DNA from: a virus
Length of the DNA: 26,855 bases
Direction: 5' to 3' (one strand)
IMG/VR virus record: IMGVR_UViG_3300013137_000709
Location: 1-26,855 of that record
Shown here: positions 1 through 26,855 of the stretch, piece by piece
Position numbering within the stretch: the first letter of the stretch is position 1
Layout of the letters: each line of letters opens with the position of its first letter
Position numbers and translations under genes: made by a program
Notes under the pieces: model-generated
Seen by the model: the letters and a program-made list of their open reading frames with translations, nothing else
The model's database searches: none
What the model was told of the DNA's origin: nothing

Positions 1-52
1 GATAAACATTGGATATTCGCTTCGTAGATATGAATTCTTTATAGTCCATCAT
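1..52 (-). CDS. partial early gene, N-terminus only
   Basis: Reading leftward, two adjacent ATG codons at 52 and 49 open a frame that runs off the left edge after 17 codons (MMDYKEFISTKRISNVY). It overlaps the TGA of the 58-residue gene upstream in the TGATG manner usual for coupled phage genes. The opening MDYxEFIxxKR resembles, from memory only, the start of some phage DNA helicase/methylase proteins. That would fit a position downstream of a recombinase, but 17 residues cannot prove it. It is a real gene start by context; function is unknown. Confidence 0.5.
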   Translation of the reverse strand, partial: MMDYKEFISTKRISNVY

Positions 53-225
53 TTCCCCACCCACTCATACGCGATTCGTAACGCCTCGTCTTTCTCTTCT
101 ATCGTGATCTTCTTGCCGAGGATCATCCTGGCGATCAGTTTGTCAACGGCCAAAAAGCGCCCGCTGTGCCTGGTAATGCCCCGCTGTTTGAGGGCGGATT
201 CGACTCGATCTTTCAATGTTTGCAT
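49..225 (-). CDS. small basic hypothetical protein, 58 aa
   Basis: A 58-codon frame begins with MQTLKDRVESALKQRG and ends YEWVGK. The ATG at 225 is preceded by AAAGGAAAC, a good ribosome binding site with about 5 bases of spacing. The stop overlaps the start of the next leftward gene. The sequence is amphipathic and helical (RVESALKQRGI, KLIARMILGKKI) with no cysteine or membrane segment. The ITRHSGRFLAVDKLIARMILG stretch could be a small DNA-binding or accessory fold, but I do not recognise the family. It belongs to the leftward early operon behind the annealing protein. Confidence 0.65.
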   Translation of the reverse strand: MQTLKDRVESALKQRGITRHSGRFLAVDKLIARMILGKKITIEEKDEALRIAYEWVGK

Positions 226-238
226 GACGTTTCCTTTC

Positions 239-264
239 GGGGGCGGTCATGGAGACCCGCCCCC
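239..264 (-). repeat. GC-rich hairpin between early genes
   Basis: GGGGGCGG (239-246) and CCGCCCCC (257-264) form an 8-bp stem around a 10-base loop that can add GTC/GAC pairs with one bulge. In the leftward transcript it lies after the 106-residue gene and ends 13 bases before the ATG at 225, next to its ribosome binding site. No U tract follows on either strand, so it is not a classic terminator. It may protect the mRNA or tune translation. Confidence 0.5.
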
Positions 265-289
265 ATCAGAAGGGAGGAGAAGATGAAAG

Positions 290-610
290 CTATGCTTTCG
301 TCAATTCTTCGATGCGGAGAAGATCGCGGAGGCAAGCCAATTTGATCTTTGCCAGTTCCAGCTTGTTGGCGGTCGTCTTGTAGAGCATCCGCAGGGCTTC
401 TACGCGGGCGTGTTCGTCAGCGAATTTAGCAAGGGCGGCGGCTTTCCGTTCGCCTTCATTCTTGCCCTGAATCTCGCTGCTGGCGGTTGCCAGGAGGATG
501 TTCGTCTCAAGCTCTTCCTTGGCCTGTTCGTATTTGTCAGCGGCCTTTTGGGTTTCTGCCGTCCAGGCATAAACCTGGTCGTACACTTCGGTCAGTTCAT
601 TGGCGTTCAT
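290..610 (-). CDS. helical hypothetical protein downstream of annealing protein, 106 aa
   Basis: The 106-residue product is almost entirely predicted helix, rich in Ala, Glu and Lys (ETQKAADKYEQAKEELETN, LYKTTANKLELAKIKL), with coiled-coil character in both halves and no cysteine or membrane segment. Its ATG at 610 overlaps the TGA of the upstream annealing protein (ATGA), so the two are translationally coupled. In phages this slot after a RecT-like gene often holds an exonuclease or an accessory helical protein. The length and absence of acidic catalytic motifs argue against an exonuclease. A partner of the recombinase is an inference from position only. Confidence 0.75.
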   Translation of the reverse strand: MNANELTEVYDQVYAWTAETQKAADKYEQAKEELETNILLATASSEIQGKNEGERKAAALAKFADEHARVEALRMLYKTTANKLELAKIKLACLRDLLRIEELTKA

Positions 611-1563
611 TGGTTATCCTGAATTGATTCTGACGTTTCGAGTAATGACGTCTGGCCGGCGTCAATATAGGCCTGGTTGAGAATCGCGTGGGCTTCCTGA
701 ACCGAGAGCGGGTTCGGAGTGTACGCGCCGCCGTTGTCCTGCGTCGGTTTAAGCCAGTCGAGAAGGGAGGAAACCTCCGCGCCGGTCATGTCTTTTGTGC
801 TGGTCTTGCCGGTCAAATATTGCATGACGGTGTGGCGCTTGGTGGTCGCGTCTTTGTCGCCGGCGAAACAAACTTCAAGCTGGGCGGCCATCAGACCGAT
901 CTGTTTTTCGTTGACAGTCATCGCGCCTTTGTTGGTGATTTTCTTGGCGATTCCATCCCGGACGGTTTCTGGGGAGTAGGGGCGCGACCCGAATAACCTT
1001 TCGTTTTCGGCGCGGCGCTTGTTTTTGTAGGTAACGTCGCCGTCCATAATCTCGCCGGTTTCCGTGTCGATCTTGACCGGGCGCGCGTCGGGGATGGTTT
1101 CGACTTCGGTTTCATCCAGCCATCCAAGACCACAAAGAGATAGGGTCAGTCGCCGCTTGGCCTTCGTAACGGCTTTCATCTGCGCGTTGGCGATGTTGCC
1201 CTGCATGTCGGTTTTCTTGACCACGCCGATCTCGACATCGGATCGCCCGGTCAGGTCGCGGCCTTTGACTTTGACAACGTAAGTATCGCCGACTTCCTGA
1301 ATATCCACGTCCTCAATGCTGACGTTGTGGATTTTGCGGAGTTGATCTGCAGCGTCCTTCTTGGCATACAGGGTCATTTTGCCGTTGAGGGTGATATAGT
1401 CAAACGGCTTGGTCAGGGGATTCAGCCCCAGGCTTTCGCAGGTTGACTTGTAATACTGGACACGCTGGGAGGGCGTGAGCTTGCTCAAATCCCCGCCGAT
1501 AAGTACGGCTTCAAGTGCTGACGCGTCCATCTTGGTGGTGATTGCAATTGATTGTTCAGTCAT
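607..1563 (-). CDS. RecT/Bet-like phage single-strand annealing protein
   Basis: The 318-residue protein has the features of a RecT/Bet-type recombinase. The N-terminal core (about 30-160) contains YYKSTCESLGLNPLTKPFDY, then GKMTLYAKKDAADQLRKI and KAVTKAKRRLTLSLCGLGW, followed by the acidic DETEVETIPD. This pattern of a GLNP turn, a Lys-rich strand and a conserved TKAKRR helix is the one I associate with phage annealing proteins that pair complementary single strands during recombination or replication. The C-terminal part (160-318) is variable. The start is supported by AAGGAG eight bases upstream. It heads a coupled pair with the helical 106-residue gene. Assignment to RecT rather than to another annealing family is not certain. 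Confidence 0.7.
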   Translation of the reverse strand: MTEQSIAITTKMDASALEAVLIGGDLSKLTPSQRVQYYKSTCESLGLNPLTKPFDYITLNGKMTLYAKKDAADQLRKIHNVSIEDVDIQEVGDTYVVKVKGRDLTGRSDVEIGVVKKTDMQGNIANAQMKAVTKAKRRLTLSLCGLGWLDETEVETIPDARPVKIDTETGEIMDGDVTYKNKRRAENERLFGSRPYSPETVRDGIAKKITNKGAMTVNEKQIGLMAAQLEVCFAGDKDATTKRHTVMQYLTGKTSTKDMTGAEVSSLLDWLKPTQDNGGAYTPNPLSVQEAHAILNQAYIDAGQTSLLETSESIQDNQ

Positions 1564-1631
1564 GTGATATACTCCTTATGTCCCTTCTATTCCGCTTCTG
1601 CCATAACGGCGGGAGCGGTTTATACAATATT

Positions 1632-1665
1632 GGCCGGGCATGGGCTGAACTGGCTTAGCCCGGCC
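1632..1665 (-). repeat. inverted repeat in the leader of the annealing-protein gene
   Basis: The 217-base gap 1564-1780 has no convincing gene. It carries GGCCGGGC (1632-1639) and GCCCGGCC (1658-1665), a perfect 8-bp stem. An alternative pairing, GGGCT (1642-1646) with AGCCC (1657-1661), uses part of the same right arm, so two exclusive folds are possible. The element lies about 70 bases upstream of the annealing-protein start in the leftward transcript. It may control expression or stabilise the mRNA. No U tract supports termination. Confidence 0.45.
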
Positions 1666-1780
1666 TTGTTGCAATCTGGCGGCTCGGCTCACTACCCACT
1701 CGCGGAAGCTATCCGGTCAGGCCGATGGTTCCGTAAACTCAGGGAGACACCGCCAGTAATGCACAATCAGTTTTTAATGT

Positions 1781-1954
1781 TCAGGGTCTTAACATTTCCA
1801 GGATCGTTTCTGTGTGTTCGTTCCGTTCTTCCCACCGCTCCCCGCAGTCCTCGCAGGATGTCACGAGTACCGCATCTTCGGGGTGACCAGAATCGTCGCG
1901 TTCGATTACAAGTTGTGATCTGGTATGTTTGTGAGTGCAATATTTTTCGCCCAT
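1781..1954 (-). CDS. small zinc-ribbon-like protein, 57 aa
   Basis: A 57-residue frame starts MGEKYCTHKHTRSQLVIERD and contains C6, H8 and H10 near the N-terminus and the pair C34-x-x-C37 (SCEDCGERWEERNEH) near the C-terminus. Paired Cys/His knuckles of this kind bind one zinc ion in small phage proteins. GGAAG lies seven bases before the ATG. A longer frame overlaps in another phase (1767-2003), but it lacks a ribosome binding site and conserved features. The partner of this protein is unknown. It sits in the leftward early operon. Confidence 0.6.
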   Translation of the reverse strand: MGEKYCTHKHTRSQLVIERDDSGHPEDAVLVTSCEDCGERWEERNEHTETILEMLRP

Positions 1955-2024
1955 GTTTCACTTCCATAATTTTTGAACCGCCCGGCTGTTTGGCTATCGC
2001 CATCCCACTTTTCGACGAGGGACC

Positions 2025-2231
2025 TTATTCCGGTTTTGCTAATGGCAGCCGGGCGGTAACCGGCCAAAAAAATTCTGGATAGTGGCGCCTGACGAATTCG
2101 TCTGAGACAAGATATTCCTCGTAGAGGAAAAGCCAGGTTCCATCCTCGTTGTCGATGTACTGGATTGCGTTTCCCCGGTCATCGTGACCGATGGTTATGA
2201 TGCGGCGGTAGTGTACGTTACTGGATACCAT
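2025..2231 (-). CDS. hypothetical early protein, 68 aa
   Basis: The start at 2231 is preferred over one twelve codons upstream because GGGAGG lies seven bases before it. The product (MVSSNVHYRRIITIGHDDRG...) has alternating short strands (RIITIG, IQYID, TWLFLYEEYL) and ends FFWPVTARLPLAKPE. The first half looks like a small beta-rich fold of the kind seen in phage-encoded accessory or regulator proteins. There are no cysteines and no signal peptide. Function is unknown. It follows the mini membrane-peptide gene at 2249 by 17 bases. Confidence 0.65.
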   Translation of the reverse strand: MVSSNVHYRRIITIGHDDRGNAIQYIDNEDGTWLFLYEEYLVSDEFVRRHYPEFFWPVTARLPLAKPE

Positions 2232-2248
2232 ATTCGACCTCCCTGAGA

Positions 2249-2329
2249 TTAGATGTCTTTGGGGCAAACGATGAAGTCAAAAATGACGAATGCTGCGGCG
2301 ATGATCAGAACGATTTGTAAAGCGGTCAT
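2249..2329 (-). CDS. 26-residue membrane mini-protein
   Basis: MTALQIVLIIAAAFVIFDF followed by IVCPKDI is a single hydrophobic helix with a short polar tail. It is preceded by GGAGGTTATCC, a nearly perfect ribosome binding site with correct spacing. Its first 53 bases overlap the end of the 47-residue membrane gene in another frame. Despite its size, the signal and hydrophobic composition make it a credible gene. It could be a small membrane effector such as an antiholin-like or exclusion peptide, but nothing in it identifies the role. Confidence 0.5.
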   Translation of the reverse strand: MTALQIVLIIAAAFVIFDFIVCPKDI

Positions 2330-2420
2330 GGATAACCTCCGATACGATCATCACGAGTACAAACAGGCCGAGGCAGACCAGCGCGGCGGCGGGATCTTCA
2401 GCCAGTACGCTTGCGGTCAT
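2277..2420 (-). CDS. 47-residue single-span membrane protein
   Basis: The short frame from the ATG at 2420 reads MTASVLAEDPAAALVCLGLF then VLVMIVSEVIHDRF and a basic tail (NRSDHRRSIRHF). It has one membrane helix at about residues 10-29 with a positively charged C-terminus. GAGAGG lies six bases before the ATG, inside the end of the upstream regulator gene, with which it overlaps by 23 bases. A longer reading from 2519 lacks such a site. It precedes and overlaps the 26-residue membrane gene. Function unknown. Confidence 0.55.
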   Translation of the reverse strand: MTASVLAEDPAAALVCLGLFVLVMIVSEVIHDRFTNRSDHRRSIRHF

Positions 2421-2574
2421 TGTCGATCCTCTCGGCTTCTTTCTGCCAAAGATCCCGGTCGATCTGTGATTCAGACTTTCCCAGGATTTGGGCGATCCGC
2501 TTGCGAAGGGCAAGGTCATCGTCTGATAATCTGACTTTCCAGAAATTAGTACGTGGTGAGGTTTTATCTTTCAT
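2398..2574 (-). CDS. ribbon-helix-helix-like early regulator, 58 aa
   Basis: From the ATG at 2574 the frame gives MKDKTSPRTNFWKVRLSDDD then LALRKRIAQILGKSESQIDR and a charged C-terminal helix. A short strand (FWKVRLS), a helix, a GKSES turn and a second helix match the Arc/CopG ribbon-helix-helix layout used by small dimeric repressors. The stretch is also the in-frame 3' end of the HNH frame upstream. A separate start is supported by the promoter at 2581-2609, whose expected transcription start coincides with this ATG. As first gene of the leftward operon it may repress its own promoter. RHH assignment is by pattern only. Confidence 0.6.
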   Translation of the reverse strand: MKDKTSPRTNFWKVRLSDDDLALRKRIAQILGKSESQIDRDLWQKEAERIDNDRKRTG

Positions 2575-2937
2575 GTCTCTATTGTACCCACAATTAGAAT
2601 GCGTGTCAAGAGGCAATATTCCATTAGTACGCATTTCCTTAACCTTTCCCCACCCCCTGCCTTTTTTATCGCGATCCCGATTGTTGTCAGCGGCAGTACC
2701 CAAAAATAGATGCTTTGGATTGCAACAGGGAGGATTATCACAATGGTGACAAATAAACATTCCTTCTGGTATTTCGCCGTTTACTAAAGACCAGGCCTTA
2801 CGGTGGGATAGTGTAATTATCTTATTATCTCTATACCATCCATATCCAGCTATATTCCTTGATCTTTTCCATTCCCAGCAATCATCATCCCCAAGAATAT
2901 TTACTTTATTCCAAAAGTTTTTATTCGGATTATCCAT
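2398..2937 (-). CDS. HNH homing-type endonuclease, fused in frame to the small regulator
   Basis: The N-terminal 100 residues are a phage HNH_3-type nuclease: FWNKV and CWEWKRSRNIAGYGWYRD, then AWSLVNGEIP, then CHHCDNPPCCNPKHLFLGTA with NNRDRD. H64-H65, N73 and H76 form the beta-beta-alpha metal site. Such nucleases cut DNA as free-standing mobile genes. The chosen ATG at 2937 begins the family's usual N-terminus; earlier in-frame starts to 3111 would translate promoter and hairpin DNA. There is no stop after the nuclease domain: the frame runs on through the regulator's promoter and the regulator itself to 2398. The region 2640-3090 is more AT-rich than its neighbours, consistent with recent insertion. 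Confidence 0.8.
   Translation of the reverse strand: MDNPNKNFWNKVNILGDDDCWEWKRSRNIAGYGWYRDNKIITLSHRKAWSLVNGEIPEGMFICHHCDNPPCCNPKHLFLGTAADNNRDRDKKGRGWGKVKEMRTNGILPLDTHSNCGYNRDMKDKTSPRTNFWKVRLSDDDLALRKRIAQILGKSESQIDRDLWQKEAERIDNDRKRTG
2581..2609 (-). promoter_or_regulatory. strong leftward sigma70-type promoter inside the HNH frame
   Basis: On the minus strand TTGACA (2609-2604), a 17-base spacer and TACAAT (2586-2581) match the consensus at 11 of 12 positions. Six bases later comes the ATG at 2574, so the transcript is expected to begin at or one base before the start codon (leaderless or nearly so). The promoter DNA is itself translated as residues LDTHSNCGYN of the HNH frame. Confidence 0.75.
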
Positions 2938-2956
2938 TTTGTATCCTAAAATAGAG

Positions 2957-2996
2957 ACTGCGCTCATGAATGTGTTGAGCCATTCATAAGCGCAGT
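2957..2996 (-). repeat. 16-bp hairpin in the HNH leader
   Basis: ACTGCGCTCATGAATG (2957-2972) pairs with CATTCATAAGCGCAGT (2981-2996) around an 8-base loop. There is one non-complementary position, which becomes a G-U pair in the leftward RNA only. This asymmetry suggests that the minus-strand transcript is the folded one. It ends 20 bases before the HNH ATG. It could limit nuclease expression, as structured leaders do for some homing endonucleases. Confidence 0.6.
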
Positions 2997-3039
2997 TACT
3001 CACAATATTATCGGCGTTGCTCAACCAACGACTATAGTG

Positions 3040-3070
3040 ATTATACCATTTTTTGAGAAATTGGTATGAT
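3040..3070. promoter_or_regulatory. extended -10 promoter (leftward) within a 31-bp imperfect dyad, candidate operator
   Basis: On the minus strand TGGTATAAT (3048-3040) is a perfect extended -10 element for leftward transcription of the HNH gene; no good -35 is seen. The same bases form the left half of an imperfect dyad: ATTATACCA (3040-3048) mirrored by TGGTATGAT (3062-3070). The dyad lies between the two divergent start regions, as phage repressor operators usually do. Binding by the small ribbon-helix-helix-like protein is a guess. Confidence 0.45.
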
Positions 3071-3089
3071 GAGTTTTTGAAAAAGTCGC

Positions 3090-3101
3090 TATAATGTGAA
3101 T
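3090..3101 (+). promoter_or_regulatory. rightward -10 element with start codon at the expected +1
   Basis: TATAAT (3090-3095) is followed by six bases and then ATG at 3102, the same arrangement as at 2581-2574 on the other strand. No convincing -35 is found at the normal distance and no ribosome binding site precedes the ATG. A leaderless mRNA for the sortase-like gene is therefore likely, though unproven. Confidence 0.45.
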
Positions 3102-3569
3102 ATGAAATCAAGAATTGTTTTACTCATCCTCCAGCTTGTCATCGTGCGGGCTTATCTGTTAGGCCAATCATATGATGTTATCCAGCAGCCGCCGGACGGG
3201 AGCGCGTCGGATGATCCAGGAATCATCACGCAATTTACCCCGGCGATTGAGCGCGGATCAATCGTGTTTATCGCACACCAAAACCTGGACGGCGCGGCGT
3301 TCTACGACCTGAAACCCGGTGATGTGATCTGGACGGTAAACGACCGTGGAAAAGCGACTGCCTACGGTGTGACCGAGATAACCGTTTATCAGGTTGCCGG
3401 GGATGTGTATATCAATCAATCGACTGGCGAATATGTACATGTCAAAGACCTTTATGACTGGATTTATGTCAAGGATAACCTTGTTTTGATGACCTGTTAC
3501 GCCGTTGGGGATGATCCAGGCTGGGGCCGGCTTATCGTTATCGCCCGGCCTTTCAGCCGCGCTTATTGA
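3102..3569 (+). CDS. phage-encoded sortase-like transpeptidase
   Basis: The 155-residue protein has an N-terminal hydrophobic anchor (RIVLLILQLVIV, about 4-15) and then a sortase-like catalytic domain. IERGSIVFIAHQNLDG places H59 where sortases have the catalytic His. FYDLKPGDVIWTV is the typical LxxGDxI strand. NLVLMTCYAV puts C132 in the LxTC motif, and WGRLIVIARP supplies R143. All three residues of the His-Cys-Arg triad are therefore present. Sortases cleave sorting signals and join proteins to the wall or to each other outside the membrane. An alternative GTG start at 3096 adds two residues. The gene stands alone between a divergent promoter zone and the holin. No clear sorting-signal substrate is encoded in the window. 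Confidence 0.7.
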   Translation: MKSRIVLLILQLVIVRAYLLGQSYDVIQQPPDGSASDDPGIITQFTPAIERGSIVFIAHQNLDGAAFYDLKPGDVIWTVNDRGKATAYGVTEITVYQVAGDVYINQSTGEYVHVKDLYDWIYVKDNLVLMTCYAVGDDPGWGRLIVIARPFSRAY

Positions 3570-3594
3570 CAGCCAAAGGCGAATCCTGTATGAT
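3566..3594 (+). promoter_or_regulatory. strong rightward promoter for the late operon
   Basis: TTGACA (3566-3571), a spacer of exactly 17 bases (3572-3588) and TATGAT (3589-3594) match the sigma70 consensus at 11 of 12 positions. The -35 overlaps the sortase stop codon. Transcription should begin near 3601 and read into the holin and probably the terminase and head genes, since no intrinsic terminator is obvious before them. Confidence 0.75.
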
Positions 3595-3636
3595 ATAAGG
3601 GTGTCAATCTGATCAGATTTGTAAAAAGGAGACAAA

Positions 3637-3981
3637 ATGGATTCTGAGTTTTGGAGCATGTTTTTTCAACAGTTTTTGATGGTGATGTTGCCTGTCCTGG
3701 CCACCGCCGCCGCCGGCGCCCTCGTTGCCCTGGTAAAGAAATGGTGGGCAGAGGCGAAGGCCATGTATCCGACCGAGATGGAACAGCTCGAATGGGCTGC
3801 TGGCGTGGCCGTGAAAGCGGCTGAACAGGCCGGCGCCGCCGGGCTTATCGACGAAAAGAAAGCCTACGCCATGCAGGTAGTCGAGGAATGGCTGTCAAGC
3901 AAGGGCCTGAAGCTGGATGTTGTGTTGATCGAGGCCGCGGTTGAGGCCGCTGTTCTGGAAAAGGTCAACAAGGGCGTATAG
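3637..3981 (+). CDS. LLH-type holin
   Basis: The 114-residue protein begins with a membrane segment (about 10-33: QFLMVMLPVLATAAAGALVA) followed by a basic KKWW edge. The rest is an amphipathic helical domain (WAAGVAVKAAEQAGAAGLID, YAMQVVEEWLSSKGLKL). This is the layout of the phage LL-H holin family: one N-terminal span and a cytoplasmic Ala-rich domain with a GLxLD turn. Holins accumulate in the membrane and open it so that the endolysin can act. AAGGAG precedes the ATG with good spacing. It is placed at the head of the late operon, far from the lysin at 26007, which is uncommon. Confidence 0.75.
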   Translation: MDSEFWSMFFQQFLMVMLPVLATAAAGALVALVKKWWAEAKAMYPTEMEQLEWAAGVAVKAAEQAGAAGLIDEKKAYAMQVVEEWLSSKGLKLDVVLIEAAVEAAVLEKVNKGV

Positions 3982-4009
3982 CGAAAGCCGCCAAGAAATA
4001 GTGACCCAC

Positions 4010-4076
4010 CGCCCCGGACGCATGCAAGCTGCCCGCCTATGCCGGGCCAATGAAACGCAGTAAGCCGTCCGGGGCG
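4010..4076 (+). ncRNA. candidate structured RNA element
   Basis: CGCCCCGGACG (4010-4020) pairs perfectly with CGTCCGGGGCG (4066-4076), an 11-bp closing helix. The enclosed 45 bases can form GCCCG/CGGGC (4031-4035 with 4043-4047) or, alternatively, CTGC/GCAG (4029-4032 with 4057-4060). It occupies the 106-base gap between the holin and the 81-residue gene. The right arm holds the only G-rich sequence near the ATG at 4088, so folding could control translation. It is not a tRNA (no anticodon or T arms) and I do not match it to a known riboswitch. Confidence 0.45.
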
Positions 4077-4087
4077 AAGTCAAAGAT

Positions 4088-4333
4088 ATGAGCGAATCAA
4101 TCAAGTGTTATGCCACCGTTTACAAAGTTCAAACGCTTGTTGATCAAGGAATCAGGATAACATTGGACTTACCCGAAACTGCGATTATGCAAGCGGCCAT
4201 GTTTATGGAATGCCAACGCGCCGGGATGATACTTGATTTATCTGCATTGCCTTTCGAGGCTAACACATCGGCAGGCGACACGCCGGACGGCAAGAAAAGC
4301 AGACCGCTTATAAAATCCCTGAGAGGGGGATAG
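4088..4333 (+). CDS. conserved-looking phage hypothetical protein, 81 aa
   Basis: The product begins MSESIKCYATVYKVQTLVDQ and continues GIRITLDLPETAIMQAAMFM. This beta strand-helix pattern looks like a small phage family found beside terminase or recombination genes that I cannot name. The tail (EANTSAGDTPDGKKSRPLIK) is polar and probably disordered. No ribosome binding site is obvious apart from GGGGCG in the right arm of the RNA-like element just upstream. It could be a DNA-binding accessory protein, but no motif establishes that. Confidence 0.6.
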   Translation: MSESIKCYATVYKVQTLVDQGIRITLDLPETAIMQAAMFMECQRAGMILDLSALPFEANTSAGDTPDGKKSRPLIKSLRGG

Positions 4334-4352
4334 TTTTACAAACGAGATCAAA

Positions 4353-4694
4353 ATGGCTCCGCCTAAAGGATCATCAAATAACCCCAACGGGAGACCGAAG
4401 AAAGAAACAGCCTTGACGGATATGCTCAAGGTTTCTCTTGGTCATACATATCCGGTTGGCGACCGCAAAATATCCGGCAAGCGTATTTTATCTGACATGG
4501 TATCGCGTGCCGTTGTGACTGGTCGGATACGATTCCCGAATGACGCGGAAGAAAGCATTATATCAATCAAGGATTGGTTGGAGCTTGTCCGGTGGGTTTA
4601 TGAACGGGTTGACGGAAAGCCAGTCCAGCCGGTCGGTGGGGACGGTGAACTAGGGCCGATTATCGTTAGAGTGGTGAACGATGCCGGAAATTGA
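4353..4694 (+). CDS. terS: putative small terminase subunit (DUF5681-like)
   Basis: The 113-residue protein opens with KGSSNNPNGRPKKETAL, the N-terminal signature (GNPxGRPKG-like) of DUF5681 proteins, many of which serve as phage small terminases. A helical middle follows (SGKRILSDMVSRAVVTGRI, DWLELVRWVYERVDGKPVQP), ending in a short beta tail (LGPIIVRVV). The basic N-terminus would contact DNA at the packaging site, and the helices would oligomerise. It overlaps the large terminase gene by 14 bases. Position and length support the call; no direct DNA-binding motif is proven. Confidence 0.75.
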   Translation: MAPPKGSSNNPNGRPKKETALTDMLKVSLGHTYPVGDRKISGKRILSDMVSRAVVTGRIRFPNDAEESIISIKDWLELVRWVYERVDGKPVQPVGGDGELGPIIVRVVNDAGN

Positions 4695-5925
4695 CATCCA
4701 CGCTGAAGTATTCAATGATGTTTACCTTCCCTATCTGGAAGACGCCACGCCAACACAGATATATTTCGGAGGTTCATCATCCGGCAAATCTGTTTTTATC
4801 GTTGGCCAGCGGTCGGTATTTGATGTTCTGCGCGGCGGCAGGAACTATCTTATCTGCCGTGAGGTTGGCAGGACGATCCGCAACTCTGTATATAACGAGG
4901 TCACAAAAATAATCAACGCCTGGGGGCTTACGGGGCTTTTCAACGTCAACAGGTCCGATATGGTGATCACCTGCTCAAACGGATACCAGATTTTATTCTC
5001 CGGCCTTGATGATGCGGAAAAGCTAAAATCTATCACACCGGCGAAGGGCGTTATAACCGACATTGTAGTAGAGGAAGCGACAGAGACAGGACCGGCAAGC
5101 GCGAAGCAGTTAGAAAAGCGCCTCCGAGGTGGGTCTGAATCGATTCCAAAAAGAATTACATTTCTATTCAATCCCATCTTGCAGACCAACTGGATTTATC
5201 AAACTTATTTTGCTCCCATTGCGTGGGCCGATGACCAGCGGGAATATCGGTCGGAAGACCTGGCGATTCTGAAAACAACCTACCTTGATAATAAATTCCT
5301 TACAGACCAGGACCGTAAACGGCTAGAGTCTGAAAAGGACAGTTATTACTACGATGTTTATACCCTGGGGAAATGGGGCGTCCTGGGGGACGTGATTTTC
5401 AAGAACATCATCATTGAAGACCTTGCGGGTATGCGTGACCAATTTACGAATCATCGCGCCGGGCTGGATTTTGGCTTTTCGTCCGACCCGGCGGCAATAG
5501 CAATAATGCACTTGGACGCAACAAGGAAGGAGCTTTATATTTATGAGGAATTTTACGAGAGGGGATTAACTAATCAGTCCCTGGCCGAAGAAATTAAAAA
5601 ACTTATTGGTAATAAGCCCATTGTTTGTGATTCGTCTGAACCAAAATCGATACGGGAATTAGTAGAATGTGGTATATCGGCTTATTCTGCCAAAAAAGGA
5701 AAGGATTCGATAAACTTCGGAATTCAATGGCTTCAAGGACTATCGAAGATTCACATTGATTCGGGATGTGTGAGTGCCAGGCGGGAATTCCAAACCTACC
5801 ACTGGAAGAAAGACAAGGATGGCAACTCAATGCGCGTTCCAACCGATAAAGACAATCATATTATTGACGCTGTCAGATATGCACTCGAAGATGATTCCGG
5901 CGGCGGCTTATGGCTTATGAGTTGA
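4681..5925 (+). CDS. terL: large terminase subunit
   Basis: The 414-residue protein is a Terminase_3/PBSX-like packaging motor. The ATPase half has a Walker A-like loop GGSSSGKS (30-37), the arginine-rich strand LICREVGRTIRNSV, and an acidic Walker B with catalytic Glu (DIVVEEATE, about 127-135). The RNase H-like nuclease half shows GLDFGFSSDP (D263), VCDSSEPKS (D317) and DNHIIDAVRYALED (D396), the three metal-binding acidic sites. Together they translocate DNA into the procapsid and cut concatemers. Length is typical. It overlaps the small subunit gene upstream. Confidence 0.95.
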   Translation: MPEIDIHAEVFNDVYLPYLEDATPTQIYFGGSSSGKSVFIVGQRSVFDVLRGGRNYLICREVGRTIRNSVYNEVTKIINAWGLTGLFNVNRSDMVITCSNGYQILFSGLDDAEKLKSITPAKGVITDIVVEEATETGPASAKQLEKRLRGGSESIPKRITFLFNPILQTNWIYQTYFAPIAWADDQREYRSEDLAILKTTYLDNKFLTDQDRKRLESEKDSYYYDVYTLGKWGVLGDVIFKNIIIEDLAGMRDQFTNHRAGLDFGFSSDPAAIAIMHLDATRKELYIYEEFYERGLTNQSLAEEIKKLIGNKPIVCDSSEPKSIRELVECGISAYSAKKGKDSINFGIQWLQGLSKIHIDSGCVSARREFQTYHWKKDKDGNSMRVPTDKDNHIIDAVRYALEDDSGGGLWLMS

Positions 5926-5938
5926 AAGGAGAATAATA

Positions 5939-6586
5939 ATGGCTACTACTGGTACTGGTAAACATGGCGAAACCGCAATATGCGGACTGGCGACAATCAA
6001 AACAATTTCTGTTGCTGGGGACGGTACGACATCAGAAAGCCTTAGAAATTGCAGGCTTGATTCTTCCACCCAAACGCTGCAAACAATCGAATATGAACAC
6101 CATGAGATTCATGCGGGATCGCATTTCTACGTTGCAGACAGTTCAACTATAAACGAAGCGACAACCGACGCCGTTGATTATTTGCTGGTTGTACCTAATA
6201 CAACCAAATGGCCGCATGTTGTTTTTAATGTGGATGGCGTTGCTGTAACCTCCGTGTTTCTTTACGAGGATTGCCTTCAGGAAACAAGTGATGGCTGGAC
6301 GCAGTTGAACGTGTTCAACAATAACCGCAATTCTTCCGCAGATGCAACGATGGAAGTCTGGAAATATGCAGGAAGTTCCATCCCTTCGAGCGATTTTGGG
6401 GATGTAATCTATTCCTACGCAAGCGGAGCTACTTCAATGCGAAGTAATACCCCGATGGAAGCCCGTAAAGATCGGGAGCTTATACTTTGCCAGGGTGTGA
6501 AATATGTTCTTAGGGTATTGAGCGGAACGGCATCTAATTTATGTAATGTGCTCATTTACTGGTATGAGCATACGGATAAGTCTTAG
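5939..6586 (+). CDS. putative virion-associated protein between terminase and portal
   Basis: The 215-residue protein is Thr/Ser-rich and beta-sheet-like throughout. It contains TIEYEHHEIHAGSHFYVADS, VPNTTKWPHVVFNVDGVAVT, NNNRNSSADATMEV and a C-terminal LCQGVKYVLRVLSG segment. These features suggest a head-fibre, decoration or other minor structural protein rather than an enzyme. AAAGGAG lies directly upstream with good spacing. Its place between terL and portal is a recurrent slot for small virion proteins in siphophages. The exact location in the particle is unknown. Confidence 0.65.
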   Translation: MATTGTGKHGETAICGLATIKTISVAGDGTTSESLRNCRLDSSTQTLQTIEYEHHEIHAGSHFYVADSSTINEATTDAVDYLLVVPNTTKWPHVVFNVDGVAVTSVFLYEDCLQETSDGWTQLNVFNNNRNSSADATMEVWKYAGSSIPSSDFGDVIYSYASGATSMRSNTPMEARKDRELILCQGVKYVLRVLSGTASNLCNVLIYWYEHTDKS

Positions 6587-6595
6587 GAGTGGGTT

Positions 6596-8092
6596 ATGAA
6601 CCGATACATTGTGACAGATGGCGTCAAGTCCATCGACCTTCCGCAGTATCCCAATGAGGCCTGGCACTTCTACGAAGGGGAGCCGGAAGCGAAAGAGGAT
6701 TTTTACGCTACCGTCTCTGCCGTGTTCAGGGCCGTGAACCTGACGGCTTCCGCTACTTCTCAAATCCCATTTGCCCTTGTGAAGAAATCCGGGCGCGATT
6801 ACGATATTTCTTCCGACTGGAAAAACAAAGTCGGGTTCATGCCGAAGCCATCCGAGCTAATCCGCTTATGGCGCATGTCCCTGTCAATGACTAACTCAGC
6901 TTATGGATTCATGGAGCGGACGAAGGCGACCGGCCAGAACCTACGTTATATCGTCCCGACAACAATCAGTCCGGTGGTGGATAATATCCTTGGCCTTACG
7001 GGTTTCAAGAGGTCAATTGGCAACGGAACGAAGGAATACCCGCTGGACACGAAATGCCCCATTTTCTGGATGTGGCGCATGGATCATACAACGGAATTGC
7101 TTCCGGCGAAGGCTACCGAATTTCGCGCCATGTGCGCGGCTGCGGGAATTCTTTATTACTCCGATCACTTTATCCAAGCCTTCTTCAAGCGCGGTGGTAT
7201 CAAACCGACCATGCTCGTTTTGAAGGGTATGACAACGAAAGATAATATCGACAAGATCGAATCGGTCTGGGATAAGATCATCCGCGGCGGGTATAAATAC
7301 CTGGGTAAGATATTCCAGGGAGTTGACGCGGCTGGAGGATTGGAAGCGCAAACCATCGGCGAGGGTGTCGATACCCTGAAAGACCAAAACCTGACCAACT
7401 CGAAAATAGCGGATGTTGCGATGTCAATCGGTATGCCGCTATCCCTTCTTCTTTCAAATTCGGCCAACTACGCTACCGCGCTTACGGAATATAAAGCCTG
7501 GTATGAAAATTCCCTCGCTCCATGGTGCAATTTCATGGCCGAGGAAATGACCGATAAGCTATTCAAGCGGTATGATTTGCGTTTTGAATTCCGGCCCGAA
7601 ATGACCGACCCAGGCCAAGAGGACGAAGTCTCCCGCGCTGGTGCGTATGCGTCCTACGTTGCGACCGGCATGAAGCCGTCCGTCGCCGCGCAGATTGTCG
7701 GGATTGAACTGCCTGATAACATGGACTATTCCGCGCTTGATCCGGTGGAAGAACCAGAGGACGAACCGGAAGAAGAAACCAAACCAATAACGGAAGAAGA
7801 AAAACCTACTGTGCGCTTCGTTCCGAACATTGACCAACTTCGAGAAATGGAACTGTGGCGCAAGTTTGCTTTCCGCAAACTGAAAAAGGGTGATCCGCTT
7901 GACTTCCCGTTTGAAGCCCGGACGTTGCCGGTTGATATTGCAGACAACATCCGTGAGAAACTTATGACGGCGGCGGATGAGGAAGAAATAAAAATGGTAT
8001 TTCAGATCCCGGAAGAAGAAAGGCCGGATATAAAAGAATTAGCCGAAGCCATAAACAAGGCGGTTGAATATGTTACTGTCGGAACTGATTAG
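6596..8092 (+). CDS. portal protein (HK97-type)
   Basis: The 498-residue protein fits phage portal proteins. An N-terminal stretch carries SAVFRAVNLTASATSQIPFA (early alpha/beta wing). The middle includes ILYYSDHFIQAFFKRGGIKP and MTTKDNIDKIESVWDKI, then VAMSIGMPLSLLLSNSANYA and YKAWYENSLAPWCNFMAEEM, the usual portal crown/stem pattern. The C-terminal 100 residues are acidic and Pro-rich (PVEEPEDEPEEETKPI) and presumably flexible. Twelve copies would form the channel through which terminase pumps DNA and to which the connector attaches. TAGGAG precedes the ATG. The 3' end overlaps the minor head gene by 23 bases. Confidence 0.9.
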   Translation: MNRYIVTDGVKSIDLPQYPNEAWHFYEGEPEAKEDFYATVSAVFRAVNLTASATSQIPFALVKKSGRDYDISSDWKNKVGFMPKPSELIRLWRMSLSMTNSAYGFMERTKATGQNLRYIVPTTISPVVDNILGLTGFKRSIGNGTKEYPLDTKCPIFWMWRMDHTTELLPAKATEFRAMCAAAGILYYSDHFIQAFFKRGGIKPTMLVLKGMTTKDNIDKIESVWDKIIRGGYKYLGKIFQGVDAAGGLEAQTIGEGVDTLKDQNLTNSKIADVAMSIGMPLSLLLSNSANYATALTEYKAWYENSLAPWCNFMAEEMTDKLFKRYDLRFEFRPEMTDPGQEDEVSRAGAYASYVATGMKPSVAAQIVGIELPDNMDYSALDPVEEPEDEPEEETKPITEEEKPTVRFVPNIDQLREMELWRKFAFRKLKKGDPLDFPFEARTLPVDIADNIREKLMTAADEEEIKMVFQIPEEERPDIKELAEAINKAVEYVTVGTD

Positions 8093-8762
8093 AACCATCG
8101 AGCTTGTCCCGGAAGTCAAAGCGCACCTATCAGAGAAGGCGCTTGAATTCCTGAAGTCGATTGAAACCTATAACCGGCAGTTGTGGCAATATACGCTTGA
8201 CCTTTACCGCGGCGGTGATGGCGGCGTGTTTATCGACAAGTTTACCGCGGCCATTGATAACCAGCTCCGCAGGGCATGGAACGAAGGAGCGCGGGCGGTT
8301 GGCGTAGAACCGGAGGACATGACCGAGGATGATCGCAACGAAATCAAGGCTATTATAGATTCTGAGTATGAGCATATCCTTGACCTGGGATCGGCTATCG
8401 AAGGCGCAAGAGATTTATCTCTGGATGAGTTCCGACAATCTTTCAGAAACCGGATCGACCTGTGGGTTTCCAGGTACACCGATGTTATCAACCGGGCAAA
8501 GGTTTACTTTGGCAGTAAGACGCGCCTTGAATGGACGTTGGGAGAGACGGAGCAGCATTGCGAAACATGCGCGGCCCTGAATGGGATTGTAGCCTATGCT
8601 CAAGAATGGGAGCAGGCCGGAGTACATCCGCAATCGCCTCCGAATAACGTATTAGAATGTGGCGGCTGGCAGTGCGATTGTTCACTCACCCAGACAGACA
8701 GGCGCCGGTCTCCGAATGCCTTACAGCGGATTATGGATATTGCGGTGGCAGCTAATTTATGA
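8070..8762 (+). CDS. minor head / head morphogenesis protein (SPP1 gp7-like)
   Basis: The 230-residue protein has a helical N-terminus and a C-terminal Cys-rich module: CETCAALNG (C164, C167), then PPNNVLECGGWQCDCSLTQ (C197, C202, C204). These cysteines and the HPQSPPN loop are the hallmark of the Mu gpF/SPP1 gp7 minor head family, whose members bind the portal and enter the procapsid with it. The start at 8070 is chosen because AAGGCGG lies six bases before it; a TTG six bases upstream is less likely. It overlaps the portal gene by 23 bases. Confidence 0.8.
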   Translation: MLLSELIRTIELVPEVKAHLSEKALEFLKSIETYNRQLWQYTLDLYRGGDGGVFIDKFTAAIDNQLRRAWNEGARAVGVEPEDMTEDDRNEIKAIIDSEYEHILDLGSAIEGARDLSLDEFRQSFRNRIDLWVSRYTDVINRAKVYFGSKTRLEWTLGETEQHCETCAALNGIVAYAQEWEQAGVHPQSPPNNVLECGGWQCDCSLTQTDRRRSPNALQRIMDIAVAANL

Positions 8763-9232
8763 TATCCTTCAAAATACGAGGAATTGAGGAAATAAATAGC
8801 TTTTTTAAGTCGCTGCCAAGAGGGACGATGAAAGCTGCAATAGCCGCATTTACGGAATACCTGCTGGGTGACGAGCGCCATGGGTTGAGACACGCGCCTC
8901 CGCGCAGGACACACGGCCCAATGAACCCTTACCGTTGGCAGACCGAGAAGCAGAGAAAAGCATATTTCGCCTCTAATGGTTTTGGCGGCGGGATTCCTTC
9001 GCGCAGAACCGGGGCGATAAACGCCGGATGGCAGGCATCAAAAGAACCTTACCGGAAAACGGTATTCAATCGGCTGAATTATGCTAAATACGTAATGGGA
9101 GATCGACAGCAAACAGGCCACCTGGTCGATGGATGGCGCAAGGTTGCCAAAGTAATAACTGATAACATGCGCGGCGGTATGCAGAAAGCGCGGGCCGCTG
9201 TTGCCGATTGGATAAAGACGAGAGGTAAATGA
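8759..9232 (+). CDS. putative head-tail completion protein (HK97 gp10-like)
   Basis: The 157-residue basic protein has an N-terminal FKIRGIEEINSFFKSLPRG and a C-terminal block YAKYVMGDRQQTGHLVDGWR followed by a long helix (KARAAVADWIKTRGK). The YVxGdrQtgHxxdGW arrangement is one I associate with phage gp10-like tail-completion or minor tail proteins that help seat the tail on filled heads. It starts with an ATGA overlap to the minor head gene and ends with one to the first glycosyltransferase. It is separated from the other connector genes by more than 6 kb of sugar-modification genes and capsid. Confidence 0.7.
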   Translation: MISFKIRGIEEINSFFKSLPRGTMKAAIAAFTEYLLGDERHGLRHAPPRRTHGPMNPYRWQTEKQRKAYFASNGFGGGIPSRRTGAINAGWQASKEPYRKTVFNRLNYAKYVMGDRQQTGHLVDGWRKVAKVITDNMRGGMQKARAAVADWIKTRGK

Positions 9233-9858
9233 GAATAATCACCTATTACACCAAACGGCGACACTTGAACCAGGCTATCAGGATGCGGAATAGTATCAGA
9301 GATTGGGGATATGACATATCCATCTATACCGATAAGTGGACGCGCAACCAACCGGAATACCAGGAACATAAAGACATATTTGATACTAAACGCGGAGCTG
9401 GATATTGGGCATGGAAACCGCTGATTATCCTGGACGCTCTGAAACTTGACGACGAAATTTTATACCTTGATTCTTCCATGATACCGGTTGATCCACACGG
9501 TATCCGCAGGATCATGGATGGGACGCAAGCGGTAACAACGGCAGATGATTCTATCTGGATTCAAAAACAATGGTGCAAGCGGGATACCTTCGTTTTGATG
9601 GGATGCGATACTGAGGCGTATTGGAATACGCCGTGTATCATGGCTGGTATTCTGTTCGTGAAGCAGGCCGGGAAATGGTTTATCGAGGAATGGCGCGACT
9701 ACTGCCTAAATTACCAGATCATATCAGACCAGCCGTCATCAGGAAACTTTCCAGAATTTCAGGACCACCGGCACGACCAGGCTATTTTGTGCAACCTGGC
9801 AACAAAGTATGACATCCCGCGAGTGAAGCTGCAAGGAGAGATAATAGACAGGCCATGA
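9229..9858 (+). CDS. GT-A type glycosyltransferase
   Basis: The 209-residue protein has the simple alpha/beta layout of nucleotide-sugar transferases. An N-terminal strand (RIITYYTKRR) is followed by FDTKRGAGYWAWKPLIILDA (residues 51-70), a GxGYWxWKP signature of small GT-A enzymes in polysaccharide loci. EILYLDSS (76-83) then provides the metal-binding acidic turn, and DHRHDQAI (179-186) resembles the C-terminal His-Asp pair. It would transfer a sugar from a nucleotide donor in the cytoplasm. Translation is coupled to the tail-completion gene by ATGA. Donor and acceptor are not predictable. In this place virion proteins are the natural candidate acceptors. Confidence 0.75.
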   Translation: MRIITYYTKRRHLNQAIRMRNSIRDWGYDISIYTDKWTRNQPEYQEHKDIFDTKRGAGYWAWKPLIILDALKLDDEILYLDSSMIPVDPHGIRRIMDGTQAVTTADDSIWIQKQWCKRDTFVLMGCDTEAYWNTPCIMAGILFVKQAGKWFIEEWRDYCLNYQIISDQPSSGNFPEFQDHRHDQAILCNLATKYDIPRVKLQGEIIDRP

Positions 9859-9971
9859 GATACAAACCGAACTTAGTCCGAGATGATGGCCAAACCACAG
9901 ATATACATTATGGTTGGTGTCAGTCGATAAAGGATTTTATAAAGATAATAATTGACATTATTAGCTCCTGA
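9855..9971 (+). CDS. 38-residue ORF, possibly remnant of a gene cut by the HNH insertion
   Basis: It starts in an ATGA overlap with the glycosyltransferase and reads MRYKPNLVRDDGQTTDIHYG then WCQSIKDFIKIIIDIISS before a TGA. The first 25 codons have neighbour-like base composition. The remainder (from about 9930) turns sharply AT-rich, like the endonuclease gene that follows. This suggests the start of an older coding sequence whose 3' part was lost or displaced when the mobile gene arrived. It may also be a functional small protein. I cannot name the parent gene. Confidence 0.45.
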   Translation: MRYKPNLVRDDGQTTDIHYGWCQSIKDFIKIIIDIISS

Positions 9972-9983
9972 AACGAGGCTTAT

Positions 9984-10277
9984 ATGAGGATTACAAGAAA
10001 AGAAGAAAAGCTGCGATATAAATATAAAATTACAGAAGAAGAATACTGGAAAATTTCAGAAGCCCAAAATCATGTTTGTGCAATTTGTGGCAGTGAAGAA
10101 TTAAATAAACTTCTTGCTGTTGACCACGATCATATTACTGGAGAGGTAAGAGGTCTATTATGTACCAGGTGTAATATTGGGTTAGGATGTTTTCGCGATA
10201 ATGTTGAATTATTAAATAGGGCAATTTTATATTTAGATGAATATTATCACTATGAAATACATAACGGAATAATATGA
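9984..10277 (+). CDS. endonuclease VII-type HNH nuclease (free-standing mobile gene)
   Basis: The 97-residue protein matches the Endonuclease_7 family: VCAICGSEE (C32, C35), AVDHDHITGEVRGLLC (D47-H50, R56, C60) and CNIGLGCFRDN (C63, N64). The cysteines bind the structural zinc, and the DHDH/N residues form the active site that nicks branched or specific DNA. It is clearly more AT-rich than the flanking genes and separates two glycosyltransferases. Both facts point to recent acquisition as a homing-type element. A resolving role before packaging is possible but less likely here, given the location. Confidence 0.85.
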   Translation: MRITRKEEKLRYKYKITEEEYWKISEAQNHVCAICGSEELNKLLAVDHDHITGEVRGLLCTRCNIGLGCFRDNVELLNRAILYLDEYYHYEIHNGII

Positions 10278-10308
10278 AACCTTAAAATACGATTTAGGAA
10301 ATTATTAT

Positions 10309-11100
10309 ATGACCAAAATAACCTTTATGGTAAATGTCCACAACGAAGAGCCGAGGGTTGACTACATCCTGAAGCCGGCCGTCAAGTGGGCTGATGAAGT
10401 GATCATCATTGACAAAGGATCAACCGATAGAACCGTAGAGATTGCGGAATCTTATGGCGCTAAAATATTCCAGGTTGGAGAATCTCCAGAGGGCGACGAC
10501 GACCGGGAGACATGGGTAAATTTTGCCTCAAACGATTGGATATACTGGGGCACGCCGTCCGAGATACCGACGCGGACGTGTATTGATGCCTGCCGCGAAA
10601 TGGCTAACGGAGATTACGACCTGATAACCGTTCCGCGTAAAATGTATATGCTGGGCGTTCATTCTGCTAATTCGCCATGGTATATATCGCACTACAGATT
10701 TTTATTTAACCGCACGAGAACGATTGTAAAGAATAAGATTCATCAAAACTTCGCTGCCAAATATGGAAAGATCGGGCATGTTCCATATTCGCCGGAGTGC
10801 TGCGTTTATCACCTGACGTATACATCCGGTAAATATTGGATAAATACGATGGTCGATTACTGGCAGACAGAGGCGAAAAACTCAACCAACCCGGAAGAAG
10901 ATATAAGCAAATGCTTTGCTTCGATTCAACAGCACGAGGCTAAACTTCGCGCTGGTGGCGAAGAAACCAGGCTACTTCATCTCGCATGGACGTTATACCA
11001 CATTGGAACAGCCTTTTTCCTTGAGGAAAAGCGCAGGGGAATGGATATAAAATCAGAATATAAGAAAATTTATGATCAAATATTGAAGGAATGGGAATGA
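10309..11100 (+). CDS. family 2 glycosyltransferase
   Basis: The 263-residue protein starts ITFMVNVHNEEPRVDYILKP and continues WADEVIIIDKGSTDRTVEIA (residues 27-46), the nucleotide-binding half of GT2 enzymes like WaaE. At the spot where relatives have a DxDE-type metal site, it reads NDWIYWGTPSEIP (75-87), so the usual acidic pair is replaced. The middle carries LITVPRKMYMLG and YRFLFNRTR, typical of the acceptor half, and the C-terminus is helical (IGTAFFLEEKRRGMDIK). It is probably a transferase acting in the cytoplasm. The altered metal site may mean an unusual mechanism or weak activity. Its stop overlaps the next ATG. Confidence 0.8.
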   Translation: MTKITFMVNVHNEEPRVDYILKPAVKWADEVIIIDKGSTDRTVEIAESYGAKIFQVGESPEGDDDRETWVNFASNDWIYWGTPSEIPTRTCIDACREMANGDYDLITVPRKMYMLGVHSANSPWYISHYRFLFNRTRTIVKNKIHQNFAAKYGKIGHVPYSPECCVYHLTYTSGKYWINTMVDYWQTEAKNSTNPEEDISKCFASIQQHEAKLRAGGEETRLLHLAWTLYHIGTAFFLEEKRRGMDIKSEYKKIYDQILKEWE

Positions 11101-11738
11101 AATATCCTATCGTTTCAACGTGCCAGATCAGATGCCTACCAGACATCCTTGAATGGGCGTTCGGTGATACCGTCGGCTTTTTTGTGGAGTTGGGCGCGTA
11201 TGACGGCGTTCATTATTCAAATACTTATGGCCTTGCTTTTCGTGGCTGGCCGGGGATGTATATTGAGGCCGACAGGGCGTTATACCATAAATGCCTGAGT
11301 AATCATATTATGCACGACGGCGTGATCGTAGAGTATGCCTGCGTAGGAACTGGTAAAGAAGTTGATTTTTACGAGGCCGGGGAATATTCCAGCGCATCGA
11401 AACAGTTTATTGATTCCGCACCGAAAACATGGGTCGCGAAGTTTGCACCACCGGTGAAAACAAAAACCGTATTATTGGATTACTTGCTGGAAAAGCATAA
11501 CGTTCAGCGCGTGGATCTGTTATCGGTCGATACGGAAGGAACGGAAATAGATGTTCTCAACGGCTTTTCGATCAAGAAATGGAAACCGCGCCTTGTGATC
11601 GTAGAGGCGCACGAACAGCACCCCCGCGCTGAATTGCGTGTGAACGCCCCAGAGATAAACAGGTATTTTGATATTGCCGGATACAAGAAAATCTATTCTG
11701 ACGAGTTGAATAATATATATCTCAAGGAGCAGGAATGA
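11097..11738 (+). CDS. FkbM-family SAM-dependent methyltransferase
   Basis: The 213-residue protein shows the FkbM pattern: VGFFVELGAYDGVHYSNTYG with SAM-binding motif I at 31-37, then MYIEADRALY (acidic residue for the SAM ribose), and VDLLSVDTEGTEIDVLNGF (139-157), the family hallmark. FkbM enzymes O-methylate sugars or secondary metabolites. The start at 11097 is taken because GAAGGAATGGGA lies just before it and because it gives an ATGA overlap with the glycosyltransferase; an ATG six bases upstream is possible. Within this cassette it would cap or modify a sugar, which often affects recognition. Confidence 0.85.
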   Translation: MKYPIVSTCQIRCLPDILEWAFGDTVGFFVELGAYDGVHYSNTYGLAFRGWPGMYIEADRALYHKCLSNHIMHDGVIVEYACVGTGKEVDFYEAGEYSSASKQFIDSAPKTWVAKFAPPVKTKTVLLDYLLEKHNVQRVDLLSVDTEGTEIDVLNGFSIKKWKPRLVIVEAHEQHPRAELRVNAPEINRYFDIAGYKKIYSDELNNIYLKEQE

Positions 11739-12217
11739 TACCTGGTGTAGAAATCGGAGAAATTGTAGCGCATGCCGATGAACGCGGATGGATGGCTGAA
11801 TTATCTCGTTCAACCGATTACATCCAGGATAATTTATTCTTTTCAAAACAGGCGGTATTGAGGGGGCTTCATATCCAGCCGATACATCCGCAGGGTAAGT
11901 TATTTATTCCCATAACGGGAGAGATTTATCAGGCTGTGGTGGATTGCCGTCCGTTTTCTCCGACGTTTGGCCGGTGGTATGGAAGCATAATCAGGGTTGG
12001 GTCGTATATGATAACGCCGCCGGGATGTCTTACCGGTACGCTTGCGCTTGTCGATTCGATGGTATTCTACCGGACAACGGAATATTTTTATCCTGGCGAG
12101 TCAATAACGATTGCGTGGAATGACCCGGCGCTTGGGATAGAATGGCCTATACCGTGTCCCAGGCTGAAACAGGAAGACGAGAACGGTAAATCATTCAAGG
12201 AGGTTTTCGGTGGTTGA
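11735..12217 (+). CDS. RmlC-like dTDP-sugar epimerase (cupin)
   Basis: The 160-residue protein follows dTDP-4-dehydrorhamnose 3,5-epimerase: VLRGLHIQPIHPQGKLFIPI (H46 is the catalytic-type His), VVDCRPFSPTFGRWYG, ITPPGCLTGTLAL, FYRTTEYFYP and WNDPALGIEWP (128-138). RmlC acts on dTDP-4-keto-6-deoxyglucose. Here the normal PxGxAHGF loop reads PPGCLTG, so the second His is lost, while the Tyr region (Y112 or Y117) remains. It may be a related epimerase, isomerase or non-catalytic sugar-binding cupin. ATGA coupling ties it to the methyltransferase. No other genes of a dTDP-sugar pathway are present, so the donor would come from the host. Confidence 0.75.
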   Translation: MIPGVEIGEIVAHADERGWMAELSRSTDYIQDNLFFSKQAVLRGLHIQPIHPQGKLFIPITGEIYQAVVDCRPFSPTFGRWYGSIIRVGSYMITPPGCLTGTLALVDSMVFYRTTEYFYPGESITIAWNDPALGIEWPIPCPRLKQEDENGKSFKEVFGG

Positions 12218-12761
12218 TATTGTCGAAGGTTTTGAGGACATGGTAATTTATGACGATAAAGGAATGGGAATAAAGGGCGATGCCTTGATCGGGCTGGCTA
12301 AAATACATAATCCGCGCGTCTTTGTTGAAACGGGTACATACGCCGGCGAAATGCTGAAATACGTCATGGCAGGTTATAAATTCGATAAGGTTTATTCGAT
12401 CGAACTATCAGAGAGACTGGCGGCCAGGGCTAAAAAGCTATTTGCCGATGATCCAACCATAACCATCATGCAGGGCGATAGCGGCGAGATGCTGAAAGCC
12501 ATCCCGCAGGACGAACCTATTTTATACTGGTTGGATGCTCACGCCTGCGGCGGTGTGACTGCAAGGGGAAAGAAGATAACGCCTATTCTTGAAGAATTGG
12601 AAACCGTTGTAAACGAAATGAATCACATCATCGTTATTGATGACATTGATAACCTTCCGCGCTGGGGCGTGACATACAATCAATTGACATCTTTCATCTC
12701 TGGTAGAAAGAAAGTAAAATATACGGATATTTTTACAATGCTGATAGTCGAGCCGGAATGA
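12210..12761 (+). CDS. class I SAM-dependent methyltransferase
   Basis: The 183-residue protein begins at a GTG with AAGGAGG six bases upstream. Motif I is VFVETGTYAGEMLKYV (39-47 region). KVYSIELSERL supplies the acidic residue at the end of strand 2. ILYWLDAHACGG (104-115) and IIVIDDIDNLPRWG (140-153) resemble the acidic active-site strands of metal-dependent O-methyltransferases such as cephalosporin hydroxylase/macrocin-type enzymes. This suggests methylation of sugar hydroxyls. It overlaps both neighbours and belongs to the glycan cassette. The exact acceptor is unknown. Confidence 0.75.
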   Translation: MVDIVEGFEDMVIYDDKGMGIKGDALIGLAKIHNPRVFVETGTYAGEMLKYVMAGYKFDKVYSIELSERLAARAKKLFADDPTITIMQGDSGEMLKAIPQDEPILYWLDAHACGGVTARGKKITPILEELETVVNEMNHIIVIDDIDNLPRWGVTYNQLTSFISGRKKVKYTDIFTMLIVEPE

Positions 12762-13429
12762 TCACAGCTATCATATCTGCCTATTACGCGAAGCAATATA
12801 TAAGGCGCAGGCTGGAGAACCTGACTTCTCTTGAGATTACACCGGAGATAGTTGTAGTAGCGCAGGCGGGGAGTTACGAGGCAGAGATTGCAAAAGAATA
12901 CACCGACATCGTTATAAAAACAGAAAACATTCCGACGATATACGAGGCCTGGAATATCGCTATCCAACACGCGACCGGCGAATATATCACCAACGCGAAC
13001 TGCGACGATTACACTTATCGGGGATCATTATCAAAACTAGCTGGCATGCTTGATAAATATCCAGGCGTTGCGCTGGTTTATGGTGATAATTTTATTGTCG
13101 ATGGCGATAGGAAAATATACCATTGCCGGAAGTACGGCGATTATGAATTCCTGAAAACATGCTGCTTTGTCGGGCCGATGCCGATGTGGAGAAAGTCTTT
13201 ACACGATAAATACGGATTGTTTGCAGACCAATACCAGGTATGCGGCGATTATGAATTTTGGCTGCGGATTGCGTCCCACTCTGAAATAATATGCAAAGCG
13301 GATGTTATTGTCGGGGAGTACTCCAAAAGGCCGGATTCGGCCGAACACAGAAACCCGCAGCTTGCGCAGGATGAAAAAAACTATATCCAATCGTTTTATC
13401 GCCCTATTGCATTACGGGATAAAATATGA
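12758..13429 (+). CDS. family 2 glycosyltransferase
   Basis: The 223-residue GT-A enzyme starts ITAIISAYYAKQYIRRRLEN. It has a canonical donor-binding half with ATGEYITNANCDDYTYRGSL (72-91), where C82-D83-D84 is the metal DxD-like turn. VALVYGDNF, GPMPMWRKSLHDKYG and VCGDYEFWLRIA (161-172) follow, the last carrying the ED-type catalytic base region of GT2. It uses nucleotide sugars on a cytoplasmic acceptor. It is the last gene of the cassette and is followed, after a 138-base structured leader, by the protease-capsid gene. Confidence 0.85.
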   Translation: MITAIISAYYAKQYIRRRLENLTSLEITPEIVVVAQAGSYEAEIAKEYTDIVIKTENIPTIYEAWNIAIQHATGEYITNANCDDYTYRGSLSKLAGMLDKYPGVALVYGDNFIVDGDRKIYHCRKYGDYEFLKTCCFVGPMPMWRKSLHDKYGLFADQYQVCGDYEFWLRIASHSEIICKADVIVGEYSKRPDSAEHRNPQLAQDEKNYIQSFYRPIALRDKI

Positions 13430-13452
13430 TAGTATTTTTATAATTGTATAAC

Positions 13453-13547
13453 GGTTTTAGCCTGAGGTGGTTGCCGGAAGCTGAAACCTGCGCTTGTCAA
13501 AGGATTTTGAGAGCCGAAGTAGAAACTCGCATAGAGTTTGCTTTGGC
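13453..13547 (+). promoter_or_regulatory. structured leader of the capsid gene with two stem-loops
   Basis: GGTTTTAGC (13453-13461) pairs with GCTGAAACC (13480-13488) with one G-U. A second hairpin, GCCGAAGTAGAAACTC (13513-13528) with GAGTTTGCTTTGGC (13534-13547), has a wobble, a small bulge and a TTTTCTT run, giving it the look of an intrinsic terminator. Nine bases after that run comes the GGAGG of the capsid gene. A TATAAT at 13439-13444 could be a -10, but no -35 is seen. The leader may separate cassette expression from capsid expression by attenuation or RNA processing. Confidence 0.5.
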
Positions 13548-13567
13548 TTTTCTTATTGGAGGTGAAC

Positions 13568-15424
13568 ATGCCTTATATGGTTCAAAAAGACGGTGACAAA
13601 TACTGTGTTCATAAGAAAAACGCCGACGATTCAGCCGGCGAGACTATCGCTTGCCATGAAACAGAAGAACAGGCTAGCGCGCAAATGAGGGCTTTGTACG
13701 CCAACGAGGATAAATCCCTCATATTCTATGGGGATTCCGTAAAGGCCCTGGGCGAAGGAAAAGTGGCCGGATACCTGGTTCGCTTCTCAAACGAAAAAGA
13801 CACCGACCTTGAGGCCGATTACTTCACCAAGGAAACTGAGTGTGGCGTGATTAACGGCTCTTCCCTGCCAGTTTTTTATCAGCATGGCATGGATGAAATT
13901 GTCGGGATCAAATCCATAGGCAGAGGAACGATTAAAACCGATGACATTGGCCTCTGGATCGAAGCTCAACTAAATATGCGCTCTGAATACGAAAGGGCCA
14001 TTTACGAACTCGCCAAACGTGGGAAGTTGGGATGGTCATCGGGCGCTGCCGAACACCTCGTAGAAAGGGAAGAAGTTGGCAAGGCGTTTGTCATCAAATC
14101 CTGGCCGATTGCTGAGGCCAGCTTGACACCAACACCCGCAGAACCGCGCAATAGCGCTATTCCAATCAAATCGTTAGTAACCGCGTTGTCGGTGGATGCC
14201 GAAACGGAGGAGCCTATTATCGTTAATAAGGAGTCTGAAATGAACGAAGATGAAATCAAAGCGATGACCGAGAGCATCGCAAACGCGGCCGCTATTGCCG
14301 CGGCTGATCTTGCGGTAAAAAAGTACATCGAAGAACAGGCGCCGGAAGTCAAGGGCGGCTTCGATGTTGAAGTGGTTGACGATGAAGCCGACCGCGCCGC
14401 AAGGATGAACCCCTTCAAATCTGCCGGCGAGTTTTTCAAGGCCGTCAAGGTTGCTGGGGAATCACCCTCTGAAACCGACAAGCGCCTGCTTTCTTTGAAG
14501 GCCGCTTCCGGTATGAACGAGGCCGTACCTTCCGAGGGCGGTTTCCTTGTTCAGCAAGACATCGCAGGGGGAATCCTCCAGAATATGTGGAGTACTGGTT
14601 CTGTGTTGTCCCGCTTTACCCCCGTTCCTGTTCAGGGTAACGGCATGGTGTTCAACGTGGTTGACGAGACATCGCGCTCCGACAGTTACCGCATGGGTGG
14701 AATCCTGGGCTACTGGCTGGCCGAAGCTGGAACTAAAACGGTTTCAACGCCGAAGTTCCGTCAGTTGTCCATGAAGTTGAAAAAAGTGGCCGCTCTCGCT
14801 TATGCGACTGATGAACTGCTTGAGGACGCCTCTGCGCTTGAAAGCTGGCTGACTACCAATGTACCGGATGAACTCCGCTTCCAGACCGAAGCCGCGATTA
14901 TGAACGGTAATGGCATTGGAAAGCCCATGGGCATCCTGCAATCGCCTGCCCTGCTCCAGCTTGCCCGCGTTGACGCCAACGAGATCGACGCTACCGACAT
15001 CGCCAATATGTGGGCGCACCGATATGCTGGCGCGAATGATTATGTCTGGTTTATTTCCAGCACAATCTTCCCGCAGTTGGTCAATCTGACTATCGGAGAT
15101 TCTCCGATGTTCTTCCCGGCCGGTGGCTTGGGTGGTTTGCCTTACGGTACTATCCTGGGGCGGCCCGTGATCGAAACCGAGTATAACCCGTCCCTGGGCA
15201 TTCTCGGTGACATCGTATTGGCTTCTCCATCGCAGTATAAGGTGATCACCAAAGGCGGTATCCAGTCTGCTTCCAGCATCCATGTTAAATTCACCACTGA
15301 TGAAACTGCCTTCCGGTTTGTGTACCGGGTTGATGGTGAACCTGCCTGGAACGGTACGGTTACCAGCTACTATGCTTCCAGCGACTACATTTCGCCGTTT
15401 GTTGCCCTTACCGCATCTTCATAA
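13568..15424 (+). CDS. prohead protease-major capsid protein fusion (HK97 fold)
   Basis: The 618-residue protein has three parts. Residues 1-48 (MPYMVQKDGDKYCVHKKNAD...) are a small domain often appended to phage proteins. Residues about 49-205 are an S78-type prohead protease, with H106 in VFYQHGMDE and S157/S158 in GKLGWSSGA. Residues about 225-300 form a helical scaffold-like delta region, and about 310-618 are the HK97 capsid fold (NEAVPSEGGFLVQQDIAGGI, GNGIGKPMGILQ, TILGRPVIETEY). The protease would cut the delta region during maturation. The start at 13568 is fixed by GGAGGTGAAC. A strong internal start is annotated at 14240. Confidence 0.9.
   Translation: MPYMVQKDGDKYCVHKKNADDSAGETIACHETEEQASAQMRALYANEDKSLIFYGDSVKALGEGKVAGYLVRFSNEKDTDLEADYFTKETECGVINGSSLPVFYQHGMDEIVGIKSIGRGTIKTDDIGLWIEAQLNMRSEYERAIYELAKRGKLGWSSGAAEHLVEREEVGKAFVIKSWPIAEASLTPTPAEPRNSAIPIKSLVTALSVDAETEEPIIVNKESEMNEDEIKAMTESIANAAAIAAADLAVKKYIEEQAPEVKGGFDVEVVDDEADRAARMNPFKSAGEFFKAVKVAGESPSETDKRLLSLKAASGMNEAVPSEGGFLVQQDIAGGILQNMWSTGSVLSRFTPVPVQGNGMVFNVVDETSRSDSYRMGGILGYWLAEAGTKTVSTPKFRQLSMKLKKVAALAYATDELLEDASALESWLTTNVPDELRFQTEAAIMNGNGIGKPMGILQSPALLQLARVDANEIDATDIANMWAHRYAGANDYVWFISSTIFPQLVNLTIGDSPMFFPAGGLGGLPYGTILGRPVIETEYNPSLGILGDIVLASPSQYKVITKGGIQSASSIHVKFTTDETAFRFVYRVDGEPAWNGTVTSYYASSDYISPFVALTASS
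14228..14242 (+). promoter_or_regulatory. internal ribosome binding site and start for free capsid protein
   Basis: AAGGAG (14228-14233), a six-base spacer and ATG (14240-14242) lie in frame at M225 of the protease-capsid fusion, exactly at the junction after the protease domain. Translation from here gives 394 residues: scaffold-like delta region plus capsid. This would supply many capsid subunits per protease, as head assembly needs. Confidence 0.65.
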
Positions 15425-15441
15425 GAAAGGAGGATTATACT

Positions 15442-15939
15442 ATGTGTAATGGAATCCGTTTTGGCGAAGGATTAAAAGTCCTCCCCGTTTTGGCTCCGAT
15501 TGCCTTCACTACCTCAGCTATCGACACGGAAGCAGTGGATATGAACGTCAATCATTGGGCCACCTTCCTGGTGCAGTTCGGCGCTATGACTTCTGATAGC
15601 ACCGATACCGTGACCGTGACTGTGCAGTGCTCCAGCGTCGATACCAGCGCCACAGGTAGTGATATCGCGTTCAAGTATCGCCTTTCATCGGCGGTTGATA
15701 CCGACCTGATGGGCGCGATTACCGACGCGGATACCGACGGTGTTGCCGTTACCGCCGAGGATGACGCGAAAATGCTTATCATCGACGTTGACGCGAACGC
15801 GCTGCCGGCCGCGAAGTCAGACGGTCGTTATGTTGGGTTGACCATTACCCCATCTGGGGAGATGGCAAGCGGCGTTGTTGGTGTGATCGCCGTGCTTGAG
15901 CCCAGGTATCCGGGTAATGCTATTCCTTCCTCCTCGTAG
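15442..15939 (+). CDS. putative head decoration / capsid-stabilising protein
   Basis: The 165-residue protein is a predicted all-beta protein with many Thr, Ser, Asp and Val residues (TSDSTDTVTVTVQCSSVDTS, ADTDGVAVTAEDDAKMLIID) and a loose C-terminus (YPGNAIPSSS). It has no enzyme motif. AAAGGAGG precedes the ATG. A small acidic beta protein directly behind the capsid gene is normally a decoration protein that binds capsomer centres or threefold sites. The Ser/Thr-rich surface would also make a plausible glycosylation target for the upstream transferases; that is inference. Confidence 0.65.
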   Translation: MCNGIRFGEGLKVLPVLAPIAFTTSAIDTEAVDMNVNHWATFLVQFGAMTSDSTDTVTVTVQCSSVDTSATGSDIAFKYRLSSAVDTDLMGAITDADTDGVAVTAEDDAKMLIIDVDANALPAAKSDGRYVGLTITPSGEMASGVVGVIAVLEPRYPGNAIPSSS

Positions 15940-15953
15940 TTGTTACTGGTAGG

Positions 15954-15983
15954 TTTTGGGGGGAGCTAATCCTCCCCCCAAAA
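15954..15983. repeat. perfect 12-bp hairpin after the head genes
   Basis: TTTTGGGGGGAG (15954-15965) pairs perfectly with CTCCCCCCAAAA (15972-15983) around a 6-base loop. No downstream U run follows in the rightward direction. The AAGG ribosome binding site of the connector gene begins at the last bases of the right arm. It probably protects the capsid mRNA 3' end or lowers translation of the connector, giving the large copy-number step between capsid and connector. Confidence 0.7.
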
Positions 15984-15993
15984 GGAATCATAT

Positions 15994-16635
15994 ATGGCAG
16001 ATTATTGCTCAACTAGTGACGTAAAAGCCGATATGCCAGACAGCGGCCTGGCAAGCTCCACCGATACAACGTATGACACCGCTATCGGTGGTTTTATAAC
16101 CGCAGCTTCCAGGATGATTGACAAACTGGTAGGGCGCGAGCCTAACTGGTTTTCATCAACCGATTCCGAGACGCGGTACTATGATGGCACCGGCGAAGTC
16201 ACCCAGGACATCGACGAGTGTCATGCACTGACAAGCGTTTCAATAGCAGATACTGGCGGTACTTCCTCAACGTCTTACGAAACCATTACACTGGATACAG
16301 ATTACTACGTCTGGCCTTATCAATACGATCAACTTGGATTGCCCATAACCAGGCTGATTATGGACTGGAACGGGGATGAATACATCTGGCCGCGCTTCAG
16401 GAAGTCGGTCAGAGTAGTCGGTCAGTTTGGGTATTCTGCAACGCCTCCAGAAGATATAAAACTGGCCTGTAAGATACAAACCGTTCGCTGGTTTGCAAGG
16501 GCAAAGCAGATGTATCAGGATTCGGGCGCGTCTACTCCTATGGGGTCTCTGATATATTCAAAATTCATCGGGAAAGACCTTGATCCGGACGTGAAAATGC
16601 TGTTATCAAGCTACGTTATAGGGAACATGGTATGA
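15994..16635 (+). CDS. head-tail connector (gp6-like)
   Basis: The 213-residue protein has the phage connector pattern. The N-terminal MADYCSTSDVKADMPDSGLA and FITAASRMIDKLVGREPNWF are helical and contact the portal. A beta middle (ETRYYDGTGE, YETITLDTDYYVWPYQYDQL) ends in VVGQFGYSATPPEDIKLACK, a very common gp6-like motif, and a C-terminal helix (IQTVRWFARAKQMYQDSG). It would form the ring closing the portal after packaging. Its start is preceded by AAGG at the base of the strong hairpin, and its end overlaps the tail terminator gene by ATGA. Confidence 0.8.
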   Translation: MADYCSTSDVKADMPDSGLASSTDTTYDTAIGGFITAASRMIDKLVGREPNWFSSTDSETRYYDGTGEVTQDIDECHALTSVSIADTGGTSSTSYETITLDTDYYVWPYQYDQLGLPITRLIMDWNGDEYIWPRFRKSVRVVGQFGYSATPPEDIKLACKIQTVRWFARAKQMYQDSGASTPMGSLIYSKFIGKDLDPDVKMLLSSYVIGNMV

Positions 16636-17057
16636 GCATAGTTGATACTACTGTTCAAAGGATACAGAAAATTGCGCTGGCGTGTGAAGGCATCAAGGCT
16701 GCACCGGATTACCCCACCGATGACGCTGGCGTATTACCATTGGCTATCTCTCATATTACGGCTGGAAATGTCACGCAAGTAAACGCCACAGACACAAAGT
16801 TTATGGCGACCATTACCACGGATATTCACTTCGACCGCGGCGTATTGCGGTTGACATACCAGAAAATTGACGCGCTGATTCCTGATTTTATTCAAAGGCT
16901 GGGCGGCGATCCGACCTTGAATAGCTCCGTTTCAACCATTCAATACCCCATCAATTTTACGGTAGGGCCGGCTCAATGGGATTCTATTGTTACCCAAATG
17001 GTAAGTTTTCAAATAAATGTTAAATTCAATTTGCTTTCTCCAACGGTGACTGCATGA
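16632..17057 (+). CDS. putative tail terminator / minor tail protein
   Basis: The 141-residue protein has an N-terminal helix (VDTTVQRIQKIALACEGIKA), a conserved-looking loop (YPTDDAGVLPLAISH), strands (TKFMATITTDIHFDRGVLRL) and a C-terminal beta segment (SFQINVKFNLLSPTV). This size, fold outline and place between connector and tail tube are those of siphophage tail terminators, which cap the tube and join it to the head. No decisive motif is visible. It overlaps both neighbours by ATGA. Confidence 0.65.
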   Translation: MSIVDTTVQRIQKIALACEGIKAAPDYPTDDAGVLPLAISHITAGNVTQVNATDTKFMATITTDIHFDRGVLRLTYQKIDALIPDFIQRLGGDPTLNSSVSTIQYPINFTVGPAQWDSIVTQMVSFQINVKFNLLSPTVTA

Positions 17058-18172
17058 AAGATATTCTGGTTATCATGGGTTCTCATCCAGGTACACGCGG
17101 ACTGTTTGACTGGACGCGTGAGGATTGCGATATTGTCGTTTTCAATGAAGCCATGAAAATGGACTGGGTAAAACGGGCTGATTATGTTATGCAGATGCAT
17201 GTTCCAACAATCTGGCAGAACCCCGGAAACAGAAACGACCCAAATCATTATAACTGGTTGAAATCCGGCGAAACCCCCGTTATCTGGATGCAAGAGAAAT
17301 ATGACGATGTTCCAAAGTCGAAACGGTATCCGATTGAGAGGGTTTTGAAAATAAGCAACCGGAAATACATCACATCATCGGCAGCATATTCGATTGCCCT
17401 GGGTATCCATTTGGGATACCAGAAGATTGAGATTTACGGCGTTGAAATGGCAACTAATACCGAGTATGTCCACCAGCGCCCCGGCGTTGCGTACTGGATC
17501 GGTATAGCGGATGCCCTCGGTGTGAACGTGGAATTTCACGGTGATCTGATGACATGCCCTCTTTATGGCTACGAGGGGAATATAACATTTCCTTATACAT
17601 TTTTCGAGGAACGCTTGGCAACACTTGAAAAGTCCGCAGACGAGGCAAAGCTCATATATAACAAGGCAAGCGAAGTTGCCAACAACGCCATAGCGGAATA
17701 TATGGAAACTGGCGTAAATAATAAGATTGATGTATTGATGCAGAAGGCCGTGGAACAGGCCGCAGCTTTTGGTTTGCAGGACGGAGCGAGGCAGGAAATA
17801 CTACGCTACAAGAAGAAAGCCGATGTGCAAATCGAAGCGACCGGCGACTTTCTATTTTCCCGCCAGGAATTTGAACACGCCGGAACTTCTTTATTCAAGG
17901 AGCGGGAGCGGGCGATTGTAAAATCAACCGAGTTTGCTAAAAAATGCGGCGGAGCGTACACGGCATTTATAAATACCCAAAACCCAGGTAAAAAGAAAAA
18001 CCGGCTTGATCAATTTACCGCGGCAGTTTTCGAGTATGTCCAATCGTCTACGAAAGTGGGGATGTTTGACGGCGCCATGAAAGAAAACCGTTATCTTATG
18101 GCTAAACTGGATGAACTTATCAGGATGGCCGGGGGCGCTGAGTCGGAACGGGTATTATTGGAGGCGAGATGA
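17054..18172 (+). CDS. DUF115/GT42-like transferase domain with long helical tail
   Basis: Residues 1-180 form a Rossmann-like domain. The start DILVIMGSHPGTRG is a nucleotide-binding-type loop. RKYITSSAAYSIALGIHLGY (residues 103-122), then KIEIYGVEMATNTEYVHQRP, resemble the SSxxxxIALAxxLGYxxIxLxGxD core of MptE/DUF115 and GT42 sialyltransferase-like enzymes. Members of these groups transfer nonulosonic acids or are Maf-type flagellin glycosyltransferases. Residues 185-372 are predicted helix and coiled coil (FFEERLATLEKSADEAKLIY and onward), an unusual addition that may bind a structural partner. It sits between tail terminator and tail tube genes with ATGA overlaps on both sides. Confidence 0.6.
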   Translation: MKDILVIMGSHPGTRGLFDWTREDCDIVVFNEAMKMDWVKRADYVMQMHVPTIWQNPGNRNDPNHYNWLKSGETPVIWMQEKYDDVPKSKRYPIERVLKISNRKYITSSAAYSIALGIHLGYQKIEIYGVEMATNTEYVHQRPGVAYWIGIADALGVNVEFHGDLMTCPLYGYEGNITFPYTFFEERLATLEKSADEAKLIYNKASEVANNAIAEYMETGVNNKIDVLMQKAVEQAAAFGLQDGARQEILRYKKKADVQIEATGDFLFSRQEFEHAGTSLFKERERAIVKSTEFAKKCGGAYTAFINTQNPGKKKNRLDQFTAAVFEYVQSSTKVGMFDGAMKENRYLMAKLDELIRMAGGAESERVLLEAR

Positions 18173-19014
18173 GAGTAGGAAGAAATCCGCTCACCAACAA
18201 AACCATGGCGGAAACGTCCGATAAAGTCGCGGCGGTTATTACGCATCTTCCAGATATGGATGGGTATCACGAACATAGGCTGGATGTCATCAAGGCGTGT
18301 CTTACGACTATGCGGACTGGGGCGCCTGGAATACCTGTTATAGTATGGGATAACGGGTCATGCGAAGAGCTACGAAGCTGGCTGATAAATGATTTCAAAC
18401 CGGAGACATTGATCCTATCCCCGAATGTGGGAAAGAGTAATGCCAGATATTCCATCTTCAGGATGATGCCGGACTGTATCGTTTCCATGTCAGATGACGA
18501 CATGCTTTATTATCCCGGTTGGTTTGATGCCTGCCTTGAACTACTGACAAGTTTCCCTGAAGTTGGTAAGGTTTCCTGCTATCCCGTCCGCACTCAAGGA
18601 CGCTGGGGCTGTTCAAATACAAAGGCATGGGCAAAGGACAACGCCAAACTTGAGGCCGGGCGGTTTCTACCAGATGAGTATGATTATGATTTCTGTACAT
18701 CCATCGGGAGAGATTATGACTGGCATAAGGAATACTCGAAACTTGATATTGATTACCGCGTGACATATAAGGGATTACAAGCGTATTGCTACGCCCATCA
18801 TTGTCAGTTTATGGCCCGCGCCGGAACGATTATCCCATTTTTACAAAAGAGCACCGATTGTATGGCCGATGAGAAGCCATTTGATAACGCCGTGAATGAT
18901 GCTGGATTGTTGCAGCTTACAACGGTACAAAGATACTGCAGGCATATCGGGAATGTGATTGATACGAAAGTGTATAACGAAATAGCTCTGATTCAGGAGA
19001 AAACTAATGGCTAA
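18169..19014 (+). CDS. GT-A glycosyltransferase with DDD motif
   Basis: The 281-residue protein has an N-terminal strand (VAAVITHLPDM), the nucleotide-binding IPVIVWDNGSCEELRSW (55-71), SPNVGKSNARYSI and MSDDDMLYYPGWFD (107-120). The run D109-D110-D111 is the metal-binding DxD. The remainder (SCYPVRTQGRWGCSNTKAWA; a C-terminal helical section) would be the acceptor half. It is a GT2-like transferase. GGAGGCGAG precedes the ATG, and ATGA overlap links it to the DUF115-like gene. It ends overlapping the tail tube gene, so it lies directly before the protein it may modify. Confidence 0.85.
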   Translation: MRVGRNPLTNKTMAETSDKVAAVITHLPDMDGYHEHRLDVIKACLTTMRTGAPGIPVIVWDNGSCEELRSWLINDFKPETLILSPNVGKSNARYSIFRMMPDCIVSMSDDDMLYYPGWFDACLELLTSFPEVGKVSCYPVRTQGRWGCSNTKAWAKDNAKLEAGRFLPDEYDYDFCTSIGRDYDWHKEYSKLDIDYRVTYKGLQAYCYAHHCQFMARAGTIIPFLQKSTDCMADEKPFDNAVNDAGLLQLTTVQRYCRHIGNVIDTKVYNEIALIQEKTNG

Positions 19015-20017
19015 TGGTATAAAATCTTTACGTCAAATTCAGATGAGCCGGGAAACCACCCAGGGAACGCCTACGTCTGATTATTATGTCTGGCGCGGTA
19101 TTGGAATGCTTGAGGATGCAAGAGAATCTGTATTCCCAGAAGAGGACATCGGCTTGTTTGGTGGTGGTGATAGGAACTATTTTCCGAAGCTGGCAGCAAA
19201 CCTTGAAATGGATGAAATAGAGGCTACTTACGAACAGCTCCCGATGATCCTGGATGCCGCTATTCATACGGCAACACCGACGACAGACACCGGCTCTGCG
19301 TATGTCAGGACATATACTTGGCCGATTGAATCATCGGACGCGAAAAGTTCAACCGACCTTACCACATACTCATTCAAGACCGGTGATAATAACGAGGTTG
19401 AAAAATTTAGCTTCGGGTATGTCAAGGAATTCGTATTATCCGGTAACGCCGGTGAGGCGTGGAAGATTCAACCGACCTGGGACGGGCGTGAAGTCGCGTC
19501 TGATAGTGACGGGTTTGAAGATGCCACGCTGCAGACCGTTGAAGACATGCTGTTCTCGAAAACAAAACTATATATTGACGAAACATCAGACACTATTGGA
19601 ACCACTCTGGTTAGCGATACGCTGATCAACGCAACCCTTACGGTTACAACCGGATGGCAAGGTGTTATGACCGCGTCTGGCAGGCTTGACTTCTCGTTCC
19701 TGAAGCAGGTCATGCCTGAAATCAAACTTGACCTGACATTTGAACACAACGCGACCGCAACAGCAGAAAAGGCCAAGTGGCGGGCGAAAACTGCCAGGCT
19801 GTTGAGGCTGTTATGCGAGGGCGATGCCGTTGCAACATCTGGTACATATACCTATAAAACTATGATTATCAATCTTGCTGGAAAGTGGGATACCTTCGAG
19901 AAGATCGACGAGATCGACGGTAACGACGTTGTTACCGGGCATTTTATATCACGGTATAACTCCACTTCTGGGATATTCGGTTCGATGGTCGTGGTAAACG
20001 AAACATCTGCATATTAG
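19007..20017 (+). CDS. major tail tube protein
   Basis: The 336-residue protein starts GIKSLRQIQMSRETTQGTPT and is then strand-rich: ANLEMDEIEATYEQLPMILD, SYSFKTGDN-like turns, VSDTLINATLTVTTGWQGVM and ARLLRLLCEGDAVATSGTYT. This resembles phage tail tube proteins with a phi13-type beta-sandwich core. Hexamers stack to form the DNA conduit. Its place, before the frameshifted chaperone and the tape measure, is the invariant siphophage order. It is Ser/Thr-rich and preceded by glycosyltransferase genes. CAGGAG lies upstream of the start, which overlaps the glycosyltransferase stop by 8 bases. Confidence 0.85.
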   Translation: MANGIKSLRQIQMSRETTQGTPTSDYYVWRGIGMLEDARESVFPEEDIGLFGGGDRNYFPKLAANLEMDEIEATYEQLPMILDAAIHTATPTTDTGSAYVRTYTWPIESSDAKSSTDLTTYSFKTGDNNEVEKFSFGYVKEFVLSGNAGEAWKIQPTWDGREVASDSDGFEDATLQTVEDMLFSKTKLYIDETSDTIGTTLVSDTLINATLTVTTGWQGVMTASGRLDFSFLKQVMPEIKLDLTFEHNATATAEKAKWRAKTARLLRLLCEGDAVATSGTYTYKTMIINLAGKWDTFEKIDEIDGNDVVTGHFISRYNSTSGIFGSMVVVNETSAY

Positions 20018-20024
20018 GAGAGAC

Positions 20025-20261
20025 ATGAAATTCAAGGTAGAACTTGAACAGATCAAAACATCGGAACTTGTCGCGCTTGAAACTTCTTTAGCTTCGGCGG
20101 TGAAACTTATGAGCAGGTTTATGGTTGACACCGCCGGAGAACCCATTATCGAAAAAGAAGCATACGCCGCTATCATGGATCTTAATGCGGTAGAGCTAAA
20201 CAGGGCTGTCGCGGACTTCACAGAAGCGATCCTCCCAAAAGTGAAAAGCGGGCGGTCATAA
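20025..20261 (+). CDS. tail assembly chaperone, short product (gpG-like)
   Basis: The 78-residue protein (MKFKVELEQIKTSELVALET ... AILPKVKSGRS) is small, helical and follows the tail tube gene, as lambda gpG-type chaperones do. It binds the tape measure during tail assembly and is not in the final virion. TAGGAGAGAC precedes the ATG. It carries a -1 slippery site 21 bases before its stop, so a fraction of ribosomes would make the longer product annotated separately. Confidence 0.75.
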   Translation: MKFKVELEQIKTSELVALETSLASAVKLMSRFMVDTAGEPIIEKEAYAAIMDLNAVELNRAVADFTEAILPKVKSGRS

Positions 20262-20446
20262 GCTGGATTCACGGCAAAGGCCAACCGCCGCAATGGACAC
20301 AAGAGTTACTAGCTGCTGAAGATTGGGGTATACCGCCCTGGGAAGTGCATAATGGCTGCGGCGTCTGGTTTGAGAGATGGAAGTATATGAAATCTCAAAT
20401 CGAAAAGAAGGAAAAGATAGATAATGGCCGAAAGAATCGAAATTGA
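20025..20446 (+). CDS. tail assembly chaperone, frameshift product (gpGT-like, 140 aa)
   Basis: After 72 codons in the first frame, a -1 slip at 20234-20240 continues with 68 codons to a TGA at 20444. The -1 extension reads SEKRAVISWIHGKGQPPQWT then QELLAAEDWGIPPWEVHNGC, containing the AEDWGxPPWE element typical of the T part of phage tail chaperones. It has no start codon or ribosome binding site of its own, and without the frameshift the 162 bases between the short product and the tape measure would be empty. It overlaps the tape measure start by 23 bases. Confidence 0.75.
20234..20240 (+). other. -1 ribosomal slippery heptamer CCCAAAA
   Basis: The zero frame reads C CCA AAA, giving CCC AAA after slipping back one base, the X XXY YYZ form. 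GTGAA (20241-20245) can pair with TTCAC (20268-20272) immediately downstream, a possible weak stimulator. The -1 frame stays open for 68 codons. Confidence 0.7.
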
Positions 20447-21560
20447 GATAACTTCAAAAGACTCCACAGACCTAAAATCTGTTAGCACTAAGCTAAAGAA
20501 CCTGGGGAATGATCTTAGAGGTATCGGCGGCCAACTAAATACAATCTTCACGCGCCCGCTTGCAGACCTGGGAAGGTTTATTGCTAAAAATGATGAGGTT
20601 GTTGCCGCGCTCGAACCCGTTAAAACAGCATGGACTGATCTTGGTAATCAGATGGCGGTATCCCTTATTCCGACCATTCAAGCGGTTACCCCGGCGCTGA
20701 TAAGCCTGGCAGGCTCGCTTGGTAAAATTGTGGCGGCGTTTTCCGCGCTCCCGCCAGGCGCACAGCAGGCCATAATAGGATTTATATTTTTCCTGGCCGC
20801 TATTGGGCCAGTACTTATAGTGATCGGCCAAACCATTACCGCAATAGGTGGGCTTGTTTCCGCATTTTCATCAATAGCTGGAGTGGTCGGGCCGATTGTC
20901 GGGCCTGTGCTTGCTACACTTGGCGGTATCATAGCTGGTATAACACTTCCGGTCTGGCTTCTGATTGCGGCTATCGGGCTGCTTATTGCTACAATTGTGA
21001 TATTTGGCAAACAAGCATGGGAGAACCTGAAAAGGATTTGTATCGAATGGTACAAACTTCTTGACGCGATAAAAGACTATTTTGTAAGAACCTTTACGGA
21101 TATTTGGGAAGGGCTTGTATCCCGACTGGTTGATATAAAAAACTATTTTGTGAATTTCGATTGGCGGTCTATCGGAACACGGATAACGGATGGTATAAAA
21201 AACGGGATTGTATCGGGAGTAAACAACTTAATAAGCGCTGCCAGGGACGCGGCCATGTCTGCCTATAATGCGGCAAAAGCCGCTCTAGGAATCCGCTCAC
21301 CATCTGTGTTGTTTGAGGGGATAGGTACTCAAATGATGCGCGGGATGGCTTTGGGTATAAGCGGTGGATCATCTATGCCCGTAAACGCTACAAGGTCGGT
21401 TGTCGGTGCGGTAAGCTCGCCGTCCGTTTCAGCTTCGCGCGGTGGTGGTGGAATGGTTATAAACCTGACATACTCTCCGGCTGTTTCCCTTATAGACCGG
21501 GCCGAAGCAGAGCAGAAACTAATGCCGTACATAGAAGCTGCCGTTAGAAGGTCAAGATAA
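20424..21560 (+). CDS. tape measure protein (short)
   Basis: The 378-residue protein begins with a charged helical region (IEITSKDSTDLKSVSTKLKN). It then has a long hydrophobic centre with several membrane-like spans (QAIIGFIFFLAAIGPVLIVI, GGIIAGITLPVWLLIAAIGL), and ends with a Gly/Ser-rich segment and SYAKAALGIRSPS-like repeats (NAAKAALGIRSPSVLFEGIG). The GIRSPS motif is a frequent ending of phage tape measures. At about 0.15 nm per residue it would set a tail of roughly 55-60 nm, shorter than in most siphophages. It starts inside the end of the chaperone frameshift product. Confidence 0.85.
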   Translation: MAERIEIEITSKDSTDLKSVSTKLKNLGNDLRGIGGQLNTIFTRPLADLGRFIAKNDEVVAALEPVKTAWTDLGNQMAVSLIPTIQAVTPALISLAGSLGKIVAAFSALPPGAQQAIIGFIFFLAAIGPVLIVIGQTITAIGGLVSAFSSIAGVVGPIVGPVLATLGGIIAGITLPVWLLIAAIGLLIATIVIFGKQAWENLKRICIEWYKLLDAIKDYFVRTFTDIWEGLVSRLVDIKNYFVNFDWRSIGTRITDGIKNGIVSGVNNLISAARDAAMSAYNAAKAALGIRSPSVLFEGIGTQMMRGMALGISGGSSMPVNATRSVVGAVSSPSVSASRGGGGMVINLTYSPAVSLIDRAEAEQKLMPYIEAAVRRSR

Positions 21561-23065
21561 TGGCGCGATACGGAAGTTTCAGGTACTCAGAGCAGAAATA
21601 CGGAACAGATACTACAACTAATCTGCTCTGGGCGCTTGAGGTTGACTGGGACGGTGACGGATCGTTCACCGGGGCAAGCGAAGCCAGAAGGATGATAGAT
21701 ATTGACGTTTCAAGAGGAAGGAATTATTACATCAATTCAGATGGCATCGGTTTTGAGCGTGTCGATGTTGGACAAGCTATTATAACGCTCGATAACTATG
21801 ATCGCAGGTACGACCCATTTTATACCGGATCTGCTTTATACCCCTATGTCCTTCCTGGACGGCGCGTCAAGTTATGGGTAAAGACCGGAACGGCTGGAAC
21901 TGCGTATCCAGTGCTTTATGGCCGAATATCGGACATGAAACCGATAAGCGGGATCAACCAGGTCAAAATGACCGTTGTCGATGATACGCAGATTTTGAAA
22001 GACGAAGTAGTCTCAATGGTCATCCAGGAAGATCAACAAGTTGACGACCTGATAAACTTGGTACTGGATGAGGTTGGATGGCCTTCAGCAGATCGTTCGA
22101 TTGAAGGAATAACGGACACAATCCCTTATTGGTGGGCTGACGGCGTTTCTGCGTGGGACGCGCTCAACGAACTTGCAGAATGCGTACTCGGTCAGTTCTT
22201 TATTTCGGCAGACGGCAAGGCGACATTTTACAGCCGGTCACATTCGTCGGTTGCGTCGGTTTCGATTACGGAAGAAGATATTCATTCGCAGATTGATATT
22301 CCTCAACCGTATGAGAATATCAGGAACTCTATCAGAGTCAATATTCGACCACGGGCTGAAGTTAATACGCAGCTTTGGGAATTACAGGACAAGCCGGCGG
22401 TTTCATCCAGCGATTCCATAGAGATTTGGGCGGAATTCAGCTATAACGATATTTCCGTACCAGCCGCCTCCGTGACAACCCCGGTAGCGACCAGCGACTA
22501 TACTATGAACACGGCTGCGGATGGGTCTGGCTCTGACCTGACATCTGATTTCGACGTGGATATTTATAACTTCGCAAAACGATCAAAACTAACAATAACA
22601 AATAACTCCGCGTCTGATGGTTATATAACCATGTTCAAACTCAACGGCACGGCGGCTTATGTCCCGAACATATTTTCCGTAGAAAGCCAGGACGCCGCTT
22701 CGATTGCGATTTATAAAAAGCGTTCATTCCTCCTTGAATCAGACTGGTATCAGGATACCAATCTTGCCAATGCATTTGTAAATTATTTATCCGATAGCCT
22801 TCCGCTGGTTCGTGAATTTCCACAGATTCAAATGGAATTCCAGCCGGAATTGCAATTTCCTATTGACCTGTTTACAAGAGTATCAGTCTCCATTCCGTAC
22901 AGGGGCATAAACAACGCCTATGCGGTTGGGAGTATTGAGCATAAATCGTTGAGCGATAACCTATCTTCTATTCTAACAACCGTGCGCCTTGAGCCAATTC
23001 CGCCGGCGACGGTTCAGTGGACTTTCCCGGTAAAGATCGGGGAAGAATCATATTTCGCATTTTAG
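21560..23065 (+). CDS. tail hub / distal tail protein
   Basis: The 501-residue protein is beta-rich and starts ARYGSFRYSEQKYGTDTTTN. RNYYINSDGIGFERVDVGQA and ITLDNYDRRYDPFYTGSALY followed by PGRRVKLWVKT are typical of a phage tail-hub family that also contains VLYGRISDMKPISG. A central segment (YWWADGVSAWDALNELAECV) resembles the gpD/gp27-like hub portion. It probably forms the tail tip between tape measure and fibres. Its ATG overlaps the tape measure stop by one base (TAATG). Whether it carries receptor-binding function is not visible. Confidence 0.75.
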   Translation: MARYGSFRYSEQKYGTDTTTNLLWALEVDWDGDGSFTGASEARRMIDIDVSRGRNYYINSDGIGFERVDVGQAIITLDNYDRRYDPFYTGSALYPYVLPGRRVKLWVKTGTAGTAYPVLYGRISDMKPISGINQVKMTVVDDTQILKDEVVSMVIQEDQQVDDLINLVLDEVGWPSADRSIEGITDTIPYWWADGVSAWDALNELAECVLGQFFISADGKATFYSRSHSSVASVSITEEDIHSQIDIPQPYENIRNSIRVNIRPRAEVNTQLWELQDKPAVSSSDSIEIWAEFSYNDISVPAASVTTPVATSDYTMNTAADGSGSDLTSDFDVDIYNFAKRSKLTITNNSASDGYITMFKLNGTAAYVPNIFSVESQDAASIAIYKKRSFLLESDWYQDTNLANAFVNYLSDSLPLVREFPQIQMEFQPELQFPIDLFTRVSVSIPYRGINNAYAVGSIEHKSLSDNLSSILTTVRLEPIPPATVQWTFPVKIGEESYFAF

Positions 23066-23073
23066 GTGATAAA

Positions 23074-23547
23074 ATGATAGTGAACGGTAACGATATGGCG
23101 AAAGCCAAGGGCGAAAAAAGTTATCTGGATTGGGTAATGAAACAATCCGTTGAAAGGTATCGTAAAGGCATGTTGCGGTATCCGTTCACCGGTAAGGTTG
23201 CATCCCGCAAATCCGTGAAGGCGAGGGTTGACTTTGGCCGCTGGATTGCAGACTGCCCGGATTGCAACGGCGCGGAATATGTCAATCCCGGCGATCCATT
23301 TTACTGCCTTTCCTGCGGGAACGTTACGCTTGAGGGCTTCGGGCGTGAGGTTGTCTGGCCGACGGATAAAGAACAGATTGAAGCGGAGCTTATGAATAGA
23401 CCCGTAAATGATCGGGTTGGCGCGAACGATGTAGATCGGGCGCTGAATGCTAAATCCGTTTATCCTGGATTGTCTCGAAGCTGGAATCCCGGCGAGAGCG
23501 TTACAGAATTGAAAAATCAATTGAAGGAGGCGAAACATGGCCTATAA
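23074..23547 (+). CDS. zinc-ribbon phage protein, 157 aa
   Basis: The start at 23074 is supported by AGGTG upstream. The protein holds one zinc-ribbon: CPDCNGAEYV (C61, C64) and FYCLSCGNVT (C78, C81). Before it lies a basic helical part (VMKQSVERYRKGMLRYPFTG), after it an acidic one (EQIEAELMNRPVNDRVG). The single ribbon could stabilise a tail-tip module or bind nucleic acid. Its site between the hub and the fibre gene suggests a virion or tail-assembly role. I do not recognise a named family. Confidence 0.65.
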   Translation: MIVNGNDMAKAKGEKSYLDWVMKQSVERYRKGMLRYPFTGKVASRKSVKARVDFGRWIADCPDCNGAEYVNPGDPFYCLSCGNVTLEGFGREVVWPTDKEQIEAELMNRPVNDRVGANDVDRALNAKSVYPGLSRSWNPGESVTELKNQLKEAKHGL

Positions 23548-24196
23548 TGCCGTACCGACCGTGTCAACCGGCGACCTGTGGACTGCCGCTAACCATAATA
23601 CATATTTGCGCGACAACATGAGCGATCACGAGACGAGGATACTGGCCGCGGAATCAGACGTGGATGGATTGCAAGCGCATGGAACGTTCTACATTGACGG
23701 GACGATTTTGTCAGACGCGGCTGCGGTTGTCACATTTTCTTCCATATCATCGGACTATGACACCTTGAAGTTAGTAATAAACTGCCGCGGGGATTACTCC
23801 ACCATAATAACTTCCTTTAATATGAGATTTAACAATGATTCAACATCTGGAAATTATAACGATATAAGGCTAAAGGGGGTAAAAGACGCCGCGGATGTTG
23901 GCGGAAATACAACACAAACGAGCTTTTATGTTTCAACTATGCCGGGTTTAAATGCAATTGCAAATTCATGTGCAGCTTGCGAAATTTTGATTCCTTCTTA
24001 TAGCAAAACAACGTTTTTTAAGAATTACATATCAAAATACGGCAGTATTGGTCACGCGTCCGATTTAACTTATTTCGCAACCGGACAACATTACGGTATG
24101 TGGGAATCAACAAACGCGATAAATAGGATCGATTTATTGCCAGCCGCTGGAAATTTTATCGCTGGTTCATCGTTTGTAGTTTATGGAATAAAATGA
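23537..24196 (+). CDS. tail fibre / receptor-binding type protein
   Basis: The 219-residue protein opens with MAYNAVPTVSTGDLWTAANH and NTYLRDNMSDHETRI, a short virion-attachment element with a W-TAA-x-x-N core. The remainder is beta-rich (FYIDGTILSDAAAVVTFSSI, TLKLVINCRG, NDIRLKGVKDA) and ends FIAGSSFVVYGIK, typical of trimeric phage fibres with a jelly-roll-like head. No enzymatic motif is present. It overlaps the upstream gene by 11 bases. The following fibre gene has a comparable N-terminal attachment region, so both may sit on the same hub. Confidence 0.65.
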   Translation: MAYNAVPTVSTGDLWTAANHNTYLRDNMSDHETRILAAESDVDGLQAHGTFYIDGTILSDAAAVVTFSSISSDYDTLKLVINCRGDYSTIITSFNMRFNNDSTSGNYNDIRLKGVKDAADVGGNTTQTSFYVSTMPGLNAIANSCAACEILIPSYSKTTFFKNYISKYGSIGHASDLTYFATGQHYGMWESTNAINRIDLLPAAGNFIAGSSFVVYGIK

Positions 24197-24204
24197 GGTG
24201 ATCA

Positions 24205-24261
24205 ATGGCAGATGATAAAGTAAAAATAACAGAACTTGACGAGGTGAAAGATGCCCACTAG
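24205..24261 (+). CDS. 18-residue peptide between fibre genes
   Basis: MADDKVKITELDEVKDAH is preceded by GAGGTGATCA, a good ribosome binding site, and stops 11 bases inside the next fibre gene. MADxKVxxxxEL is like the opening of many tail fibre N-termini. It may be a leftover 5' end of a fibre gene or a leader that couples translation to the 458-residue fibre. Confidence 0.4.
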   Translation: MADDKVKITELDEVKDAH

Positions 24262-25627
24262 TTGGACTCCAGTTACAGACGGCGTTGATGATGTTCTTGC
24301 AACCCACGTAAACACATTATACGATGAGGTTGAATTAGGTACATTCAGGGGATGGTATGCAAATACACAATCCAGCTCCGATGATGTGACGCTTACAGAC
24401 GCTGACCTTCCGATTCAATATATTGACCCATCGGGGAACGCTATAAATGTTTACCTTCCTGCTGCCGCTGGAGCGAACCACGCCTTTATCATTGTCAACA
24501 CGGCAGATGCGGCGGAGACGATAACGGTACTCACAAGCTCAAGCGATACCGTGGATACCGTAGCGCAGAATGAAGCAAGGTTTTTTGTTTCGGATGATAC
24601 GACTTGGGCGGCTTTATCTGGCGGCGCTGCCGTCAGCAACCTGCTCATCAACGGCGGTTTCGACTTCTTCCAGCGCATCGTGCCAACAACTCCTACAGCC
24701 ATGTCGGACGATGCCTACAATGCCCCCGACCGGTGGTATTCCCTCGTTCAGGGAGCAAATGCGACTATCAACCGCAATGCCGGGATCGGAAAATCTCAAT
24801 ACTCCTGTAAACTCGTTGCTGGCGGAACGACCAACCGTTACGGCATTGCCCAGATCGTGGAAGCGTCAAACAGTATCCCGATGAGGGGTCAGACGGTAAT
24901 CGCGCAATGCCTGATAAAACCTGTGAACAACGCCGGTTCAGGAACGCGGAAATACAGAATCGCCATCCTCGAATGGACTGGCACGGCGGATGCGGTCACA
25001 TCCGAACTGGTCGCGGATTGGACTTCATCAACCTTCACGACAGATGGATTCTTTGCGTCCACCACAAAAACGCTGGTAGGGACGGCGACAGTTACGGCCA
25101 CGCACAATACTGAAACGCTGTTGAGCGTGAGCGGGGTAGTATCCAACGCCTGCAATAATCTGATTGTGTTCGTGTGGACTGAGGATGCACCAACTCATGC
25201 AAACGACTATGTTCTAATCGGAGAGGCTGGACTCTACACAAGTCCGATAGTGCAGAACTGGAATCCATCGCCGATACAACAACAGCTGTCATTATGCCAG
25301 AGGTATTACCAAAAATCGTATAGCATAGAAGTTGCGCCTGGCACAGTTACATGGTATGGTAGCTGTCGTGGGTACGCAGAGTCGGTCTATTATTTGAGAT
25401 ATGCTCACATTGAATTCAAAACAGAATTTAGGAGTTCCCCCACTGTATCACCATACTCTAATGCTACGGGGGCAATAAACAAGTGGAGAGATTCAGAAGC
25501 CGCCGTAGACCTGGAATGCACTGCGCTATACCAATCTACAAGCGGAACGGAATTTTATTCCTCTACTGGCGCATTAACCATAGGTCGTGGGATGATGTGG
25601 CATTGGGTAGCATCCGCAGAATTATAG
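24251..25627 (+). CDS. large tail fibre protein
   Basis: The 458-residue protein starts SWTPVTDGVDDVLATHVNTL, an attachment region like that of the preceding fibre. A beta-structured part (IQYIDPSGNAINVYLPAAAG) leads to SNLLINGGFDFFQRIVPTTP (129-148), the typical entry to a carbohydrate-binding-module-like sandwich. The end has LSLCQRYYQKSY, a widespread phage fibre C-terminal motif, and GALTIGRGMMWHWVASAEL. The protein likely binds a host surface carbohydrate. AGGTG precedes the ATG. Confidence 0.75.
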   Translation: MPTSWTPVTDGVDDVLATHVNTLYDEVELGTFRGWYANTQSSSDDVTLTDADLPIQYIDPSGNAINVYLPAAAGANHAFIIVNTADAAETITVLTSSSDTVDTVAQNEARFFVSDDTTWAALSGGAAVSNLLINGGFDFFQRIVPTTPTAMSDDAYNAPDRWYSLVQGANATINRNAGIGKSQYSCKLVAGGTTNRYGIAQIVEASNSIPMRGQTVIAQCLIKPVNNAGSGTRKYRIAILEWTGTADAVTSELVADWTSSTFTTDGFFASTTKTLVGTATVTATHNTETLLSVSGVVSNACNNLIVFVWTEDAPTHANDYVLIGEAGLYTSPIVQNWNPSPIQQQLSLCQRYYQKSYSIEVAPGTVTWYGSCRGYAESVYYLRYAHIEFKTEFRSSPTVSPYSNATGAINKWRDSEAAVDLECTALYQSTSGTEFYSSTGALTIGRGMMWHWVASAEL

Positions 25628-25636
25628 GAGATGAAA

Positions 25637-25918
25637 ATGAATTATAAACTTATTCACGATCCATTAAACGGAAACGTATCCTCCATATGTTCAGACATAG
25701 GAACAATCCCCGTTGACGCATCCAACCGTGATTACAGGACATATCTTGCATGGCTCGCGGAGGGGAACACGCCTGATCCGGCTGATCCTGAGCCGGAGCC
25801 GTCCTTTGCGCCAACGCTTGAAGAACGCCTAACAAAAACTGAGGCCGAACTAGCGGCGATAAGAAAAAGCGTACCCGCGGAAGTGGCGCAGAAAATAGAC
25901 GCGGAGCTGAAAAAGTGA
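25637..25918 (+). CDS. tail fibre-associated small protein
   Basis: The 93-residue protein contains VDASNRDYRTYLAWLAEGNT PDPAD, an element close to the DPANRDYxxYLAWxAxGN module found in phage tail and fibre-associated proteins. A Pro/Glu linker (DPEPEPSFAPTLEER) and a charged helix (KTEAELAAIRKSVPAEVAQK) follow. GGAG six bases upstream decides this start over the ATG at 25631. It follows the fibre gene by a few bases and ends in a GTGA overlap with the next small frame. Confidence 0.6.
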   Translation: MNYKLIHDPLNGNVSSICSDIGTIPVDASNRDYRTYLAWLAEGNTPDPADPEPEPSFAPTLEERLTKTEAELAAIRKSVPAEVAQKIDAELKK

Positions 25919-26010
25919 ACTTCGCCTTCGCACGATTCCAGTCCGACCGCTGCCTGTTGTGGTGGTGGGATGTGATGCTCAGGAAAACGAAGGAGGTATG
26001 GCACAGATGA
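25915..26010 (+). CDS. 31-residue aromatic/hydrophobic small ORF
   Basis: From a GTG at 25915 (GTGA overlap with the gene before) the frame reads VNFAFARFQSDRCLLWWWDV then MLRKTKEVWHR and stops in an ATGA overlap with the lysin gene. GCGGAG is nine bases upstream. The CLLWWWDVML centre is hydrophobic but short. Exact coupling at both ends suggests it is translated, perhaps chiefly to deliver ribosomes to the lysin start. No function is recognised. Confidence 0.4.
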   Translation: MNFAFARFQSDRCLLWWWDVMLRKTKEVWHR

Positions 26011-26660
26011 GATGCCCAGTCGATTCATATCAGTACATTAGTCAGACATACGCGGATCACGTCGCCAGGGCGCTTGCGAATGGTTGGGCGCCTTATCCTA
26101 CCGGAGTTCCCGGAACGGTCTATTACTACGGCGGGATTGATTATGCTGTGTATAACGCGCCGTGCAAGGCAGCTGCCGACGGAACCGTCTCGCTGGTAGA
26201 AACAAACAACGTCGGTTATGGAAAATGCGTTAGGATCGATCACGGCGGTGGACTGATTTCGATTTATGCGCATCTGTCATCCATCAATGTTGCAAGCGGC
26301 CAGTCCGTGAAAGAGGGTGACATCATCGGCGTTACCGGAAATACTGGCCACTCGACTGGCCCACATCTGCATTTCGAACTGCGATTGAATGGTTCGCCGG
26401 TCGATCCGCAGCCATATCTGGATGGGACAAATTCAACCATGGAACCCATGGAGGAGGAAGAAAAAATGAAAGGAACCGTACTTGTAGATAGACTGGCGAT
26501 CAGGCGGCTTCCGTTTGTAGCCTCCACCTGCATCAAGCGGGTTGACGCCGGAACTGAACTGGATGTCGATGATGTGGAGGCGATCTGGGCGCGTCTGAAA
26601 GACGGTACTTATGTGGCCGTGAAATATAACGGTGAATATTTGGTGAAGCTGGAAGAATGA
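26007..26660 (+). CDS. M23-type peptidase (lysin) with SH3-like C-terminus
   Basis: The 217-residue protein has a LytM-like M23 domain (about 37-135): YYGGIDYAVYNAP, CKAAADGTVSLVETNNVGYG, ISIYAHLSSINVASGQSVKE and TGNTGHSTGPHLHFELRLNG. D45, H89 and the HLH pair (H120, H122) of the usual zinc/active site are present. However, the first ligand in HxGxD is Tyr41, not His. An acidic linker (MEPMEEEEK) leads to an SH3-like domain (154-217). M23 enzymes cut peptidoglycan cross-bridges or stems for lysis or DNA entry. The ATG at 26007 overlaps the small ORF before it; an ATG at 25998 next to GGAGG is alternative. Confidence 0.8.
   Translation: MRCPVDSYQYISQTYADHVARALANGWAPYPTGVPGTVYYYGGIDYAVYNAPCKAAADGTVSLVETNNVGYGKCVRIDHGGGLISIYAHLSSINVASGQSVKEGDIIGVTGNTGHSTGPHLHFELRLNGSPVDPQPYLDGTNSTMEPMEEEEKMKGTVLVDRLAIRRLPFVASTCIKRVDAGTELDVDDVEAIWARLKDGTYVAVKYNGEYLVKLEE
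26450..26468 (+). promoter_or_regulatory. internal ribosome binding site and start for a free SH3-like domain
   Basis: GGAGGAGG (26450-26457) followed eight bases later by ATG (26466-26468) is in frame at M154 of the lysin, exactly between linker and SH3-like domain. The product would be 64 residues (KGTVLVDRLAIRRLPFVAST...). Several endolysins of Gram-positive phages make such binding-domain products by internal initiation and use them as subunits of the full-length enzyme. The site coincides with the acidic linker codons, so it could in part be fortuitous. Confidence 0.6.
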
Positions 26661-26746
26661 CCAACGATGAGCCGGGCTGCTGCCTTGAGATTGGCGCGGC
26701 GGTATCGCTCATCATTTTTATCCTAATACAGATTTTGAAGGAGTAG
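26657..26746 (+). CDS. 29-residue single-span membrane protein
   Basis: Starting in an ATGA overlap with the lysin stop, MTNDEPGCCLEIGAAVSLII followed by FILIQILKE has one hydrophobic span (about 12-27) and short charged ends. A membrane peptide placed directly behind a lysin fits a second holin, antiholin or spanin-like role. AAGGAG at its end serves as the ribosome binding site of the next gene, so the three genes are coupled. Confidence 0.5.
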   Translation: MTNDEPGCCLEIGAAVSLIIFILIQILKE

Positions 26747-26748
26747 TC

Positions 26749-26855
26749 ATGGCGGCAATGAGCATAGAAAAATTGAGCAGCATAGATACCAGGCTCGCAG
26801 TGATTGAAACCACCGTGACACGGCTGGACAAGGCCATGCACGGTAATGGCAAGCC
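26749..26855 (+). CDS. coiled-coil protein, N-terminus only (XhlA-like?)
   Basis: The ATG at 26749 has AAGGAG seven bases upstream. The 35 visible codons read MAAMSIEKLSSIDTRLAVIE then TTVTRLDKAMHGNGK before the window edge. The heptad pattern (L, I, L, I, V, L) and placement after a lysis gene resemble short coiled-coil phage proteins such as XhlA-type lysis accessories. The missing C-terminus, where a membrane span would be, prevents a decision. Confidence 0.5.
   Translation, partial: MAAMSIEKLSSIDTRLAVIETTVTRLDKAMHGNGK

Follow-up and report, generated by a model that had tools for sequence, protein, structure and literature searches.

The stretch analysed here (the window) comprises positions 1–26,855 of the 26.9-kb IMG/VR record IMGVR_UViG_3300013137_000709, which derives from an uncultured tailed virus of bacteria. 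The ORFs proposed in an earlier note on this DNA were recovered, and the placement of glycan genes among head and tail genes described in that note was confirmed: they alternate with genes for the neck, for a fused protease-capsid protein, and for the tail tube (Table 1). The glycan genes form cassette 1, or slot 1 (C1a–C1f, positions 9229–13429), and cassette 2 (C2a and C2b, 17054–19014). The Rfam and tRNA scans were both empty, and the promoter scan yielded a number of sites not above that in shuffled sequences.

Table 1. Genes identified in the head-tail region of the window
Gene product	Position	Strand	Evidence
Neck/tail-completion-like protein	8759..9232	+	phrog_5, E 9e-4; stop overlaps C1a start (ATGA)
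C1a, putative GT-A-type glycosyltransferase, slot 1	9229..9858	+	motif reading only
Endonuclease VII/HNH, slot 1 insert	9984..10277	+	PF02945, 1e-26
C1b, GT2-like glycosyltransferase, degenerate DXD (WGTPSE)	10309..11100	+	PF00535, 4.7e-7; dN/dS 0.05
C1c, FkbM-family methyltransferase	11091..11738	+	PF05050, 6e-21; TIGR01444 over cut-off; dN/dS 0.05
C1d, RmlC-like dTDP-4-keto-6-deoxysugar epimerase	11735..12217	+	PF00908, 2.5e-31; dN/dS 0.04
C1e, SAM methyltransferase-like, weak assignment	12210..12761	+	PF13578, E 0.027; dN/dS 0.075
C1f, GT2 glycosyltransferase	12758..13429	+	PF00535, 1.2e-11; 40–43% to L083 and L037
Fused S78 protease + HK97 major capsid protein	13571..15424	+	PF04586, 4.8e-9; PF05065, 5e-37
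Putative decoration protein, candidate acceptor	15442..15939	+	constant capsid-gene neighbour
Head-tail adaptor	15994..16635	+	phrog_442, 7e-11
Putative tail completion protein	16632..17057	+	conserved position only; no family match
C2a, CstII/GT42-like N-domain + C-terminal helical bundle, candidate protein glycosyltransferase	17054..18172	+	AlphaFold/Foldseek; dN/dS 0.06
C2b, GT2 glycosyltransferase, invariant DDD motif	18169..19014	+	PF00535, 3e-5
Tail tube protein	19007..20017	+	AlphaFold pLDDT 87; Foldseek

ATGA overlaps are present at positions 9229, 11735, 12758, 17054, and 18169. The ATGA coupling proposed earlier therefore holds at these five junctions, but three others (11091, 12210, and 19007) are overlaps of 8–10 bp, and 141 bp separate C1f from the capsid start at 13571, the leader in this gap being strongly folding (z −3.6). 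Because of this gap, cassette 1 is coupled to the upstream neck gene and not to the downstream capsid gene. The gene behind cassette 1 does encode the capsid protein, although as a fusion with an S78 protease; this fusion and the endonuclease VII gene within cassette 1 are absent from the earlier note. No family was matched by the putative decoration protein, which has 55 homologues, almost every one encoded immediately 3′ of a capsid gene. The proposed tail tube was confirmed by its fold, the best Foldseek match being the P74-26 tube (TM 0.72, E 1.4e-12), with T5 pb6 also matched (1.9e-6).

C1b, C1f, and C2b scored 30.3, 45.3, and 24.4 bits, respectively, against PF00535, all above the curated cut-off of 23.3 bits. 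The DDD motif of C2b is invariant across nine aligned homologues and the N-x-D-D motif of C1f is conserved in three sequences, whereas C1b carries WGTPSE where a DXD motif is expected, both in the window phage and in its near relative L001. C1d scored 109 bits against PF00908 (cut-off, 27); in an alignment with 1rtv, it retains the His, Lys, and Asp that we take to be the active-site residues of RmlC, one His being replaced by Thr. Against the NCBIfam rmlC equivalog, its score was 107.2 bits, below the cut-off of 155.75. Pfam searches thus substantiated the transferase, methyltransferase, and RmlC-like content previously attributed to cassette 1, with matches to GT2, FkbM, and dTDP-sugar epimerase families, but the C1e assignment is weak and C1a is without a family match. 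For C1a, no credible match was obtained in Pfam, PHROG, NCBIfam, or PDB (one sub-threshold PPR_2 match); homologues are present in Prochlorococcus phage P-TIM68 (35%) and in giant phages, and its putative glycosyltransferase function was read from motifs. Equivalence of C1e to the MT24 genes of relatives was not detectable.

C2a was recovered from about 47 IMG/VR loci and adjoins the capsid-decoration module in nearly all of them. No Pfam, PHROG, or NCBIfam family was matched. The AlphaFold model (pLDDT 92.3) predicts a CstII-like N-domain followed by a C-terminal helical bundle, and CstII accounted for the top three PDB matches of the N-domain in Foldseek (1ro8, E 1.1e-3, probability 1.00), a modest match in which TM is about 0.3 relative to the query and 0.5 relative to the target. 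Of 23 invariant residues, 22 lie within the N-domain; its catalytic residues could not be matched, and the best sialyltransferase profile match was non-significant (E 0.47). C2a thus resembles the GT42 sialyltransferases CstI and CstII in fold and in this best, non-significant profile match, but differs from them in its additional helical bundle. The earlier assignment of this protein as DUF115/GT42-like is therefore retained for GT42 by fold but not for DUF115: none of 39 C2a members matched the PF01973 profile, and a profile-profile comparison with DUF115-like neighbours gave no significant result. In several relatives, a distinct DUF115-like gene is present in addition to C2a, and only such genes were hit in genome scans. 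In the Maf flagellin glycosyltransferase (pfam01973), a CstII-like domain is likewise followed by a C-terminal helical bundle (PMC11339370). Unlike Maf, C2a is without the Maf N-terminal domain and its gene adjoins capsid genes, not flagellin genes; no Maf structure was found among the structure matches listed.

In the comparison of the window with L001, the glycan genes within L001 coverage showed dN/dS values of 0.038–0.104, indicative of strong purifying selection; these genes are therefore neither chance ORFs nor decaying. The maximum 19-residue hydropathy of the cassette proteins was 1.21, i.e. they are without membrane segments. Embedding in the virion operon, soluble products, purifying selection, and confinement to the head-tail region are consistent with late expression and virion modification.

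The distribution of these genes was compared among relatives of the window phage (contigs L001, L024, L036, L037, L083, L122, L131, and G024, among others). In 25 related records, GT2 was matched 34 times, in every case within the portal-to-tail-tube interval or, on incomplete contigs, by head genes. C2b, recovered from 34 contigs, is located before the tube gene in 16, in the decoration-adaptor interval in nine, and upstream of neck or capsid genes in three. Homologues of C1f occur in seven other contigs; six of these have the gene immediately before C2b, and the seventh has it ahead of the neck gene. The neighbours of C2b in L122 and L131 are RmlD-, FkbM-, B12/radical-SAM-, NTP-transferase-, and GT34-type genes, and slot 1 of G024 contains a sugar C-methyltransferase gene. 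A C2a-MT24-C2b block moves together among relatives. DNA methyltransferases occupy slots in L036 and G024, and endonucleases are also present in slots. Since enzyme families switch slots among relatives, a single pathway distributed over insertion slots seems a better description of the two cassettes, and pairing of each cassette with a target by co-occurrence was rejected.

The C2a gene neighbours the decoration gene more often than the tail tube gene, and the strongest distance correlation of C2a is with the decoration protein (r 0.87, or 0.76 with the capsid taken into account); this may hint at the acceptor, but physical linkage produces an equal signal. Decoration proteins of phages with C2a were not significantly enriched in Ser/Thr (0.196 versus 0.178, p 0.10), and this comparison is confounded by phylogeny. 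GT2 was undetected in 41 of 50 C2a records, many of which are fragments, so C2a might act alone or serve another role.

We consider it somewhat better than even (probability roughly 0.55) that both cassettes constitute one virion-glycosylation pathway distributed across insertion slots of the head-tail operon. Virion proteins would be glycosylated with host nucleotide sugars in the cytosol late in infection. C2a would start the glycan by transferring a sugar from a nucleotide sugar made by the host onto Ser/Thr of an abundant virion protein; the decoration, capsid, and tube proteins are candidate acceptors, and gene order does not set the choice among them. The GT2 proteins C2b and C1f, and possibly also C1b and C1a, would extend the glycan, the FkbM protein and C1e would methylate it, and C1d would alter the sugar, a C-methyltransferase holding the corresponding place in G024. 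The glycan may shield the particle or tune adsorption. C2a is the most constant member of the pathway. A more tentative proposal, to which we give slightly less than even odds, is that C2a represents a phage-dedicated, Maf-like protein O-glycosyltransferase family, fixed at the capsid-decoration genes in a widespread lineage of uncultured siphophages; on this model, coating would be near-core to virion assembly, and swappable glycosyltransferase, methylation, and deoxysugar genes would produce a phage-specific glycan coat.

Phage glycosyltransferases and RmlC homologues are frequently annotated with roles in serotype conversion or superinfection exclusion, and RmlC requires a host-made dTDP-sugar, PF00483 being absent in 10 records. 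Both points would suit enzymes acting on host surface glycans and not on the virion. We regard this as unlikely, because GT2 was found nowhere outside the structural operon in the related records and C2a is constantly linked to the capsid-decoration module. Without membrane segments, the cassette proteins also include nothing GtrA/GtrB-like, i.e. no GtrABC-type membrane flippase or membrane-bound transferase. A comparably low probability is assigned to C2a functioning in the virion or its assembly, with its transferase-derived fold in a structural role, the remaining genes being unrelated passengers in recombination-prone slots. Its near fixation at head genes, mostly without detected GT2, and the DNA methyltransferases and endonucleases in the slots point in that direction; however, its invariant polar residues concentrate in the CstII-like domain, the passengers are overwhelmingly glycosyltransferases, methyltransferases, and sugar-nucleotide enzymes, and C2a, MT24, and C2b move jointly.

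The earlier note proposed that each cassette modifies the protein behind it (cassette 1, the capsid; cassette 2, the tail tube). The gene arrangement of the window recurs in L001, that of cassette 2 also recurs in L024, and distances of C2b track those of the tube gene (r 0.85), but the differing slots of enzyme families, the coupling of slot 1 to the neck gene, and the more frequent position of C2a after the decoration gene make such dedicated targeting improbable; the virion-operon glycan genes stand, and the cassette-by-cassette pairing is not supported. Glycosylation of hypermodified phage DNA is highly improbable: viral glycosyltransferases acting on DNA are known and the slots of L036 and G024 also contain DNA methyltransferase genes, but thymidylate synthase/hydroxymethylase (PF00303) was found in none of 18 records, many incomplete, and the epimerase, FkbM, and sugar C-methyltransferase genes suit NDP-sugar chemistry.

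Phage virion glycosylation itself has been described in few isolates, with effects on recognition by antibodies; the C2a family and the island architecture appear to be undescribed so far. In mycobacteriophages Che8, Corndog, and Myrna, virions are glycosylated, and phage-encoded glycosyltransferases probably act on the capsid and tail tube, according to Freeman et al. (2023) as cited in PMC12363180 and PMC12619734. The window phage likewise encodes glycosyltransferases, but as a candidate modification system within the head-tail operon, together with an epimerase, methyltransferases, and C2a. C1d belongs to the same Pfam family as RmlC of large Escherichia coli and Synechococcus phages (33–38% identity), most of which are 80–210 kb in size, whereas C1d is encoded in the neck-capsid interval of a 26.9-kb record.

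If the single-pathway reading is correct, virion glycosylation can be a swappable island built into the head-tail operon, and C2a would serve as a marker gene for spotting such islands in viral metagenomes. Being small and soluble, C2a would also be a convenient candidate for a protein glycosyltransferase, with few potential acceptors, and the benefit of particle sugar to small phages would become a testable question. Among GenBank phages in the searched collection, C2a was found in only one and C2b in none, and a search of a genome collection for prophage relatives of C2a, which could have indicated a host, yielded none. Capsid relatives were found in Chloroflexi and Anaerolineales MAGs (52 and 42%), a similarity too weak for host assignment, which was rejected. 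The endonuclease VII gene interrupts cassette 1, and its dS between the window and L001 is 0.02, compared with 0.18–0.68 in its slot-1 neighbours.

The whole window is a virus record of 26,855 bases, and no bacterial genome surrounds it. Its head-tail operon is siphophage-like and encodes TerL, portal, MuF-like, neck, fused protease-capsid, decoration-like, head-tail adaptor, tail completion, tail tube, and tape measure proteins. No tRNA genes or Rfam matches were found in scans of the window. The glycan genes named in the earlier note are present, in two slots of this operon, and the protein behind the second slot is indeed the tail tube, as its AlphaFold model matches the P74-26 tube (E 1.4e-12, TM 0.72). 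The ATGA coupling proposed for the head and tail genes holds in part: most genes are joined by ATGA or short overlaps, but a 141-bp gap containing a strongly folding leader lies between slot 1 and the start of the capsid gene.

Features of the window
Feature	Position	Strand	Content or basis
HNH_3-type homing-like endonuclease gene	2398-3111	-	
Slot 1	9229-13429		Putative GT-A-type protein (C1a), endonuclease VII, GT2 (C1b), FkbM methyltransferase, RmlC-like epimerase, weakly recognised methyltransferase (C1e), second GT2 (C1f)
38-codon ORF	9855-9971		ATGA overlap with the C1a end; possibly a detached C1a tail
Endonuclease VII gene	9984-10277		In slot 1
Untranslated leader upstream of capsid gene	13428-13570		More stable fold than 200/200 shuffles, z -3.6
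Hairpin	15954-15983		Perfect, 12 bp, GC-rich, without T run; between decoration and head-tail adaptor genes
Slot 2	17054-19014		C2a (without family match), GT2 (C2b)

A search with C2b returned 34 contigs, whose gene maps, as we read them (near-identical contigs included), place the gene directly before the tube gene in 16, between the decoration and adaptor genes in nine, upstream of the neck or capsid gene in three, and elsewhere in three more distant relatives; the contig ends after C2b in the remaining three. Six contigs have a homologue of C1f, a slot-1 gene in the window, directly upstream of C2b, and a further contig has one ahead of the neck gene. The order C2a, DUF115-like, Methyltransf_24, C1f, and C2b recurs in relatives, some phages lacking certain members; homology of these Methyltransf_24 genes to C1e was not detectable. 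The slots have further contents in other contigs: L037 has genes of radical-SAM, methyltransferase, DUF115-like, and GT2 type ahead of its neck gene, L131 has a B12/radical-SAM protein, NTP transferase, FkbM, and GT2, and L122 has a GT34-like and an RmlD-type gene. Such shuffling of one enzyme set among structural-operon slots argues against the suggested pairing of each cassette with the virion protein behind it, which was not borne out.

Cytosolic modification of virion proteins is favoured over that of the host surface or DNA by the operon position, the absence of membrane segments from the cassette proteins, the mapping of all 34 GT2 matches in 25 related records into head-tail operon slots with none elsewhere, and the absence of thymidylate synthase-type enzymes from 18 records, many of them incomplete. 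The presence of RmlC without RmlA implies a host-supplied dTDP-sugar. For mycobacteriophages, work cited in PMC12363180 and PMC12619734 reports that the capsid and tail tube are glycosylated by phage-encoded enzymes. No description of the island or of C2a was found in the literature searched, whose coverage left out most subscription journals.

C2a has no fitting family in Pfam, PHROG, or NCBIfam. Its AlphaFold model (39 sequences, mean pLDDT 92.3) comprises a Rossmann-like domain (1-165) and a long-helix bundle (181-359), and its top three PDB matches are CstII, a GT42 sialyltransferase (E 1.1e-3, probability 1.00). The best PDB match of the N-domain profile is also a sialyltransferase, at a non-significant score, and the N-domain carries 22 of the 23 invariant residues. 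According to PMC11339370, Maf flagellin glycosyltransferases combine a CstII-like pfam01973 domain with a C-terminal helical bundle. The predicted C2a model therefore looks Maf-like in plan, although C2a falls outside PF01973 and the 50 PDB matches listed include no Maf structure; we regard it as a candidate protein glycosyltransferase. An alignment search identified C2a homologues at 47 IMG/VR loci, nearly all adjoining capsid-decoration genes in profile-based gene maps; among labelled neighbours, the order decoration-C2a-adaptor was counted in 26 and tail-completion-C2a in eight. GT2 was detected in only 9 of 50 C2a records tested, many of which are fragments. Distance correlations, which are confounded by linkage, weakly point to the decoration protein as the partner of C2a. 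Among 50,697 GenBank phages, a homologue was found only in Microcystis phage Mvi-Yong1342-1; this protein (XAN61349.1; L091:8908-9711, PP496355.1) matches the N-domain and is annotated as 'type 11 methyltransferase', and its gene adjoins the terminase small subunit gene.

The capsid search identified the relatives L001 (92%), L002 (49%), and L003 (44%). In L003 and L002 the capsid gene directly follows the neck gene, and slot 1 is thus an insertion site. The tube search identified a further relative, G024/L024, which retains C2a (62%) and C2b (60%) ahead of the tube gene; identity to the window is 73-77% for its tube and decoration proteins and the C-terminal part of its capsid protein. Since the neck gene of G024/L024 is followed by different genes, for an NDP-hexose C-methyltransferase and a DNA methyltransferase, slot 1 content is exchangeable, with sugar tailoring in both phages alike.

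Against L001, dN/dS values of the glycan genes (0.038-0.104, including C1b with its degenerate DXD motif) fall within the range of the structural genes (0.050-0.244); C1a lies outside this comparison because L001 begins downstream of it. The short endonuclease VII gene has a dS of 0.02 (82 codons), whereas its slot-1 neighbours have 0.18-0.68; this low value suggests a recent transfer or exchange, such as a homing-type endonuclease would undergo. In the relative L132, the slot between the neck and capsid genes holds a GIY-YIG/NUMOD3 homing endonuclease (2101-2811), indicating that this slot attracts mobile elements too. Homologous DNA N6/N4-methyltransferases (53% identical) occur in different glycan slots of two contigs (L036:3152-3754 and L033:5972-6592), and an intein splicing domain lies within the MuF-like protein of L083 (7247-8680).
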